Shown here: piece after piece, positions 1-64,000 of the stretch
Position numbering within the stretch: the first letter of the stretch is position 1
How the letters are laid out: the number at the start of each line of letters is the position of its first letter
DNA from: an uncultured Planctomycetota bacterium
GTDB lineage: Bacteria > Planctomycetota > Brocadiia > CAIUPP01
Assembly: GCA_903901045.1 (NCBI GenBank)
Contig: CAIUPP010000060.1
Coordinates: 132,661-196,660 of the forward strand
DNA length: 64,000 nucleotides
Reading direction: 5' to 3'
Notes under the pieces: model-generated
Told to the model about the DNA's origin: nothing
The model's database searches: none
Seen by the model: only the letters and a program-made list of their open reading frames with translations
Made by a program: the position numbers and the translations under genes

Positions 1-75
1 CGACCGGGCGTTTGTAAGGCAAATTGAACGGCGTCGATTCGCTCCCCTCTCGTCATCCCCCCCAGGATTGGAGAA

Positions 76-2637
76 ATGGCTATGAAGCGTCTGGCTGTGT
101 CACTTGTACTGGCGATTCCCCTGCTTTTCCAAGGGCGCGCGTTCGGGTTGGACCTCATCAAGGAGGGGAAGCCGGTCAGCGCCATCGTGATCCCTGACAA
201 GGCGACGGTCATAGAGCAGGACGGGGCGCAGACGCTCGTTCGCTACTTCAAGCAGTCCTCCGGTGCGGAACTTCCCGTCGTTGCGGAGTCCAAGAGGCCG
301 CAGGGGACGATAGTCTCCGTGGGCGCGACGAATATGGCCAAGGAGGCGGGAATCAACGCGGAGGGGCTCAAATTCGATGGGTACCGCCTCGTGGTGAAGG
401 GGGGGAACCTGTACCTCTTCGGCCGGGACACCTCTTTCATTCAGGAGAACATACGCGCGGGCGCGCAGGGATCCATTCGCGCGGCGTTCGGATTATTGGA
501 TCGCCTGGGATTCCGCTGGCTGCAGCCGACTCCGGCGGGGACCTACGTTCCACAACTGAAGACCATCAGCGTCGCCGATGACCTGAATGTGACGTACCAG
601 CCTCCATTCATGTACGTCCATGGCCGGATGTACACTCTCGGCGACTGGTCCATGGCGAACAGTTTCCGCAAGGCGGTGAAGCTCTATTCCCAGGGGGGGC
701 ACACATGGGATGTGGCGGTGCCGACGTCGCTCTACAAGACGCACCCGGAGTATTTTCGCATGCAGGGGGGAGTGCGTATCGAGCCGCGCGGCGAGGACAA
801 ACTGCTCTGCGCCTCCAACCCCGACGTGCTGCGGATGATTACGGAATACACCCTCAAGAAGTTCGACGAAGGATATGACATCGTGGCGCTCGGCCAGCCG
901 GATGGCTGGACGGCGTGCGAATGCCCGGCGTGTCAGGCGATGGGCAAGGGGGATGAGGCCAACGAGCAAGTCCACCTGACGCAGAAGAAGGTCATCGAGG
1001 CCGCGTATGCGAAATACCCGGACCGCTTCGTTCACCTGCTGGTCTATGGGCCGACGTACACGCCTTCCAAACGTTTCAAGGCGTATCCGCCCAACACGAT
1101 GATCGAGGCCGCCGGGGGCCACGAGCCGGAATTGATCGAATGGCAGCCGGTCGCTCCCGGCGGGATTACGGTGTATGTCTACTACATGGGGACCTACCAG
1201 GACGTGGGGATGGCTCCCAAGTTCACGCCGGCGAAGGCCAGCGAGCAACTGCGCCGGTTGCTCTCCCACAACGTCAAGGGAATCTATTTCTGCGGCGGCG
1301 GGGAGAACTGGGGCGCCGAGGGGCCGACGTACTACACCATCGGCCGCATTGCGACCGACCCGACGCAGGACTGGCGGACGCTGCTCAGTGAGTACTGCCG
1401 TCTCACCTTCGGCAAAGCCGGCGAGACCATGCGGCAATACTTTGACCTGCTCTACACGCGCATCGACATGTACCAGCGGAGCAGCTACGGCCCGAAAGAC
1501 GGCCCCGACGACTTCACGGCCGTTTACACTCCCGAGGCGCTGGAGCAGATGGGGAATATGCTGACGCTGGCAAAGAAGCAGGCGGAAGGGGACGTGCATG
1601 CAACGAATATGGTGCATGTTTCCCAGATTTCCTATGACCACTTCGCGGGGATTGCCCGAGTTTATCATCTGTACCAGGCGTACGAGATCAACCCGACGCT
1701 GAGCAACCTGGCGCAGGTGGGTGACGCCGTGAAGGCTTACCATGACTATGTCGACAATCTCAAGACGCTGCCCGTCAAGGAGCCGGTCTTCGTTCGGGAC
1801 TACTTCCCGTGCGCCGACCCCTGGATATCGGACAACGTGTCGTGGGGGTTGCTGAAGACGAATATCGCCACACTGACGTCCCCCTTTACGTGGGACTTCG
1901 ACAAGCTGCTCAAGAATGGAATCCTTCCGGGCAAGACTCGGGCGAAGGCCGTGGTGACGCGGCTGAAGGAAGCGCCGGTGATCGACGGCAATGTGGATAA
2001 GCCGGCCTGGAAGGACGTTCCATGGAATGACATGCCGGAGCCGACCCTCCGCAAGACGGAGGCCTCAGCGCGCGTGCGCCTGGGGTACGATGACAAGAAC
2101 CTCTACGTCGCCTTCGAATGCGCCGAGCCGCGGATTGACGAGATGGTGGTCAAAGATTTCGGCCACGATGGGAAAGTCTGGGGCACCGAATGCGTTGAGG
2201 TCTTCCTCGCCCCCGACGGCAATGGCCAGAAGCATATGCAGATATGCCTCAACCCGAGCAAGGAAGGGCGTTGGGAGGGGCGCTACGGCTACATCGACGA
2301 CCCGCTCAACCCCCTGAACCTTTCCGGCGACGCGGACATCAGTTGGAATCCGAAGTTCCAGTCCGCCTATAAGATTGACCCCGCCGCAAAGAAGTGGACA
2401 ATGGAGATTGCGTTCCCCTTTGATCAACTCGGCGTCACGACTCCGGCGGACGGGACGCGGTGGCGCGGGAACCTGGGCCGGGAGCGCCACAAGGGCACTT
2501 GGAGCCCCAAGTACGACCTATATACGGACCACGAGTTGTTCCTCTGGTCGCCGAACCTGCAGGGCGGCACTTTCACGGACCCGGCCGCCTTCGGCGACCT
2601 CTACTTCGGCAGCATCCCAGCCGATACGAAGAGGTAG
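76..2637 (+). CDS. Secreted DUF4838 protein with C-terminal CBM9-like domain
   Basis: Probably a surface or periplasmic glycan-active protein of 853 aa. Residues 1-24 form a signal peptide (MAMKRL basic end, hydrophobic core, GRAFG cleavage region). Residues of about 35-150 resemble the N-terminal domain of alpha-glucuronidase-type hydrolases. The DUF4838 region follows and carries the Cys-rich signature TACECPACQA near residue 280. From about residue 623 to the end is a CBM9/DOMON-like sandwich, starting at APVIDGNVDKPAW and containing LYVAFECAEP and ECVEVFLAPD. GGAG lies just ahead of the ATG. DUF4838 proteins are assumed to be glycoside hydrolases, but substrates are mostly unknown. It leads the cluster, 9 nt ahead of the next gene. 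Family assignment is firm; substrate is not known. Confidence 0.85.
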   Translation: MAMKRLAVSLVLAIPLLFQGRAFGLDLIKEGKPVSAIVIPDKATVIEQDGAQTLVRYFKQSSGAELPVVAESKRPQGTIVSVGATNMAKEAGINAEGLKFDGYRLVVKGGNLYLFGRDTSFIQENIRAGAQGSIRAAFGLLDRLGFRWLQPTPAGTYVPQLKTISVADDLNVTYQPPFMYVHGRMYTLGDWSMANSFRKAVKLYSQGGHTWDVAVPTSLYKTHPEYFRMQGGVRIEPRGEDKLLCASNPDVLRMITEYTLKKFDEGYDIVALGQPDGWTACECPACQAMGKGDEANEQVHLTQKKVIEAAYAKYPDRFVHLLVYGPTYTPSKRFKAYPPNTMIEAAGGHEPELIEWQPVAPGGITVYVYYMGTYQDVGMAPKFTPAKASEQLRRLLSHNVKGIYFCGGGENWGAEGPTYYTIGRIATDPTQDWRTLLSEYCRLTFGKAGETMRQYFDLLYTRIDMYQRSSYGPKDGPDDFTAVYTPEALEQMGNMLTLAKKQAEGDVHATNMVHVSQISYDHFAGIARVYHLYQAYEINPTLSNLAQVGDAVKAYHDYVDNLKTLPVKEPVFVRDYFPCADPWISDNVSWGLLKTNIATLTSPFTWDFDKLLKNGILPGKTRAKAVVTRLKEAPVIDGNVDKPAWKDVPWNDMPEPTLRKTEASARVRLGYDDKNLYVAFECAEPRIDEMVVKDFGHDGKVWGTECVEVFLAPDGNGQKHMQICLNPSKEGRWEGRYGYIDDPLNPLNLSGDADISWNPKFQSAYKIDPAAKKWTMEIAFPFDQLGVTTPADGTRWRGNLGRERHKGTWSPKYDLYTDHELFLWSPNLQGGTFTDPAAFGDLYFGSIPADTKR

Positions 2638-2646
2638 GGGATCCGC

Positions 2647-4950
2647 ATGGCCTCGTTTCTCATCTCGCAGGATTTCTCGCAGGAATCGCTTGACGGCGCG
2701 CTGGGCGGGGAGAACCCGCTCGGCGAACGCCGCAGCGACGGGCGGCAGTTCCCCAACGGCCGCCTCTCCTTCCCGATCCGCCTCCCCTTCGTTCGCTTCA
2801 AGTCCGCGCGCCTGTCTTTCGAGGCGACGTTCAAGAGCGAGGGGGCGCATTCTCTGGATACCTCCGGCCTCGCCCTCGCCTTCGGCGGCAACCAGTCCGT
2901 CGAGTCCGCCATCGCCGAAGAGGGGGGTGGGCGCGTGGCGCGCCTCTCGGAGGGGCTTCGCCCCGGCTGGCGGCAGCGGTTCGACTATCTCATCGCGCCC
3001 GGACGGGCGACGCTGGAGGTGGATGGGAAGCCCTTCATCTCGTGGAGCGACCGGCGCATTCCGGGAGGGTTCTGCGGGTTGACGCTGAGGATATGGGGCG
3101 ACCCGTTGATCCACACCATGAGCGTCGAAGTCGAGCCGCACGAGCCTGCCCCAAGCGCCTCCGCCAGGGAGGCGTTCCAATTTCAGGTGACGGTGGACTT
3201 CGTAGATGACCTCATGCCGGGCGTCCCGTTCGGCAAGGGACATTTCGACAGCATGCTCGACCACTTTGAGTCCTGGGGGGTCCGGCGGATCGACTATATC
3301 TATTACGATTACTCCCCCGGGGGGGGATTCTGGGAGGACGCCGGTTCCTCCCTGGATCGCGTTGCGAAAGGATATGCCGCTGCGGTCAAGGGAACCTTCG
3401 AGCGAGTGGGCAATCCGCTCGATTACCTCATCAAGCAGGGGCACGCCCGCGGCATGGAGGTGTACGGCCTCCTGAAGCCTTACGAAATGGGCTACTCCTT
3501 TCTCGAGGTCTATCCTTTCAATAGTTCCGAAGCGGCCAAGCATGGCCGCGTGAAACTGGTGGACGGATGGTCGCCGATCCTGGCCAAGGCCTTGCGCGAG
3601 CGGACGGATATGCTCATTCAGCGCAGAGCCGGCGCGTCGGCAGACGACCTTCGCGAGCGGAAGATTCGGTCGATCAAACTCTACCACGTCAACAACGAGC
3701 CGACCGGTCTGGACCCCAAGGCGATCAGAATCTGGGTCAGCCGGGACAACCAGTCCTATGCGCCCTACACCGGCCCGTGCCGGATCACCGAGCGGAGCGA
3801 GGCGCGGCAGAGGCCGCAATACGATTGCCGCGGCGTCACAATGAGCGGCCCGGTCGAGCGCGTGCAGGTGATCGCCATCGAGGGGATCGATATCGACGCC
3901 CCCTTCGTGGCGCTCACGGTCTCCGCGGGGGGCCGTGCGCGTCTGATCAACCGGCTCTATGCCCTGGCGGAACTTCTGGATGACAGGGGGGAGAGGATTT
4001 CCTTCTCCTATGGTCTTGAGGCGAACCCGCTGAGTAATTTCACATTTGAGGACGGTCAGCCCTTCACCGGGCCCCTCAACTCAACGGACCTGGCGCATGT
4101 CTCGCTGCGGTATGACGACCTGAACAGCACGCTGGTGATGTCCTTGAACGCGGGGGCGGACGGCATTGAGGATTACTTCACCTTCGGATTCGACCGAAAG
4201 CTGATGGCGTTTGCGAAGGGGAAGAATCCGTGCCTGGCGGGGGCGCCGGAGGCGGCGTATCCGGAGGTGCGGGGCATCTGGATGGACAGCGTGCGCGACA
4301 TGCTCCGGCGCGGGGTGGATGGAATCGATTTCCGGGTACAGAACCACAACCACACCTTGGAGTGGAGGCAATACGGCTATAACGAACCGGTCGTCGAAGA
4401 GTTCAAGCGTCGCTATGGAGTGGATATTCGCTCGGCGGAGTTCGATATCGCCGCGTGGCGGCGGCTGCGCGGAGAGTATTACACGGAATTTCTGCGCGAG
4501 GCCAGCGCGGCGATCCATGCGGCGAAACGGAAGTGCCGCATGCACCTCTCCCCATGCCAGGGGGAACCGGCGGAGGGCCGCATGACGTTGATGAATACGC
4601 ACTGGGATTGGCGCGCCTGGATCGAACGCGGTTATGTGGATGAAATCAGCAACAAAGGGGGGGTCTACGAGGGGACTTTCTGGGATGAAGTGCGAGCGCT
4701 GGCGGGTCCGCGCGGAATTCCCATCTATATGGTCCCGTCATGCGGCCCCGTGGGGTTTGGCTCGTGGGGATGGCGTGAAGAACATCGGCGGATGTTCGAC
4801 TACGCCCGGGCGACGGGGCACAGCGGGTTCAACCTCTATGAGTGCTGCTCGCTGCTGCGCCCGAAGGCGGGGGTGGAGGCGCTGGAACTCCTCCCGCGCG
4901 GGGAGGGCTTCACGGAGTTCATGCGCGAGTACCGGGCCGGGATGGCCTAG
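2647..4950 (+). CDS. Large protein: beta-sandwich plus TIM-barrel-like hydrolase region
   Basis: Protein of 767 aa with no signal peptide, 9 nt after the DUF4838 gene and so probably co-transcribed. Residues of about 1-175 look like a concanavalin-type sandwich (TLEVDGKPFISW, GGFCGLTLRIWGD). From about residue 180 the sequence alternates strand and helix as in a glycoside-hydrolase barrel (VDFVDDLMPG, WGVRRIDYIYYDYSP, GIDFRVQNHNH, HWDWRAWIERGYVDEIS), with an inserted beta-rich stretch near residues 340-470. I do not recognise a numbered GH family, and no catalytic pair can be named. The TAG stop lies at the left edge of an inverted-repeat element. Context suggests a partner in glycan breakdown. 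Confidence 0.7.
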   Translation: MASFLISQDFSQESLDGALGGENPLGERRSDGRQFPNGRLSFPIRLPFVRFKSARLSFEATFKSEGAHSLDTSGLALAFGGNQSVESAIAEEGGGRVARLSEGLRPGWRQRFDYLIAPGRATLEVDGKPFISWSDRRIPGGFCGLTLRIWGDPLIHTMSVEVEPHEPAPSASAREAFQFQVTVDFVDDLMPGVPFGKGHFDSMLDHFESWGVRRIDYIYYDYSPGGGFWEDAGSSLDRVAKGYAAAVKGTFERVGNPLDYLIKQGHARGMEVYGLLKPYEMGYSFLEVYPFNSSEAAKHGRVKLVDGWSPILAKALRERTDMLIQRRAGASADDLRERKIRSIKLYHVNNEPTGLDPKAIRIWVSRDNQSYAPYTGPCRITERSEARQRPQYDCRGVTMSGPVERVQVIAIEGIDIDAPFVALTVSAGGRARLINRLYALAELLDDRGERISFSYGLEANPLSNFTFEDGQPFTGPLNSTDLAHVSLRYDDLNSTLVMSLNAGADGIEDYFTFGFDRKLMAFAKGKNPCLAGAPEAAYPEVRGIWMDSVRDMLRRGVDGIDFRVQNHNHTLEWRQYGYNEPVVEEFKRRYGVDIRSAEFDIAAWRRLRGEYYTEFLREASAAIHAAKRKCRMHLSPCQGEPAEGRMTLMNTHWDWRAWIERGYVDEISNKGGVYEGTFWDEVRALAGPRGIPIYMVPSCGPVGFGSWGWREEHRRMFDYARATGHSGFNLYECCSLLRPKAGVEALELLPRGEGFTEFMREYRAGMA

Positions 4951-5081
4951 CAGGCTGCTAAGGAACCGCCCGGGCTAAAGCCCAGGCTACACGCGCAGCG
5001 CAAGGCCAAAGGCAAATCGTGTAGCGTGGGCTTTAGCCCGCGTGAATCTTGGGCGCAGACCGGGTTCTTTAGCAGCCTGCT
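4949..5081. repeat. Nested inverted-repeat element A (REP/MITE-like)
   Basis: A 133-bp element with two nested inverted repeats. The outer arms, 4949-4967 and 5063-5081, are 19 bp with one mismatch (left arm AGCAGGCTGCTAAGGAACC). The inner arms, 4969-4993 and 5018-5042, are 25 bp with two mismatches and contain GGGCTAAAGCCC, itself palindromic. It begins inside the stop codon of the upstream gene and ends about 80 bp before the next start. It has no coding capacity. It could act as a transcription terminator or mRNA stabiliser, or be a non-autonomous mobile element. See element B at 16091-16214. Confidence 0.8.
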
Positions 5082-5163
5082 GGCAGGCTCGGCAACTGGA
5101 TACTCTGTCCATGTCGTGATAGATTGTGTTCGTCATCTGCATTTTACAAGGGAGGAACGTGCC

Positions 5164-6168
5164 GTGAGAAGGATTCATGCGATTGTCTCAGCTTTGGTGA
5201 TCGCCGGGGCGGTGGCCGCGATGTCCCTGGCGGCGGACGAGACGGTGGCGCCGAAGAACGTCGTTGAAACGACGGCCGTCCGGCAGTACTGGACGTACTA
5301 TAACGAGGCGACGGTCGACTTCAAGAAGGAGATGGATCGCCTGAAGTTGACCGGCACGTTCGACCCGGCCTCCGTCATTGTGTACGCGGTCAACGACGAC
5401 GGCACGATGGCGGACGCTGTTCCGGCGCGGTTCATTCCGGCCGCGGACTTCGACGCGTCGGCCAAGCCGGTGGGGCGCGTGGTCTGGGAAGTGACCGGCG
5501 ACGGAATCTTCCTGACGCAAGTTGCCGTGGATGACCAGGGGTATATCGTGAAGAAGCCGGAGATGGACCGGAAGCATAAGCTTGCGACGAAGTACTGGAT
5601 AACGTTTGACGTGAAGGGGAAGAGCACCGCGGCGGCCCCGGCGGCGGCGAACGTTCCCGACCATGGCGACATCTTCCCGAACGGCGGATTTGAGGAAGCC
5701 AACGCGGCGGGTGTGCCGGACAAACTGATCTATTTCAGGCCGGAGTCCATGTCCCTGGACACGACCGTGTTCCACGCCGGAAAGAATTCGCTGCGATTGA
5801 ACCCGAGTGCAGACAACAGCCCTGTGAATTTCAGCGTCATGGACCTGCGTGTGGAAGCGGGCAGGACTTACACGGTCAGCTTCTGGGGCAAGGCGCTGGG
5901 GACCGAGCCGAGCATCAGTTGCGTTTCCGAAGTCATGTGGCTGGATAAAAATCGCGAACAACTCAAAGACGACAAGGGGGTCGCTTTGACGGCCAGCCTG
6001 ATCAAGGAGAATTACACGAAGACCGATTTCGACTGGAGGTTCTTCGAAACCAGTGCCCAGGCGCCGGCCGGGGCGTGCTTCGGGATTTTCTACGTTCAAA
6101 CCTATGCCAAGGCCGGGCACGTCTGGATTGACGATATGAGCGTGCGTTCCCAGCCCGTGGCCAAGTAG
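5164..6168 (+). CDS. Secreted protein with C-terminal carbohydrate-binding module-like domain
   Basis: I place the start at the GTG at 5164, 8 nt after GGGAGGA; the open frame continues upstream into the repeat element, which is not credible coding. The 334-aa product starts with a signal peptide (RRIHAIVSALVIAGAVAAMSLAA). Residues of about 30-165 are an unrecognised beta-rich region. Residues of about 180-334 match the CBM4/9-type galactose-binding fold: DIFPNGGFEEAN at the start, HAGKNSLRL, YTVSFWGKAL and the closing AGHVWIDDMSV. It is probably exported and binds glycans. It lies 8 nt ahead of the Nif3-like gene. Confidence 0.75.
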   Translation: MRRIHAIVSALVIAGAVAAMSLAADETVAPKNVVETTAVRQYWTYYNEATVDFKKEMDRLKLTGTFDPASVIVYAVNDDGTMADAVPARFIPAADFDASAKPVGRVVWEVTGDGIFLTQVAVDDQGYIVKKPEMDRKHKLATKYWITFDVKGKSTAAAPAAANVPDHGDIFPNGGFEEANAAGVPDKLIYFRPESMSLDTTVFHAGKNSLRLNPSADNSPVNFSVMDLRVEAGRTYTVSFWGKALGTEPSISCVSEVMWLDKNREQLKDDKGVALTASLIKENYTKTDFDWRFFETSAQAPAGACFGIFYVQTYAKAGHVWIDDMSVRSQPVAK

Positions 6169-6176
6169 GACATCGT

Positions 6177-6986
6177 ATGTCTGATCAGACGCGCGCAGCG
6201 GACATTATGGCGACCGTCGAGCGGCTGAGTGGCCGGCCGTTGCCCAAGGACAGCGGGGACGAGGGGCTGCAGATCGGCTCCGAGGAAACCCCGGTGCGGC
6301 AGGCGCTCGTCGCCTGGATGGGCACCCGCGAGGCGCTTCTGCATGCGGAGAAGATGAAGGCGGACTTGGCGATCGTCCATGAGAGCTTGTTCTATCCGTA
6401 CAACGTCCGGCTGAATCCGGGAGAAACGCCGGACTGGCTGGCGTGGACGACGAACCGGCAACGCAATGAGATCATTGTCCGCGCGCGCTTGACCGTCCTG
6501 CGCATCCACGGCAGCGCGGATATCATCAGCATCTTCGACGATGCGGCGGAACGGCTGGGACTCGGCGGCAGCGTGTCGGGTGAAGGCCTGCGCAAGGTCT
6601 ACGAGATTGAGCCCGTCTCGCTGCGCGCGCTCGTGGAGCGGGTGAAGTCCATCTCCGGGTTGGGCCATGTGCGTGTCTCCTGCAAAGAGAAGGACCTCGA
6701 CCGGGTCGTGCATCGCGTCGGCATGCCCTGGGGCGGCCTGGGGTTGTACACCAACGTGGGATACCAGGCATGGGCCCTCGGCCAGGGATGCGACGTGCTG
6801 ATCGCCGGCGAGGCGGATAGCTACGGGTTCCGCTTCTCCGGCGAAAGCGATGTGCCGATGATCGAGACCAGCCACGAATCCAGCGAGATTCCCGGCTTCA
6901 GGAAGTTCATGGAGTTGCTGGCGGCAAGCCATCCGGACGTAACATTTGAGTATCACGACAACGGGAATGCGTGGCGCTGGATGTGA
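6177..6986 (+). CDS. Nif3-like dinuclear metal-centre protein (DUF34)
   Basis: A 269-aa protein of the Nif3/YbgI family, which forms toroidal hexamers with a two-metal site. Seen: an N-terminal RAADIMATVERL helix, the motif LAIVHESLFYP in the position of the family's HH metal motif, a central GLGHVRVSCK strand, and the C-terminal SHESSEIPGFRKFMELL, which carries further ligands. The first-motif sequence HES rather than HHP is atypical. AGGA precedes the ATG, and the gene begins 8 nt after the CBM protein. The family has been linked to GTP cyclohydrolase-like or metabolite-repair activity, but its role in a glycan cluster is unclear. Confidence 0.8.
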   Translation: MSDQTRAADIMATVERLSGRPLPKDSGDEGLQIGSEETPVRQALVAWMGTREALLHAEKMKADLAIVHESLFYPYNVRLNPGETPDWLAWTTNRQRNEIIVRARLTVLRIHGSADIISIFDDAAERLGLGGSVSGEGLRKVYEIEPVSLRALVERVKSISGLGHVRVSCKEKDLDRVVHRVGMPWGGLGLYTNVGYQAWALGQGCDVLIAGEADSYGFRFSGESDVPMIETSHESSEIPGFRKFMELLAASHPDVTFEYHDNGNAWRWM

Positions 6987-6992
6987 GGGAAG

Positions 6993-9482
6993 ATGGGCGA
7001 CACTGTACACTATGGTCCGATTCTCCACGCCGGAAGGAATGCGCCGGTCGCAGGGGGCGAGGGCGTTCAATCATCCGCGCGGGGGTCCGCTGCCGGCAGC
7101 GCGGTGGCCCCTCCCTGGACCGCGCGGTGGATCTGGTTGAACGCGAAGAACTTCCCCGATCACCAGACATCGCCGAACACATGGTACTGCGATAAAGCGC
7201 GGGCGGCGCATGCGCATACGGTCGCGTTGTTTCGCCGCGAAGTGAATCTGCCATTTGCGCCTCGCGCTGTGAAGGCGCGGATCAGTGCGGATGTGAAGTA
7301 CCGGCTGTTCATCAACGGGCAATTGGCAGGGCGCGGGCCGACGGAGGTGGGGGGAGATTACGGCGACCGCGAAGCCGCAACGCGTTGGTTTTATGAGTCT
7401 TACGACTTGACGCCGCTGTTTCGAAAGGGGCCGAACGCTATTGCCGTGGAGGTCGCGCTTCAAGGAAACGTCCAAGCGGATTATTCGACGGGGCGAGGGG
7501 GGCTGCTGTTCGAGGCGGAGATCACCTTGGCCAACGGACGCCGCTCGCGTCTCCGAAGCGATGGCTCCTGGCGCGGGACGCGCAGTGCCGTCAACGGCGC
7601 ACCCGATTTGTTTTACCTCGCGTGCGAACCGGTTGGCTGGTCCGAGCCTGGCTTTCGTGATGCGGCATGGCCCAAGGCGTCTGTGCTGAAACCGGGAGTG
7701 GCGCGCCGGTGGCACCTTGTTGCGCGCGACATTCCTCCGCTCATGGAGGCCACGATTCGCGCGCAGCGGATCGTTACTCCATTCCCTGAGATCAGCCGTC
7801 GCATCCGTCAGCCCAAGGGGATGATGTCGGGCGCTCATCCCACAACCATCCTTCCCGGCGCGCCGGTGACATTTTGGTTGGACTTCGGCAAAGAAATCGC
7901 CGGATACGCGCAGTTCACCGTTCGCGGGATCGAGAATGCGCGCATGACGGTGGGGTACGAGGAAGTTCCCGGGCGAACGCATCGCGCCGAAACGTACGTT
8001 CTGCGCGACGGGCTGCAGCGGTTTGAGTGCCCGCGCCTGGAAGGATTTCAGTACCTGAAGATCACGCTCGACCGACTCGACGGCCCGGTCGAGATACATG
8101 ACGCGCGCTGCTCTTTCTCATCCTTTCCAGTCCGGTACCGCGGCGTTTTTGAGTGTTCCGACAAGTCATTGGACCGCATCTGGAAGGTAGGGCGCTGGAC
8201 GACACAGTTGTGCATGCAGTCCTACCACCTCGACTCCCCCATCCACCAGGAGCCGCTCGGCTGCACGGGGGACTATCGCATCGAGACGCTCGTTAGCTAC
8301 TACGCCTTCGGCGAGGGTCGGCTGGCGCGGCTCGACCTGCAGCGCACGGCGTGGCAGCTCGAACGGAAGAATGGCATCATGTTCCACACCAGCTACAGCC
8401 TGCTTTGGGTGCGGATGCTGGCGGAATACTACCAATACACCGGCGACCTTTCCCTGCCCCGCGAATTGATGCCCGTGGTGGCGGCGCTGTTGAAGCGGTT
8501 CGAGTCCTATCGCGGTCCTGGCGGCCTCCTGACGGGTGCGCCCAACTACATGTTCATGGACTGGGTCGCCTCCGGCCCCTTCGCGCTGCACCATCCCCCA
8601 TGCTCCATCGGGCAGGGGTACCTGAGCGCGTTCTATGTGGATGCGCTGCGCGACGCTGCCGCTCTTGCGCGCGCTCTGGGCGACGAAGCGCGCGCGGCGG
8701 AGTTCGAAGGGCGGGCGGGCGCCGTCACCAAAGCCTTCCAGCGCGAGTTGTGGACCCCCCGGCGCGGATTGTACTGCGATGGCCGCCCGCACCGGGGCAG
8801 CACGCCGCCTCACGACTGGCTGCCGCCGGACCCCGATAAGATATTCTACAGTGCGCACACCAACGCGCTGGCGGTCGCCTGCGAGATCGCGCCGAAGGAG
8901 CGGCGGGCGGAAATTCTCCTGCGCGCGCTGGAGGATACGTCGCTGCCGCCAATGCAGCCGTATTTCATGCACTATCTCTTCGACGCCCTCGAGATATCCG
9001 GTCTCTACAATCGGCTCTGGCCGCGCCTGGTTCGCCGCTGGAACCGCCTGCTGGAAGAACATGAAAGCAGTTGGAAGGAGAACTGGGATTGGGGGGACTA
9101 CAGCCATGCGTGGACGAGCACGCCGACGTACCAGTTGTCGGCGCGCGTGCTGGGGGTTCGTCCGCTGGCCCCCGGCTTCGCGAGGGTGAGTGTCAAACCG
9201 CACCCCGGGAGGCTCGCATGGGCGTGCGGGCGTGTGCCCACGCCCAGGGGCGACGTTTCGGCTTCATGGCGGCGCAACGGACGCAGGTTCTCGATGGAGG
9301 TTGAACTGCCTTCCGGCGTTGCCGGGGTGCTATCCCTGCCCCGGCTCGGCATCTCGAACCCGGCCGTCAAGGTGGATGGGCGCAGGAAGCTCCATTCACT
9401 CCAGGCGGACGCGCATTTCATCACTCTGCCTGTCGGACCTGGAAAACATTCCCTGACCCTCTCTGGAGCGGCTGAACGATGA
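6993..9482 (+). CDS. Alpha-L-rhamnosidase-like glycoside hydrolase (GH78 type)
   Basis: An 829-aa enzyme of the GH78 architecture: an N-terminal beta-domain with a sugar-binding-like fold (FRREVNLPFAPRAVKARISA, YRLFINGQLAGRGP), an (alpha/alpha)6 barrel in the second half (SPIHQEPLGCTGDYRIE, FHTSYSLLWVRMLAEYYQYTGD, FMDWVASGP), and a C-terminal beta-sandwich (LGVRPLAPGFARVSVKPH). The family hydrolyses terminal alpha-L-rhamnosyl bonds. No signal peptide is visible, so it probably acts in the cytoplasm on imported oligosaccharides or glycosides. The start is 6 nt after the Nif3 gene, with GGGA close ahead of the ATG. The stop overlaps the next start (ATGA), indicating translational coupling. The substrate could be another deoxysugar or uronate. 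Confidence 0.8.
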   Translation: MGDTVHYGPILHAGRNAPVAGGEGVQSSARGSAAGSAVAPPWTARWIWLNAKNFPDHQTSPNTWYCDKARAAHAHTVALFRREVNLPFAPRAVKARISADVKYRLFINGQLAGRGPTEVGGDYGDREAATRWFYESYDLTPLFRKGPNAIAVEVALQGNVQADYSTGRGGLLFEAEITLANGRRSRLRSDGSWRGTRSAVNGAPDLFYLACEPVGWSEPGFRDAAWPKASVLKPGVARRWHLVARDIPPLMEATIRAQRIVTPFPEISRRIRQPKGMMSGAHPTTILPGAPVTFWLDFGKEIAGYAQFTVRGIENARMTVGYEEVPGRTHRAETYVLRDGLQRFECPRLEGFQYLKITLDRLDGPVEIHDARCSFSSFPVRYRGVFECSDKSLDRIWKVGRWTTQLCMQSYHLDSPIHQEPLGCTGDYRIETLVSYYAFGEGRLARLDLQRTAWQLERKNGIMFHTSYSLLWVRMLAEYYQYTGDLSLPRELMPVVAALLKRFESYRGPGGLLTGAPNYMFMDWVASGPFALHHPPCSIGQGYLSAFYVDALRDAAALARALGDEARAAEFEGRAGAVTKAFQRELWTPRRGLYCDGRPHRGSTPPHDWLPPDPDKIFYSAHTNALAVACEIAPKERRAEILLRALEDTSLPPMQPYFMHYLFDALEISGLYNRLWPRLVRRWNRLLEEHESSWKENWDWGDYSHAWTSTPTYQLSARVLGVRPLAPGFARVSVKPHPGRLAWACGRVPTPRGDVSASWRRNGRRFSMEVELPSGVAGVLSLPRLGISNPAVKVDGRRKLHSLQADAHFITLPVGPGKHSLTLSGAAER

Positions 9483-10558
9483 ACAAAACCACGTTGGCGA
9501 TGCTGAAGGAGTTGACGGAAGCGCACGGCGTGTCGGGCTTCGAGGAGGAGATTCAGTCCGTCATCAAGAAGCACCTTCCGTCCGGGACGAAGATCGAATA
9601 CGACCGGTTGGGCAGCATCGTCTGCAAGAAGGAAGGGGTGAAGGGGGGGCCGAGGATCATGATCCCCGGCCACATGGATGAGATCGGCTTTATGGTGAAG
9701 TTCATCACTGACCAGGGCTTCATCAAGTTCTCGCAATTGGGGGGGTGGCCGGACCAGGTGCTGCTTTCGCAGCGGGTGGTGATTCGCGGCAGCAAAGGGG
9801 ATGTGCCGGGTCTCATCGGTTCCAAGCCGCCGCACTTCCTGACGGCGGAGGAGCAGGCGAAGGTCGTCAAGAAAGAGGATATGTTCATCGACGTGGGGGC
9901 GAAGGACAAGAAGGAAGCGACGGAGCAGATGGGAATCCGGGTCGGCGATCCCATCGCGCCGGAATCCCCCTTCGGCACGCTGAAGAACTGGCAACTGCTG
10001 GTTGCGAAAGCGTGGGATGACCGCGTCGGCTGCGCGCTGTTCATCGAAGTGCTCAAGGCGCTGCAAGGCAGGCGTCACCCGAACGCCGTCTACGGCGTGG
10101 GCACGGTGCAGGAGGAAGTGGGGACGCGCGGCGGGCAGACGTGCGCGAACGTCGTGGAGCCGGACATCTGCCTCGTGGCCGAGTCGGGCATTGCCATGGA
10201 CGTGCCCGGGATCAAGCCGGAAGAGTCTCAGGGCAAGCTCGGCGGCGGGCCGATGATCTACGTCCTGGATGGGGGGATGATCGCCCATCGGCGGCTGAGG
10301 GAGTTCGTCGTCGGGGTCGCGGAAAAGAAAAAGATTCCTCATCAGTTCGGCCTGCTCGAAAGGGGGGCCACCGACGGCCGCCCGGTCCATCTTCACGCCC
10401 GCGGCGTCCCTTCCATCTTCATCGGCGTGCCGGTTCGGTACATTCATTGCCACGCCGGTATCATAGATGCCGGCGACTTTGACCACACGGTGTCGCTCAT
10501 GGTGGAAACCGTGATGAGGCTGGACGCGAAGGCGGTGCGGAGCATCGGCGGGGAATGA
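9479..10558 (+). CDS. M42-family metal aminopeptidase
   Basis: A 359-aa member of the M42 family (dodecameric TET-type aminopeptidases, some once annotated as endoglucanases). The set of metal and catalytic residues is visible: H65 in IPGHMDEIG, bridging D180 in KAWDDRVG, catalytic Glu and ligand Glu at 212-213 in VQEEVGTRGG, the ESGIAMD motif, and a C-terminal His near 325 in YIHCHAG. It is cytoplasmic and expected to remove N-terminal residues from peptides with two zinc or cobalt ions. The start overlaps the rhamnosidase stop by 4 nt. Coupling of a peptidase to a rhamnosidase is unusual and may point to glycopeptide substrates, which is inference. Confidence 0.9.
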   Translation: MNKTTLAMLKELTEAHGVSGFEEEIQSVIKKHLPSGTKIEYDRLGSIVCKKEGVKGGPRIMIPGHMDEIGFMVKFITDQGFIKFSQLGGWPDQVLLSQRVVIRGSKGDVPGLIGSKPPHFLTAEEQAKVVKKEDMFIDVGAKDKKEATEQMGIRVGDPIAPESPFGTLKNWQLLVAKAWDDRVGCALFIEVLKALQGRRHPNAVYGVGTVQEEVGTRGGQTCANVVEPDICLVAESGIAMDVPGIKPEESQGKLGGGPMIYVLDGGMIAHRRLREFVVGVAEKKKIPHQFGLLERGATDGRPVHLHARGVPSIFIGVPVRYIHCHAGIIDAGDFDHTVSLMVETVMRLDAKAVRSIGGE

Positions 10559-10630
10559 GACGGGGAGTCCGCCGGACGCGGACGGTCCGGACGAGGGCTG
10601 AAGTTCGAGTTCCGTTCTTTGGAGAGAGCC

Positions 10631-11749
10631 GTGGCGAAGAAAGACAACGAGAAACGCGTTCCGTCTCGCGCGGTTGAGGGATATACATTCGCGGCGTATC
10701 CGGACCATGAGACGGTGTGGGCGATGGCCGCGGACTTCGAGGGGATGGTGCACGTAGCCGTCTGCTGCGAGACGACGGGGGGCGGCACGGTGCAACTGCA
10801 TTCCTACGACGTGGCCCGCCGCCGGATGCAGCACACCCTTGATGTGGCGAAGGAGATCGGCGAGTTGCCGGAGGACGGCCACGCGGCGCACGGAAAGATT
10901 CACTTCTCCCTTTGCCCGTCGCGCGACGGCTTCCTCTACGCGGCCACGCATTGCAGCACGCCGCCGCTGGGGGACCCGATGTGGAACGCGCACGCGATGT
11001 GGAACGACCGGCAGAAGTCCTTCACCGGAGCGCACTTCTTCCGCATCAACCCGCGCACGAAGGAGTTTGCCGACTTCGGGCGGCTGTTCCCGAACGAAGG
11101 GGTCGGCGTGATGGCGATTGACGACGCCGCCGGCTGCTGCGTGGGGGTCACCTACCCGACGGGGCGCATGTTCTTCATCGACAAGGATGGGCGCAACCGG
11201 ATCGACGTGGGCCGCGTGTCGGAAACGTACACCCTGGCGCTGATTTCCGACCGCGCCGGGCGCGTCTTCGGCACGGACACGTACGGCTTCTTCCTGCGGA
11301 TCAACATGGCAGCGCGGAGTGTCGAGCACCTGACCACCCGCATCCCGCCGCAACTGGACGCCAGCGGGCGCTACTACGCGATGTGCGACGGGGAACTCGG
11401 GGCGGACGGATACATCTACTTCAGCGCCTACATGTCCCCCAATATTTTCCGGTTTGCGCCGAAGCCCAGGGGACCGGTCGAAGTCGAGACGCTCGGCTCC
11501 ATCGGCGGCGGGGCGGCCACAGGGCTCTGCTTCGGTGACGATGGCATGCTCTACGCCTGCGGGCGTGGTTGCCATCTCAACCGGTTCGACATCCGCAAGC
11601 GCCGGAGCGAGGACCTCGGGCTCTTGCACGTCAATGGCGCGGACCGTCGCTACTGGCGGTGCGTCAAAGGCAGGGATGGCCGTCTATACGCGGGTGAATG
11701 CGGCCGGAAACCTGTGAACATGATTATGATTGACCCAAAGAAGCTATAA
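10631..11749 (+). CDS. Beta-propeller-like protein, paralogue 1
   Basis: GGAGAG lies just ahead of a GTG at 10631, which I prefer to the TTG at 10619; the product has 372 aa. There is no signal peptide or membrane segment. It contains repeated short strands with the propeller-type pattern DGxLYA: SRDGFLYAATHC, DRAGRVFGTDTYG, GADGYIYFSAYMSPN, GDDGMLYACGRG, GRDGRLYAGECG. Together they suggest a six- or seven-bladed propeller. Many Cys and His residues are present (CCETTGGG, AAGCC). The function is unknown: it could be a lactonase- or lyase-like enzyme or a binding scaffold. The next gene encodes a related protein. Confidence 0.65.
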   Translation: MAKKDNEKRVPSRAVEGYTFAAYPDHETVWAMAADFEGMVHVAVCCETTGGGTVQLHSYDVARRRMQHTLDVAKEIGELPEDGHAAHGKIHFSLCPSRDGFLYAATHCSTPPLGDPMWNAHAMWNDRQKSFTGAHFFRINPRTKEFADFGRLFPNEGVGVMAIDDAAGCCVGVTYPTGRMFFIDKDGRNRIDVGRVSETYTLALISDRAGRVFGTDTYGFFLRINMAARSVEHLTTRIPPQLDASGRYYAMCDGELGADGYIYFSAYMSPNIFRFAPKPRGPVEVETLGSIGGGAATGLCFGDDGMLYACGRGCHLNRFDIRKRRSEDLGLLHVNGADRRYWRCVKGRDGRLYAGECGRKPVNMIMIDPKKL

Positions 11750-11803
11750 GCATCCTATCCGGCCGGTCCGTCTGATCGGGTGGACGCAACCCAAAGGAAT
11801 CCC

Positions 11804-12970
11804 ATGGCAAAGAAGCTCGTCGGAAAAGCGGTCTCCATTGTCGGGGTCGCCACGTTCGACAATCGCAAGGAATACGAAGCGCAACGGCGCGAAATGACGG
11901 TGCTGTCGCACTCGATTCTGAGCGGCGCAGTTCACGCGTACGGCCTAGCCTACCCCGCGCCGGGCGTTCTGCCCGTGGATGAGGCGGCGGTCACGGCGCT
12001 GACCGTCGGGCCGGAGGGCGCGCTGTATGGCGTGACCAGCGGCAAACGCGCGCACCTCTTCTGGATGCCCCGGCCTTTGATGTTCGGCCCGCTCGGAGTG
12101 ATCGAGGGGGTGCGGCAGGCGGCGGAGGGGCTTGCGGTCGACCACGAGTCCATGCTTTACGGGGCGGCGCGTGACAAGGGGGGGCCGCTCTTCCGCTTCG
12201 ACACGACCACCGGCTTTCTCGGCCTGTACCGCAATCGCTGCGGCCCGATCACTCTGCTGCCCGCGCCGTTCAGGGATGATGGCGTCATCAGCCTGACGAT
12301 CTCGCACGACCGGAAGACCCTTGCGGGGATCGGCGAGAAGAGCGGACGCCTCTTTATCTTCTCCACAAAAACCGGCCGAACGAAAAGACTGAAGCGCGCG
12401 CCCTCCGAGGGGGAGTCCTTCGGACGGGCGCTCTGCGCCGCCGCGGACAATCATTTCTACGGCTCCGGAGCGGATGGGCGGCTGTTCCGCCTGTCGGTCG
12501 AAGGGGACATTGAACGGCTCGACGCGGCGGTTCCCTGCCGGGCGGGGAAACCGTACTTGGCGCGTGTCGACTCCTTCGTTCGCGCCCGTTCCGGGAAGCT
12601 CTACGGCGGCAGCGAGGAGGGCTACCTGTTCTCCTTCGACCCAGCGAACGGGGCGCTTCTCAATCACGGCAAGGGAAATGATATCCCCGACTTGCACGCG
12701 CTGGCGGAGGGGGCCGACGGCAGCATTTACGGACTCACCGGCCGCGGGGAGTTCATCGCGCATCTCGTCCGATTCCAGCCCGCGCACAACGAGTGGGCGG
12801 ACCTGGGCCTCTTCCAATCCTATGGTCATTACCCCTGGCAGGGATACCAGATGCGCGCCCTGACGGCCGGCCCCGAAGGGCGGTTGTACGCGGGCGAGCA
12901 TGACCGGATGGGGCACGTCGTCATTTACTATCCGCCCGTGGAGTGTGTGAAGGCCGGGGCCGTAGTCTGA
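11804..12970 (+). CDS. Beta-propeller-like protein, paralogue 2
   Basis: A 388-aa protein. I choose the ATG at 11804 with AAAGGA ahead of it; an in-frame GTG at 11780 has no good ribosome-binding site. As in its neighbour, blades repeat a DGxxYG pattern: GPEGALYGVTSGK, ADNHFYGSGADGRLF, ARSGKLYGGSEEGYLFSFD, GADGSIYGLTGRGEF, GPEGRLYAGEHD. It has no export signal. Sequence identity to the neighbour is low by eye outside the blade motifs, so the pair may be an old duplication. Eight residues before the end it reads YPPVECVKAG. A role with the amidohydrolase 37 nt downstream is possible but not shown. Confidence 0.65.
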   Translation: MAKKLVGKAVSIVGVATFDNRKEYEAQRREMTVLSHSILSGAVHAYGLAYPAPGVLPVDEAAVTALTVGPEGALYGVTSGKRAHLFWMPRPLMFGPLGVIEGVRQAAEGLAVDHESMLYGAARDKGGPLFRFDTTTGFLGLYRNRCGPITLLPAPFRDDGVISLTISHDRKTLAGIGEKSGRLFIFSTKTGRTKRLKRAPSEGESFGRALCAAADNHFYGSGADGRLFRLSVEGDIERLDAAVPCRAGKPYLARVDSFVRARSGKLYGGSEEGYLFSFDPANGALLNHGKGNDIPDLHALAEGADGSIYGLTGRGEFIAHLVRFQPAHNEWADLGLFQSYGHYPWQGYQMRALTAGPEGRLYAGEHDRMGHVVIYYPPVECVKAGAVV

Positions 12971-13007
12971 GGAAGAACGCAAGGCGGCCCATTGAAGGAA
13001 ATGAACC

Positions 13008-14555
13008 ATGCATGTCATTGACGTCAATACATCCTTTGGCAAGCGGCTCAACGACGACCCCCGCTATTCAGCGGAATCGCTGGCGAAGGAACTGGACAGA
13101 CATCGTGTTGCCTGCTCGCTGAGCCACTCCCAGAAGGGAGTGTATTATTCAGCCCCCTCCGGGAATGAGGAGAGCCTCGCCGCCGCTCAACGCTTTTCCC
13201 AGCTTGTGCCGGTGGGGACGCTTGATCCCCGGGACGACCCGGCATGGCGTGCGGAGTTGCGCAAGTGCCTGAAGCAGGGGGTTCGGGCCTTTCGCTTCTT
13301 CCCCGGACCACAGTACTGGTCGCCATCCTCAACGGCGTTCAAGCAGGTTCTTCGCGAGTTGTCCGGGTCCGGCGTCTGCCTGATCTTCTCCCTGGGCGAG
13401 GAGAACACTTCAGCGGACAGCTCTGAGCGAATCGCTCAGGCTACGGCGGAAGCCGCATTGCCCGTCATACTCACGGACATCTCCTACGCAAGCCATGCTT
13501 TCGTCATGGCGTTGATGCGCGAACATCCCCATATTTATGCCGAGACCAACTGGCTGGCCGGCGTGGGGAATATCGAGACGATGGCGTCGGAAGTGGGGGC
13601 GGCTCGCTTGCTTTACGGCTCCGGCGCGCCCGCGTTTCCGATTCAGAAAGCGCTGAATATGGTGCTGGAAACGGAGCTTTCGCGCGACGAGAAAGAAGCC
13701 ATTCTCGGCGGCAACGCCATGAAACTGCTGCGGTTGACTCCGGCGCAATTTGCGGCGCGGCCGGAGTTGACGGATTTGGAGCCCCGGAAATTCGATGAAG
13801 AGATCATCGACGTGCATTCCCACCTCGGCTACTGGTTCTGCTGCAACCCGCACGAGGGCCATGATCCCTCTGGCATGCTGCGGCGGATGAAGCGCTTCGG
13901 CATCTCGCACAGCGTGTTGTCATCGTATGAAACGATGCGCTACGACATTGTGTCCGGAAATCGCGCGCTGGCTCAGGGCATCGAGGGCCACCCGGAGCTG
14001 CTGGGATACGTGGAGCTCAATCCCAATCAGTTGGCGCTGTCCATCGGCGAAATGGAGAAGTACTATCGTCTGCCGAACTTCGTGGGTTGCGAAATGGAAT
14101 TGGACCACATTGCGCGGCCGATGGGGGCGGACCGCGACCTCCTGCACCGGCTCATGGCCGAGGTTGCGCGGCGCGGAAAGCCCATTCTTTTCCGGCCGCC
14201 CAACAGCGACGACGGAACGCTCGAACGCGACCTAGCCCTTCAGAACCCGCAACTGCGCATCGTTCACGCTCATGGGTTCGATGCCAACTGGGCCCGCGTC
14301 GTGGCCGACGCGCCGAATATTGCGGTTGAATTCAACCGCAGCCGTCCGAGCCATCATGACATTCGCGATGTCCTGAGCATTCTGGGTCCGGAGAGGGTGC
14401 TTTTTGGCACCGACCAGACGCTGTTGAGCGTCGGCTCGAGTGTGGGAGCTTACCTCGATGCCGAGCTGACCGCTGCGGAGCGCAAGTTGGTTCTTTCAGG
14501 GAACGCCCGACGGCTCTTCCGTCTGCCCGTTGAAGTGCATGGAGGCTTTGGGTGA
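13008..14555 (+). CDS. Double-length amidohydrolase (two amidohydrolase-2 domains)
   Basis: A 515-aa protein built from two related barrels. The C-terminal half (about 262-515) has the metal motif IDVHSHLG (D268, H270, H272), a second His pair in HAHG (H420, H422) and the late Asp in FGTDQ (D469), as in the ACMS-decarboxylase/amidohydrolase-2 family. The N-terminal half (1-255) aligns by eye with it: IDVNTSFG for IDVHSHLG, LYGSGAP for LFGTDQT, and ILGGNAMKLLRL for LSGNARRLFRL. It has lost the HxH and the late Asp, so it is probably non-catalytic. GAAGGA precedes the ATG. Reactions of the family include hydrolysis and decarboxylation of small acids and lactones. It is last in the cluster. Confidence 0.75.
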   Translation: MHVIDVNTSFGKRLNDDPRYSAESLAKELDRHRVACSLSHSQKGVYYSAPSGNEESLAAAQRFSQLVPVGTLDPRDDPAWRAELRKCLKQGVRAFRFFPGPQYWSPSSTAFKQVLRELSGSGVCLIFSLGEENTSADSSERIAQATAEAALPVILTDISYASHAFVMALMREHPHIYAETNWLAGVGNIETMASEVGAARLLYGSGAPAFPIQKALNMVLETELSRDEKEAILGGNAMKLLRLTPAQFAARPELTDLEPRKFDEEIIDVHSHLGYWFCCNPHEGHDPSGMLRRMKRFGISHSVLSSYETMRYDIVSGNRALAQGIEGHPELLGYVELNPNQLALSIGEMEKYYRLPNFVGCEMELDHIARPMGADRDLLHRLMAEVARRGKPILFRPPNSDDGTLERDLALQNPQLRIVHAHGFDANWARVVADAPNIAVEFNRSRPSHHDIRDVLSILGPERVLFGTDQTLLSVGSSVGAYLDAELTAAERKLVLSGNARRLFRLPVEVHGGFG

Positions 14556-14658
14556 GAAAATCGATGTGGGAATATTCTTGGCAGGAATGATGCCTGGCGA
14601 CGGGCCTCTGCCAGCCACGGCAATGATCAAACGCTCCTGGGACACGCCTACGGCAGGC

Positions 14659-14687
14659 TTTATCTCCGGATTCAGACGCGGTATAAT
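14659..14687 (+). promoter_or_regulatory. Candidate sigma70-type promoter
   Basis: A perfect TATAAT at 14682-14687 sits 17 nt after a poor TTTATC at 14659. It lies about 78 nt ahead of the secreted repeat-protein start, in an otherwise empty 200-nt gap. Confidence 0.45.
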
Positions 14688-14764
14688 TCCCGCATTCCGT
14701 GCTTCGTGGAGGACGACTCCGCAAGCCATGCGACAAGAGAACTCGATTTGGAAGGAGGCGGACA

Positions 14765-15346
14765 ATGATCGGCAGATGGACATTGGCGAGCGTTCTGGTC
14801 GGGGCTGTTGCGTTCAGCGGACTATTGTGCGGGACAGCCGCGTGGGCAAAGGACAAGGAAATCGAGAAGGCGGCCGGCATCCTGGTTGACAAAGATAACG
14901 ACAATAACTGGATTGAGGTGAAGGCTGACGGCGATAAGGAAGCCAAGCGTTATCATCGAATGGACAAGGACGCGAAGGACACCCTCAAGTCACTCGTGGT
15001 GGCGAACCGCGTCGAGCTTGAATGGATCAAGAAGAACGACAAGCGGGTGTTGGACAGCGTCAAAATGATCGTGCCGACTGAGAAGACGGGCGTGGTGACC
15101 GGCGAAATCGTCGACAAGGGCGAGCATTGGATTGACGTCAAAGCCGACGGCGACACAGCGGTCGAGCGTTATTCCCCCCGTTGGGTCGGCGGCTCGCCCA
15201 AGGAAGGCGGCGCGCTGGAGAAGGACATGGTCCGGAAACTCGGCGACCTGAAGGTCGGCGAAAAGGTGAAAATCAACTGGACCTACGATGACCGCAAGTG
15301 CGCCACCCAGGTCGACCCGGCAGGACCGGCCGGAAAGAAGAAGTGA
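14765..15346 (+). CDS. Small secreted protein with two internal repeats
   Basis: A 193-aa protein. GGAGG ahead of the ATG at 14765 fixes the start. Residues 1-28 are a signal peptide ending in GTAAWA. The mature part contains two copies of a roughly 75-residue unit: GILVDKDNDNNWIEVKADGD ... RY ... LKSLVVANRVELEWIKKNDKR, then GEIVDKGEHWIDVKADGD ... RY ... LGDLKVGEKVKINWTYDDRK. The WIxVKADGD motif and the Lys/Asp richness suggest small beta-barrel units. A Lys-rich tail (AGKKK) ends it. The function is unknown; OB-like or SH3-like ligand binding in the periplasm is possible. It appears to have its own promoter. Confidence 0.7.
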   Translation: MIGRWTLASVLVGAVAFSGLLCGTAAWAKDKEIEKAAGILVDKDNDNNWIEVKADGDKEAKRYHRMDKDAKDTLKSLVVANRVELEWIKKNDKRVLDSVKMIVPTEKTGVVTGEIVDKGEHWIDVKADGDTAVERYSPRWVGGSPKEGGALEKDMVRKLGDLKVGEKVKINWTYDDRKCATQVDPAGPAGKKK

Positions 15347-15371
15347 CCGCGATATTCCGGCCCGTTCGCGA

Positions 15372-16049
15372 CTACAGCCGGCCGAGCGATTTCCAGTACT
15401 CGTGCTCGTAAGTCCACTCTTTCTTCCGGAGCGTCACCAGCATCTTCATGCGGTCATAGAACGCGCGGTGCATGTTCTCCTGCTCGGGGAAGGTTTTCCG
15501 CGCGCGGATGGTTGCAACCAATTGGGCGCCGAGGCTTGCGGCCGCGTTGAGTCGTTCCGCGCGCGCTCCCGCATCCGCCAGATGCCGCGCCTCCGCGCCG
15601 ACGCTCCCGACGGTCCAGCAGCCCATGTTCTGGAGGAAGCGAAGGATGTACCGCTCGACTTCCTCGCTCTCGCCGCCGCCGGAGGTGACCACAGCGACGC
15701 CATATTTGCCCGCCATCGACTGGCAGTGCAGCGGGCCGCAGCATCGGTCAAGCACCGCCTTCATTTGCGCGCTGACGCTGCTGATGTAGTTCGGGCTGGC
15801 CAGAACGATCCCATCCGCCGCCAGCAGGGCGCTCTTCAGCGTGGCGAAGTCGTCCGTGATCGAGCATTGCCCCGTCCGGTGGCAGGCGTCGCAGGCATGG
15901 CAGGGCTTCACCGTCATCTCGGCGAGGTTGAACGTCTTCACATCGGCGCCTGCGGCGACGGCCGATTGCGTCAGACGGTTCAAGAGCGCGCCGGTGGCGC
16001 CCTTCATCCCGTGCGGACTGCCGAGAACCGCCACGATTTTCACATCCAT
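15372..16049 (-). CDS. NADPH-dependent FMN reductase / flavodoxin-fold protein
   Basis: A 225-aa flavodoxin-fold oxidoreductase. AAAGGA before the ATG at 16049 sets the start; the longer open frame runs into the repeat element and is rejected. Seen: the N-terminal phosphate loop VAVLGSPHG, a CHACDACHRTGQC cysteine cluster (about residues 50-65) as in iron-sulfur flavoprotein relatives, ADGIVLASPNYISS and the CCGPLHCQ region. The family binds FMN and reduces quinones, metals or Fe-S partners with NAD(P)H. The C-terminus has an extra helical tail ending in YEHEYWKSLGRL. It is last on the minus strand here, separated from the esterase by element B. Confidence 0.8.
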   Translation of the reverse strand: MDVKIVAVLGSPHGMKGATGALLNRLTQSAVAAGADVKTFNLAEMTVKPCHACDACHRTGQCSITDDFATLKSALLAADGIVLASPNYISSVSAQMKAVLDRCCGPLHCQSMAGKYGVAVVTSGGGESEEVERYILRFLQNMGCWTVGSVGAEARHLADAGARAERLNAAASLGAQLVATIRARKTFPEQENMHRAFYDRMKMLVTLRKKEWTYEHEYWKSLGRL

Positions 16050-16090
16050 CGGGTATCCTTTCATCGAAGGCGGCATTGCTGCGGCCGGCT

Positions 16091-16214
16091 GCGGGGCTGT
16101 TGAAAAAGCCCTGCGAACGCACCTTCTCGCAAGATCAATGCGTAAATGGCGCGGACTTCTCGGTCTGCGCTCGCGGGTTTGATAACCCGCGCTACACTTT
16201 TTCAACAGCCCCGC
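16091..16214. repeat. Nested inverted-repeat element B (REP/MITE-like)
   Basis: A 124-bp element. The outer arms, 16091-16108 and 16197-16214, are a perfect 18-bp inverted repeat (GCGGGGCTGTTGAAAAAG). Inside, 16172-16191 is a perfect 8-bp stem (CGCGGGTT / AACCCGCG) with a TGAT loop, directly followed by GCTACAC. The same GCTACAC occurs next to the inner palindrome of element A, and the outer arms of both start from a GGCTG core. Its right end is 2 nt from the esterase stop codon. No coding potential. It may terminate or stabilise the minus-strand transcript, or be a non-autonomous mobile unit. Confidence 0.8.
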
Positions 16215-16216
16215 TG

Positions 16217-17263
16217 TCAGCCATTCCTGAGTTCGCGGTCGAAGAAATCGAAGCACTTCGCCGCCATGAATTGATGGCCGCAATAGCCCACCTCGGTGTC
16301 GAATCGTTCGGGGACCCCCGCGGCGGTGTAGATCTTCCGCACCTGCTTGACGGCGTCGGCGCTGGCGTGAGGCGGGAAGCCGTAGTCGAATCCGCCATGT
16401 TCCACCAGCAGCGCGCGCGGGGCGATCAGCCCGCAGATTTCGGCGTGGTCGCCGTACTTGAACATCCCCGGCAGGAATTGCGTGCCGCAGAAGTTGTCAA
16501 TGCCGATTCCCCATGCGCGGTAGCTGTTGAGCGCGCAGATGATGTCCGTCGCCTTGATGCGCCGGTCCAGCGCGGCGAAATGCATCACGTGCGCCCCGCC
16601 TCCTGAGAGCCCCAGCGCGCCGATGCGGTTCTTGTCCACGAAGGAGAGCGTCTCCAGATAATCCACGCAGCGCATCAAATCCCACAGATTGTACGCCAGC
16701 AGATTGAACCCCAGCAGCGCGCCCTTGATGAAGTGCACGTTGCAGGGGTCGCGCCGGTCGATCGGCTTTTCGCCGGGCATCGTATCCGATCTCTCGCCGA
16801 AGGGGCGCATATCCGGGACGATGGCGACATAGCCGCGCTTGGCCATCTGGTATCCGTAGTCATACCGATAGTAATCGATATCCTTCCGGTGCTCCGGCAT
16901 CTTGGAGCCGGCCACCGGGTCCTTTCCGTGGGGGCCGTGCCCGTGGATCGCCACGACGGCCGGGAGTTTCTCACCCTTCTTGTGGTCGGGCACGAGCAGG
17001 ATGACCGGCAGCGTCGTCCAGGGCGCCGTGTCCATGAACAGCTTGATCTTGGTCATCCCCTCTTCCTTCACCGACCAGAGTTCCTCCGGCTCCAGGGGGG
17101 TCCGTCTCGGAAGCGAGCCGAGGCACTTCAGGAACGCCGCGCGGAAGGACTTCTGCCAGCGCGCGAAGTCGGCGCGCGTCCTGCCCTTGAACGTCAATTC
17201 CGGCTCATGCTCCTTGATCAAGTCCAGGAAGAACTGGCGGGTCGAGATGTGCCGATGTGCCAC
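16217..17263 (-). CDS. Alpha/beta-hydrolase, acetyl-xylan-esterase/dienelactone-hydrolase-like
   Basis: A 348-aa enzyme starting with GTG, 6 nt after a strong AAGGAG. Seen: an N-terminal helical cap, PAVVAIHGHGPHGKD (oxyanion region), GYVAIVPDMRPFGER, the nucleophile elbow GLSGGG near residue 217, the acid region HGGFDYGFP and the catalytic His in YCGHQF. The layout matches Abhydrolase_7-type esterases found beside polysaccharide-degrading genes. It has no signal peptide and is presumably cytoplasmic, deacetylating sugars. It lies 39 nt after the CBM9-like gene on the same strand, a probable operon. Confidence 0.8.
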   Translation of the reverse strand: MAHRHISTRQFFLDLIKEHEPELTFKGRTRADFARWQKSFRAAFLKCLGSLPRRTPLEPEELWSVKEEGMTKIKLFMDTAPWTTLPVILLVPDHKKGEKLPAVVAIHGHGPHGKDPVAGSKMPEHRKDIDYYRYDYGYQMAKRGYVAIVPDMRPFGERSDTMPGEKPIDRRDPCNVHFIKGALLGFNLLAYNLWDLMRCVDYLETLSFVDKNRIGALGLSGGGAHVMHFAALDRRIKATDIICALNSYRAWGIGIDNFCGTQFLPGMFKYGDHAEICGLIAPRALLVEHGGFDYGFPPHASADAVKQVRKIYTAAGVPERFDTEVGYCGHQFMAAKCFDFFDRELRNG

Positions 17264-17302
17264 GGAAATCTCCTTCTAATGTTGTCACGCGCAGTCGGGA
17301 AC

Positions 17303-17962
17303 CTACTTGGCTCCCGGTGCGAGGAAAAGCAGCTCACCAAAATGCTGCGGGCGGTGGAAGTCGATCTTGAGCGTCGGAGACCAGGCGGAATACTCGTCGC
17401 ACCTGGGGAGATGGTCAATCCGGTACAGGTTCATGCGCCAGCGGTCGCCGGGTTTGGGGGGAATATTCGGGGCGTCATGCATCTGGTGGAACGGGATGGC
17501 CATTTCGCAATTCCAGGACTTCGTGCGGCGGTTCCGGTCGCGTTCGATGTGGACCGCCGTGCGCAGCCCGACGCAGTCCCAGTCCTGAAGGAAGTGAATG
17601 CCGGGGCTGCGGGAATCGTTCAGGACGTACAGGTCGAAAATGACGTTCAGCGGGGAGACCTCGATCTCCATGTACGAGCGCTGCTTGCGCGTGGGGTCGA
17701 TGAAGATCTCAACGGCCTCCTCCCCGCAAACCGGATCGTCGCGATGGGTAAAGGCCCCCCAGGCGTCTTTGTCCTCGCAGTGGAATGCGACATAGAGATA
17801 GTCGTCGTCATACAGGAGCCGCACTTCCGTGGGCTGTTTAGGGGGCTTTCCCGTGTCGGCCAGAACCAGGGAGGCCGGCGTCGCCTGCTTCCAGACAGCG
17901 GGGCGGATCATTCCGTCGATGGCGGGGCGCTTGCGCGTCTTGCGGCAGCGGTAAAGGGGCAT
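17303..17962 (-). CDS. CBM9/DOMON-like carbohydrate-binding protein
   Basis: A 219-aa single-domain protein. The ATG at 17962 follows AAGGA; a longer in-frame ATG at 17989 lacks a good site. It shows the CBM9-like pattern RPAIDGMIRPAVWKQATPA, then VRLLYDDDYLYVAFHCED, EEAVEIFIDP, SWNCEMAIPFHQM and a final HFGELLF. This matches the C-terminal domain of the 853-aa DUF4838 protein, but here it stands alone. No export signal is visible, so it may act in the cytoplasm or leave by another route. It is first in a minus-strand pair with the esterase. Confidence 0.8.
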   Translation of the reverse strand: MPLYRCRKTRKRPAIDGMIRPAVWKQATPASLVLADTGKPPKQPTEVRLLYDDDYLYVAFHCEDKDAWGAFTHRDDPVCGEEAVEIFIDPTRKQRSYMEIEVSPLNVIFDLYVLNDSRSPGIHFLQDWDCVGLRTAVHIERDRNRRTKSWNCEMAIPFHQMHDAPNIPPKPGDRWRMNLYRIDHLPRCDEYSAWSPTLKIDFHRPQHFGELLFLAPGAK

Positions 17963-18068
17963 CACGTGTTCCTTGTTTCGAGGATACATTATGATACGCT
18001 TGAGTAACGCTGAGCAGCATTGTACCCGAGGGGGAGTTTCCTCTACAACCCATTGCAGGAAGGCGAAC

Positions 18069-18098
18069 TTGACAGAAGCGACATGCCTGACCTATCCT
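18069..18098 (+). promoter_or_regulatory. Candidate sigma70-type promoter of the kinase gene
   Basis: A perfect TTGACA at 18069 and TATCCT at 18093-18098, spaced by 18 nt, 39 nt ahead of the kinase start. Confidence 0.55.
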
Positions 18099-18136
18099 CA
18101 ATTCATGAGCCGAACTGAGAATTGCCGGGAGCCCGC

Positions 18137-21100
18137 ATGATGTCCGAGAAGCAGCCTGAGCAGAAACCCACGCCCGAATTGCCCTTCACCCCTCCCAGGC
18201 GGGTCGGGAACTATGAGGTGATCTGCAAGATTGGCGCCGGGGGCATGGGGGCGGTCTACAAGGCCCGCCACGCCAAGCTGGACAGCTTCGCGGCCATCAA
18301 ATTCCTCACCCCCTCGCTGACCCGCAACGACCTCTTCGTCAAGCGCTTCGAGAGCGAAGCGCACCTCGCCGCGCAACTGACTTCCCCCTACAGCGGCCAT
18401 ACGTACGACGTCGGCGAGGTGGAGGGAATCCATTACATCGTGATGGAGTACGTGGAAGGGGAGACCGTCGGCACTCTTCTCGACCGCGGCGGGAAGTTGT
18501 CCGATCAGGATGCGCTGGGGATTATTGAGAACGTGGCCCAGGCCCTCCAGGAAGCGCATGAACTGGGGATCATCCACCGCGACATCAAGCCGGAAAACAT
18601 CATGGTGACGCGGCGCGGCATCCCCAAACTGATGGACTTGGGCTCGGCCAAGCAGATCACCGGTCCCGACCTGCACTTGACGATTCCGGGCTTCACCATC
18701 GGCACCCCCAGTTTCATGTCTCCCGAGCAGGCGCAGGGGCAGTTGGACGTCGACATGCGCAGCGATATCTACTCCCTCGGCGCGACGCTCTATCGCATGG
18801 TGGTCGGCGAGGTTCCTTTCAAGGGGCCCACGCCGCTGAGCGTGATGCACAAGATCGCTACGCTGCCGGCGCCGGACCCGCTGACGCTGAACCCCGCCGT
18901 CTCCCCGCAGGTGGGCGCGGTCATCTGCAAGATGATGGCCACCCGCCGCGAGGAGCGATTCCAGACCATGGCGGAGGTGATCCGTAACATCCAGGCTCTT
19001 CGCGCCGGCCAGAACACGGGGCTGGAGTACAAGAGCTCCACGAACCTCCTGCGCGGGGAGGTCACCGAGAACACAACCCCCGTTGTCCCCTGGCATCCGC
19101 TGATCCCGCCCGGCCGGAAATTCGCGTGGTCAAGGCGCACGCTTTGGATAGGCGCGGGGGCGGGAATTGCGCTCCTCCTCCTGGGAGGAGTCCTGCTTCT
19201 CACTCAGTCGCACCGGGGCGCCAAACCGGCCACGACCGCACTGCCGCTGGTTCCCGGCGCGCAGCGGGGGGGCGCTCCCTCCGCCGACGCGGCGGTTCGT
19301 TCCGTCCGCAGCGCTGCCGCAACCCTCGTCGCTGCGGCGCGCGGGGATTGGAGCGTGGCCCTTGAGAATGCGCATGGAGCGGTCGCGATCAGCGATGCCG
19401 AGCCGACCTACAAGGAGTTGCAGAACCTGGTGGAGGAGGGTGCGCGCGCAGCGGATGCTCGCGCCGCCGCGGCGCGCATCTGCGGGGGGGATGGGAGTTC
19501 CTCGCCTGGCTTCGCCGCGCTCGACGCGCAGTATGCCGGCCTGCGAAAAACGCTGGGAGGGTTGGACGCAACCAAGCTCATGAGGCGGCAGCTTCAGCCT
19601 TTGACGGCAACCCTGGGAGACCTGGAGCAGGGATTCCGCAAGCTGGCGGAGGAGGAGCAGGCGAAGCGGGAGACGGCGACGCGCGTGGCCAGAGAACGTA
19701 CGGCCGTCCTCAGCGCCGGCAAGGAGGGGAACTGGAAGGGGATGGCGGCGCTCGCGGAAACCGTCCCCGTCAGCGATGAAGTCCGCCAGAAGTTGAAGGA
19801 GACCGCCGCGGCGGGTGAACAGGCCGCCGCCGCGCGCGCCAGGGCGCTCGGTTTCGTTCCCAAAGGGGGCGTCCCTTCTCCCGCCTGCGCCACGGCCGAC
19901 AAACAGTACGCGGGCCTTTGCAGGGACCTTGCGGCGCTGGATCCCTCGAAGCTTGACGCGACCGCGCTGGGGCTTTTTGCCGCGGGATTCAACGAAGCTC
20001 GGGACGCGTTCAAAAAAGCCGCCGATGAGGAGCAGAGGAAGAATGAGGCAGCGGACAAGTTGGCACACGTGATGGCCGCGCTGCTGACTTCGGCGGGTGA
20101 GGGGGAGTGGAAGCGGATGGGGGAACTCGCCGGAGAGGCTGGAGTGAGCGCCGAACTGCGCCAGAAGTTGAAGCAAGTCGCCGACGCGGGAGAGCAGGCG
20201 GCGAAGGCGCGCGGCCAGGCCGAATCCCTCCTTCCGGAAGGCGCGGCGTCGCCGGCTGAGAATGACGCTGCGGAAAAGCAGTACGCCGGGTTGCGGCAGA
20301 AACTGGCGGCGCTGAACCCCGCTGCCCTCGATGCGGCGGCGCTCCTGCCGTTCGTCACCGGGTTGAATGCCGCCCGCGACGCCTTCGGCCAGGCGGCGCG
20401 GCACGCCTTCGAGGCGGCCTATCCGGCGCTGCGTCAGCCTATTCAGGGCGGGAATACGCTGCCGGGATTCCTGCAGCTTCGCGCGGCGCAACTGAAGCAC
20501 GCCGAACTTCCCTTCGTCGCGGAACTGACGGCAAAAAACGATCCGAAGGGGGAGTGCGTGGCGATTGCCGGCGCTCTTGCCGAGAGCAAAGCCAACGCTG
20601 CGGAATATGCCTCCGCAGCCGACGCCTCCGAGGCGCGCCATTCCCTTGACGACGCGCTGAGCCGATGCGACCGCGTCGCAGCCGATCCCAATTTCAAAGA
20701 GGCTGCCCCCATCTTGCGCAGCGAAGTGCTGCGCCGCCGCGCCATCGCGTGCGAGGCAAGCGCCAACCCGGCGGGCATGCTGGCCAGCGGGTGGCTCCTG
20801 CTTCAGGCGGGCGACGCGGAGGCCCAGCCGCTCATCGACCGCGCCACCCAGCTTTTCATCGACCAACTCGGAGTCGCCTTGGATGAAAAAGGGGAGGCCG
20901 CCGTGGAGCGCATTCGCTCGGCGGCGGCTGAACTGGGCGCGGCGGCCCTGGCTCCCGCCCGCAAGGCGCTGTGCGACGCCCTGTTGGCGTCGAAGCTCGG
21001 TGAGCGCATCTGGCGCGAGCCGCAAGCGCTGCGCGAATGGCTGCTCCAAGTGGGCCCGATCAGCCCGGCCGGCATGGTCCGCGTCCCCGCCGGAAGCTTT

Positions 21101-21859
21101 CCTCTCGGGGAGGAGTACGGCGGCCCCGCCGCGCTGACGCCCCCGTCCTCTCCGCAGCATTGGGTCGACCTGGAGGAGTTCTATATGGACTCCACGGAGG
21201 TCACGCAGGAGCAGTTCCAGCGGTTCGTGGATGCGGGAGGCTATGGGCGCGACGAGTACTGGACGGCCGCCGACGGAGTCGACCGCACCCTGTTTGTGGA
21301 CTCCTCCGGCAAGCCCGGTCCGGCTTCCTGGCAGGAGGGGCGCTTCCCCGCCGGTTTTGAGAAGCGGCCCGTGACGGGGCTCTCCTGGTGCGAAGCGGCG
21401 GCCTTCGCCGCATGGTCCGGGAAAATCCTTCCCACGGAGGAGCAATGGGAATGCGCCGCGGTGGGCTCGCCCCCGAACGAGCCGAAAGGGCGTTTCACCA
21501 AGAGCGATTTCCCCTGGGGGGAGCGCTATCTCAAAGGGGCCGCGGAATTGGATGACAGCGGCGACGCCGCGCCTCTGGATGTCGGCGCCAGGCCGCTGGA
21601 CAAGGGGCCGCTGGGCTGCTTTGACATGGCCGGCAACGTGCGGGAGTGGACGCTCTCATCGTACGACGCGTATCCGCAGACCGCTTGCAAGGACCGCGAC
21701 TTCGGCACGGGGTTGATTGTCGTGCGAGGCGCCAGCCTCAAAGATCCGCCCTCCAGCGCCTCTCCCATGGCGCGCCGCGCGCGGGACAAAGCCAGCCGCG
21801 ACGAGAGCATCGGCTTCCGATGCGCCTGGGTTTCTCCCGTCACGCCGCGCGGGGATTAG
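18137..21859 (+). CDS. Ser/Thr protein kinase, membrane-spanning, with C-terminal FGE/SUMF1-like domain
   Basis: A 1240-aa receptor-like kinase. GGGAG precedes ATGATG at 18137; the second ATG is equally possible. The kinase domain spans about 25-290, with glycine loop GAGGMGAVYK, K55 in AIKFL, catalytic HRDIKPEN (D149), metal D167 in DLG and SDIYSLG. A transmembrane helix at about 337-358 (GAGIALLLLGGVLLL) follows. The outside part begins with three helical repeats of about 125 residues near 392, 521 and 645, each with E/GxWxxMAxLA, LxQKLKE and KQYAGL motifs. The last 260 residues are a sulfatase-modifying-factor fold (GMVRVPAGSFPLG, FDMAGNVREW, GFRCAW). The catalytic Cys pair of true formylglycine enzymes is absent, so ligand binding is more likely. 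Confidence 0.9.
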   Translation: MMSEKQPEQKPTPELPFTPPRRVGNYEVICKIGAGGMGAVYKARHAKLDSFAAIKFLTPSLTRNDLFVKRFESEAHLAAQLTSPYSGHTYDVGEVEGIHYIVMEYVEGETVGTLLDRGGKLSDQDALGIIENVAQALQEAHELGIIHRDIKPENIMVTRRGIPKLMDLGSAKQITGPDLHLTIPGFTIGTPSFMSPEQAQGQLDVDMRSDIYSLGATLYRMVVGEVPFKGPTPLSVMHKIATLPAPDPLTLNPAVSPQVGAVICKMMATRREERFQTMAEVIRNIQALRAGQNTGLEYKSSTNLLRGEVTENTTPVVPWHPLIPPGRKFAWSRRTLWIGAGAGIALLLLGGVLLLTQSHRGAKPATTALPLVPGAQRGGAPSADAAVRSVRSAAATLVAAARGDWSVALENAHGAVAISDAEPTYKELQNLVEEGARAADARAAAARICGGDGSSSPGFAALDAQYAGLRKTLGGLDATKLMRRQLQPLTATLGDLEQGFRKLAEEEQAKRETATRVARERTAVLSAGKEGNWKGMAALAETVPVSDEVRQKLKETAAAGEQAAAARARALGFVPKGGVPSPACATADKQYAGLCRDLAALDPSKLDATALGLFAAGFNEARDAFKKAADEEQRKNEAADKLAHVMAALLTSAGEGEWKRMGELAGEAGVSAELRQKLKQVADAGEQAAKARGQAESLLPEGAASPAENDAAEKQYAGLRQKLAALNPAALDAAALLPFVTGLNAARDAFGQAARHAFEAAYPALRQPIQGGNTLPGFLQLRAAQLKHAELPFVAELTAKNDPKGECVAIAGALAESKANAAEYASAADASEARHSLDDALSRCDRVAADPNFKEAAPILRSEVLRRRAIACEASANPAGMLASGWLLLQAGDAEAQPLIDRATQLFIDQLGVALDEKGEAAVERIRSAAAELGAAALAPARKALCDALLASKLGERIWREPQALREWLLQVGPISPAGMVRVPAGSFPLGEEYGGPAALTPPSSPQHWVDLEEFYMDSTEVTQEQFQRFVDAGGYGRDEYWTAADGVDRTLFVDSSGKPGPASWQEGRFPAGFEKRPVTGLSWCEAAAFAAWSGKILPTEEQWECAAVGSPPNEPKGRFTKSDFPWGERYLKGAAELDDSGDAAPLDVGARPLDKGPLGCFDMAGNVREWTLSSYDAYPQTACKDRDFGTGLIVVRGASLKDPPSSASPMARRARDKASRDESIGFRCAWVSPVTPRGD

Positions 21860-21867
21860 CGCATTAC

Positions 21868-21896
21868 TTGACACGCCGCCCCGGAGCGCGTAAAAG
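21868..21896 (+). promoter_or_regulatory. Candidate sigma70-type promoter of the lipoprotein operon
   Basis: TTGACA at 21868-21873 and TAAAAG at 21891-21896, spaced by 17 nt, 40 nt ahead of the lipoprotein ATG. Confidence 0.55.
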
Positions 21897-21936
21897 ACGT
21901 TCTGTGCGGGCCAACCAGGGATGAAGGAGGTTCGAT

Positions 21937-22461
21937 ATGACGCGCTGGATGATGCTGCTGTGCCTTGCGTGCGCAATCGTCGTGCCGGCGGGGTGCGCCA
22001 CTCGCGGACAGGTCACTGAAATCAACACCCATGTCGGCAAGTTGAGCGCCCGAGTCGACGCCGATGAAAAGCAGGCCGCCGACCGCAGCGCCCGCATCGA
22101 GGCGCTGGAGAAGCAGCAGGCCCTCCTGGCTGGCCGCCTTGACGCGCTGGAGAAGCTGGCTGGCGCGATGGATGTGCGGTTGATCGCGATTGAAAAGCTG
22201 AGCATCGATCTGGATGCCCGCATCAAGAACGCCGAGAAGCTTTCCTCCGAAGCCGCCAAGCAGGAGCAGGCCACGGCGGCGGAACTGGAGGCGGTCAAGG
22301 TCGAGGTGAAGCAGGTCGCCGGCATCGCGACGAAATCCCATGAACTCTTCATCAAGAGCATGGAGAACCTCCGCGAACTCTACAAGCGGCAGTACGACGC
22401 GATCGATGAAATTCTGAACCGGGCAGGGCCCGTCGCGACGCCTCCGGCCGCGCCGAAATGA
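21937..22461 (+). CDS. Coiled-coil outer-membrane-type lipoprotein
   Basis: A 174-aa protein with a lipobox: hydrophobic MLLCLACAIVV then VPAG-C at residue 20, so it is predicted to be lipid-anchored. Almost all of the mature part (about 25-155) is heptad-patterned helix (VGKLSARVDADEKQ, LAGRLDALEKLAG, LDARIKNAEKL), a long coiled coil. It ends with a Pro/Ala tail. Major murein-type lipoproteins and cell-envelope spacers look like this, but no family is certain. AAGGAGG precedes the start. Its stop overlaps the next start (ATGA). Confidence 0.75.
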   Translation: MTRWMMLLCLACAIVVPAGCATRGQVTEINTHVGKLSARVDADEKQAADRSARIEALEKQQALLAGRLDALEKLAGAMDVRLIAIEKLSIDLDARIKNAEKLSSEAAKQEQATAAELEAVKVEVKQVAGIATKSHELFIKSMENLRELYKRQYDAIDEILNRAGPVATPPAAPK

Positions 22462-23792
22462 CGCCTGCGATGAGCGCTGAAAACGAACGGAGCATCTTCG
22501 GACGGACCTTCTTCTGCGAATGCGGCAAGACCCACACGGTCCAGCCGCGCGAAGTCCTCTACGCGCGCGGCGCGGCGGAGCAATTCCCCGCCCTGTGCGC
22601 GCGAGCCGTTTCCGGCCGGCGCGTGACGCTATTGATGGATGAGCGCACGCGCGCGGTCGCGGGGCGCGAGCTTGGCCGAAGCCTGGCGGGTGGCGGTTGG
22701 CAGGTCAGCGAAATTCTCGTCCCGGACCCGTCGAGGGGACACTCTCCGATCTGCGACGACCTGACGAAGGACGCGCTGTCGGCGCGGATAGGGGAGACGG
22801 ACCTGTTCGTCCCGGTCGGCGGCGGCGTCATGACCGACCTGGCCCGCTGGATCGCGGAGGACCGCGCGCTGCCCTTCGTCAGCTTTGCGACGGCGGCCAG
22901 CATGAACGGCTATGCCAGCGCCAGCATCGCCGGGACCGTGCGCGGAGTGAAGAGCCTCCTCTATGCGCGCCCCCCGCTGGCCATCGCCGCCGACCCGGCC
23001 ATCATCGAGCGCGCTCCGCTCGAATTGACCGCGTCCGGCCTGGGGGATGTGCTGGCCAAGCCGGTCAGCACCGCCGATTGGCGCCTCAACGAACTCGTGT
23101 TCGGCGACTACTACTGCGCGCGTTCCGCAGGGCTCATCGCCGAAATAGAACCGCTGTATGCCGACCATCCCGAGCAGATCAGGGCGCGCGAGCCGAAAGC
23201 GATGCAGGGACTGTTCGACGCGCTCCTGCTCACCGGGGTTTCCATGAGCATGGCGGGCACTTCCGCGCCCTGCTCCGGCGGAGAACACATGGTCAGCCAC
23301 TCGCTGGACATGATGGCCTCGCTCGACGGAACCGAACATGACCTGCACGGCCGGCAGGTGGGGGTGGGCACCCTCCTTGCTTCCGAGTTATATCGCCGAG
23401 TCCTGGCGGTCGAATCCCCCTTGTTCCGCGCGCCTCCCCCTGAGATTGACCGGCCCTTCTGGGGCCGCCTCGCGGATGGGGTGGCGGCGGAGTATGGCGG
23501 AAAGGTCGGACGCCTCCGGGAGGCGGCGCAGACGCTGCGGCAAAAGGAACGTTGGAACCTCCTGCGCGAAACGCTCACCCCCATGCTTCGCACGCCGGAG
23601 AACCTGCGCGAATGCCTCTCGCGCGCCGGTGCGGCGTACAAGGCGGAGCAGATCAAGAGCGCCAAACAGCGCCTTCTCCAGGCGTTTCTTCACGGGCACG
23701 AGATTCGGTCCCGCTTCACCATCCTCGACCTTGCGCGCCTCGTCGGCGTCATGCCGGAGGCCGCAGGGGAGATCGTTGAGGAATGGAGCTGA
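22458..23792 (+). CDS. sn-Glycerol-1-phosphate-dehydrogenase-like enzyme (Fe-ADH_2/AraM type)
   Basis: A 444-aa enzyme of the dehydroquinate-synthase/iron-alcohol-dehydrogenase superfamily. Seen: the NAD-binding GGGVMTD loop, SFATAASMNGYAS, metal ligand Asp in LGDVLAK, first His in CSGGEHMVSH and second His in LHGRQVGVG. These match bacterial AraM/EgsA-like glycerol-1-phosphate dehydrogenases, which convert dihydroxyacetone phosphate to sn-glycerol-1-phosphate with NAD(P)H and Zn or Ni. At 444 aa it is longer than the usual 350-400, with a helical C-terminal part. It is translationally coupled to the lipoprotein gene, hinting at an envelope role. Substrate is inferred from family only. Confidence 0.8.
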   Translation: MTPAMSAENERSIFGRTFFCECGKTHTVQPREVLYARGAAEQFPALCARAVSGRRVTLLMDERTRAVAGRELGRSLAGGGWQVSEILVPDPSRGHSPICDDLTKDALSARIGETDLFVPVGGGVMTDLARWIAEDRALPFVSFATAASMNGYASASIAGTVRGVKSLLYARPPLAIAADPAIIERAPLELTASGLGDVLAKPVSTADWRLNELVFGDYYCARSAGLIAEIEPLYADHPEQIRAREPKAMQGLFDALLLTGVSMSMAGTSAPCSGGEHMVSHSLDMMASLDGTEHDLHGRQVGVGTLLASELYRRVLAVESPLFRAPPPEIDRPFWGRLADGVAAEYGGKVGRLREAAQTLRQKERWNLLRETLTPMLRTPENLRECLSRAGAAYKAEQIKSAKQRLLQAFLHGHEIRSRFTILDLARLVGVMPEAAGEIVEEWS

Positions 23793-23893
23793 AAGCGGCC
23801 GCAAGCTGTTGCCGGGTGAAGGGCCTCCTCCGGCAATATCCCAGTCCCTCCCGCGTCTGACCCATTGTGCGCTAAGTTATGTCCGGGCATGAC

Positions 23894-23921
23894 TTGCGAA
23901 TTCCCGACGGAATGGTATGAT
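23894..23921 (+). promoter_or_regulatory. Candidate sigma70-type promoter of the HAF-repeat gene
   Basis: TTGCGA at 23894-23899 and TATGAT at 23916-23921 with a 16-nt spacer, 60 nt ahead of the gene. Confidence 0.45.
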
Positions 23922-23981
23922 GCTCATCAAACGACCGCACTTATATTCCATGTGCTACATTTTTTTTCGAGGAGAATGGCG

Positions 23982-25352
23982 ATGAGGAGCCGGAATGTCG
24001 TGGCCGCCGCATGCGGCGCTTTGCTGATCGCGGTTCAGTCATGGGCTGCGCCTGCGCCCAGTATATATGATGTCACAAACCTCGGCGTGCTGTTCGATGG
24101 AACGGAAAGCTACGCCAGGGCGATCAACGCCCAGGGGCAGGTCGTCGGATTCGGCACGATCGCGAGCGAGGTCCCCGAGACTCACGCGTTCCTCTGGCAG
24201 AAGGGGGATATGTTCGACCTGGGGACGTTGGGCGGCGGCTACAGCGAGGCCTTTGGAATCAACAACAGAGGCTTCGTCGTTGGCGAGTCGGCCAGTGAAC
24301 CCTTGGGGAGCTCCGTCGTTGGCGAGCCGGCCGGGCAAGAAATAGGGATTCACGCCTTCGTCTGGCAGCCGACGGACAAGCGGCCGCCTAAGGGGCATAC
24401 CAAGAAGGGGAAAGCCGCACAGCCGGAGTTCGGCGTGATGGTCGACCTGGGCGTGCTGAATGAGTCATACATCAACAGCACAGCCAGAGGCATCAACGAT
24501 TCCCTGGATATCGTGGGCGGTTCTTCCGGATTCGAAGTGCCTACCCGCGCGGTTAAGTTCAGCTATAGCTCCAGCAAGCACGCTGTCGGATCTCGCGTGG
24601 ACCTCGGCACGCTGGGCGGCGATAACAGCATGGCGTTCGCTATCAGGGGAAGCGGCTCCATAGTGGGGACGGCGGAAACGGGCTTCGATGAACTCCAGGC
24701 TACCCCCACGACCAGCGGTCAACAGTTCGGGAACTCTCAAGCGTTCATCCGGAAGCACGCTCAGGAGATGCAGGAGCTTGACCCGCTGCCGGGCGAGGAT
24801 GTGGGCGGCGTGGCTTTTGCCGTCAATGACGGCGGAACCGTCGTCGGCGCCTGCACCACCCCGTATCTTCTCCCCGTCGGCGAAGCTGTGGCCGACATGG
24901 CGACGCTGTGGAACCCCGGCAAAATCCCCCAGTCGCTTGGGACGCTTCCGGGCTATGAGAGCGACGCTCTTGGAATCAATAACTCCAACGTCGTCGTCGG
25001 GCATTTGACCGCAGTCGGATCTATTGGCGCGATTAACGGGCCGAAGAAGATACTGGAACCCTCCCTTGATCGGGCCTTCATCTGGCAGGATGGAATCGGT
25101 ATTCTCGATCTGAATACTCTGATCTCCCCGGACTCCGGTTGGGTCCTGCTGGCCGCCTACGGCATCAACGACAAGGGCTGGATCGTCGGCGATGGGCTGT
25201 TCTATGGGGAATACCGCGCGTTTCTCCTGAAGCCGGTGAAGGCGTTCGGTCCGGTCGAGACGACGTCCACGACGACCACGACCACGACCACGACGACCAC
25301 CACCACGACTTCTGACAGCGAGAGCACGACGACAACCACGCTGGGTGACTAA
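23982..25352 (+). CDS. HAF-repeat extracellular protein with poly-threonine tail
   Basis: A 456-aa secreted protein. I choose the ATG at 23982 (7 nt after GAGGAG) over that at 23976. The signal peptide is MRSRNVVAAACGALLIAVQSWA. The body repeats the HAF-family unit LGTLGG..SxAxGINxxGxVVGxS (for example VDLGTLGGDNSMAFAIRGSG and LGINNSNVVVGH) about eight to nine times, a propeller-like fold of unknown function. The last ~35 residues are almost pure threonine with a DSES break, like linkers that are O-glycosylated or span the cell wall. No sorting motif follows. A strong terminator sits 25 nt downstream. Confidence 0.8.
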   Translation: MRSRNVVAAACGALLIAVQSWAAPAPSIYDVTNLGVLFDGTESYARAINAQGQVVGFGTIASEVPETHAFLWQKGDMFDLGTLGGGYSEAFGINNRGFVVGESASEPLGSSVVGEPAGQEIGIHAFVWQPTDKRPPKGHTKKGKAAQPEFGVMVDLGVLNESYINSTARGINDSLDIVGGSSGFEVPTRAVKFSYSSSKHAVGSRVDLGTLGGDNSMAFAIRGSGSIVGTAETGFDELQATPTTSGQQFGNSQAFIRKHAQEMQELDPLPGEDVGGVAFAVNDGGTVVGACTTPYLLPVGEAVADMATLWNPGKIPQSLGTLPGYESDALGINNSNVVVGHLTAVGSIGAINGPKKILEPSLDRAFIWQDGIGILDLNTLISPDSGWVLLAAYGINDKGWIVGDGLFYGEYRAFLLKPVKAFGPVETTSTTTTTTTTTTTTTTSDSESTTTTTLGD

Positions 25353-25376
25353 GCAGCAAGTTCGCAGTTTCGATAG

Positions 25377-25420
25377 ACCGCCCTCGGGCCGGAGCATGGG
25401 CCCGAGGGCGGTTTCATTTA
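25377..25420 (+). terminator. Rho-independent terminator
   Basis: A perfect 14-bp stem (25377-25390 with 25399-25412), 8-nt loop, then TTTCATTTA. It ends the HAF gene and lies between convergent genes. Confidence 0.8.
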
Positions 25421-25484
25421 CAACAGGGGGGGCTGGGCCAGTCGTGCGGGGCGCGCTGTGTGGAGCGGCGGCAGCGAATGCAGG

Positions 25485-26189
25485 TCAATGGCCGCCTGGG
25501 GCATCCAGCCAGGTTTCCCAGCCGGTCAATCCTGTGCCGGGGTCCACGGACGCCAGGCTGTACCAATCGAAGTGCAGTATGTCCGCTCCACCCGGCATGA
25601 AGGGGGTCCACAGAATGCTGCCGTCGGCATACAGCACGTGCGCCCCGCGCGCGCCGTGGTTGAACCGGTGGCTGTCCAGCATCGTGTACTCCGTCACCAG
25701 CGCATGGTACGTTCCCGCGTTGTCCTTCTCCGCGCGTTTGGCGGAGTTCTGCCGGTAGAGGTAGCTGGACAGGACGTTGGCCGACGGGTTCTGCCAGTTG
25801 ATGGTTCCCGTCGTGCTCTTCCAGCCGTTCGGGGCGATCATCTGGGCCCAGTTGGCTTCGCGCTCGAAGAACACCTCCGGCTCTTCGACGTAGTCGGAGG
25901 CCATCAGCCCCAAGCCGCGTTTCGCGCCGTACTCGCCCGTCCAGAGACTGTTGGTTTGAACGTTGGCCAGGGCGACCCCGCCGGGTTCGAGGCTGTCGAT
26001 GGGGAGATAGTGGTAGGTCGTGTAATACAACTGCATCGCATTGCGGATCTGGTAGAGGTTGCTGGCGCAGAGCACCTGCCGCGCGTTGGAACGAGCGGTC
26101 AGAAGCACCGGCGTCAGCGTCGCCGCCAGCGAGGCGAAGATCGCCAGCACCACGACCAGTTCGATCAGCGTCAATCCGCGTCGGCTCAT
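25485..26189 (-). CDS. Type IV pilin-like prepilin protein
   Basis: A 234-aa protein with a type III signal: short leader MSRRG then LTLIELVVVLAIFASLAA, with Glu at mature position 5, as needed for prepilin peptidase processing. The first mature residue is Leu, not the usual Phe/Met. The remainder has a pseudopilin-like C-terminal domain (ADGSILWTPFMPGG), similar in style to the DUF1559-like proteins common in planctomycetes. Its start overlaps the upstream gene's stop by 4 nt (ATGA), so it is coupled to the membrane protein behind it. Role: pseudopilus, secretion or surface display; the particular one is not known. Confidence 0.8.
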   Translation of the reverse strand: MSRRGLTLIELVVVLAIFASLAATLTPVLLTARSNARQVLCASNLYQIRNAMQLYYTTYHYLPIDSLEPGGVALANVQTNSLWTGEYGAKRGLGLMASDYVEEPEVFFEREANWAQMIAPNGWKSTTGTINWQNPSANVLSSYLYRQNSAKRAEKDNAGTYHALVTEYTMLDSHRFNHGARGAHVLYADGSILWTPFMPGGADILHFDWYSLASVDPGTGLTGWETWLDAPGGH

Positions 26190-27109
26190 TTGGCTTGCAC
26201 CCCTTCCGAGGCTTCTTCCAGCTTCTCCAGACGGTAGCGGATTGCGGCAACCCGCTTCAACTGCCCGGTGGTGAGCGTTTGCTTCTCCACGTCATCCAGA
26301 AACCGGCGCGTCTCTTGCATGGCGTCGTGCACCCCTTGCGGGTCCTCCACGATCTGGGTCATGTAGCCGCGCGTGGCGGCTTCGCAGCGCTGGATCATCA
26401 TTTCGACGGAGGCCGGATCGGCGAAATTCGCCGTCGGCGCGTTCACGACCGGGGGGCGGCTGCGCACGACGGCCCAGGTGATGCTGGCCAGCAGCAGCGC
26501 CACCGCGCAGCCTCCGAAGAGCAGCGTGTGCGTATTGAACCAGCCCCGCAGGCCGGAGCTCGCAGCCAGGATGGGCGTTTCCATGTCCCGCTGCCCCTGG
26601 GGCGACGCGGGTTCGTTGGGAGACAGCGTGGTGCCGAAGGCCTTGAAATTCTCCGTCTGCCGGGCGATCTGCCGGTAGGAGGTGACGCCCACGAAAGAGG
26701 CGTTGTCGGCGATGTACACGCGCAGTTCATCCAGCGTCAGTTGCTTCAGGACGAATTTGCCGTCGGTGATCTGAACCACGCCCCGCTCCGTCGTGTTCTG
26801 CAAACGCAGATGCACGGCGTATTCCGGGTTGGACTTGAGATAATCCCGCAGGATATTCTTCAGGGGCTTGAGCGTCAGGGCGAGGGGGTCGTTCCGCTTC
26901 CGGTACTTCTTGAGCATCCGGATGTACTTGCGGATGGAGATTTCGCGTCCGGGCCTGCCGTCGATGGTTTCGAGAACCGCGACGACGCGATGTTTGCGAC
27001 CGACCGGGCGATAGTCAACGTCCATAACATACCCAGCTTCGCGATGATGCGGCGGGTCAGTCCAAAGCCGCCGAAAGGCAGTTGCGAAGCCCATACGCCG
27101 CTTCTGCAT
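26186..27109 (-). CDS. Single-span membrane protein of unknown function
   Basis: A 307-aa protein coupled to the pilin gene. Start choice is uncertain: ATG at 27109 is given, ATGs at 27094 or 27025 and a TTG at 27127 are alternatives. Residues of about 1-170 are hydrophilic and basic (RKHRVVAVLETIDGRPG, IRKYIRMLKKYRKRN), apparently on the inner side. A transmembrane helix (LLFGGCAVALLLASITWAVV) lies near 195-215. The last ~90 residues are helical (RRFLDDVEKQTLTTGQLKRV) and on the other side. No family recognised. Being ahead of a pilin, it may be an assembly or regulatory partner. Confidence 0.6.
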   Translation of the reverse strand: MQKRRMGFATAFRRLWTDPPHHREAGYVMDVDYRPVGRKHRVVAVLETIDGRPGREISIRKYIRMLKKYRKRNDPLALTLKPLKNILRDYLKSNPEYAVHLRLQNTTERGVVQITDGKFVLKQLTLDELRVYIADNASFVGVTSYRQIARQTENFKAFGTTLSPNEPASPQGQRDMETPILAASSGLRGWFNTHTLLFGGCAVALLLASITWAVVRSRPPVVNAPTANFADPASVEMMIQRCEAATRGYMTQIVEDPQGVHDAMQETRRFLDDVEKQTLTTGQLKRVAAIRYRLEKLEEASEGVQAK

Positions 27110-27197
27110 CTCGCACGGTCGTTCCAAAGCGCCAGCGCGCTACAACCCGAGATTATCCGGTTTCGGGCCGGATGTCAACCGGTCGCGCACCCTCAGA

Positions 27198-27226
27198 TTG
27201 ACACTCCCCGCGGGGGACAGTATCAT
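27198..27226 (+). promoter_or_regulatory. Strong sigma70-type promoter of etfBA-glcD
   Basis: TTGACA at 27198-27203 and TATCAT at 27221-27226, spacer 17 nt, 28 nt ahead of etfB. GGAGTG precedes the ATG. Confidence 0.65.
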
Positions 27227-27254
27227 CCACCCGTTCCATGTTTTGGAGTGAACC

Positions 27255-28052
27255 ATGCGCATTATCGTGCCGATCAAGCAGGTGCCCGAAACCAACGCCG
27301 TCCGGATGGATGAAACCACCGGCACGATGGTCCGGGAAGGGGTGGAGGCGATCGTCAACCCGCTCGATTTATACGCGGTGGAGACGGCGCTTCGATTGAA
27401 GGAGGCTCATGGCGGAGAGGTGATCGCCCTGACCATGGGGCCCGCCGGCGCGACCAAGGCGTTGCGCGAGGCGATCTCAATGGGATGCGACGGCGCGGTG
27501 CTGGTTTCCCACAAGGCGTTCGCCGGCTCCGATACCTGGGCGACGGCCCGCGTGCTGGCGCAGGCGATGCGAAAGATCGGCGCGTTCGACCTGATCCTCT
27601 GCGGCGAGCGCGCCACCGACGGCGATACGGGCCAGGTCGGCCCGGAACTAGCTGCTTTCCTCGACCTGCCCGTCGTCAGCTACGTCGGCGCGATTGACGG
27701 CCTCAGCAACTCGACCCTGCGCGTCCGCCGCCTGGTGGAAGAAGGGCATGAACTTCTGGAGTGCGACCTGCCGGCGCTGCTCACCGTGGTCAAGGAGATC
27801 GCCAACCCCCGTTTGCCGACGCTTCAGGGAAAACGCCGCGCGCGGCTGGCATCCATCTCAGCCTGGGGGCCGGAGGAACTGGGCGTCGCCGGCGAGGAAA
27901 CGGGGCTGAAGGGCTCTCCCACTCGCGTGGTCAAAGTCTTCCGCCCCAAGATCGCGCGGCAATGCGAGAAACTGGTCGCCGCCGACGAAGCGGGGATCGA
28001 AGCGGCCGCCGACCGGGTGGTCGCCTTCCTGAAAGAGAAGGTGCTGCTATGA
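27255..28052 (+). CDS. etfB: Electron transfer flavoprotein beta subunit
   Basis: A 265-aa EtfB. Diagnostic stretches: MRIIVPIKQVPETNAVRMDE at the start, AVETALRLKEAHGGEV, the AMP/FAD-region motif CGERATDGDTGQVGPELA (about residues 116-133), and VKEIANPRLPTL near residue 180. It pairs with EtfA to carry electrons from dehydrogenases via FAD. The presence of the DGDTGQVGPE loop and its gene order etfB-etfA-glcD resemble the anaerobic electron-bifurcating type. It is translationally coupled to etfA (ATGA). Confidence 0.95.
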   Translation: MRIIVPIKQVPETNAVRMDETTGTMVREGVEAIVNPLDLYAVETALRLKEAHGGEVIALTMGPAGATKALREAISMGCDGAVLVSHKAFAGSDTWATARVLAQAMRKIGAFDLILCGERATDGDTGQVGPELAAFLDLPVVSYVGAIDGLSNSTLRVRRLVEEGHELLECDLPALLTVVKEIANPRLPTLQGKRRARLASISAWGPEELGVAGEETGLKGSPTRVVKVFRPKIARQCEKLVAADEAGIEAAADRVVAFLKEKVLL

Positions 28053-29059
28053 GCGAGAAGAAACATAGCGGCGTCTGGATTCTGGCGGAGCAGCACGACG
28101 GCCGCGTGCAGCGCGTCAGCCATGAACTGCTTGCGCGCGGGCGGGGGCTGGCGGATGCGCGCAAAGTCGAGCTGACGGCGCTGATCCTGGGAGACCGCCT
28201 CGCGGACGCGGAATTGCAGGAGTTGATCGAGCGCGGCGCGGATCGCATCATCGCCGTCGAATCTCCCGCGCTTGCGAAGTTCCTCGTGGAGCCGTACGCC
28301 GCCTGCATGCTCCAACTCCTTGCGGAACGCCGCCCGGAAATAGTGATTGCCGGCGCGACCAGCAGCGGGCGCACCCTGATGCCCTATGTGGCCGCCAAGG
28401 CGCATGCGGGGCTCACGGCGGATTGCACGCTGCTGGAGATCGACCCGGATACCGGACGTTTGCTCCAGACGCGGCCGGCCATCGGCGGCAACATCCTGGC
28501 CACCATTCAGACGCCGAACCACCTCCCGCAGATGGCCACCGTGCGCCCGCGCTCCATGTCCCCCGCGCCTCGCGATTTCCGGCGTTGCGGAAAGATCGAG
28601 CGAATCCCCGCGCCGCCGGCCGCGTTGATAAGCCGGGTGCGGCACCTCGGGTTCCTGCCCAGCGACTCCACCCACGGCGTGCAGGAGGCGGATGTCGTGG
28701 TCTCCGTGGGGAAGGGGATCAAGAAGGGGGAGAATGTGGCCCTCGTGCGCCCGCTGGCCGAGACGCTGGGCGCGGCGCTGGGCGCCAGCCGCGACGCCGT
28801 GGACCGCGGCTGGATGAGTTATCCTCACCAGGTCGGGCTCAGCGGCAAGACCGTCAGCCCCCGCCTGTACGTGGCCATCGGCATCAGCGGCTCCATTCAG
28901 CACCTCGCCGGAATGCAGACTTCGGAGACCATCGTGGCGATCAACAACGACCCGGAGGCGCAGATTTTCCGCGTCGCCGACTTTGGAATTGTGGGGGACC
29001 TGTTCGAGATTGTGCCGGTGCTCACCGAGAAAATCCGCCGCGCGAAGGAGGGGGTGTGA
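28049..29059 (+). CDS. etfA: Electron transfer flavoprotein alpha subunit
   Basis: A 336-aa EtfA, starting at the ATG that overlaps the etfB stop; the open frame is longer upstream but that part is etfB. The N-terminal half runs KKHSGVWILAEQHDGRVQRVS to IAGATSSGRTLMPYVA. The C-terminal FAD-binding domain has SVGKGIKKGENVALV, YPHQVGLSGKTVSPRLYVAI, GISGSIQHLAGMQTSETIVA and INNDPEAQIFRVADFGIVGD. No N-terminal ferredoxin domain is present. It ends TGATG, sharing a base with glcD. Confidence 0.95.
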   Translation: MSEKKHSGVWILAEQHDGRVQRVSHELLARGRGLADARKVELTALILGDRLADAELQELIERGADRIIAVESPALAKFLVEPYAACMLQLLAERRPEIVIAGATSSGRTLMPYVAAKAHAGLTADCTLLEIDPDTGRLLQTRPAIGGNILATIQTPNHLPQMATVRPRSMSPAPRDFRRCGKIERIPAPPAALISRVRHLGFLPSDSTHGVQEADVVVSVGKGIKKGENVALVRPLAETLGAALGASRDAVDRGWMSYPHQVGLSGKTVSPRLYVAIGISGSIQHLAGMQTSETIVAINNDPEAQIFRVADFGIVGDLFEIVPVLTEKIRRAKEGV

Positions 29060-30540
29060 TGGCCATGAACTACAACCCCGTCACTCCCCGCATCGTCGCC
29101 GAATTGCGCCGCATCGTGGGGGAGCGCTACGTCATCCACGGCGACCCGGAGAAACTGACCGCCCTCTCTCATGACGCCATCGCGGACCCGCATTACGCGC
29201 ACATGCCCGACGTGGCGGTTCGCCCGGCGAATGCCGAAGAGATCGCCGCGATTATGAAGCTGGCCAACCGGGAACGGATTCCCGTCACGCCGCGCGGAGC
29301 CGGGAGCGGGCTCTCCGGCGGCGCAGTCCCCGTCCTTGGCGGCATCGTCCTGCTCAGCGACCGCATGAACCGCATCCTCGAAATCGACCGCGAGAACCTG
29401 ATGGTGGTGGTCGAACCGGGGGTCATCACCAACGAAATCAATGAGCGCCTCAAGGAGTTCGGGCTGTTCTATCCCGGCTACCCCATGAGCCTGGAAATGT
29501 GCTACATCGGCGGGAACGTCGCGGAGAACGCCGGGGGAGGCAAGGCGGTGAAATACGGCGTCACCGCGCGCTACGTCATGGGGATCGAGATGGTCACGCC
29601 CAAGGGGGAGATCGTCGAGTTCGGAGGCAAACGGGTGAAGGATGTCACCGGCTACAACATGCTCCAACTCATGGTCGGCTCCGAAGGGACGCTGGGGATC
29701 TTCACCAAAATCACCCTGAAGCTCCTGCCGCTGCCGAAATACGCGGTGAGCCTGCTTTGCCTTTTCCCCAGCGCGGCGGAGGCGATCAGCGCCGTGCCGC
29801 GCATCATGACCGGCAGCGGCATCATCCCCACCGCCATCGAGTTCATGGACAAGCAGTGCGTGCAGATCTCCTGCGATTACCTGAACGAGAGCATTCCGCG
29901 CGAGGGGGCGGGCGCCATGCTCCTGATGACCGTGGATGGCGCGAGCGAGGACCAGGTCGAGCGCGAGTACGATCTCGTGGGGGAGATGGCGCTGCGCGGC
30001 GGGGCGTTCCAGGTGTACGTGGCGGACAACGCCACCACGGCGGAGCGCATCTGGCGCGTGCGCCGCAATATTTCGGAGGCGCTTACCCTCATTACTCCCA
30101 ACCAGAGCAGCGAGGATATCGTCGTTCCCATGGCGCAGATCCCGAAGCTGATCGACGCGTTCGAAAGTCTGTCCGCTCGTTACGGCGTGCGCGTCCCCTG
30201 CTTCGGACATGCCGGCGACGGCAACATGCACAGCCACGTCCTCTCCGATCCCTCCTGGTCGGCGGAGCGCTGGGCCGAGGTCTGCCCGCGCATCCTCACC
30301 GACCTTTACAAACTCACCGCCTCGCTGGGGGGCACTCTTTCCGGCGAGCATGGCATCGGGCACAAACGCAAGAAGTACATGCCCCTGGTCATGTCCGCGC
30401 CGGCGCTGGAGATGATGCGCGCCGTCAAACGCGCACTCGATCCCAACCTCATCCTCAACCCGGGAAGATATTCGAGGACGAAGCTTGAAAGACAGGGGGG
30501 CGGGAATGGGGCGTTTGGGCAAAGGTTCACCCACAATTGA
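29059..30540 (+). CDS. glcD: FAD-linked 2-hydroxyacid (glycolate/lactate) dehydrogenase, GlcD type, 3' frameshift
   Basis: A 493-aa FAD/FMN oxidoreductase of the GlcD/D-lactate dehydrogenase family. Seen: PCMH-type FAD region PVTPRGAGSGLSGGAVP, EPGVITNEINERLKEFG, YIGGNVAENAGGGKAVKYGV, RVKDVTGYNMLQLMVGSEGT, C-terminal FGHAGDGNMHSHV and GTLSGEHGIGHKRK. The expected enzyme oxidises a 2-hydroxy acid and passes electrons to EtfAB. The usual C-terminus NPGKIFEDEA is not in frame: after NPG the frame reads RYSRTKLERQ for 22 more residues. Reading one base over gives GKIFEDEA and a TGA at 30486-30488. A missing G at about 30464 (GGG for GGGG) explains this. No separate Fe-S partner follows. Confidence 0.9.
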   Translation: MAMNYNPVTPRIVAELRRIVGERYVIHGDPEKLTALSHDAIADPHYAHMPDVAVRPANAEEIAAIMKLANRERIPVTPRGAGSGLSGGAVPVLGGIVLLSDRMNRILEIDRENLMVVVEPGVITNEINERLKEFGLFYPGYPMSLEMCYIGGNVAENAGGGKAVKYGVTARYVMGIEMVTPKGEIVEFGGKRVKDVTGYNMLQLMVGSEGTLGIFTKITLKLLPLPKYAVSLLCLFPSAAEAISAVPRIMTGSGIIPTAIEFMDKQCVQISCDYLNESIPREGAGAMLLMTVDGASEDQVEREYDLVGEMALRGGAFQVYVADNATTAERIWRVRRNISEALTLITPNQSSEDIVVPMAQIPKLIDAFESLSARYGVRVPCFGHAGDGNMHSHVLSDPSWSAERWAEVCPRILTDLYKLTASLGGTLSGEHGIGHKRKKYMPLVMSAPALEMMRAVKRALDPNLILNPGRYSRTKLERQGGGNGAFGQRFTHN

Positions 30541-30867
30541 GAACATCGACCTCCTCGGACGCCCGGTGAAATAGGACCGGGCGGGATGGAGGAGATGAAG
30601 TCCTACCCCTTACGCTGTCTCAGATTAGAGCAAATTGGGACAGCGCCATCGCTTGAGGTGTGCCAGTTGGATACGCCGCATCCTGCCCCAACGTCCCTGC
30701 CACGATAGCGGATTTCTTCCATTCTCCCTTGTAATTCCCGGAGCATGTGACTATTATCAGCGCAATTTGGACGGGCCCGGAGCATATTTAACGGGTTCCG
30801 CGGTGGCTGTCTGTCCTGAAATCGCTTTGGCCGCAATGAGTGAAATATTGTGTCCGGGGGTGATGAG
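30541..30867 (+). other. Intergenic region with hairpin and promoter
   Basis: A 327-nt gap. Position 30560-30583 forms an 8-bp stem (CGCCCGGT / ACCGGGCG) with an 8-nt loop but no T-run, possibly a factor-dependent end for the etf operon. A promoter (next entry) drives the signalling genes. I see no gene on either strand. Confidence 0.5.
30729..30757 (+). promoter_or_regulatory. Candidate sigma70-type promoter of the signalling operon
   Basis: TTGTAA at 30729-30734 and TATTAT at 30752-30757, spacer 17 nt. The leader before the kinase ATG would be about 100 nt. Confidence 0.5.
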
Positions 30868-31839
30868 ATGGAGCCGATCAAACTCGCCGTCCTGCTGTTG
30901 GACGAGCGCGGCGTCATCACCGGACTTCACGGCGATGCGGAGCAATTCGGCGTGGGGCAGGAGTTGCTGGGGCAGCCCTTGCACCATGCGCTGCGGGAGT
31001 GGCGCATTCCGGCGTTGAAAGTGGAAGCGCCGGCGCGTCCCGTGCGCGTTCGAGGTCGCACGCCGGGGGGAGAGCCTGTGTTCCTGGAACTGTTCAACCT
31101 TTCCGCCTCGCGCGACTCCTCCATGGTGGCGCTGATCCGCAACCAGGAGGCCGCGGCCATCCCCGCCCGACTCCAGCAGCTCTGCGGCGTGGGAGAGATC
31201 TCCAGCAACGCCGCCCATGAAATCAATAACGCCCTGACCATCCTGAGCGGCTGGCTCGAAGTGCTTCGCGGCGATCTCGCCGACAGCCCCAGCCGGCCCA
31301 CCGTGGAACTTCTCCTCGGAGAGGTCAAGCGCATCGGCAGCCTGACGCGCAACCTGCAGCAGGTCGCGCGCGGCGCGGTGGAGCGAGCGGCCGAACTCGA
31401 CCTGAAGAACCTCATCGACGAAGTCGCCGCCCTGGTCCAATATGAAATGGAGAAGAGCGGCATTGCGCTCGATACCCGGATCGAGCCGGATCTTCCCCAG
31501 GTGTTCGGACGCGTGGGGGGCTTGAAACAGGCGATGCTGAACCTTCTGGTCAATGCGCGGCAGGCGATGCCGGGGGGGGGGCGGATCGAACTGTGCGCCC
31601 GGCCGGGCCCGAACAGCCACGTCACGGTCACCGTGCGCGACACCGGCTGTGGCATTCCGCCCGAATTGTACGAACAGCTTTTCCAGCCGTTCTTCACCAC
31701 CAAGCCGGAGGGAACCGGGCTGGGGCTCTGCATCACCAAGCGCATTATCGAGGACCACGGCGGCAGCCTGCGGCTCGACAGCCGGCAGGGGGAGGGCACC
31801 TGCGTCACCCTGGAGCTTCCTGCGAGGGTCCCGGCATGA
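30868..31839 (+). CDS. Soluble sensor histidine kinase
   Basis: A 323-aa kinase. The ATG at 30868 follows GGGGGTGATG, close to the full anti-SD complement, and is preferred to the GTG at 30850. Residues of about 1-95 form a small PAS-like sensor (LLLDERGVITGLHGDAEQFG). The phosphoacceptor is H117 in AHEINNALTILSGW. The ATPase boxes follow: NLLVNARQAMP (N), DTGCGIP (G1), FTTKPEGTGLGL (F and G2). It has no membrane segment. It overlaps the next gene by 4 nt, a coupled start. Confidence 0.9.
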   Translation: MEPIKLAVLLLDERGVITGLHGDAEQFGVGQELLGQPLHHALREWRIPALKVEAPARPVRVRGRTPGGEPVFLELFNLSASRDSSMVALIRNQEAAAIPARLQQLCGVGEISSNAAHEINNALTILSGWLEVLRGDLADSPSRPTVELLLGEVKRIGSLTRNLQQVARGAVERAAELDLKNLIDEVAALVQYEMEKSGIALDTRIEPDLPQVFGRVGGLKQAMLNLLVNARQAMPGGGRIELCARPGPNSHVTVTVRDTGCGIPPELYEQLFQPFFTTKPEGTGLGLCITKRIIEDHGGSLRLDSRQGEGTCVTLELPARVPA

Positions 31840-32900
31840 CCACGCTGCGAAAACTCCTGGTGATCAGCCGCGTCCCGAAGCATTTCGCCGACCTGGCGGA
31901 CGCGCTGACCAAGCACGGCGTGACACTCGATATCGGCGAAGGAGGGTTGTTCAACGGCCTCGCGCTGGCGATGGCCGAGCCCCACGACGCCGTTTTGATC
32001 GACCTGGAGGGGCTGCGCGGCGAGGACCTGGATCTGATCAAGTCGCTGCGGCAGTTCCGGCCCGGGATGGGAGTCATCGCCGTCGCGCATGCGGCGCTGC
32101 GGCAGATCGCCGCCGATGCGCTGCTGGCCGGGGCGGACCTGTATCTTCTCAAACCGGTCCCGGCGGAGGAACTTCTCGCCGCGCTGGAGCGCGTGGAGAT
32201 GCGCCGGGAATTGGAGCGCCTGCGCGAGAGGCAAACGGAGTGCACGGAGCCGCTGGCGCGCATGGCGCTGGGCGTCGCCCATGAAGTCAACAACCCCTTG
32301 ACGACCATCAGCGGCTGGCTGCAGATGCTGGCTGATGACCGCGCGTCCGACCTGCAACTCTCCGGCGTGCTGCGCTCGATGAAGGAAGAGGCGGACCGCA
32401 TTGCGGAGGTCGTCCGGCAACTGCTGGTCTACGCGCAGCAGCAGCCGCCGCGCCGCGAGCCGGTGGCCTTGAGCGAACTGGTCGCGGAGGCGGTGAAGTT
32501 GAAGGGGCTTTCCAACGGGCATCTCGAAACGCAGATTGAGAGCGCGCTGCCCGAGAAGTTGCCCGTCGTCTTTGGAGACGCGGACCAATTGCGCGACGCG
32601 TTCCGCATCCTCATCGGCCAGGCCGAAGCGGTGCTGGACGGCGGCGGCAGCATCCACGTCGCCGCGCGTCCCTGCGACAACGGCGTTGAAGTGACCTTCA
32701 AGGATAACGGCCCGGTCATCTCCCCGGAGGAACTGACGAAGACTTTCGATCCGTTCCACGGAGGGCGCTCCGGCAACAGCGACGGCGTCGGCCTCGCAAA
32801 GGCCTATGGAATAGTTCGCAGTCACGGCGGGCGGCTCAGCGCCGCCAGCGCAGAAGGGGCCGGGACTTGCTTCACGGTATGGTTGCCCGCGGAAGGCTAA
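31836..32900 (+). CDS. Receiver-domain histidine kinase hybrid
   Basis: A 354-aa protein starting at the ATG that overlaps the previous stop. Residues of about 1-120 are a receiver-like domain (LLVISRVPKHFADLADAL, AVLIDLEG with a candidate Asp near 56, LLKPVPAEELLAALE). The kinase part has H149 in VAHEVNNPLTTISGW, then a divergent ATPase region: FRILIGQAEAVLDGG for the N box, KDNGPVISPEE instead of DTGxGI, and DGVGLAKAYGIV for G2. The weakened G1 box suggests reduced kinase activity or a phosphatase/relay role. Confidence 0.85.
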   Translation: MTTLRKLLVISRVPKHFADLADALTKHGVTLDIGEGGLFNGLALAMAEPHDAVLIDLEGLRGEDLDLIKSLRQFRPGMGVIAVAHAALRQIAADALLAGADLYLLKPVPAEELLAALERVEMRRELERLRERQTECTEPLARMALGVAHEVNNPLTTISGWLQMLADDRASDLQLSGVLRSMKEEADRIAEVVRQLLVYAQQQPPRREPVALSELVAEAVKLKGLSNGHLETQIESALPEKLPVVFGDADQLRDAFRILIGQAEAVLDGGGSIHVAARPCDNGVEVTFKDNGPVISPEELTKTFDPFHGGRSGNSDGVGLAKAYGIVRSHGGRLSAASAEGAGTCFTVWLPAEG

Positions 32901-32912
32901 CGGGAGGTGCTC

Positions 32913-34475
32913 ATGTCGACACAGTCGCAAATCCTTGTGGTGGACGACGAGAAGAAGATTTGCGAGTTCCTGGCGGTGCTTCTGGGCCGCGAAGGGTACC
33001 GCGTCGCCTGCGCGCATAACGCCGCCGATGCCCTGGCGCACGTCGGGCGAGAGCCGGTGGACATGGTCATCACCGACCTGAAAATGCCCGGGATGGACGG
33101 CTTCGAACTGGTCACGCGGCTCAAGGCGCTCAAGCCGGACCTGCCGGTGGTGATGATCACAGGCTACGCGACCGTGGAGACCGCCGTCCGCGCGTTGCGG
33201 CACGGCGTGGATGATTACGTCACCAAGCCGTTCAACATCGAGGAACTGCGCAAGGTCGTTTCCCGCTCTCTGCAAACCGCGCGCATCGAGCGCGAGAACA
33301 AGGAACTGATCCAGCGCCTCAAGGAAACCAACGCCGAGCTCGCCCGCCACCGTCTGCTCCTCGCCGAGAAAGTGCGCCAGACCGGCTCCGAGCTGGAAGA
33401 AGCGCGGATGCTCATCGGCCAGTACGAAGGAGAGATTGAAGTCTTCAGCGAACTCGGCGAACTGGCCGCGACGGAGCAGGACATCCACCGCCTGATGGAG
33501 TATCTCACGCGCCGGCTGATGGAGCGTCTCGGCGCGGAGGCCGGCTCCATCATGCTCCGGGAGGGGGAGTCGCTGGTGCTGTGCGGCTGCGACCCCGCGC
33601 GCGCCGGGCGGCTGTCGGGCCTGCGTCAGGGGTTGGCCGACGGGGTCGCCGGGCACGTCGCCACCGAACAGGTCCCGCTGCTGGTGCGGGACATTCAGGA
33701 CCATCCTTCGCTGCGCCCCACGCCGGGGCGCGCCTATCGCACCGACTCCTTCCTCTGCGTGCCCGTCATCCATTACCGGCGGACGCTGGGGGTCATTAAC
33801 CTCAGCGATCGCGCCAACGGCCAGGCCTTCGACGAGCAGGGGCGTGAACTGGTCAACGCGGTCGCCCGGCAGATCGCCCCGGTCGTGGAGAACGCCGCCC
33901 TTTACCGCACCCTGGAGGAGCGCTGCGTGGCGGTGATCGAGGCGCTCGTGAACACGCTGGAAGCGAAGGATCATTACACCAGCGGGCACTCCCGGCGCGT
34001 CAGCCAGTACGCCTGCGCCCTGGCGCAGGCCATGGGGTCCAGCCCCGCCGACGTCGAACTGCTGCGCCGCGCCGCCTGCCTGCACGATATCGGCAAAATC
34101 GGCGTCCATGAAACGATCCTTGAGAAGCCCTCGCGGCTCACCGCCGAAGAGCGGAACCTCGTGGAGGAACATCCCTCGACCGGCGAGGTGATCGTCAAGC
34201 CGCTGGACTTCCTGCGCCCCCTGCGGCCGCTCATCCGGCACCATCACGAGCGGATGGACGGGAAGGGATATCCGGACCACCTCAGCGGCGGAGACATCCC
34301 CCTGATGGCGCGCATCTTGACTATTGCCGACGCGTTTGATGCAATGACGTCAGAACGTCCGTACCGCCCGGCCATGAGCCACCGAAGCGCGGCGGCCGAA
34401 CTGATGGCGCACGCAGGCCGCCAGTTCGACGCGAGCCTGGCGGGTCTTTTCTGCGACAAAGTGCTCGCGTCGTAA
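32913..34475 (+). CDS. Response regulator with GAF and HD-GYP domains (c-di-GMP phosphodiesterase)
   Basis: A 520-aa protein; the ATG at 32913 follows GGGAGGTG. REC domain 1-125 has acidic LVVDDEKK, phospho-acceptor D55 in ITDLKMPG and Lys in VTKPFN. A coiled coil (about 125-175) and GAF domain (about 175-330, LCVPVIHYRRTLGVINL) follow. The C-terminal HD-GYP domain carries HDIGK (H391), HHHERMDGKGYP (443-454) and DAFDAM. It is expected to hydrolyse cyclic-di-GMP to GMP or pGpG when phosphorylated by the kinases upstream, 12 nt away. Confidence 0.95.
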   Translation: MSTQSQILVVDDEKKICEFLAVLLGREGYRVACAHNAADALAHVGREPVDMVITDLKMPGMDGFELVTRLKALKPDLPVVMITGYATVETAVRALRHGVDDYVTKPFNIEELRKVVSRSLQTARIERENKELIQRLKETNAELARHRLLLAEKVRQTGSELEEARMLIGQYEGEIEVFSELGELAATEQDIHRLMEYLTRRLMERLGAEAGSIMLREGESLVLCGCDPARAGRLSGLRQGLADGVAGHVATEQVPLLVRDIQDHPSLRPTPGRAYRTDSFLCVPVIHYRRTLGVINLSDRANGQAFDEQGRELVNAVARQIAPVVENAALYRTLEERCVAVIEALVNTLEAKDHYTSGHSRRVSQYACALAQAMGSSPADVELLRRAACLHDIGKIGVHETILEKPSRLTAEERNLVEEHPSTGEVIVKPLDFLRPLRPLIRHHHERMDGKGYPDHLSGGDIPLMARILTIADAFDAMTSERPYRPAMSHRSAAAELMAHAGRQFDASLAGLFCDKVLAS

Positions 34476-34501
34476 GAGGCGCGCGCTCCTCGGAGTGTAG
34501 G

Positions 34502-35491
34502 ATGGCGTTACCGGTCGCGAACAGGGTCCTCATCCCCGCGGCATTCAGGGACTTCGACGCTATCGAGCAGCTCCTCCGCGCGGCGGGGTGGTTCGCGCTG
34601 CCGTATGCGGACCAGGTGGAAGCCGAGGCGATCCTGGCGCGCGCTCCCGCCACCGCCGTCCTTCTCCCCGCGTACACCGGACTGCCGCTGCAATCCCTGA
34701 TCGAGTCGGTCCGTCAACTGTGCCCGGACGCGTTTCTCGTGGGGCCCGGTCCGGCCCCGGCGGTGGGAGCGGACTTCCAGATGCGCGCCGGCTGCACCCC
34801 CGCCGAACTGGCGACGGCCCTGCGTGTCGGTGCGGCGATGCGCGACGCGCGCGCGGCGGAGCGCGTGCTGCTCGAGCAACTCAACCACGTCGAGCAGCAG
34901 AACCAGATCCAGGCCGAGCGCATCCGCGCGCTGGAAGCCAGTTGCTCCAGCCTGCAGGCGTGGGCCCGTTCCGCCCAGGAGCAGGCCGTACGGGACGAAC
35001 TCACCGGCCTCTATAACCGCCGCCAATTCCTGCACGCTGCCGAAGCGGAACTGGAGCGCGCCCGGCGTGGCGAGTCGTGTTTCGCCATCGCCCTGGCCGA
35101 CATCGACCACTTCAAGCATTACAACGACCGCTTCGGGCACGTCGCGGGGGATGACCTGCTGCGGCATTTCGCGCGGGTCCTCACCAAGAGCCTGCGCCGC
35201 ATGGACACGGTGGCGCGCTTCGGCGGGGAGGAGTTCATCATGCTCATGCCGGAGGTGAGTCCCGCGGCAGGGCAGACTTTCGATCCCGCGCGGTTGACGG
35301 AGCGCCTCCGCGAGGCGGTTGAGCAGGAGCCGGTATTGTGCGAAGGGGGCAGCCCGGTGACGATCAGCGCCGGCGTCGTGCGCTATCCCATCGACGGAAA
35401 GACCATCGCCGAACTCATCCTGGAAGTGGACGCCCGCCTGTTCCGGGCCAAAATGGGGGGGCGCAACAGAGTCTGCGCCGGGCCGGCCTGA
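34502..35491 (+). CDS. Diguanylate cyclase (GGDEF) with degenerate N-terminal receiver-like domain
   Basis: A 329-aa protein. Residues of about 1-115 look like a receiver fold without clear phosphorylation residues (NRVLIPAAFRDFDAIEQLL); a coiled coil follows at about 115-160. The GGDEF domain begins at DELTGLYNRRQF, has ADIDHFKHYNDRFGH and the active loop GGEEF near residue 242, with an inhibitory RRMD motif five residues ahead. It is expected to make cyclic-di-GMP. The stop is 1 nt from the end of the convergent membrane gene. It completes the kinase-HD-GYP operon, so one transcript encodes both making and breaking of the messenger. Confidence 0.9.
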   Translation: MALPVANRVLIPAAFRDFDAIEQLLRAAGWFALPYADQVEAEAILARAPATAVLLPAYTGLPLQSLIESVRQLCPDAFLVGPGPAPAVGADFQMRAGCTPAELATALRVGAAMRDARAAERVLLEQLNHVEQQNQIQAERIRALEASCSSLQAWARSAQEQAVRDELTGLYNRRQFLHAAEAELERARRGESCFAIALADIDHFKHYNDRFGHVAGDDLLRHFARVLTKSLRRMDTVARFGGEEFIMLMPEVSPAAGQTFDPARLTERLREAVEQEPVLCEGGSPVTISAGVVRYPIDGKTIAELILEVDARLFRAKMGGRNRVCAGPA

Positions 35492-35492
35492 T

Positions 35493-36332
35493 TCAGGCCG
35501 GGAGCTTCACCGGCTTCTTGCGGGGCAGATAGATCATGCTTTGAACCCAGGCGTCGGCCAGACTCAGCAGAATGGCCACCGCCGCCGCCACCAGGATCAT
35601 CTTCGAGCCGTACATCCCCTCGTTTGCCGGTCGGGGCGGCAGCACCAGCCAGGGCAACTGGAACATCTTGAAACTGTGCGTAATCGCGCCGGGCGGGCGG
35701 CCGATCTCCATGGACCAGGTCACGTAGAAGAGCAGCAGCAGGGCGCAGCCGCTGGTCAGCATCAGGTACTTCAACCCGCGCAGCGGATGCCGTTCCGCCG
35801 GCTTGGCCGCCACAAGCACCCCGCCGACCCAGAGGATGTTGATCGCCAGCAGCGCCATCAGCGTCACCGGCACCATCGGAGCGTGCACGCTGTCGCCCAC
35901 CGCAATCAGTCCATAGACCGCCCCTGCATGGAGCAGTGTCATGAAAATATTGGCCACGAATCCGCTGTAAATGCGCCTGTCTCGCGCCTCGGATTCCAGG
36001 TAGAGGTAGTCGATCATGCGCCCCATCACGAGATACCGGGTCACCAGCAGCACCGTCGCGACGAGCATGGCCGACAGCGCGATAGCGCGATGGTTGGCCG
36101 CCCAGAAGGCGTCCAGACGGTCCTCGAAGCGTCCGGTGGTCTCGGTGCCGATGAACAGGCGGCTGGCGCCGCGCATGAAGGGGGTGGCGGTCACCAGCGA
36201 CTGCGTCTGAAACTCCTGATTCAGCGCCGCGCCCGCGTTCCAGAAGGTGGAAGCGGCCAGGACGATCATCAGCAGCTTCAGGGCGCCGACGGCTCCCTCG
36301 CGCGTCACGGGCACATGTGCATCGCGTGTCAT
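35493..36332 (-). CDS. Multi-pass membrane protein of unknown function
   Basis: A 279-aa hydrophobic protein. The ATG at 36332 follows GAGGA. About six membrane segments can be seen: LKLLMIVLAAS, IALSAMLVATVLLVTRYLV, IFMTLLHAGAVYGLIAV, LMALLAINILWVGGVLVA, LMLTSGCALLLLFYV and ILVAAAVAILLSLADAW. No family recognised; no catalytic motif. It lies convergent to one diguanylate cyclase and divergent from the other, so it could be a sensor or transport component of the same system, but that is only position. Confidence 0.7.
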   Translation of the reverse strand: MTRDAHVPVTREGAVGALKLLMIVLAASTFWNAGAALNQEFQTQSLVTATPFMRGASRLFIGTETTGRFEDRLDAFWAANHRAIALSAMLVATVLLVTRYLVMGRMIDYLYLESEARDRRIYSGFVANIFMTLLHAGAVYGLIAVGDSVHAPMVPVTLMALLAINILWVGGVLVAAKPAERHPLRGLKYLMLTSGCALLLLFYVTWSMEIGRPPGAITHSFKMFQLPWLVLPPRPANEGMYGSKMILVAAAVAILLSLADAWVQSMIYLPRKKPVKLPA

Positions 36333-36514
36333 AGTCCTCGACCTCGGTCCCCCAGGTTGTCGCGCCAGTATAGCCCCGCCGCCGCGGCCCGTCAACCGCG
36401 TTGGCGACGTCGTACACCGCAGAGGCGCGGAGGACGCCCCCCCTCGCCTTGCATTTCTTTCGCTTTCCCTATACATTTATCAGAGGGGGAGGCAACCAAC
36501 CAGGAAGGGAGCCG

Positions 36515-37318
36515 ATGCCCGACCGCCAGAAGCAGACGGTCCAGTTGACGCAGAAAGCGCGCGCCGGCGTGGACCTGAAGGAACTCGACGAAATCTACCG
36601 CCGGTTCCGCCTCGTTTTCATCCTGACCAACCTGCTGACGATCATCCTCGCCACCTACGTGATCATGTGCCTCCTCTTCCCGAAAGCGTTCGAGCAGCAA
36701 ACCTTCAAGCAGATGCAGACCATCGGCCTGTGCGTGCTGCTGGGCGGGGCGATTCTGCTCAGCATCGTCCAGTGGCTCTGCATGCGCCAGACCACCATCA
36801 GCTCGCGCCGAAAAATCGAGGAACTGACCTACATCGACGCGCTCACCGGGGTGTACAATTACCGTTACCTCGACCGCCGCCTCGATGAAGAACTGCGCAT
36901 CTCGCACCGCTTCCACACCCCGCTCTCCGTGATCTACATGGACGTGGACGGCTTCAAGCGCGTCAACGATGAATTCGGGCACCAGGTGGGCAACGCCGTC
37001 CTGTGCGAGATAGGCACCATGCTCAAAGTCGGCGCTCGCGGCAGCGACCTGGTCGGGCGGATGGGGGGGGACGAGTTCCTCGTCATCCTGCCCAACACGA
37101 ACCAGGATGAGGCGCAGATCGTAGCCGAACGCGTCCGGGAACGGCTCGAAGGCAACCGCTTCAAAGTGGAGGGGGGGCGGACCATCGACTTCCTCCGCAC
37201 CAGCATGGGAGTCGCCTGCGTCCCCACGAGCGCGGCGGATAAAGAGTCCCTCATCGCTGGCGCGGATCAGGCCATGTACCGCGCGAAACAAACGGGGGGG
37301 AACAGGGTCTGCATCTGA
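36515..37318 (+). CDS. Membrane-bound diguanylate cyclase
   Basis: A 267-aa protein; GGAAGGGA fixes the ATG at 36515. After a basic 30-residue N-terminus come two transmembrane helices (VFILTNLLTIILATYVIMCL and IGLCVLLGGAILLSIVQWLC). The GGDEF domain begins at YIDALTGVYNYRYLDRRL, has YMDVDGFKRVNDEFGH and MGGDEF near 183, with an inhibitory RGSD five residues ahead. It is expected to synthesise cyclic-di-GMP at the inner membrane. It is divergent from the six-pass membrane gene, with starts 183 nt apart. Confidence 0.9.
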   Translation: MPDRQKQTVQLTQKARAGVDLKELDEIYRRFRLVFILTNLLTIILATYVIMCLLFPKAFEQQTFKQMQTIGLCVLLGGAILLSIVQWLCMRQTTISSRRKIEELTYIDALTGVYNYRYLDRRLDEELRISHRFHTPLSVIYMDVDGFKRVNDEFGHQVGNAVLCEIGTMLKVGARGSDLVGRMGGDEFLVILPNTNQDEAQIVAERVRERLEGNRFKVEGGRTIDFLRTSMGVACVPTSAADKESLIAGADQAMYRAKQTGGNRVCI

Positions 37319-37446
37319 AGGGGGCTTGCAATGGGGCTTACCGCGAATAACGCTAAGGATGACCGGTCGACGTAACGACGCGTCAGCTTCCATCGTAAAG
37401 CGCTGTTGAAGGCACTTAGCAATATGTAAGCAACGGCGCTGGGGCA

Positions 37447-37528
37447 GCGCTGAAGGCGCAACACATACGAGCCCGGGGCGAAGCCCCGGGAAAAGGAACC
37501 ATCCAATCCCGTCAAGCCCTGAAAGGGC
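37447..37528. repeat. Tandem GAA-loop hairpins
   Basis: Three small palindromes with the same GAA tri-loop: GCGCT-GAA-GGCGC (37447-37459), CCCGGGGC-GAA-GCCCCGGG (37472-37490) and GCCCT-GAA-AGGGC (37516-37528). They fill the non-coding gap after the second diguanylate cyclase. Hairpins of this type are scattered in genomes of planctomycetes and relatives, in my general knowledge. They could be repetitive extragenic palindromes or transcription ends; the first has a G-T pair. Confidence 0.65.
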
Positions 37529-37556
37529 GGTACACGTCGGCGCACTGTTCAGGCGA

Positions 37557-37769
37557 TTAACGGCGTGATCCCCCGATGCAGTAGGCGCAATTATCGTAGC
37601 CTGCTGCGTGGGCAGTATCGAGCGAAACGAATGGCACATCATGGCCATTGTCTATGATTTCATCAATCTGGCACTGGGATTTCTCGTTTTCGAGGTCGTG
37701 AACTTCCATCTTGTGCTTGTTGCCCAAGTACCTTTGCCCCTGCATGTGCCCCTTCCATCTGCGCGCCAT
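37557..37769 (-). CDS. Small conserved-type Cys protein, 70 aa
   Basis: The ATG at 37769 has a perfect AGGAGG 8 nt ahead, which is strong evidence for a real gene. The 70-aa product reads as a basic N-terminus (MARRWKGHMQGQRYLGNK), EVHDLENEKSQCQIDEII and a C-terminal HAAGYDNCAYCIGGSRR with a CxxC pair. The pattern DNCxxCxGGS looks familiar from small bacterial proteins of unknown function. It may bind zinc or iron. It lies 115 nt after the restriction-modification gene on the same strand. Confidence 0.75.
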   Translation of the reverse strand: MARRWKGHMQGQRYLGNKHKMEVHDLENEKSQCQIDEIIDNGHDVPFVSLDTAHAAGYDNCAYCIGGSRR

Positions 37770-37884
37770 AGCCAGCCCTCCTGAAAATGCCTTCCGGCGG
37801 TCACGCTGGGCAGTTTACTCAAAGGCCTTTGGCAAGTTCAACGGCTAAGAGCGGCAAAAACCCCCTCATCATGTGTCTGTGCTT

Positions 37885-40800
37885 TTATTGCGCTCCTTCC
37901 ACAATCGCGATTTCCTCCTCCGTCAATCCATAGAGTTCGTACACCAGTTTGTCAATCGCGACTGCTGTATACTTGATTTCCCGCTCCAAAGTCGTCTTCC
38001 GCGCCGACGCCTTAGCTTCCGCCAACTGCTTCTTCAAGTCCAGCATCCGGTCCGCAAGTTTCACTATCTTTGAGTGCCGCGACTTGTCGGCAGGATCGGT
38101 GAAATCAATCCGGCGTATGGGGAGGTTCTTTATGAATTGTGTGAAGTAACGGACAAAACCTCCTCGCATGGTTGTACTTATGCGCTTCAACTGGAAGTCG
38201 AGCAGCGAACTGTTCAAGAGGGCGAGAAGGTATTTCGGCGACTCGCTGACATCCTCCCGCAGAGTTATAGCGTAGCCGCTTGTGAAGGCGTACTCGCCCG
38301 TTTCGTCGAGAGCGAACGATGCGCGGTCGGCAATGTCCGGGACAAGAATCTTGGGCATGCGCATCAAATCAATGTTCTTGGGGTACACATACCCGTACCA
38401 ATTGATGCCTTTCATCCGCCCCTTCTCTCGCGCAGTCAAGAATCGCTTGTTTTCGTCGAAGTACTTATGGAGCATGGGAAATAACTTTCGTATCTCATCT
38501 TCGGCAATCAGCGTCGGGCGTCCTTCCTCTATTCTGTACGGCATAATGACGACTTTGCCCGAAGACACGATGTGGTACGGTTTGATGTCGCGCCCCTGGA
38601 GGAATGGCGCGACAGCCTTGCGCTCCAGCTTCACGTCGCGTTCCAACTTATCCGAATGCGCCGTTATGACGGCCCCTTTTGCGTTCACGACAGTCAGAAC
38701 ATAGACTTCGTTCCCGCTGGTCCGGATCCCCTGCGCCATACGTTCGGCAATATCGCCCAGTTTCCCGGGCCACTTGCGCAGTCTCGCGGCCAGTTTGGCG
38801 GCGCGGCCTACGGCGAAGTTCCATTCGTCCCCCGTAATGCTCTTCGCGGGAATCCTTCCAGACCTAATGGCGGACGATGCTTCCATGCGCGGCCCCCATG
38901 TCTGCGGTCCTGTTTCGCGTACGGCCAGCGGGCCGGACGAGGGGGCTCTTCCAGACTCCCTGCGTAAAGGGGCGGACATTTCACTCGCACGCCATGCGCC
39001 TAGATCATCAACTTTCACAAAACGGCATTCTGGGGAGCCGGCTTTGTCCAGGAAGAGCAGGCAGGTGTATGTCGCAGCGTTCGCAAAAATCTGCTGGTCC
39101 CCAAAGTGCACAAGATGGCTGAGATGTTTGCCTTTCGCAATGATGTCCCTCAATGGTCGGCCATACTGCGCATTAGAGAACTTGTGTGGCAGAATAAAGC
39201 CGAGAATGCCTTCTCCGTTGAGCAGTTGCAGGCCACGCTCGACAAAGACCACGTAAATGTCATAGTTTCCTTGGGAAGCCGATTCATACTTCTTCTTGTA
39301 GAACTCGACTTGCGCTGGCGCCCATTCCTTGAGCGCCTGAATCCGAATATACGGCGGATTCCCAATGACTGCATCAAACCCGCCTAGATCCTTTCGGCTC
39401 TTCCTGAAAATATCGGGGAACTCCGCCTTCCAGTCGAAGGCATTGATACGCAGCCGCTCCTCATCCGAGAACTTCTTGTCGCCGTGGAATTCGTAGAAAT
39501 CTGGCTCGATGAGGGAGTTGCCGCACTTGATGTTTCCGTCCAGGTCGGGCAGGGCGCGCATGTGGCGGGCGCGAAGCTGCTGGTTCAGTGTCCCTTCGTT
39601 CTCGTCCTCCAGCACCTTCAGCAGCAGGCTCAGCTTCGTCACTTCCACGGCTTGCGGGTCGATATCCACGCCGTAAATGTTGTCGAGAAGAATCTGTTTC
39701 TTCACGGACGTCGTCAGGAACCACTGGTTGCCCCGGCCCCGGTAGATATCCTTCGGGTGCTTCTCCGGGCCGTCATTCACATACCAGTCGCGATGGTAGT
39801 TCAGCAGGTACTTGTACGCGCCCAGCAGGAAGGAGCCGGAGCCGCAAGCGGGGTCGAGTACGCGCAATTGCGCGACTTCCGCCGGCGTCTTCCCTTCGCA
39901 AAGTCTTCCCACGGTGTTCCTGACGATGTATTCGACAATGTATTCCGGCGTGTAATAGACGCCCCCGGCCTTGCGGACTTCGGGCTTTTCCTCGACCTTC
40001 ACCTGGAACGTGGGGGTGCGGCGGATAACCTTCCCGAGGAACTGCTCATAGACGTTCCCCAGTATCTCCGGCGAAATGACGCTGAACTCATAGGGCGAAC
40101 GGGGATAGTAGAGTCCGCCGACAATTTCCTTGAACACGGCATCGTCAATCTCCAGGTCGGGTGTCAGTTCGTCGGGCTGACTGGACCGCGCCGCTTCCTT
40201 GGAGAAGTGGAACAGCCCGGAGTTATATTTTTCGTCCGCTCGATAGAATAGCTGGACGAGGCGGCGATAGACCCCTTCCCCGTTGGTCTGTGCCTGAAGC
40301 TGGCCATAGGTTTCCATGCCGCGGTCTTCGCACATGCGCAGGAAGATGAGGCGGTCAATGATCGTCTGAATCGAGCCGTTCAGTTGCAGGACGGTGAGCT
40401 TGGGGTTCCGCCGCGCGATGCTGTGAGCAAGCTCAGTGCGCCATTTCTCGATCTCCGCCAGAAATTCCGAGTCCACTTCCGATGTGCCATGTTTGCCGCG
40501 CGTCGCCTCGGCGAACTTGTCGAACGCGCCTTGTTCGATCCCTTCCTTGGAAAGGATAGCGGCGATCTCATCCCATTTTTCAAGATAGGCATCGTACTTG
40601 ATGTACATGATTCGGCAAGCCGCCGCCTTGTCCCCGCGACTTGGGCGGAAACGGCAGTCGTACAGAGCGAACTCCTTGAAGTTCGTCAGGACGGAGATGG
40701 GGAGCTTGGAACTCCACGCGTAGCGGCGAAGCTGGAACGAGGAATCGTAGTCATACACAAGCTCCATGGAGGGGCGCTTGGTCTCGACGAAGAACTTGCG

Positions 40801-41055
40801 AGTGCCGCCGATGCGGAAACAATAGTCGGGGGCTTTCGTCGCGACGCCGACTTTGATCGCCTCCTCGAAAATTACGTCCTTGTACGCCTCCGCCTTGCCC
40901 GCGCGGTTGCGCATGTCCCAGCCGAGAGCTTCGAAGAACGGATCAATGAACTCGGCGCGAAGCTCCGCCTCCTTGTAGTCGGCGAGGCGGTAGGAATCCT
41001 GGTTGCGCTCGAACCTCTGTACGAGTTCCACAATGCTCTGCGGCGGCTTTGCCAT
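37885..41055 (-). CDS. Type IIG restriction-modification enzyme (Eco57I-like, single chain)
   Basis: A 1056-aa fusion of nuclease, adenine-N6 methyltransferase and specificity region. The N-terminal PD-(D/E)xK nuclease has APDYCF (D77) and VETKRP (E91, K93). A helical linker follows. The methyltransferase has the SAM motif LDPACGSGSFLLGAY near 398, DIDPQAVEV and catalytic NPPY near 565. The target recognition part fills about 690-1056. AAGGAG precedes the ATG. Such enzymes modify and cut DNA without a partner. Residues 700-731 hold a 31-aa segment bounded by 9-bp direct repeats and probably inserted. No separate methylase or regulator is adjacent. Confidence 0.92.
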   Translation of the reverse strand: MAKPPQSIVELVQRFERNQDSYRLADYKEAELRAEFIDPFFEALGWDMRNRAGKAEAYKDVIFEEAIKVGVATKAPDYCFRIGGTRKFFVETKRPSMELVYDYDSSFQLRRYAWSSKLPISVLTNFKEFALYDCRFRPSRGDKAAACRIMYIKYDAYLEKWDEIAAILSKEGIEQGAFDKFAEATRGKHGTSEVDSEFLAEIEKWRTELAHSIARRNPKLTVLQLNGSIQTIIDRLIFLRMCEDRGMETYGQLQAQTNGEGVYRRLVQLFYRADEKYNSGLFHFSKEAARSSQPDELTPDLEIDDAVFKEIVGGLYYPRSPYEFSVISPEILGNVYEQFLGKVIRRTPTFQVKVEEKPEVRKAGGVYYTPEYIVEYIVRNTVGRLCEGKTPAEVAQLRVLDPACGSGSFLLGAYKYLLNYHRDWYVNDGPEKHPKDIYRGRGNQWFLTTSVKKQILLDNIYGVDIDPQAVEVTKLSLLLKVLEDENEGTLNQQLRARHMRALPDLDGNIKCGNSLIEPDFYEFHGDKKFSDEERLRINAFDWKAEFPDIFRKSRKDLGGFDAVIGNPPYIRIQALKEWAPAQVEFYKKKYESASQGNYDIYVVFVERGLQLLNGEGILGFILPHKFSNAQYGRPLRDIIAKGKHLSHLVHFGDQQIFANAATYTCLLFLDKAGSPECRFVKVDDLGAWRASEMSAPLRRESGRAPSSGPLAVRETGPQTWGPRMEASSAIRSGRIPAKSITGDEWNFAVGRAAKLAARLRKWPGKLGDIAERMAQGIRTSGNEVYVLTVVNAKGAVITAHSDKLERDVKLERKAVAPFLQGRDIKPYHIVSSGKVVIMPYRIEEGRPTLIAEDEIRKLFPMLHKYFDENKRFLTAREKGRMKGINWYGYVYPKNIDLMRMPKILVPDIADRASFALDETGEYAFTSGYAITLREDVSESPKYLLALLNSSLLDFQLKRISTTMRGGFVRYFTQFIKNLPIRRIDFTDPADKSRHSKIVKLADRMLDLKKQLAEAKASARKTTLEREIKYTAVAIDKLVYELYGLTEEEIAIVEGAQ

Positions 41056-41152
41056 GATTGCTCCTTTTTGGGCGGCGTATATCGAGACAATACACTGTTA
41101 GACGCCGGGAGTGCAAGGGCGCAATGTGCACTCCCCCGCGGCCAACCTCCGC

Positions 41153-41181
41153 TTTCCCCTCGGCAACTCATTTGGTATATT
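41153..41181 (+). promoter_or_regulatory. Weak candidate promoter of the SDR gene
   Basis: TATATT at 41176-41181 with a poor TTTCCC 17 nt ahead, in the 226-nt divergent gap between the restriction enzyme and the SDR gene. Confidence 0.3.
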
Positions 41182-41281
41182 GAACGCCGCGTTTCAGGAT
41201 GAATTGAAAGGTGCGCGTGGTGGAGCGCGTTGTCCCCAACGCGCTTGTTGCGAACTCATCGGTGCGCTGAGGGAACTTGGG

Positions 41282-42025
41282 ATGAATGTTGCCGGAAAAG
41301 TGGCTCTTGTAACGGGCGGCGGAACAGGGATCGGACGCGCGACGGCGCTGCTGCTGGCCGCCAAGGGGGCGGATGTCGCCGTCAATTACTCCCGCTCGAA
41401 AGCCGAGGCGGAAGGGACGGTCGCCGAGGTTCGCGCGCTCGGGCGCAAGGGAATCGCCGTTCGCGCGGATGTGGCGGACAACGCCGAGGTGGTGGCCATG
41501 GTCGAGCAGACCGTCCGCGACCTCGGGCGTCTGGATATCCTCATCAACAACGCCGGCTGGACGGCGTTCATCGATTTCCGCGACCTGGACAGCCTGACCG
41601 ACGAGGTGTGGGACCGCACGATGGCCGTGAACCTTAAGGGGCCGTTCTTCTGCGCGCGCGCGGCGGCGCCGGAGATGGAAAAGGCGGGCGCGGGGGTGAT
41701 TGTCAACGTCTCCTCCATGGCGGGGGTGCTGGGGCGCGGAAGCTCCATTCCCTACTGCGCCTCGAAGGCGGCGCTGAACCTGCTGACGCGCATTCTGGCC
41801 AAGCAGTTGGCTCCGACGATTCGCGTGAATGCCGTCGCGCCCGGTGTGGTGACGACGCGCTGGGTGAAGGACCAGAAGGCGTTCGTGCGCGGGGCGCAAC
41901 TTCAGACGCCCATGAAGCGGGTGGCCACTCCCGAGGATGTCGCCGGGGCGGTCCTGAGCCTGATCGAGGGAACCGATTTCGTCGTCGGCCAGATTCTGGC
42001 CGTGGATGGCGGCCTGAGCGCGTGA
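41282..42025 (+). CDS. Short-chain dehydrogenase/reductase, FabG-like
   Basis: A 247-aa classical SDR. The ATG at 41282 has GAGGGA ahead; the open frame extends upstream without a site. Seen: the TGGGTGIG nucleotide loop (10-17), NNAGW, catalytic Ser in VNVSSMAG, YCASK (Tyr and Lys) and RVNAVAPGVVTT. The Arg at position 38 in NYSRSKAEAE suggests NADP preference. The closest style is 3-oxoacyl-ACP reductase or sugar dehydrogenase; substrate cannot be told. Confidence 0.9.
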   Translation: MNVAGKVALVTGGGTGIGRATALLLAAKGADVAVNYSRSKAEAEGTVAEVRALGRKGIAVRADVADNAEVVAMVEQTVRDLGRLDILINNAGWTAFIDFRDLDSLTDEVWDRTMAVNLKGPFFCARAAAPEMEKAGAGVIVNVSSMAGVLGRGSSIPYCASKAALNLLTRILAKQLAPTIRVNAVAPGVVTTRWVKDQKAFVRGAQLQTPMKRVATPEDVAGAVLSLIEGTDFVVGQILAVDGGLSA

Positions 42026-42085
42026 TATGGCTCAAGGGACAGCCTCCCAGCCCTCCCCGTGACTGACCGATTCTCCTCCCCATTG

Positions 42086-42114
42086 TTGCGTGTGCCCGGC
42101 GGCGCTGATAAAAT
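42086..42114 (+). promoter_or_regulatory. Candidate promoter ahead of the Trm112-like gene
   Basis: TAAAAT at 42109-42114 and TTGCGT at 42086-42091, spacer 17 nt. Confidence 0.4.
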
Positions 42115-42152
42115 ATACCGTTCTCGTTTCCTGGCGTGCGGCGGGGGACAAA

Positions 42153-42431
42153 ATGACGGAGGGACTCCTGCGTTCAATGCTGGTGTGTCCCTGGTGCCTC
42201 GGCGCGCTGGAGGAGGCTTCGGGGGTGTTGCGTTGCGTGGCGTGCCGCGCGGCGTATCCGGTCGAGCAGGGCACCCCCCGGATGATGATTGAGGATGCCA
42301 AACTGGTTTGTCCCTTCTGCAATGTGGTGATGGAGAAGCGGCCGCCGCGGGCGCGCTGCCCGGCTTGTTCGCGCCGCTTCCGAATGGACGAGCACGTCCG
42401 GGGACGGCTCAGCGACCATGTCGAAAAATAA
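42153..42431 (+). CDS. Trm112-like double zinc-ribbon protein
   Basis: A 92-aa protein; GGGGGA lies ahead of the ATG at 42153. The first half is Trm112/YcaR-like: LRSMLVCPWC ... LRCVACRAAYPVEQGTPRMM, one CxxC pair before and one after a short strand. The second half is another ribbon: LVCPFC ... ARCPACSRRFRMDE. Trm112 proteins activate methyltransferases, while bacterial YcaR relatives lie next to lipid A or envelope genes. A second zinc site is unusual for the family (about 60 aa normally). It lies 21 nt before a phosphoesterase. Confidence 0.8.
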   Translation: MTEGLLRSMLVCPWCLGALEEASGVLRCVACRAAYPVEQGTPRMMIEDAKLVCPFCNVVMEKRPPRARCPACSRRFRMDEHVRGRLSDHVEK

Positions 42432-42452
42432 ACCTTCGCTAATGTTGGTGAT

Positions 42453-43205
42453 ATGCAAGCGATAATTTCCGACGTTCACAGTAATCTGGAAGCCTTCCAG
42501 GCGGCGCTCGACGACATCAAGCGCCGCGGCGTGAGCGATATCATCTGCCTGGGCGACCTGGTCGGCTACGGGCCGGACCCCTGCCCGTGCATCGACCTGG
42601 CCGCCGAGTTCCGCCTCTGCATCCTGGGCAACCATGAGGAAGCGGTGCTCTTCGAGGCGCAGACGCAGGGGTTCAACCCCCGCGCCACCGGCGCGGTCAA
42701 GTGGACCGCCAAGCAGTTCGACATGCTGGGGGACGACCGCGAGGCAAACGCGCGCCGCTGGGATTTCATGGGGGCCATGCCGCGCATTTACTCCGGCAAC
42801 GGCACCCTCCTGGTGCACGGCTCCCCCTCGGACCCGACGCGCGAGTACATCTACACCACGGACGTGCGCAACCCGAACAAGATGGAGCGCATCTTCTCCC
42901 AGGTCGAGCATCTCTGCTTCGTGGGGCATACGCATGTGCCGGGAATCTGGACGGAAGACATGACCTACCGCTCGCCGGAGGAGTTGGACTACGTCTACCG
43001 CATCACCGCGAACAAGACGATCATCAACGTCGGTTCTGTCGGCCAGCCGCGCGACAACGACCCCCGCGCCTGCTACGTCCTGTTCGACGGCACCATGGTG
43101 CGTTTCATCAAGGTCAAGTACGACGTCGAAGCGACGGTCCGGAAGATATACGCGGTCAAGGAACTGGACCGTTCGCTGGGAGACCGGCTCCGCGAGGGGA
43201 GGTAG
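42453..43205 (+). CDS. Calcineurin-like metallophosphoesterase
   Basis: A 250-aa phosphoesterase with the full two-metal set: ISDVHSN (residues 5-11), LGDLVGYG, LGNHEEA and GHTHVPG. The order and the GYGPDP motif match the YfcE/ApaH-like group acting on nucleotides or phosphodiesters. NVGSVGQPRDNDPRA is the usual C-terminal strand. The substrate is not set by sequence. It sits between the Trm112-like gene and yidC. Confidence 0.9.
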   Translation: MQAIISDVHSNLEAFQAALDDIKRRGVSDIICLGDLVGYGPDPCPCIDLAAEFRLCILGNHEEAVLFEAQTQGFNPRATGAVKWTAKQFDMLGDDREANARRWDFMGAMPRIYSGNGTLLVHGSPSDPTREYIYTTDVRNPNKMERIFSQVEHLCFVGHTHVPGIWTEDMTYRSPEELDYVYRITANKTIINVGSVGQPRDNDPRACYVLFDGTMVRFIKVKYDVEATVRKIYAVKELDRSLGDRLREGR

Positions 43206-43235
43206 CAGGGTTTCCAGGACGCGCCCGACCGATCC

Positions 43236-43252
43236 GGCGGCCTGTGGCCGCC
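43236..43252 (+). other. Small perfect hairpin before yidC
   Basis: GGCGGCC-TGT-GGCCGCC, a 7-bp stem with a 3-nt loop and no T-run. It might attenuate read-through or set the 5' end of the yidC message. Confidence 0.4.
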
Positions 43253-43287
43253 GTGCCAAATGAACTTTATCCTCAGAGGAACAACGA

Positions 43288-45051
43288 GTGGACCGACGCA
43301 CGCTAATGGCTTTCCTGCTCATAGGCGCCATCACCGTCGCATTCATCGTCGTATCGCAGAAAATGCAGCCCCCGCGCCCCCCGCAAGCGCCGGTGTCGAG
43401 CGCTCCGACCACGACGCTGCCGCCCGCTGCCGGGGCTGAAAAGCATCCGGCGGAGCCAGCCGTCCTGCCCACCACGCAGGCGAAGCTGGAGGAGGCCGTC
43501 CATGTGCAGGGGGAGGATCTGCGCTACGATATGACCTGGTCCAACCGGGGCGGCTGCCTGACCAGCGCGCGGCTGACGAATTACCCCGCGAAAATCGGCA
43601 AGAGCGAAGGGGTGCTGCTTCTCTCCGCCGCCGAGTCGGGCGAGTGCACGTTCGGCCTGGCCGACCCGTCGGGCCTGCTTCCGCTGGAGAACGCGGTCTA
43701 TGACGTGAAGCGGGAGGGAAACCTGCTGACCTTCACCGCGAGCTTCGAAAACGGGCTCAAGGTGATCAAGGAGTTTCAGTTCACGCCGGGCAAGTACGAC
43801 ATCGGCGTGAAGCTGAAGTTCGAGAACAGTTCCGACGCGCCGCTCCCGCTTCAGTACAGCCTCTGGGCGGCGGCGCGCATCGTCCCCGAGGACTCCGGCG
43901 ACATGACGCCGATGGCGGCAATTGGCTGGCGCGCCAAGAACGGCGGCGTGGGGATCACCACCAAGGTCGCCGGTAAAGTCCGCACCAAGGAGTTCGACAC
44001 CGCCGAGGACCCGCGCGGGCCGATTCTCTGGGTCGGGGCGGAGAACCGCTATTTCGCCGCCGTGGTCGAGCCGGTGGTTGCGAAGGGCGCCGGGGAGGAA
44101 TCCGGCGCCATCAGGTCCGCCCAAGTCCACTACCTGCATCAGTGCGATTCGACCATAACGCAGTGGGGATCGGCCGCCAAGCTCGACAACGTCACCGTCA
44201 GCCTGCTCTCCGAGCCCCGTACGATCCCGGCTCACGGCGCGATCACGGATGACTATCGCTACTTCCTCGGCCCCAAAGAGAAGGATGTCCTGCAGCAATA
44301 TCCCAACCTTCCGGGGTTGCTCGACTACGGTATCTTCGCCTTCATCAGCCGCCCCTTGCTTGCATTGCTGAATCTCTTCTACATGCTCATTCCGAATTAC
44401 GGGGTGGGGATCATTCTGCTGACGATCCTGGTGAAAGTGGCGCTCTTCCCGCTGACGCGCAAGGGGCAGATCGCGATGCACAAGATGCAGCGCCTGCAGC
44501 CGCACGTCAAGGCGCTCCAGGAAAAGTACAAGGATGACAAGCAGCGGCAGGGGCGCGAGATGATGGACCTCTACCGCCGCCACAACGCCAATCCGATGAG
44601 CGGCTGCCTGCCGATGTTCCTTCAGATACCGATCTTCTTCGGCCTCTATCGCATGCTCGGCAGCTCCATCGGGCTGCGGCAGCAGGGGTTCGTCGCCTGG
44701 ATCACCGACTTGGCGCAGCCGGACACCATCACGCACATCTCCGGCTGGCCCATCAACGTGCTGCCGGTGCTGATGGTGATCAGTTGGGTGGTGCAGCAGA
44801 TGACGATGCCCAAGCCGGCCGATCCGCAGCAGGCGCAGACGCAGAAGATGATGATGTTCATGCCGATCATTTTCGGCTTCATGCTCTATGGCATGGCCGC
44901 CGGCCTGACGCTCTACTGGCTGACCAGCACCTTCCTGGGCATCCTCGAACAGCGGCTCATCAAGCACCAGATTCGCCACATGGAGGCGTCCGGGCATTTC
45001 GACGTCAAAGAGACCGTCGAACCCCCCTCGCGGCCCAAGCGCGGCCGATGA
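43288..45051 (+). CDS. yidC: Membrane protein insertase YidC
   Basis: A 587-aa YidC/Oxa1 protein starting at GTG, with GAGGA nearby. It has an N-terminal membrane helix (LMAFLLIGAITVAFIVV), then a Pro/Ala linker and a large periplasmic beta-domain (about 60-330). The conserved insertase core begins near YGVGIILLTILVKVALFPLT, followed by QKYKDDKQ-like cytoplasmic helices (LQEKYKDDKQRQGREMMDLY), NPMSGCLPMFLQIPIFFGLY and the last helices (MMMFMPIIFGFMLYGMAAGL). The Arg expected in the hydrophilic groove is not obvious in the lines I can place. It inserts membrane proteins with or without SecYEG. The mnmE gene is 9 nt downstream. Confidence 0.95.
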   Translation: MDRRTLMAFLLIGAITVAFIVVSQKMQPPRPPQAPVSSAPTTTLPPAAGAEKHPAEPAVLPTTQAKLEEAVHVQGEDLRYDMTWSNRGGCLTSARLTNYPAKIGKSEGVLLLSAAESGECTFGLADPSGLLPLENAVYDVKREGNLLTFTASFENGLKVIKEFQFTPGKYDIGVKLKFENSSDAPLPLQYSLWAAARIVPEDSGDMTPMAAIGWRAKNGGVGITTKVAGKVRTKEFDTAEDPRGPILWVGAENRYFAAVVEPVVAKGAGEESGAIRSAQVHYLHQCDSTITQWGSAAKLDNVTVSLLSEPRTIPAHGAITDDYRYFLGPKEKDVLQQYPNLPGLLDYGIFAFISRPLLALLNLFYMLIPNYGVGIILLTILVKVALFPLTRKGQIAMHKMQRLQPHVKALQEKYKDDKQRQGREMMDLYRRHNANPMSGCLPMFLQIPIFFGLYRMLGSSIGLRQQGFVAWITDLAQPDTITHISGWPINVLPVLMVISWVVQQMTMPKPADPQQAQTQKMMMFMPIIFGFMLYGMAAGLTLYWLTSTFLGILEQRLIKHQIRHMEASGHFDVKETVEPPSRPKRGR

Positions 45052-45060
45052 CGGCTCGCC

Positions 45061-46479
45061 GTGCAGAATGCAGAGTGCAATATGCCGAGAGCAGAGCGTG
45101 GGACGGATACCATCGTGGCGGTCTCGACGGCGGCGGGGGCTTCGGCGCGCGCCATCGTGCGATTGAGCGGGCCCCAGGCGCTCCCTATCCTGAAATCGCT
45201 GCTCGCGGACGCCCCAGAGACCAAGCCGGCGGATCAGACGGATCAGCCGCAGCCGTCGTACTATTCCTATGAAGCCCACCTTGCGCTGGGCAGGTTGCGC
45301 GCGCCCGCTCGCATCTACATCATGCGCGCCCCCGCCTCGTACACCCGGGAAGAGATCGTCGAAATTCACACCTTCGGCAACCCTGCGCTCCTGCGCGCGC
45401 TCATGGAGGAACTCATCCGCAGGGGGGCGCGCCCCGCGGGCCCCGGTGAATTCACCCGGCGCGCTTTCCTGAATGGCCGCATTGACCTCGCGCAGGCGGA
45501 GGCCGTTGAGGCGCTCATCCGCGCCCGCGACGAGGGGGAGTATCGCGCGGCGCTGGGCGCGCTCGATGGGGGGCTGGCGCGCGCGCTGGCCCGGCTGCGC
45601 GAGGAGATGACCGAACTGGCGGCGCTGATCGAGCTTTCGCTCGACTTCTCCGACCAAGATGTCGAGATTCTGACCCTGGCGCAGGCGGCCGAGCGGTTGG
45701 CGCCGATGCGCAGGCGGCTTGCCGGCCTGCTGGAGCGGCGCGACGCCGGGCGCGTGGCGCGCGCGAGCATCCGCGTGCTGTTCTTCGGCCCCGCCAATGC
45801 CGGCAAGTCCAGCCTCTTCAACAGGATTCTCGGCGAGAGCCGCGCCATTGTCTCGCCTCATCCGGGAACGACGCGAGACACGATAGAGGCCGCCGTCTGC
45901 GTGAAGGGAAATGAACTGCTCCTGGTGGATACCGCCGGCGTGCGCGCCCCCGCCGACGAAGTGGAAGCGATGGCGGTGAATCGCTCGCGCCAATCGCTCC
46001 GTTACGCGGACATCGCGCTGTGCGTTCTCGACGCCTCCGCGCCGCCGGGTCCCGAGGCGCGCGACGCCGTCAGCGCCGCAGCTTCTTCCGCCCCCATCTT
46101 CGTCATGAACAAGTCGGACCTCGGGCCATGCCGCCCGGAATGGGTCGCCCTCCTGCCGCGCGGCGCGCAAGGGGTGGCCGTCTCCTCCGCGACCGGGGCG
46201 GGCGTTGGCGAGTTGATCGAGGCGGTTTGCGCGCGCATCGACTCGGGGCGCGTGGACCGCGCAGCGGGGGGGCTGATGGTCAGCGCGCGGCAGACCGAAT
46301 TGCTGAACCGGGCGCACTCCGCGCTGGAACGCGCCGCAACTTCCGACGAGGGCGCGACGATGGAGTTGCTCGCGGCCGATCTGCGCGACGCGCTCCAGGC
46401 GTTGGCCGAATGCACCGGGGGCTCCGTGACGGAGGACGTGCTCGACCGCGTTTTCTCGAACTTCTGCATAGGGAAATGA
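45061..46479 (+). CDS. mnmE: tRNA uridine-5-carboxymethylaminomethyl modification GTPase MnmE
   Basis: A 472-aa MnmE (TrmE). It has the N-terminal formyl-folate-binding domain (TDTIVAVSTAAGASARAIVRL), a central helical domain and the inserted G domain with P-loop GPANAGKSSLFN, switch TTRDT, DTAG and NKSD, plus the diagnostic C-terminus FCIGK with its catalytic Cys. It works with MnmG to modify wobble uridine. The start is uncertain: GTG at 45061 or ATG at 45085, neither with a clear site. It lies between yidC and uppP; the yidC-mnmE order is common in bacteria. Confidence 0.95.
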   Translation: MQNAECNMPRAERGTDTIVAVSTAAGASARAIVRLSGPQALPILKSLLADAPETKPADQTDQPQPSYYSYEAHLALGRLRAPARIYIMRAPASYTREEIVEIHTFGNPALLRALMEELIRRGARPAGPGEFTRRAFLNGRIDLAQAEAVEALIRARDEGEYRAALGALDGGLARALARLREEMTELAALIELSLDFSDQDVEILTLAQAAERLAPMRRRLAGLLERRDAGRVARASIRVLFFGPANAGKSSLFNRILGESRAIVSPHPGTTRDTIEAAVCVKGNELLLVDTAGVRAPADEVEAMAVNRSRQSLRYADIALCVLDASAPPGPEARDAVSAAASSAPIFVMNKSDLGPCRPEWVALLPRGAQGVAVSSATGAGVGELIEAVCARIDSGRVDRAAGGLMVSARQTELLNRAHSALERAATSDEGATMELLAADLRDALQALAECTGGSVTEDVLDRVFSNFCIGK

Positions 46480-46480
46480 G

Positions 46481-47326
46481 ATGAGCCTGTTCCATGCGAT
46501 CCTTCTGGGGCTCCTGCAGGGCGCAACCGAATTCCTCCCGGTCAGCAGTTCCGGGCACCTCGTCCTGCTCAAATCGCTGATGGGAATCGAGACCGAAGGG
46601 GTCTTGTGGGAGGTGGCGCTGCACGTTGGGACGCTGGGGGCGGTGCTGCTGCTTTTCTGGCGCGACATTCGCGACCTGCTTGTCGGCTGGTTCCGCGGCC
46701 TCGCGCGGTTGCGCCGCGACGGCTGGAAGCGGGTGTGGGGCGATTGCGCGGAGTTCCGGCATGGCTGGTACATCATCGTCGCCACGCTTCCGGCGGGAAT
46801 TGCGGGAATCGCCGCCAAGCATCTCGTCGAGCGCGCCTTCGCCAGTCCGATTCTGACCGCGGCAATGATCTTCGTCACCGGGGAAATCCTCTGGCTTACG
46901 CGTCCGCACAGCCTGTTGCGGCAGACCGGGAAGATTCGGCTGCGCGACAGCCTCCTCATCGGCCTGGCGCAGGCCGTCGCCATCATTCCGGGAATCAGCC
47001 GGTCCGGCAGCACGATCTCCGCCGGCCTGATGTGCGGCGTCGAGCGCGAGCAGGCCGCGAGGTTCAGCTTTCTTCTCTCGGTGCCGGTCATCCTGGGCGC
47101 GGCGTTGCTGGAGGGGCGCAAGATTACGGCGCTGCCGCACGACCAGATCGTGCCGCTCCTCGTGGGGATGGGAGTGGCGCTGGTCAGCGGAATCATCGCC
47201 CTGTGCCTGCTCCTTCGCGTTGTGCGCGCCGCGCGGCTGCACTGGTTCGCGTGGTACTGCTGGGCCGTCGGGTTGGCCGGCGTCCTCTACTTCTGGATAG
47301 CCGCGCGCGCCGAGTGGGGGTACTGA
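46481..47326 (+). CDS. uppP: Undecaprenyl-diphosphatase UppP (BacA)
   Basis: A 281-aa integral membrane phosphatase with the two family signatures: LQGATEFLPVSSSGHLVLL (residues 12-30) and IIPGISRSGSTISAGL (about 167-182). Several hydrophobic helices fill the rest. It recycles the undecaprenyl carrier for peptidoglycan and surface polysaccharides. The start is 1 nt after the mnmE stop, so it is co-transcribed. Confidence 0.95.
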   Translation: MSLFHAILLGLLQGATEFLPVSSSGHLVLLKSLMGIETEGVLWEVALHVGTLGAVLLLFWRDIRDLLVGWFRGLARLRRDGWKRVWGDCAEFRHGWYIIVATLPAGIAGIAAKHLVERAFASPILTAAMIFVTGEILWLTRPHSLLRQTGKIRLRDSLLIGLAQAVAIIPGISRSGSTISAGLMCGVEREQAARFSFLLSVPVILGAALLEGRKITALPHDQIVPLLVGMGVALVSGIIALCLLLRVVRAARLHWFAWYCWAVGLAGVLYFWIAARAEWGY

Positions 47327-47355
47327 GTACTGCGTCAACGTGCAATCTCATTCGG

Positions 47356-47384
47356 TTGACAGTATCGCGGCAGGCCGCTAGAAT
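47356..47384 (+). promoter_or_regulatory. Strong promoter of tRNA-Leu
   Basis: TTGACA at 47356-47361 and TAGAAT at 47379-47384, spacer 17 nt, 18 nt ahead of the tRNA. Confidence 0.75.
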
Positions 47385-47402
47385 GTGATTCTATACCGTT
47401 GA

Positions 47403-47489
47403 GCCGAAGTGGCGGAATTGGCAGACGCGCTAGGTTCAGGACCTAGTTCCGGCAACGGATTCGGGGTTCAAATCCCCGCTTCGGCACCA
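47403..47489 (+). tRNA. tRNA-Leu (anticodon CAG)
   Basis: An 87-nt leucine tRNA with a long variable arm. The acceptor stem GCCGAAG pairs with CTTCGGC; the anticodon stem CTAGG/CCTAG closes the loop TTCAGGA with CAG at 47437-47439. The T-loop is GGTTCAAATCC, and the CCA end is encoded (47487-47489). It reads CUG codons, fitting for a GC-rich genome. Confidence 0.97.
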
Positions 47490-47499
47490 TCTGCAAGAG

Positions 47500-47540
47500 A
47501 AGGCTCTGCATCAGGATAGGATGCAGAGCCTTTTCCGTTT
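47500..47540 (+). terminator. Rho-independent terminator of tRNA-Leu
   Basis: A perfect 12-bp stem (AAGGCTCTGCAT with ATGCAGAGCCTT, 47500-47511 and 47521-47532), 9-nt loop, then TTTTCCGTTTT. Confidence 0.9.
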
Positions 47541-47699
47541 TGATGCGGGCGACTGCCGGGCAACAGGGAGCGCAGCATCGCCATGTGCGCGCGACGACGC
47601 CAGGGCTTGACGCTCTCCGCCGCGCGGGGTATATAGTGACGGGGTGCGCATGCCCAACTCTGCCGCCTGTCGCGCGGCATCGGTTCGGAAGGAGAAATC

Positions 47700-48272
47700 A
47701 TGAAAGTTGTCGCGTTCAACGGAAGTCCGCGCAAAGATGGGAATACGGCCTGCCTGATCAACCACGTTTTCGAGGCGCTGCAAAAGGAGGGGACCGAGAC
47801 GGAGTTGGTGCAGCTCGGCGGGAACCTGATGCACGGCTGCGTCGCCTGCTACGAGTGCTTCAAGCGGAAGAATGGCCGCTGCGCGCTGGAGGATGACATG
47901 GTGAACGGCTGCATCGAGAAGATGCGGCAGGCCGACGGGATCATTCTGGCCTCCCCGACTTATTTCGCCGACGTCACGTCCGAAACGAAGGCGCTGATGG
48001 ACCGCGGCGGGTTCGTGTCCCGCGCGAACGGCAACTTCCTGCGGCGCAAGGTGGGCGCGGCGGTCGTTGTGGCGCGCAGGGCCGGCGCGATCCACGCCTT
48101 CGATACGATCAATCACTTGTTCCTGATCAGCGAGATGATCGTCCCCGGCGCGAATTACTGGAACCTGGCGCTCGCACGCGAGAAAGGGGAGGTCGAGAAG
48201 GACGAGGAGGCCATCCGCACGATGAAGACCCTCGGCGAGAACATGGCCTGGCTGCTCAAGAAGGTGCGTTGA
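47700..48272 (+). CDS. Flavodoxin-family NAD(P)H oxidoreductase / iron-sulfur flavoprotein-like
   Basis: A 190-aa protein with the flavin phosphate loop VVAFNGSPRKDGNT at the start, the Cys motif CVACYECFKRKNGRC (residues of about 43-57) typical of iron-sulfur flavoproteins, ADGIILASPTYFADVT and the dimer region. GGAGAA precedes the ATG. The family transfers electrons from NAD(P)H or ferredoxin to small acceptors. It is the second such protein in the window, after 15372-16049, and both share a similar Cys cluster. It lies 39 nt ahead of the GH32-like gene. Confidence 0.85.
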   Translation: MKVVAFNGSPRKDGNTACLINHVFEALQKEGTETELVQLGGNLMHGCVACYECFKRKNGRCALEDDMVNGCIEKMRQADGIILASPTYFADVTSETKALMDRGGFVSRANGNFLRRKVGAAVVVARRAGAIHAFDTINHLFLISEMIVPGANYWNLALAREKGEVEKDEEAIRTMKTLGENMAWLLKKVR

Positions 48273-48311
48273 AGGGGGCGCGTCGGTCCGCCCTCAATGC
48301 GAGGAGTGCCC

Positions 48312-49736
48312 ATGCAGATGCTCTTTCACCCCGGCCATGGCCGCGCGGCCGATTTCATTCCGTTCTATTGGAAGGGGCGCTATCACCTCTTCTATCTCCG
48401 CGTCTTCGATGACCTGACGAACCGCAGCGAGGGCACGCCGTGGCACCAGGTGGTCTCGCGCGACTTCGTCAACTTTGCGGACTGGGGGGAGGCGATTCCC
48501 TGCGGCGCGGATGGCGCGCAGGATGTCTGGATATTCACCGGATCAGTGGTCGAACGCAACGGCGAGTTCCTCGCTTTCTACACCGCGCACAATCGCCACA
48601 TGCGCGAGAAGGGCAAGCCGACGGAATGCGTCGCGCTCGCGCGCAGCAAAGACCTGCGACGCTGGAAGAAAGAGCCTTCGCTGCGGATCTTCCCGCCGGT
48701 GGAGGCAGGCTACGAAGCGCACGACTGGCGCGACCCGTTCATCTATTGGGATGAGCGCTGCGGCGAGTGGGGGATGCTCCTGGCGGCGCGCAATGACCGA
48801 GGCCCGAGCCGGCATCGCGGCTGCACTGCGCTGCTGACGAGCCCCGACATGAAGTCCTGGACGAGACGTCAGCCGTTCTGGGCCCCGGACCAGTACCAAA
48901 CCCACGAGTGTCCCGATCTGTTCAAGATTGGCCGCTGGTGGTACCTGGTCTACTCCACTTTCAGCGAATCCTGCATCACGCATTATCGAATGAGCCGGAG
49001 CCTTTCGGGCCCCTGGCGCGCGCCGAAGAATGCCGACGGGGGGGACTCTTTCGACGGACGCGCCTACTACGCGGCCAAGACCGCAGGGGATGGCAAGCGC
49101 CGCTATGCCTTCGGCTGGCTGCCGACGCGCGAGGACCGGAAGGATGACGGGAAATGGCACTGGGGTGGGACGCTGGTCGTGCATGAGATCGCGCAGCAAC
49201 CGGACGGGACGCTGACAGTGCGCATCCCGCGAAGTGTGGCCGGCGCATTCAAGAAGAAGCGGCGCTCGGTCCTAAGGCCGCTTGTGGGAATTTGGAGGAA
49301 ACGCGGCGCCGCCATCTGCGCCGATGCCGCCGGGCGGTTCTCGGCGGCGTCGCTGGGGAAACTGCCGGACTGCACTCTGATCGAGGCAACCGTGCGTTTC
49401 AACTCCGGGACGGAAAATGCGGGACTGCTCCTGCGCGCCGATGCGGCCATGGAGAAGTACTACCAGCTTCGCATCGAGCCGCTGCGGCAGAGGATCGTCA
49501 TTGATCGCTGGCCGCGGCCCGGCGATGTTCCCTTCATGCTGGAGCGGCCGCTGCGCCTGAGGGCCGGGGAACCGGTGCGCCTGCGGGTGCTTCTGGACGA
49601 TTCCTGCATGGTGGCGTACGCCAACGACAAGGTGGCGCTCTCCTGCCGCTTGTATGAGCACCGCGCCGGAGAGTTGGGAGTCTTTGTGACCAACGGCCGC
49701 GCGGAGTTCTCCTCGCTCTCCCTGAAGGAGCGCTGA
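48312..49736 (+). CDS. GH32/GH43-like five-bladed beta-propeller glycosidase
   Basis: A 474-aa protein; GAGGAG before the ATG at 48312 sets the start. Residues of about 1-300 form a five-bladed propeller: AADFIPFYWKGRYHLFYL in the place of the GH32 WMNDPNG block (the Asp is kept but the PNG is not), HDWRDPFIYW (the RDP motif) and HECPDLFKIGRWWYL (the EC motif). The C-terminal ~170 residues are a GH32-type beta-sandwich (LIEATVRFNSGTENAGLLLR). GH32 enzymes cut fructosides. The altered first motif makes the substrate uncertain. No signal peptide is visible. Confidence 0.75.
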   Translation: MQMLFHPGHGRAADFIPFYWKGRYHLFYLRVFDDLTNRSEGTPWHQVVSRDFVNFADWGEAIPCGADGAQDVWIFTGSVVERNGEFLAFYTAHNRHMREKGKPTECVALARSKDLRRWKKEPSLRIFPPVEAGYEAHDWRDPFIYWDERCGEWGMLLAARNDRGPSRHRGCTALLTSPDMKSWTRRQPFWAPDQYQTHECPDLFKIGRWWYLVYSTFSESCITHYRMSRSLSGPWRAPKNADGGDSFDGRAYYAAKTAGDGKRRYAFGWLPTREDRKDDGKWHWGGTLVVHEIAQQPDGTLTVRIPRSVAGAFKKKRRSVLRPLVGIWRKRGAAICADAAGRFSAASLGKLPDCTLIEATVRFNSGTENAGLLLRADAAMEKYYQLRIEPLRQRIVIDRWPRPGDVPFMLERPLRLRAGEPVRLRVLLDDSCMVAYANDKVALSCRLYEHRAGELGVFVTNGRAEFSSLSLKER

Positions 49737-49774
49737 GGGCAGGGGCATCAAGGTCCACCTGCGGCAAACGTGAC

Positions 49775-49803
49775 TACACAACTTCCAACCATTGTGGTAA
49801 TAT
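49775..49803 (+). promoter_or_regulatory. Weak candidate promoter of the Gfo/Idh gene
   Basis: TACACA at 49775-49780 and TAATAT at 49798-49803, spacer 17 nt, in the 112-nt gap. Confidence 0.3.
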
Positions 49804-49848
49804 TTCACGATTGCCGCCGTTTTCGGGAATAACTAAAGGAAACTTCAA

Positions 49849-51201
49849 ATGGCCGAACGCAGACGGTTTGCGCAGGTGGGCGTAGGTGGACGCGCCGTGA
49901 TGTATTACGAGGCGCTCCCGAGGGATTATAAAGGGAATTGCGAGTTGGTCGCCCTGTGCGACCGGAACCCCGGACGCCTGGCGCTGGCCGCCCAACGGGC
50001 CAAATCACTGGGCGCGAACGTCGCCTCATACTCGGCCGACCAGTTCGACCGGATGCTGAAGGAAACGCGGCCCGATACGGTCATCGTGACCACCATGGAC
50101 AGCTTCCATGACGAGTACATGGTCCGCGCGATGAAGGCGGGCTGCGATGTCATCACCGAGAAGCCGATGACGATTGACGAGAAGAAGTGCCGGCGCATCC
50201 TTCGGACACAGAAGGAGACCGGTCGCCGCGTGCGCGTGGCGTTCAACTACCGCTACTCCCCCGTGCGCACGCAGGTGAAGGAGTTGCTGATGTCGGGCGT
50301 CATCGGGAACGTCCTTTCCGTGGATTTCCACTGGAACCTAGACACCAGCCACGGAGCGGACTATTTCCGCCGCTGGCATCGCAACAAGGCCAACTCGGGC
50401 GGCTTGATGGTGCACAAGGCCACACACCACTTCGATCTGGTCAACTGGTGGCTCTCGACCGTGCCGGAGACGGTGTACGCCATGGGCAAGCGGGAGTTCT
50501 ACACGCCGCAGACGGCGGAGCGCTATGGGCTCTCCCGCCGCGCCGAACGCTGCACCGGCTGTCCCGAGTCGAAGAAATGCCCGTACTATCTGGACATGAA
50601 CCGCGGTGCCTTGCGGGAGTTGTACCTGGACAATGAGAAGTACGACGGCTATTTCCGTGACCGCTGCGTCTTCAGCGAGAAGATCGACATTGAGGACAGC
50701 ATGAACGTCGTGGTGAAATATGCCAACGGCGCGCTGATGAGCTATTCCCTGAACGCCTTCCTGCCATGGGAGGGGTACTTGGTCTGCTTCAACGGCACGA
50801 AGGGGCGCTTGGAGCACAAGTGCATGGAGACAGTGTACATCAACGCCGACGGCTCGGTGCCTGGCGAAATGATCGACACCGGCACGACGATCAGCATCTT
50901 CCCGCACTTCCGCCCGGCGTACTGGGTGGATATCCGGAAGAGCAAAGGGGGGCACGGCGGGGGGGATGAACTGCTCCTGGATGACCTGTTCGCCGTCAAG
51001 CCGCGGAAAGACCGCTGCCTGCGCGCGGCCGATCAACGCGCCGGGGCATGGTCCATCCTCACCGGAGCCGCCGCCAATAAGTCCATGAAGAGCGGCAAAG
51101 CGGTGGAGACGCGCAAGTTGGTCCCGGGGCTCGAAATGCCGGACTATCCGCCGATGCCCTCGTCGGATTCCCCGTTGCCGGGGCGGCCGAAGAAGAAATA
51201 G
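49849..51201 (+). CDS. Gfo/Idh/MocA-family oxidoreductase with Cys-rich insertion
   Basis: A 450-aa NAD(P)-dependent sugar oxidoreductase. Seen: the dinucleotide region FAQVGVGGRAVMYYEAL, ITEKPMTIDEKKC with the catalytic EKP (about 103-105), NYRYSPVRTQVKELL, and GGLMVHKATHHFDLVNWW with His residues for catalysis. Between about 235 and 270 a Cys cluster appears (CTGCPESKKCPYY, then RDRC), possibly a metal or Fe-S site; similar clusters occur in some members of this family. It could oxidise or epimerise sugars or inositols. It precedes a convergent repeat protein by 19 nt. Confidence 0.9.
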   Translation: MAERRRFAQVGVGGRAVMYYEALPRDYKGNCELVALCDRNPGRLALAAQRAKSLGANVASYSADQFDRMLKETRPDTVIVTTMDSFHDEYMVRAMKAGCDVITEKPMTIDEKKCRRILRTQKETGRRVRVAFNYRYSPVRTQVKELLMSGVIGNVLSVDFHWNLDTSHGADYFRRWHRNKANSGGLMVHKATHHFDLVNWWLSTVPETVYAMGKREFYTPQTAERYGLSRRAERCTGCPESKKCPYYLDMNRGALRELYLDNEKYDGYFRDRCVFSEKIDIEDSMNVVVKYANGALMSYSLNAFLPWEGYLVCFNGTKGRLEHKCMETVYINADGSVPGEMIDTGTTISIFPHFRPAYWVDIRKSKGGHGGGDELLLDDLFAVKPRKDRCLRAADQRAGAWSILTGAAANKSMKSGKAVETRKLVPGLEMPDYPPMPSSDSPLPGRPKKK

Positions 51202-51220
51202 CGCGTTCTCGAACGCCCCC

Positions 51221-51829
51221 TTACGGCGCGCTGAACAGGGACTTCCCGCTCTCGTTGGTCAGGGTGAGAACGGGCTTCCCGCTGGCGTCCATGCCCAGGT
51301 CGGCGCGGCGCTTCATCTGCTGATCGAAGAGACTGAGGTCCGGGCCCCCCTCGGCCGGTGCGCTCAGCCATGCGCGCTCTTTCTGGTTCTTATCCAGGAC
51401 GACGAAGCCCGACTGCCCGTTCTCCAGCACGCACGCGCCGGCGCGGAACTTCCCATCCTTGTCGAAGATCATGAAGTCCGGCCGTCCGTTGGCTTCCCGC
51501 AGCAGGGCGCCGTAATTCCCTTTCTGGTCGCACAGCCCCAGCACGGAAGCGCCGCCGGAGGTCACGCACAGCCGGGCGCGCGGGGTGTCCTTCAGATCAA
51601 AGAGCGTGAGCGCAGCCAACCCGTCGGGTGTGACGCCCAGGGAACCGCGCACCTTGCCCGCATTATCCACCAGGCTCAGGCTCGATACGGTGAGCGCCGG
51701 CGCTTTTCCAGCCACCGCGGCCTCCTGCGCGCCCGCGCCGGAGCGGGGAAACGCCCAGTCCGCCAGCCTGCCGCCGATGAATCCGGCCAACAGGCAGCCC
51801 GCTACGAGGAGACAATCCCGCTTGGTCAT
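51221..51829 (-). CDS. Membrane-anchored beta-repeat protein
   Basis: A 202-aa protein; AAGGA before the ATG at 51829 sets the start. A single N-terminal membrane helix (LLVAGCLLAGFIGGRLADW) anchors it. The rest is a tandem of roughly 23-30-residue units with the pattern L-x-D-x-x-G-K-x-R-x-x-L: SLVDNAGKVRGSLGV, LFDLKDTPRARLCV, LCDQKGNYGALL, IFDKDGKFRAGA, VLDKNQKERAWL, LFDQQMKRRADLGM. It is predicted to form a beta-solenoid on the outer side. No family function known; likely structural or adhesive. Confidence 0.7.
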   Translation of the reverse strand: MTKRDCLLVAGCLLAGFIGGRLADWAFPRSGAGAQEAAVAGKAPALTVSSLSLVDNAGKVRGSLGVTPDGLAALTLFDLKDTPRARLCVTSGGASVLGLCDQKGNYGALLREANGRPDFMIFDKDGKFRAGACVLENGQSGFVVLDKNQKERAWLSAPAEGGPDLSLFDQQMKRRADLGMDASGKPVLTLTNESGKSLFSAP

Positions 51830-51940
51830 GTCGTGTCCTTTCCAATGATCTTGTGTCGAGCGCGCTGCATGGGTCAAGTGTGGCGGAATTGTAGCACAAC
51901 CCTTCCGCAGATGCACGGTTAGACAATGGGCGTGCGCGGA

Positions 51941-54043
51941 TCAGGGCAGCACGGCCCCGGCTCGAAGCGGGACATAAGCGGAGCCTGTGGCGGCGCGGTA
52001 TTCGACCGTCAGTCCGGCTTCGCCGCCCCATTGGAAGTAATCCAGCAGTATCTTGTGCGGTCCGGCGGAAAGCCGGATGGGTTTGCTCTCTTCGGGATAG
52101 GACATGCTGTTGATGCCGCCCCGATCCAGCACCAGCTTGTTGTCGACGTACAGCCGGCAGCCGTCATCCACGCGAACGCGGAAGAGAATGTCGCGCTCGC
52201 CCTGTGCCTGCCACTGACCGATGAATACGACGCGCACGTTATGCGACGCCCCTATGTCCATCCCATCCGCGGTGGCCAGGTTGCCTGCCGTGATGGGAAT
52301 CGCCAGCCTGTCCGTGGTCGAATCAAGGGTCGGGGAGGCGCTGAAGGTCGGCGATAGAGACGTTACCTCCGCCTTGCCCGGATAGACCAGAAACCGGATA
52401 TCGTGAGCGGGGGGCGGCTCGGCAAATGGATCGAGCACCGTCTTCCGTTGCGGCATGGGTTGCCATGTCGCGACGAACAACCCTCCCTCCTCCGCCGCAA
52501 TCTTGAACTCGCCGGTCGCCAGCAGGCGCTTGATCACCGGCATGCACTCGGCGTTCAGGGTGGAACGATCTATGAAAATCGCGCGCACGCGATCCGATGG
52601 GGGGAGATTCTCTCCCGCAATGCCCCAGTAGGACGCCTTGTAGGGATTGGGGAACATGTAGATTTCGTTGCGGTGCGCCAGGTGCGGTACCAGGTTGTGC
52701 GAGACGGAAATCGGTATATCGCGGTCCGCCGGCAAATAGGCCGCCAGGCGTTTGAACCGGGCATCATAGGGGGTGTTGCGCAGTTGTTGGTAGAGCGCCA
52801 CCGGCCGCCTGACGCTGTTGCAGGCGGGCAGCCGACTCCAGTTGTTGTTGGCCCACGCGGATGCCGCCAGAATGCTGACAGCCCAAAGGCCCATGACGAT
52901 CCTGCCCCATTTACCCCTGCCCCCCAGCCACGCAAGTCCCAGCGCCGCGGCAGCGAACAGCATCGGGAGGCTCTGGAAATTGTAGTGGTAGTCAATTGAG
53001 ATGAGATAGCCGTTGCCACTGAGCACGTTGACGCCGAAGGCCGGCAATGCCGCCAGGAGCAGCAACGGATTAAGCACGGACGCGAACAGCAGCGGGAAAC
53101 AGAGCTTCCACACATAAGCGCCCACCGTGGCGTTGATGAACGCATGCTGGTAGAAGGAAGGGACCCATTTCTGAGCCCAGAACTGGCTGAACCAATATCC
53201 ACCGGAGAATCGGAAGAATCCATACCCGTTGAAGTACGGCAGGAATACTTTCATGCACAGGACAAACCAGACGGCGCTGAGCAGCATCGTAGCGCCACCG
53301 ATGCGCCAATTCTGCCGCAGGAGAAGCCAGAAACCGAGCATGAAGACGGTCAGGGCGACGTCCTCTTTGCACAACAGGGCGATGCCGATGGCAGGCCAGT
53401 ACCATTTCCAGCTTCGCGCGTCGGCGCGCTCCACCGCCCAGAGCAGGAAGGGAGCCGCCAGCACCTCGGGGTGAAAATTCTCAAGGTTCATATTCTGCAA
53501 GGCCGGTGAAAGCAGCCAGGCCGCGGCCAACAGCAAGGCCAGGAGGTAGCTGCCGCTCCTGCGGTGGGCGAGCAGGGCCAGCGGGATAGCCGCGGCGGCC
53601 AGCGCAAGGCTCTGCAAAACGAGGATCGTCTCGATGCGTGGCGCAACCCAGTACAGCGGCGCGATCAGGACCATGATGAACCAGCAATGGTCCCCCCAGA
53701 TGTTCAAGCCGCGGATGGTATTGAAAATGCCCCGCCCGGTTGCCAGTTTCCAGATGGCCTGGTCATGGATGCCGATATCATAGGCGGACATTCCAAAGTT
53801 TCTGAATCCCAGTATGGAAACAGCCGAGAAGAGTACGGTGTAGGACAGAACCATAAGCGCCAGGATCAGTATCGCCCACCGGGCTTGAAACCCGCAGTCG
53901 GACATCGGGGCAGGAGTGGGAAGCTCGGAGCAGGGGGGTGGATTCAGGCTCTTGGCCAGAGTGACAAGCCGGGACAGCCACCCGCTGCAGCGGGCAGTCT
54001 GCCCGCGTCCGCTGTCGGCGGGTTGCTCAGGCGTTTCGGTCAA
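51941..54043 (-). CDS. DUF2079 multi-pass membrane protein with C-terminal PA14-like domain
   Basis: A 700-aa protein. Residues of about 50-460 are a polytopic membrane region of the DUF2079 type: YDIGIHDQAIWKLATGRG, GDHCWFIMVLIAPLYW, NLENFHPEVLAAPFLLWA, CKEDVALTVF. This family resembles GT-C glycosyltransferases with a lipid-linked donor, inferred from fold. The last ~140 residues are a PA14-like beta domain (FRVRVDDGCRLYVDNKLVLD, GPHKILLDYFQWGGEAGL), presumably outside. PA14 domains bind carbohydrate. It overlaps the 1290-aa gene by 4 nt, so they are coupled. Confidence 0.75.
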   Translation of the reverse strand: MTETPEQPADSGRGQTARCSGWLSRLVTLAKSLNPPPCSELPTPAPMSDCGFQARWAILILALMVLSYTVLFSAVSILGFRNFGMSAYDIGIHDQAIWKLATGRGIFNTIRGLNIWGDHCWFIMVLIAPLYWVAPRIETILVLQSLALAAAAIPLALLAHRRSGSYLLALLLAAAWLLSPALQNMNLENFHPEVLAAPFLLWAVERADARSWKWYWPAIGIALLCKEDVALTVFMLGFWLLLRQNWRIGGATMLLSAVWFVLCMKVFLPYFNGYGFFRFSGGYWFSQFWAQKWVPSFYQHAFINATVGAYVWKLCFPLLFASVLNPLLLLAALPAFGVNVLSGNGYLISIDYHYNFQSLPMLFAAAALGLAWLGGRGKWGRIVMGLWAVSILAASAWANNNWSRLPACNSVRRPVALYQQLRNTPYDARFKRLAAYLPADRDIPISVSHNLVPHLAHRNEIYMFPNPYKASYWGIAGENLPPSDRVRAIFIDRSTLNAECMPVIKRLLATGEFKIAAEEGGLFVATWQPMPQRKTVLDPFAEPPPAHDIRFLVYPGKAEVTSLSPTFSASPTLDSTTDRLAIPITAGNLATADGMDIGASHNVRVVFIGQWQAQGERDILFRVRVDDGCRLYVDNKLVLDRGGINSMSYPEESKPIRLSAGPHKILLDYFQWGGEAGLTVEYRAATGSAYVPLRAGAVLP

Positions 54044-57000
54044 TCCCCCAGCTCCTTAAGGCGGTCGGCCGCGGATGCCGCGAAGGGGCTCTGCGGGAAG
54101 TCCGTGCGCAGCCGGCGATACGTTGAGATGGCTTCCTGCTTGGCGTCCGTCTTCTGGAGACATACGCCGATATGGTAGAGCGCCTCCGGCACGAGCGGGC
54201 TCCGGGGATAGTTCGTCACGAGCAGTTGGTAGACGGAGAGGGTTTCCTTCCACTCCTTCTGCTTGAAATGGCAAAGCGCGGCGCACGCCAGCGCCTGGGG
54301 GGCGGCGCTGTATTCGGGATGTTTCGTGTAGATCTCCTCGAAAATCGGCAGCGCCTCGTCCAGACGGTCCTCATTGAACAGGGACAGGGCCATCCCCATC
54401 CGCTGGCCGATCTCCTCCGGCAGTTTCGTCGCCTCCTGCCCGCTGAGCGCGCCATGCTCGCGCAGCCGGTCGGCGGCGTACCGCGCCATGGGGGTGTTCG
54501 GATAGGTTTCCCGCAGCAACTTCAGTTGCGCGATGCCTTCCTGCTCATGGCCGCTGCGCAGGAGGCAGATGCCGATGTGGTAGTGCGCGTCCGGCGTCCA
54601 GTGGCTGTCAGGATAGCGCTTCAGCATATCCTCGAACGCGGCAATCGCGCCCGCGTCGTCCTGCTGAAGGTAGTAGCAGATGGCGATGTAGTAGGCGGAG
54701 TCCTGCCCCAGCGACGTTTCCGCCGCCGAGTCGATGACCTTGCGGAATCCCTGCCGCGCCTGCTCGAACTGTTTCGCATCCTTCAGCAGAACGGAGTGGT
54801 TGAACAGCCGGTGCGGCTCGCGGGTGTATATGCGGTAGCAGGCGAATCCGCCCGCCAGGAACGTCCATGCAAGGAGCGTGGCCAGGATTGTCCAGCGCAC
54901 CCGGGGGGAGAAGTTCATGCTGATGGGCGGCTCAAGCGACTCCGGGACTCCCAGGCGCGCCGCCATGAGCGACCACGCCGTGCGGTGGCCCCTCCAGGGC
55001 AGCGGGATGTTGAGCAAAAGCACCAGAATTCCCGTGATCGTCAGCGCCGCGCCGATTCTTTCGGGGGCGCGCGCCCCGAAGTACAGCCGCACATGCTCCT
55101 GCTGCGGGTAGATGAGCATGAAAGAGGGGGAGACGAGATAGATCCCATCCGCCCCTTCCACATGCCAGTCCGGATGATAGGACATCTTGACCAGCAGCGG
55201 CTTGTGGAGCCAGTTCGTGTCGATAAGAATCTCGCCGTCCCGGATCGTCTCGGTGATCTTGCACGAACTCGTATCGATCGGTATCCGGGGGAGTTTATCC
55301 ATCGTGCAGGCGGTCGCCTGGAAGTGCTTCTGGTCCTCCGGCGACGGGTCGGAGATGAAAACGAGGTGCCGATCCAGAAGTTCGTCGTGCGTGAACCAGC
55401 GGTGCGAATCGACCTTCCAGTTGTTCGTCAAATAGAGGATGGGCTCGTTCTCGAGCGGGACGACGTATCGGTCCTTGTTCGTGGTGAGCTTCCACAATTC
55501 GTATTCCCCGATGGTCTGCTGCCATCGGTACTCGGGGACCCTGCGGATGGCCGCTTTGGCCTCGGCGCTACGGAGGATCAAATCGCGGACGTTGAACATC
55601 TCTAGGTGCGGCCGCGCGCGAGCGAAGTCCATGGTGGCGTACGTGTACTGCGGGAAGGGGCAGGATTTCTCCAGCGAAATCTCGGACTGGATGTAGAACA
55701 CGAAGGGCGAACTGACGGAGGCTTGCATGTAGAGTCCTTCGAGCGTCGCCCGCCCGGCGAACAGCGGCAAGGACTCGAATGCGCGGGTCGTGCCGAACAC
55801 GTTGTGCTCGGCGGAGTGCTCGTACACCACGCGGGGGTCCTGGAAGCTCCCGCGCAGGGCCAAATTGATCTTCTCGAAGGTCGGCCATGCTTTCTTGGCT
55901 TCGAATCCCTCGTAGTTCCACTTGCACCAGTCCGGCACCGGGGCGACCTGCGGCGTGGTCCACGCCAGCGTGGCGACCGTCGCCACAAGCAGCAGCGCCC
56001 AGCTCAGCCCCCACCGGCGCAGCGCATGCCCCAGCCAGCCGAGCGCGAGCGCCGCCATGAGGCAGGCCGCCAGTTGCGCGTAGGGGACGTAGCGAATGTC
56101 CACAACGCCCAGCTTTGGCGCGGCAACGAAGAGCGCGCCGGCCATGACCAGACCGAACGTCAGGTAGGCCAGCACATGAAGGACTGACGCCCCGCCGCGG
56201 CGGAAGCGGGCCATTCCGTAGATCAGCAGTCCGATGCCGCCCGCCCCGGCGAGAACCAAAATGGGAATGAGGATGAAGGGGATGACTTCGCTGACGGAGT
56301 AGATCGTCCATGCCGTGTGGTAGGGGGTGGTCCACTTCGAGTACGCGAGCAGCGGTACGAGCCAGAACGCCAGCAGGCAGAAGCCCAGCGCGTAGACCTT
56401 CCCGAGGTAGACCACGCGCCGGGTAAAACCATTCGGGGTGATGAGGAGGAACGCCGACATCGCCTCGGCGAATAGCAGCGTGTAGCCGTGGCTGAACCCC
56501 ACCAGGAACACCAGGAAGGCGTTGAGAAGCACCCCCCGGTTATCCATGCAGCCGCGGTAGAGGCTTCCGAGCAGAATCAAAGAGAGCGCCATGCTCAGGC
56601 TGTAGGAGAACTCGCCGGCGAGCGTGCTGAGGAGGTTCCCTCCCCACATCGAGTTGGCGGTGTTGAACAGGAAGGTCAGCATGAACAGTGCGCCGATGGC
56701 CGGCCCGGGGAAGGGGGTCCGCAGGGAGCGCAGCATGCTGTAGGCGGCGATGGGGAGCAGGAACGTGCCGAAGAGCGTCACCAGCTTGAACGCCACCTGC
56801 AGCGGCATGACGAGGTCGAGCAGGCACATGCTCAGGAAGGGGAGCGGGAAGTACATTTGCAGAATCGGGAACCCGGCGTAATTCCCCGGCGTCCAGAAAC
56901 TGATTCTGCCGGAAGGGAGCAGGACGTGGCGGAGGTAATCGACGGTGTAGTAATGGGAGGCCGTGTCCCCGCCGGTCGCGGTCGTTGCGGTGATCAGGTA

Positions 57001-57912
57001 CTCGGGTCGCAACTGCGCGAGGATGAAGCCTTCAATGGCGACCAGCGCGAGAACGTCGATGGTCAATTGAGGCCAGCATCCCGGTTCGGTGGCGCGCTGC
57101 ATGAGGGAGCGTGTGCGTCGGCTCAGAAAGGCGCCCAGCAGCCCCGCCAGGAGCAGAATTCCCGCCGCTATTTCGACAGTGGGCCAATGTGCGCGCTGCG
57201 CCAATTGGGGCTGGGCGTTGTTTGCAATGGGAACGCTGATGGCGGAATCGGTGAGCGCGTGCGCGCCGTCGAGATCGTATTCCACGACGAAGAAGAGGGC
57301 GTAATTACTCCCCCCGGCGGCGGAACGATTCTTCAAAGTGAACGGGGCGTCTGCCTGGCCGTTCTTGAAAGTGACCTTCTGCGACGGCGGCTCGACCGAA
57401 AGGTCCGCGGGGCAATGACAGGTGATCGTTGCGTCCGTAATGCGCGGGTTGCGCGTGGCGGCGAAGGCGTGCACTTCTCCCCACGCCTTTCCCGAGCCGC
57501 GGGTGACGGAGAGCGTTACCTCGGAAGGGGGCGCGCCGGAGGTTCGCGCCGTGGCCAGCACGGCGGTTGAGCAGATCGCTCCGTCCGGATTGCGGTAGCG
57601 AATATCGAGGTAAAGCGGGAAAGTGCCCTTGGCGTCGGCGGGGCGCGTGAAAGAGAGCTTGGCGACTTGCGATTGGCCGGCGGAGATTTTCTCGATGTGG
57701 GGGGCGGTCCCGGTCTGCCCCATGAACCGGGCGGATACCACCACGTCCTCGGCCGTGTCCGTGCCCTGGTTCACGAGGGTGAAGGTGGCGTCAGCGGACT
57801 CGGCGCTGACCGAGATCGTTGAAGTCACCGAAAGCGTTATCTCGCCCGCCCAGGCGGTGACGCATGCGATGAGCAGGGTTGCAGCCGCCAGGATCAGCCG
57901 GGAGATACTCAA
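54040..57912 (-). CDS. Giant membrane protein: NEW3/CARDB-like domains, PTPS-related polytopic region, C-terminal TPRs
   Basis: A 1290-aa protein starting at TTG with GAGGAG about 9 nt ahead. A signal peptide (LILAAATLLIACVTAWA) is followed by two beta-sandwich domains of alpha-galactosidase NEW3/CARDB type (TISVSAESADATFTLVNQGT, NGQADAPFTLKN; about 23-235). A polytopic region (about 240-680) resembles PTPS-related membrane proteins, which share a GT-C-like fold, with GGDTASHYYTVDYLRHVLLP and YFPLPFLSMCLLDL. A large soluble loop and a further helix follow. The last ~240 residues are TPR repeats (DSAYYIAICYYLQQDDAGAI, EALYHIGVCLQKTDAKQ). It is likely an envelope glycan assembly protein; its substrate is unknown. 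Confidence 0.75.
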   Translation of the reverse strand: MSISRLILAAATLLIACVTAWAGEITLSVTSTISVSAESADATFTLVNQGTDTAEDVVVSARFMGQTGTAPHIEKISAGQSQVAKLSFTRPADAKGTFPLYLDIRYRNPDGAICSTAVLATARTSGAPPSEVTLSVTRGSGKAWGEVHAFAATRNPRITDATITCHCPADLSVEPPSQKVTFKNGQADAPFTLKNRSAAGGSNYALFFVVEYDLDGAHALTDSAISVPIANNAQPQLAQRAHWPTVEIAAGILLLAGLLGAFLSRRTRSLMQRATEPGCWPQLTIDVLALVAIEGFILAQLRPEYLITATTATGGDTASHYYTVDYLRHVLLPSGRISFWTPGNYAGFPILQMYFPLPFLSMCLLDLVMPLQVAFKLVTLFGTFLLPIAAYSMLRSLRTPFPGPAIGALFMLTFLFNTANSMWGGNLLSTLAGEFSYSLSMALSLILLGSLYRGCMDNRGVLLNAFLVFLVGFSHGYTLLFAEAMSAFLLITPNGFTRRVVYLGKVYALGFCLLAFWLVPLLAYSKWTTPYHTAWTIYSVSEVIPFILIPILVLAGAGGIGLLIYGMARFRRGGASVLHVLAYLTFGLVMAGALFVAAPKLGVVDIRYVPYAQLAACLMAALALGWLGHALRRWGLSWALLLVATVATLAWTTPQVAPVPDWCKWNYEGFEAKKAWPTFEKINLALRGSFQDPRVVYEHSAEHNVFGTTRAFESLPLFAGRATLEGLYMQASVSSPFVFYIQSEISLEKSCPFPQYTYATMDFARARPHLEMFNVRDLILRSAEAKAAIRRVPEYRWQQTIGEYELWKLTTNKDRYVVPLENEPILYLTNNWKVDSHRWFTHDELLDRHLVFISDPSPEDQKHFQATACTMDKLPRIPIDTSSCKITETIRDGEILIDTNWLHKPLLVKMSYHPDWHVEGADGIYLVSPSFMLIYPQQEHVRLYFGARAPERIGAALTITGILVLLLNIPLPWRGHRTAWSLMAARLGVPESLEPPISMNFSPRVRWTILATLLAWTFLAGGFACYRIYTREPHRLFNHSVLLKDAKQFEQARQGFRKVIDSAAETSLGQDSAYYIAICYYLQQDDAGAIAAFEDMLKRYPDSHWTPDAHYHIGICLLRSGHEQEGIAQLKLLRETYPNTPMARYAADRLREHGALSGQEATKLPEEIGQRMGMALSLFNEDRLDEALPIFEEIYTKHPEYSAAPQALACAALCHFKQKEWKETLSVYQLLVTNYPRSPLVPEALYHIGVCLQKTDAKQEAISTYRRLRTDFPQSPFAASAADRLKELGD

Positions 57913-57962
57913 TTGCGCAGACTCCTCAAGCGCACACCAGGGGCGAAATGGATTACGCCCCT

Positions 57963-57991
57963 ATTCAACTGACTTTGCGAGGGGTTGTCAA
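57963..57991 (-). promoter_or_regulatory. Candidate promoter of the giant membrane-protein operon
   Basis: On the minus strand TTGACA (57991-57986) and TTGAAT (57968-57963), spacer 17 nt, about 50 nt ahead of the TTG start. Confidence 0.5.
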
Positions 57992-58059
57992 GGGATGTGC
58001 CGCCCGGTGAGTTTTCTCGCGGCATGGAAGTAAAGGGCGAGTGCGCAATGTGTTGCAAC

Positions 58060-58088
58060 TTGACATCGCGCGCCGGGTCGGATAGCGT
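58060..58088 (+). promoter_or_regulatory. Candidate promoter of the epimerase gene
   Basis: TTGACA at 58060-58065 and a weak TAGCGT at 58083-58088, spacer 17 nt, 34 nt ahead of the ATG, in the 210-nt divergent gap. Confidence 0.4.
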
Positions 58089-58122
58089 TCCTGAACCGGC
58101 TTTGTGAGAAAATGGAGAGCAA

Positions 58123-59436
58123 ATGGCCCGCATGGATTTCCGCGCGCTCTGCGGTTTCTACGAGAGCGAACTATTCGACCACATCCTCCCTTTCTGGATG
58201 AAACGGGGGATTGATTCGGAGCAGGGGGGATACTTCACCTGTTTCACCAACTCCGGCGACCGGCTCCTTTATCCCCACAAATTCACCTGGTCGCAGGGGC
58301 GCTTCCTCTGGACGCTTTCGCGGCTCAACCGTACGTTCAAAGGTCGCCGTCCTGCGAAAGAAACCCGGGACTGGCTGGCGCAGGCTGCGCATGGGGCGGA
58401 ATTCCTGATGAAACATGCGCGCCTGCCCAATGGCAACTGCGCCTTCATCCTCTCGCGCGAGGGACGGCCGATCCTGCTCGACGCGCAGGGGAACCCGCGC
58501 GAGGCGGGACCGGATGAGGCTTACGACAGCAGCGTGTACGCCGACCACTTCGTCGTCTATGGGATGGCTGAATACGCCATGGCCTCCGGCGATGCGCGGG
58601 CGTGGCGTTACGCCGCGGATCTCTATGAGTCGGCCCGCGGCCGCCATCTGCAGGCGGTCTATCGCTCGGATCCCTACCCGGTTCCGGCCGGATACGAAGC
58701 GCATGGCCGCCCGATGATCCTCATGGAAACTGCGCACGAAATGGCGCTGGCGGCGGAGCAGTTCGGCGACAGCCGGGCGGGCGTCTATCTTTCCGAGGCG
58801 CAGAGGTATATGGCCGAGGTGATGGACAAGTTCCGCGATCCCGCCACGAACCTTATGACCGAAATGTGGTCCGGCGATCCGAAGAAGCGCGGGACGATGC
58901 TGGGCGGCTACGTCAACCCGGGGCATGCGCTGGAGTGCATGTGGTTCGTCTGCCACCTGGCCCGGCGTGTGGGGGCCCCCGAGCGCATCGCGCAGGCGAT
59001 TCAGGTGATCAAAGCGAACTGCCGCGCCGGCTGGGATGAGCAGTTCGGGGGCTTCTTCCAGTTCGTCGACCGAACCGGCGGCGCTCCGCGCGGGCCTGTG
59101 CCGCCTGAACTGGAAAACGCCGAGATGATCCGCAAGTTGCGCGGGAACTGGGACAACAAGCTCTGGTGGCCGCATTCCGAGGCGCTGTACATGCTCCTGC
59201 TGGGATATGAACTTTCACGCGACAGCGAATTGCTCGACTGGTACTGGCGCGTCCACGACTACACGTTCCGCACCTTCCCCAACTCGGACCGCGGGATCGG
59301 AGAGTGGATTCAGATTCGCGCGCGGGATGGGTCGCCTGTGGACAAAGTGGTCGCGCTGCCGGTCAAGGACCCGTTCCACATCACGCGGTCGTTCATCCTC
59401 TGCGAGGAGCTGCTGCGACAGGCTCGTCCGGACTGA
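58123..59436 (+). CDS. AGE/RenBP-family sugar 2-epimerase
   Basis: A 437-aa (alpha/alpha)6-barrel protein of the N-acylglucosamine 2-epimerase family. Seen: ELFDHILPFWMKRGIDSEQG at the start, PHKFTWSQGRFLWTLSRL, YADHFVVYGMAEYA, VNPGHALECMWF with a conserved His, and LWWPHSEALYMLLLGY with the second catalytic His. GGAG lies near the ATG. The family interconverts GlcNAc and ManNAc, or glucose and mannose. Its 3' end overlaps the convergent murQ end by 44 nt. Confidence 0.9.
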   Translation: MARMDFRALCGFYESELFDHILPFWMKRGIDSEQGGYFTCFTNSGDRLLYPHKFTWSQGRFLWTLSRLNRTFKGRRPAKETRDWLAQAAHGAEFLMKHARLPNGNCAFILSREGRPILLDAQGNPREAGPDEAYDSSVYADHFVVYGMAEYAMASGDARAWRYAADLYESARGRHLQAVYRSDPYPVPAGYEAHGRPMILMETAHEMALAAEQFGDSRAGVYLSEAQRYMAEVMDKFRDPATNLMTEMWSGDPKKRGTMLGGYVNPGHALECMWFVCHLARRVGAPERIAQAIQVIKANCRAGWDEQFGGFFQFVDRTGGAPRGPVPPELENAEMIRKLRGNWDNKLWWPHSEALYMLLLGYELSRDSELLDWYWRVHDYTFRTFPNSDRGIGEWIQIRARDGSPVDKVVALPVKDPFHITRSFILCEELLRQARPD

Positions 59437-60334
59437 TCTGCTCGCTGGCGCGGCGCAGGGAGCCGCCGGAATGCTTCAGCAGGGCGGTGGCCTCGACGCA
59501 GGTGAGCTTCCGCCAATGCATCAGGATGGCGGTCTTGGTTGAGCCCTGCGCGGCGTCGAGGAGGAGCTTGGTGCGGGCGCGGGAAACGCCCGTGGCCTCC
59601 CTGACGATGCGCTCGGCACGGTCGCGCAACTTCCGATTGGTGGCCCTCAGGTCCACCATCAGATTGCCGTACACCTTCCCCATTCGAATCATCGCTGCCG
59701 TGGTCAGCGTGTTCAGGACGAGTTTGGTCGCCGTCCCGGCCTTCATCCGCGTGGAGCCAGTGACGATTTCCGGCCCGACGACGGGGTTGATGATGATATC
59801 GGCCCGGATATGCGCTTTGGCCTCGGGGGCGCAGGTGACAAAGATCGTCCGCGCGCCGATCCGGCGGGCGTATTGAACCGCGCCGTTGGCGAAGGGGGTG
59901 AGGCCGCATGCGGCGATGCCGACGACTACGTCCTCGGGCGTCAGCCGCTTCTTCTTGAGCGCTGCGGCCCCCGCCGCGGCGGAATCCTCGGCCCCCTCCG
60001 CGGAGCGCACCAGCGCGCGCCGCCCGCCCGCGATGACCCCCTGCACCATGGAGGGACTCGTCCCGAAGGTGGGGGGGCATTCCGAGGCATCCAGCACGCC
60101 TAGCCGGCCGCTCGTCCCGGCCCCGACATAGAAAAGCCTGCCCCCCCGGAGGAAGGCGTCTACGATCAGATCGACTCCTTCGGCGATGCGCGCGCGTTCC
60201 CGGGCGACGGCGGGGAGGACTCGCCGGTCCTCGGCGTTGATCAGCGCAACGATTTGGCGCGTGGAGCGGCGGTCGATATCCGCGCTCCGGGGATTCCGCT
60301 TCTCCGTCGTCAGTTGAGCGCGCGCCTTCAGCAT
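59393..60334 (-). CDS. murQ: N-acetylmuramic acid 6-phosphate etherase
   Basis: A 313-aa MurQ; the ATG at 60334 sits inside the anmK end. The signature set is GAGTSGRLGVLDASECPPTF (sugar isomerase fold with the catalytic Glu), VVGIAACGLTPF, GPEIVTGSTRMKAGTATKLV and the C-terminal helices. It removes lactate from MurNAc-6-phosphate to give GlcNAc-6-phosphate in cytoplasm. The partner anmK makes its substrate. The last residues (SPDEPVAAAPRRG) are antisense to the epimerase gene end. Confidence 0.95.
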   Translation of the reverse strand: MLKARAQLTTEKRNPRSADIDRRSTRQIVALINAEDRRVLPAVARERARIAEGVDLIVDAFLRGGRLFYVGAGTSGRLGVLDASECPPTFGTSPSMVQGVIAGGRRALVRSAEGAEDSAAAGAAALKKKRLTPEDVVVGIAACGLTPFANGAVQYARRIGARTIFVTCAPEAKAHIRADIIINPVVGPEIVTGSTRMKAGTATKLVLNTLTTAAMIRMGKVYGNLMVDLRATNRKLRDRAERIVREATGVSRARTKLLLDAAQGSTKTAILMHWRKLTCVEATALLKHSGGSLRRASEQISPDEPVAAAPRRG

Positions 60335-61512
60335 GTTCCTCTCACGATCTTGCCGAGCACGACCGCCCGCGCCGCACCCGTGGCGGATGGCACGTTGTTC
60401 GCCATCCCTCGAATCGTCGCGTAGGCGAGAATGGCGAAGGAGATGGCCTCCTTCGCGTCCGCATTGATGCCGAACGCGTCCATGGGCAGCACGCGCGCCG
60501 GGTGCAACTCCTTCTCCAGCATGGCGACCAGCGTCCGATTGCGCGCTCCGCCGCCGCACAGAATCACCTCATCCACAGGGCCGGGGAGGTAGCGGCGATG
60601 GGCGTTGGCGATACTCCCCGCCGTGAAAGCCGTCAGCGTGGCAAGGATGTCGGGCGGGGCGATTCCCTTTCGTTTCGCCCTGGCGCAGAATGCGTCGGTG
60701 AATTGAACCCCGAACTCCTCGCGGCCTGTGGTCTTGGGGGGACGCCGCGAGAGGAACTTGTGCCGCATCAACTCGGCTAGGAGGGGTTGGATGACGCGTC
60801 CCCGGGCGGCCAGCTTGCCGCCGACGTCGTAGGTCTGCCGGCCGCGCGTCAGGAGGAACGTGGCGCGGTCCATCATCATATTGCCCGGCCCGGTATCGAA
60901 AGCGATCACGTCGGTCACGGAGCAGGCGGCGGGGAGATAAGTGAGGTTCGCAATGCCGCCGATGTTCTGCAGGGAGCGGTTGCGCGTCTTGTGGCGGAAG
61001 AGGAAATGATCGGCGAACGGGACCAGCGGCGCGCCTTCTCCCCCGGCGGCGATGTCGCGCGTCCGGAAATCCGCAATCGTGGTCACGCCGGTCCGCTCGG
61101 CGATGACGGCAGGCTCCCCGATTTGCAGTGTTGATTTGAAGACCCGGCCCCGGAACCTCCTTCCGCGCGGCAAGTGGCAGACGGTCTGACCGTGAGATCC
61201 GATTGCGTCGATGGAGCTCAGGGGCAGGCCGTGCTTCTTCGCTAGGCGCGTCAGGGCGTCGGCGAAAAACTCGCCGAGGAGGAAATTGAGGTGGCACAGA
61301 TCGTCGACCCGCGCCCTCCTGGGATCGAAAAGCGCGAAAATGCGGCGGCGGACGGATGGGGGATAGGGGAACATATCAAAGGCCAGCACGCGGACGCCGC
61401 GCCTGCCGATCTCCACGATGGCGGCGTCAATCCCGTCGGCGGAGGTGCCGGACATCAACCCGGCGACGCGCAACGTGGGCTTGGCGGCAAGTGTGGAAAG
61501 GCATTCGCTCAC
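60328..61512 (-). CDS. anmK: Anhydro-N-acetylmuramic acid kinase
   Basis: A 394-aa AnmK of the actin-like kinase fold starting at GTG, 8 nt after GGAG. Seen: GLMSGTSADGIDAAIVE (18-34), SHGQTVCHLP, DFRTRDIAAGGEGAPLVP, NIGGIANLTYLP, DTGPGNMMMD and GGGARNRTL. It hydrates and phosphorylates 1,6-anhydro-MurNAc with ATP. It overlaps murQ by 7 nt, so the pair is one recycling operon. Confidence 0.97.
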   Translation of the reverse strand: MSECLSTLAAKPTLRVAGLMSGTSADGIDAAIVEIGRRGVRVLAFDMFPYPPSVRRRIFALFDPRRARVDDLCHLNFLLGEFFADALTRLAKKHGLPLSSIDAIGSHGQTVCHLPRGRRFRGRVFKSTLQIGEPAVIAERTGVTTIADFRTRDIAAGGEGAPLVPFADHFLFRHKTRNRSLQNIGGIANLTYLPAACSVTDVIAFDTGPGNMMMDRATFLLTRGRQTYDVGGKLAARGRVIQPLLAELMRHKFLSRRPPKTTGREEFGVQFTDAFCARAKRKGIAPPDILATLTAFTAGSIANAHRRYLPGPVDEVILCGGGARNRTLVAMLEKELHPARVLPMDAFGINADAKEAISFAILAYATIRGMANNVPSATGAARAVVLGKIVRGTC

Positions 61513-61733
61513 TGAGGCGACTCCGCGTGAATAACAGAGGAGCGGTCACGGCCAGAATCGTAATCGTTCCCCGGGGTATTTGCAATTCGGAAGAAAGTGT
61601 CCATGGAAGGTTCGCGTGATCCTTCGCAAGGTTCAGTGTGCGCCTGGCGCTCGCGATTCAGAACTTGCCATGTAGCTCCGAAACGAGTACCTTCTTGAGC
61701 GAAATGCATTTCCGGTGGGAGGAATGGAACTCA

Positions 61734-61769
61734 ATGCGAATGCGCATGCGGGCCATTGAACATGGGTGA
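61734..61769 (+). other. Possible short upstream frame ahead of the symporter
   Basis: GGGAGGA (61717-61723) is followed by two tiny frames: ATG at 61724 (11 codons, stop at 61759) and ATG at 61734 (MRMRMRAIEHG, stop at 61769, overlapping the symporter start). GGAGG is too near the first ATG but suits the second. The symporter's own ATG has no site. One frame may be a translated leader coupled to the symporter. Speculative. Confidence 0.3.
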
Positions 61770-63354
61770 TCTGGTCGTTGCCGAGAAGATGGCGGCGGGC
61801 CTCGGGTTGCTGGATGTGGCCGTGGTGGCCGCAGCGGTCGGCGCGCTGTTCATCATCGCATGGTTCAGCGGGCGCGAGGAGAAGGACACGGCGGACTTCT
61901 TCGTCGCGCGCAGGAGCATTCCGGCGGTCATCGCCTGCCTCTCCTTCGTGGCAACCGAGGTCAGCGCGGTCACCATCATCGGCGTCCCATCGACGGGGTT
62001 CAAGGAGAACTGGCAGTACCTGCAGTTCTTCCTGGGGTCGGCGGCGGCGCGGATACTGATCGCGTTTCTCTTCATCCCTGTCTTCTTCAAATTCAACGTC
62101 ACCACGATCTATGAATTCCTCAGGCACCGCTTCGGCGCGGCGACGCAGTACAGCGGGTCGGCTTTCTTCTTCGTCACGCGGCTGATGGCCTCGGGCGTCC
62201 GGCTGTACGCCGCTTGCCTTGGGGTGGCGGTAATCCTCGGCTGGGACGCCTGGCGGACCTGGGACCTCTACGGCTGGCACGTGAACTCGGGCCTGATGGC
62301 GGCGCTGGCGTTGTTCACGATGTGCAGCATCGTCTTCATCGCGTTCGGCGGCATCAAAGCGGTGGTATGGACCGGAGCGTTCGAGACGACGGTCTTCTTC
62401 CTGGCGGGCGGCGCGGTCGCAATTTACTTGTGGAAGAACATTCACCTCGACGCCGGCGCGGCGTGGCAGGTGGCGAGCGACGCAGGAAGGACAAGCCTGC
62501 TGAACACGGGAGCGCAGTATTTCGCGCCGGGGACAAGCTGCTGGGACGGTTTCGTGAAGACGTTCTCCGATCCGAATACCCTCTGGGCGGCGACGCTGAA
62601 CGCATTCTTCGTGGGGCTGTGCGTCTTCGGCACGGACCAGGAATTGATGCAGCGGCTGCTGACGGTGAAGACCCGGCGCTCCAGCCAGAAAGCGCTGATC
62701 GGCACCATCCTCGCCGCCTTCCCGCTGGTCACACTCTACCTGGGGCTGGGCACGCTGCTGTTCCTGTACTATCACCAGCATCCCACGCTGCCGCTGCCGG
62801 ACAATCCGGACAAGATACTCTCGCACTTTGTCGTCACGGTGCTGCCGACGGGGCTGAAGGGGCTCGTGCTTGCCGCCGTGGTGCTGGCGAGCATCGACTC
62901 GCCGCTAAGTTCCCTCTCCTCCTCCTTCGTCACGGACATTTACCGTCCGTTGATTCGCAAGGATGCCTCCGAGCGGCATTACCTCTGGGTGTCGCGCTGC
63001 GGCATCGTCGGGTTCGGCATCCTGCTGGCGATCCTGGCCCTGGCGTTCAGCGCGTTGACGGGCATCCTCTGGCTGGCCTTCAAGGTCATTGCGGTGACCG
63101 GGGGTAGCACGCTGGGGATATTCCTGCTCGGGATGGTGACGAAGCGGCGCGGAAACACGGAGAACGTGATTGCCATGGTCGATAGTGCGGCGGTGACGGC
63201 GTCGCTGCTGCTGCTGTCGGAGTTGAAGATCATTTCGCTGGGGTGGAGCTGGCTCATCGTGGTCGGCACCATCCTGACCTTCGTTATCGGATATGCACTC
63301 GGTAGGCCCGCCGCCGAAAGTCCGGCGGCGCCCTCTCAGAAGGAAGCTTCGTAG
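61762..63354 (+). CDS. Sodium/solute symporter (SSS family)
   Basis: A 530-aa polytopic transporter. I choose the ATG at 61762; a TTG at 61756 is the other option. Around 13 hydrophobic helices are seen. Family features: DFFVARRSIPAVIACLSFVA, TEVSAVTIIGVPSTGF, TIYEFLRHRFG (the SSS region before helix 4), TDQELMQRLLTVK (the conserved intracellular motif) and SSLSSSFVTDIYRPL. It is expected to import a sugar, amino sugar or related solute with Na+. The next gene encodes a GH20-like enzyme, which suggests an amino-sugar substrate. Confidence 0.9.
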   Translation: MGDLVVAEKMAAGLGLLDVAVVAAAVGALFIIAWFSGREEKDTADFFVARRSIPAVIACLSFVATEVSAVTIIGVPSTGFKENWQYLQFFLGSAAARILIAFLFIPVFFKFNVTTIYEFLRHRFGAATQYSGSAFFFVTRLMASGVRLYAACLGVAVILGWDAWRTWDLYGWHVNSGLMAALALFTMCSIVFIAFGGIKAVVWTGAFETTVFFLAGGAVAIYLWKNIHLDAGAAWQVASDAGRTSLLNTGAQYFAPGTSCWDGFVKTFSDPNTLWAATLNAFFVGLCVFGTDQELMQRLLTVKTRRSSQKALIGTILAAFPLVTLYLGLGTLLFLYYHQHPTLPLPDNPDKILSHFVVTVLPTGLKGLVLAAVVLASIDSPLSSLSSSFVTDIYRPLIRKDASERHYLWVSRCGIVGFGILLAILALAFSALTGILWLAFKVIAVTGGSTLGIFLLGMVTKRRGNTENVIAMVDSAAVTASLLLLSELKIISLGWSWLIVVGTILTFVIGYALGRPAAESPAAPSQKEAS

Positions 63355-63364
63355 AGGTGGAAGA

Positions 63365-64000
63365 ATGCGCACGATTCGATTGGATGCGGGGCGCGCCCCG
63401 GAAGAACTTCGCGCCGGATTGCACGAGATTCTGGCCGAATACGGGGGGCGATTCTCGCGCGAAGCGGATGCGCTCGGGGTCGCGTTCGAGGCGTGCTCCT
63501 CAATAGCCCCCGGCGGGTTCTCCGTGACGGTCGGCGCGCGGGAAGCGCGTGTCCTGTACGCGCGCAAAGTGGATGCGTTCCGGGCGCTTGGACGGCTGCT
63601 GGGAGCGCGGGAGTCCCTGCGGGAGGGGGCGACGTTCGCCGAGACCGCGCGATTCGACATGCTGGGCATCATGGTGGACGTATCGCGCAACGGAGTGCTC
63701 AGACCGGACGCCGCCCGCATGCTCCTGCGACGATGCGCCCTCATGGGCATTAACGTGTTCATGCTGTATGCCGAGGACACCTACGAGGTGCCGGGGGAGC
63801 CGTTCTTCGGCTACCTGCGAGGACGCTACACGCATGATGAGATGAAGGAGTTGGACGCTTACGCGAACGACCTAGGCATTGAAATGTTCCCCTGCATCCA
63901 GACGCTGGGCCACCTGGGGCAGGTGTTGCAGTGGCCGGCCTACGCGGCGCACCGCGACACGAAGGATGTGCTGCTTGCCGAAGAGGAGCAGACCTACCGG
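63365..64000 (+). CDS. GH20-like beta-N-acetylhexosaminidase, partial (3' end beyond window)
   Basis: GAGGTGG precedes the ATG at 63365, 10 nt after the symporter stop; 212 codons run open to the window edge. After an N-terminal alpha/beta domain (MRTIRLDAGRAPEELRAGL, residues 1-90) the GH20 barrel begins: FDMLGIMVDVSRNGVLRPDA, MGINVFMLYAEDTYEVPGEP, FFGYLRGRYTHDEMKELDAY and MFPCIQTLGHLGQVLQWP. These match bacterial GH20 hexosaminidases; the catalytic Asp-Glu pair lies beyond the edge. No signal peptide. Expected to release GlcNAc or a similar sugar, fitting the symporter and wall-recycling genes next to it. Confidence 0.85.
   Translation, partial: MRTIRLDAGRAPEELRAGLHEILAEYGGRFSREADALGVAFEACSSIAPGGFSVTVGAREARVLYARKVDAFRALGRLLGARESLREGATFAETARFDMLGIMVDVSRNGVLRPDAARMLLRRCALMGINVFMLYAEDTYEVPGEPFFGYLRGRYTHDEMKELDAYANDLGIEMFPCIQTLGHLGQVLQWPAYAAHRDTKDVLLAEEEQTYR

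Follow-up and report, generated by a model that had tools for sequence, protein, structure and literature searches.

Glycosyltransferases of the GT-C superfamily have a multi-helix membrane fold, carry a conserved acidic residue in their first extracytoplasmic loop and use lipid-linked sugars as donors. In the Gtr three-component systems for O-antigen glucosylation, a periplasmic modification, the components are GtrA, GtrB and a serotype-specific GT-C enzyme. Both in these and in the GT136 pentofuranose systems a GT2 donor synthase, a GtrA-like flippase and the GT-C enzyme are co-encoded, and some of the GT-C enzymes also bear a carbohydrate-binding module (CBM). The arabinosyltransferases EmbA/B/C and AftD are likewise GT-C enzymes with extracytoplasmic CBMs. 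For EmbC, AftD and GT136, the CBMs have been proposed to bind polymer. In animals, the O-mannosyltransferases TMTC1-4 have TPRs arrayed after their GT-C domain, on the lumenal side. ArnT, of the ArnT/PMT family, uses a donor that is linked to lipid phosphate. Lectins of the PA14 fold (MpPA14, MhPA14, Flo and Epa) bind calcium and sugar through an Asp-Asp pair (PMC6650083, PMC8092209), and the consecutive Asp residues of the sugar site are in cis (D-cis-D; PMC6650083).

The window, i.e., the whole 64-kb stretch of DNA that was analysed, harbors two adjoining genes for a PTPS_related protein and a DUF2079 protein with a C-terminal PA14 domain (referred to as PTPS and DUF2079-PA14). The two proteins are probably GT-C glycosyltransferases of the class A type, which would act at the outer face of the cytoplasmic membrane as two partner transferases in an extracytoplasmic system of the Gtr type. 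The likeness to the Gtr and GT136 systems is seen in relatives of the pair, where the donor synthase and the GtrA-like protein are encoded alongside; unlike those systems, the pair combines two unrelated GT-C families in one operon and carries PA14, Ig-like and TPR modules, and in the window the donor genes are not adjacent. As in TMTC1-4, the GT-C domain of PTPS precedes a TPR array that is probably on the extracytoplasmic side (a topology from hydropathy only), but the PTPS_related family, the extra Ig-like domains, the second GT-C partner and the bacterial operon set it apart. ArnT is the nearest solved fold to the DUF2079 domain, from which it differs in sequence (~14% identity), in the PA14 domain and in gene context, where no lipid A genes were seen. 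The nearest solved fold to the membrane domain of PTPS is that of AglB/STT3/PglB (Z 22); in contrast to these, PTPS has no STT3 family match, a motif that is only loosely WWDYG-like, and GT2 neighbours. Compared with EmbA/B/C and AftD, families and organisms are different and TPR, Ig-like and PA14 modules replace the CBMs, and unlike in the PA14 lectins, the PA14 domain is fused to a membrane glycosyltransferase rather than an adhesin.

In the literature searched, no activity was described for PF09852 (DUF2079) or PF10131 (PTPS_related), and nothing was found on DUF2079 or on PA14 combined with GT-C. The proposed reading would tie these two Pfam families, which have no assigned function, to extracytoplasmic glycosylation.

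Architecture of the two proteins

Both open reading frames were confirmed at the positions given in Table 1. An ATGA overlap had been claimed for the pair in the earlier note, but the sequence reads TTGA. The motif AAGGAG (54052-54057) is found 8 nt upstream of the candidate TTG, and a start of DUF2079-PA14 at this codon, which overlaps the PTPS stop, is plausible from the nucleotide sequence. It is unproven because residues 1-46 are unconserved and the orthologues start near M47 (53905).

Table 1. Positions of the two genes and of their parts within the window
Feature	Positions	Strand	Basis or remark
PTPS_related GT-C protein, 1290 aa	54040..57912	-	in order: signal peptide, pair of Ig-like sandwiches, GT-C domain, TPRs
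Hydrophobic N-terminus or signal peptide, residues 1-22	57847..57912	-	hydropathy; low-confidence helix 3-20 in model
First Ig-like beta-sandwich, residues 27-123	57544..57834	-	model strands; fold match
Second Ig-like beta-sandwich, residues 132-228	57229..57519	-	model strands; fold match
Catalytic GT-C membrane domain with the beginning of its soluble part, residues 267-813	55474..57114	-	fold matches
D316, acidic residue following first GT-C helix, likely catalytic	56965..56967	-	D in 42/42 homologues
TPR array, ~residues 1033-1290, probably extracytoplasmic	54043..54816	-	TPR_6, TIGR02795, fold matches
TTGA overlap: PTPS stop and candidate DUF2079 start	54040..54043	-	read from sequence
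DUF2079-PA14 GT-C protein	51941..54043	-	700 aa from TTG; 654 aa if start is M47
GT-C catalytic membrane domain of DUF2079 protein, residues 53-529	52457..53887	-	fold matches of model
D89, acidic residue following first helix, likely catalytic	53777..53779	-	D in 15/15 DUF2079 proteins
PA14 lectin-like domain, residues 545-698	51950..52411	-	fold match to 6xa5
D626-D627, PA14 Asp-Asp pair (putative calcium/sugar)	52163..52168	-	invariant in 7 orthologues

The earlier note had proposed GT-C-like membrane parts in both proteins, PA14 in one and TPRs in the other, all of which agree with the family searches and the predicted structures. In the Pfam scan the 1290-aa PTPS protein matches PF10131 with 137.6 bits and TPR_6 with 98 bits, both far above chance; TIGR02795 is matched with 117 bits. 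The name of PF10131, "6-pyruvoyl-tetrahydropterin synthase related", suggests a role other than glycosylation. In the AlphaFold2 model of residues 1-1160 (pLDDT 89.8), the predicted GT-C domain is closest to AglB (7e9s; Z 22.2, rmsd 4.1, 467 aligned), followed by STT3 (Z 22.0), AftA (20.7), ArnT (18.5) and DPY19 (18.4), while the modelled TPR residues 1028-1160 match BamD (Z 18.2) and YbgF (Z 17.8). Of the NEW3-like sandwiches described earlier, the fold is borne out by two Ig-like beta-sandwiches in the model, of which the first matches a transglutaminase Ig-like domain (Z 11.1, rmsd 2.6, 96 aligned) and the second, as residues 131-233, matches 7p4l (Z 10.3). The family name is weak: the protein of the window has no NEW3 match, its sister-genus orthologue matches NPCBM_assoc/NEW3 below threshold (E 0.0013), and a stand-alone homologue has a CARDB match barely above threshold. 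In 32 of the 82 homologous loci the sandwich part has a nearby gene of its own, and in 22 it is fused to PTPS. By hydropathy only, the two sandwiches and the TPRs are predicted to share one side of the membrane with the catalytic loop.

The 700-aa partner matches DUF2079 (PF09852) with 218 bits, far above chance, and PA14 (PF07691) with 29.8 bits against a cut-off of 24, likewise far above chance (Pfam scan). Its structure model (pLDDT 88.2, pTM 0.83) places the membrane domain closest to ArnT (5f15; Z 16.5, rmsd 4.8, 385 aligned), with STT3 and ALG12 at Z 16.4 and Pmt1 at 15.4. The modelled PA14 domain superimposes on trehalose-bound PA14 (6xa5; Z 17.5, rmsd 2.0, 150 aligned), and D626-D627 align with D136-D137 of MhPA14 (6m8m) in the structure comparison. 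As judged from the alignments, which cover 42 PTPS and 15 DUF2079 sequences from several phyla, D316 and D89, respectively, are likely to be the catalytic residues; E434 and R607 of PTPS are likewise found in 42/42 homologues, and H119 and E227 are also invariant in the 15 DUF2079 proteins.

Gene neighbourhoods and donor supply

The pair recurs as a pair, the two genes being at most four genes apart in L013, L023, L025, L027, L028, L039, L044 and L132, and in L061, L079 and L080 PTPS has DUF2079 partners nearby that differ in their C-terminus. Because no DUF2079 gene is found near PTPS in 72 of the 82 loci, the two are not obligate partners. DUF2079-PA14 was seen only in genomes that also hold PTPS (in Planctomycetota, Desulfobacterota and Proteobacteria); full-length copies turned up in 1 of 392 genomes of Planctomycetota and in 2 of 395 genomes of the phylum of G417, and all three encode PTPS.

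A search for polyprenyl-phosphate-sugar synthases nearby, suggested in the earlier note, pointed to candidates in relatives, where GT2 genes resembling such synthases and a GtrA flippase-like gene adjoin the pair, but not in the window. A GT2 gene is close to PTPS in most loci, and GT2 genes make up 20.4% of the genes at most two positions from PTPS as compared to 1.5% of those beyond five (~14-fold commoner). Immediately before PTPS, a DPM1-like GT2 is found at L013 of the sister genus, and one likewise precedes the PTPS paralogue that the genome of the window carries (L012). In L027, L028 and L132 the gene order is PTPS, GtrB-like GT2, GtrA, DUF2079-PA14, with overlapping genes in L132. Here, GtrA matches PF04138 with 80-83 bits in L028 and L027; GtrA-related genes are also found in L034, L044 and L132, and GtrA is absent from most loci. 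By gene content, this arrangement is an operon for extracytoplasmic glycosylation of the Gtr type, in which there are two GT-C enzymes. With its four genes, for the donor synthase, the flippase-like protein and both transferases, it is compact enough that it could be studied whole in a laboratory host.

Within the 64-kb window neither a DPM1/GtrB-like GT2 nor GtrA nor a radical-SAM partner was found, which speaks against the proposed system; the donor must come from elsewhere. It would be supplied in trans, for which the GT2 beside the PTPS paralogue (L012) and the single GtrA with an adjoining GT2 (L131) of the same genome are candidates. Other neighbours in the window (an AGE epimerase, a MurQ-like protein, AnmK and Gfo/Idh) are on the opposite strand or in separate units and give no pointer to function.

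Proposed mechanism and acceptor

In the proposed mechanism, a GtrB/DPM1-like GT2 at the cytoplasmic side would load a sugar onto polyprenyl phosphate, the charged lipid would be flipped with the help of a GtrA-like protein, and the two GT-C enzymes would pass the sugar, or two successive sugars, to an acceptor outside. The sandwiches and TPRs of PTPS and the PA14 domain of its partner would lie on the side of the catalytic residues, most likely holding the acceptor. Computed support comes from the predicted fold, the invariant candidate catalytic residues, the linkage of the pair, the proximity of GT2 and GtrA genes in relatives, and gene fusion. By inference, both proteins would be catalytic, the donor sugar would go to a surface polysaccharide or an envelope protein, and the two proteins may be in physical contact. 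The initial reading of the pair as GT-C-like glycosylation enzymes is supported, with the polysaccharide assembly it also named as only one of two acceptor options; of the two outcomes that the earlier note had named as refuting it, a pair that does not stay together and membrane parts unlike GT-C, neither was observed.

It is quite possible, although short of probable, that the acceptor is an exopolysaccharide to which both enzymes add side-chain sugars before or during export, with PA14 and the sandwiches bound to the polymer. PA14 is a sugar-binding fold, GT-C enzymes with CBMs are published (PMC11127046), and SLBB/Poly_export and Wzz genes adjoin the homologous locus L067, the same gene clusters being found at L011, L040 and L074. 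However, no export gene was recognised beside the DUF2079-PA14 pairs examined, and TPRs bind proteins more often. The acceptor could instead be an envelope protein held by the TPRs, as may be the case in TMTC1-4, with the second enzyme extending or repeating the modification, a possibility that we regard with some doubt. The layout (GT-C plus TPR, lumenal side) is that of the TMTCs, HHpred significantly matches the human TMTCs to PF10131 (E ~1e-14 to 1e-16) and full-length prokaryotic homologues were noted (PMC7801869), and the PTPS TPRs resemble the protein-binding envelope TPRs of YbgF and BamD. Yet there is no known acceptor protein, a TPR fold by itself names no ligand, and the TMTC-specific DUF1736 loop has no match in PTPS in a Pfam scan up to E 1. 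The bacterial layout parallels that of the human TMTCs, and since direct proof of catalysis by the latter was lacking according to PMC7801869, a simple bacterial relative could help to test the choice of acceptors by TPRs. A more specific version, which we consider unlikely, is a two-enzyme prokaryotic glycosylation complex in which the Ig-TPR GT-C enzyme would bind a protein acceptor and begin the glycan, while the PA14 GT-C enzyme would recognise the nascent sugar and lengthen the chain, the donor being made by co-encoded GtrB/GtrA. If true, bacteria would have a functional equivalent of protein O-glycosylation by TMTCs in which product sensing is built in.

The remaining alternatives concern the reaction itself. 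The best fold matches of PTPS, AglB and STT3 (Z 22), are oligosaccharyltransferases rather than monosaccharide transferases, and the differences in Z leave the donor type unsettled. PTPS could transfer a complete glycan off a lipid carrier, with polyprenyl-P-sugar used only by the DUF2079 protein. An invariant W-x2-W-x3-G (W662, W665, G669; WNYEGFE in the window) that directly follows the final helix of the GT-C bundle, at about the position of the STT3 motif WWDYG, may fit this scheme, but the exact WWDYG is found in only 2 of the 7 archaeal STT3 sequences compared (WNYEG in the window protein), so that the motif comparison speaks neither way. We hold the scheme to be improbable: Pfam STT3 (PF02516) is not matched in PTPS, the hhalign profile comparison with the seven archaeal STT3 sequences put the probability of a relation at no more than 0.9%, and the main neighbours are DPM/GtrB-like GT2 genes, makers of single-sugar donors. 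That one or both proteins are enzymatically inactive, serving as scaffold or helper to other glycosylation enzymes, has precedent in inactive GT-C members such as PIG-U (PMC7801869), but is very improbable given that the candidate catalytic residues are invariant across phyla in all PTPS and DUF2079 sequences aligned.

The gene pair and its overlap

The window is part of contig 60 in the 4.77-Mb draft assembly of an uncultured planctomycete, the class of which also includes the anammox Brocadiales. The extra domains that an earlier note had read from the sequence, i.e., PA14 on one protein and TPRs on the other, are borne out by Pfam, the TPR region also exceeding the NCBIfam YbgF cut-off (117 bits vs 90), and the sandwiches claimed for the PTPS protein appear in model alignments as two Ig-like sandwiches at its N-terminus. 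The overlap, however, reads TTGA (TTG of the DUF2079 gene over TGA of the PTPS gene), not ATGA as had been described. The sequence AAGGAG is found 8 nt 5' of this TTG. Because residues 1−46 of the DUF2079 frame are unconserved and orthologues begin near M47, translational coupling of the two genes is, from sequence, only plausible.

Features of the window and of related loci (positions without a prefix refer to the window)
Feature	Positions	Strand	Description
DUF2079-PA14 ORF	51941-54043	-	Pfam DUF2079 218 bits, PA14 29.8 bits
PTPS-TPR ORF	54040-57912	-	Pfam PTPS_related 137.6 bits, TPRs
WNYEGFE stretch	55903-55935		PTPS residues 660-670
Downstream gene	51224-51829	-	202 aa, N-terminal hydrophobic segment, no Pfam match
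Upstream genes	58123-62826		AGE-family epimerase, MurQ-like etherase (SIS), AnmK, 397-aa protein without Pfam match
Paralogous locus	L012:6567-10210		DPM1-like GT2, then PTPS-TPR without Ig-like sandwiches; no DUF2079
DUF2079 homologue	L079:12735-15155		C-terminus with weak PA14 match and further stretch
DUF2079 homologue	L023:6682-8871		C-terminal stretch of no assigned family

Predicted structures and conserved residues

AlphaFold2 models of good quality were obtained for the DUF2079-PA14 protein (pLDDT 88.2, pTM 0.83) and for residues 1−1160 of the PTPS protein (pLDDT 89.8, pTM 0.76). In these predicted models the DUF2079 part matches ArnT (Z 16.5, rmsd 4.8, 385 residues) as well as STT3, ALG12 and Pmt1, while the PTPS part matches AglB/STT3 (Z 22), AftA (20.7), ArnT (18.5), DPY19 (18.4) and AftD (18.1). 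According to the alignment tool's warning, helical-bundle matches may mean little at Z ~13; the GT-C matches of both proteins lie above this level and span most of the domain, and the earlier proposal of GT-C-like membrane parts is upheld by the models. The modeled PA14 part resembles PA14 lectins with bound sugar (Z 17.5, rmsd 2.0), and the modeled TPRs match BamD and YbgF.

Residues D316, E434 and R607 are identical in 42/42 PTPS proteins, as are D89, H119 and E227 in all 15 DUF2079 proteins. By a simple hydropathy estimate, the PTPS protein has a signal peptide and two pairs of helices; the sandwiches before the first pair, D316 and a long soluble region between the pairs, and the TPRs after the second would all lie outside. 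The PA14 pair D626-D627, unchanged across 7 orthologues, falls on D136-D137 in the alignment with MhPA14, where these two residues make up the site for calcium and sugar (PMC6650083; see also PMC8092209). W662, W665 and G669, within a stretch reading WNYEGFE in the window, are invariant among the window protein and 41 homologues; this stretch is located directly past the last GT-C-bundle helix, at about the same place as WWDYG in oligosaccharyltransferases.

Occurrence and gene neighborhood of the pair

A profile scan of genome contigs yielded 146 PTPS loci, of which 80 were kept, from Desulfobacterota, Planctomycetota, Pseudomonadota, Acidobacteriota, Omnitrophota, WOR-1/Saganbacteria, SAR324, and DPANN or Altiarchaeota. 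DUF2079 is found near PTPS in 10 of the 82 loci analyzed, with a PA14 match in six (L013, L025, L027, L028, L039 and L044). These six, together with L132 on an additional contig, show that the pair is conserved together, a point on which the earlier note had staked its proposal. L013, from the same family, has the layout of the window, and its proteins are 52% and 54% identical to those of the window. The gene order in L027 and L028 is PTPS, GtrB-like GT2, GtrA (PF04138, 83 and 80 bits, respectively) and DUF2079-PA14; L132 has the same order, with neighboring genes overlapping by a few bases. In genome G413 the PTPS contig (L034) stops past GtrA and a separate contig begins with a DUF2079 gene. 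The DUF2079 partners in L023, L061, L079 and L080 bear other C-termini, and this module seems exchangeable.

The full-length DUF2079-PA14 family (E <= 1e-60) occurs in 1 of 392 Planctomycetota and in 2 of 395 genomes of the phylum of G417; all three also carry PTPS. In the latter set, G601 gives one further, weaker match, to a DUF2079 protein of shorter length. Most other pair-positive genomes were reached through the PTPS search and are therefore no independent test of co-occurrence. PA14-bearing DUF2079 proteins form a single clade (100/99), and their PTPS partners all fall inside a 19-row clade (100/100) which includes DUF2079-less members. The rarity in Planctomycetota and the proximity to Desulfobacterota sequences suggest that the pair may have moved between phyla by transfer.

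Among 82 loci of common ancestry, the genes at most two from PTPS, vs those more than five away, comprise 20.4% vs 1.5% GT2, 11.3% vs 0% stand-alone sandwich proteins and 6.7% vs 0.3% B12-radical-SAM proteins, counts that are approximate because ORFs (longest non-overlapping) and clusters (single linkage) were custom-made. In 22 loci the sandwich part is fused to PTPS and in 32 it is a gene of its own, which hints that it functions together with the GT-C part. B12-binding radical SAM proteins (PF04055 and PF02310) are found near PTPS in 23/82 loci (L011, L026, L040 and about 20 others), often immediately after it.

GT-C enzymes that carry lectin modules or TPRs are already known, and so are Gtr operons. 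In the open-licence literature searched, no description was found of an operon in which GtrB and GtrA accompany two GT-C families equipped with PA14, Ig-like and TPR modules; descriptions elsewhere may exist.

Donor supply and acceptor

Knowledge of Gtr systems (PMC11127046) and the present findings suggest that the two GT-C enzymes would transfer polyprenyl-phosphate-linked sugars extracytoplasmically, their extra domains holding the acceptor. This acceptor may be a polysaccharide, as EPS export genes lie close to some PTPS homologues, but none was recognized beside DUF2079-PA14 pairs. It may instead be a protein, by analogy with TMTC1−4, which share the TPR layout of the PTPS protein and are significantly related to PF10131 in HHpred (PMC7801869). 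The fold match and the invariant WNYEG-like stretch would allow the PTPS protein to be read as an oligosaccharyltransferase, a reading without support from sequence.

For the nearby sugar synthases that the earlier note had advised looking for, relatives offer candidates in the GtrB-like GT2 genes of L027, L028 and L132, which are accompanied by GtrA; within the window no GtrB-like GT2, GtrA or radical-SAM partner was found. Donor supply in trans is possible, since in the same genome a GT2 immediately precedes the PTPS-TPR paralogue (L012) and one GtrA, on contig 10, has a GT2 beside it. The gene just downstream of the pair is perhaps part of its transcript, and those upstream look like genes for amino-sugar or muramyl sugar recycling.
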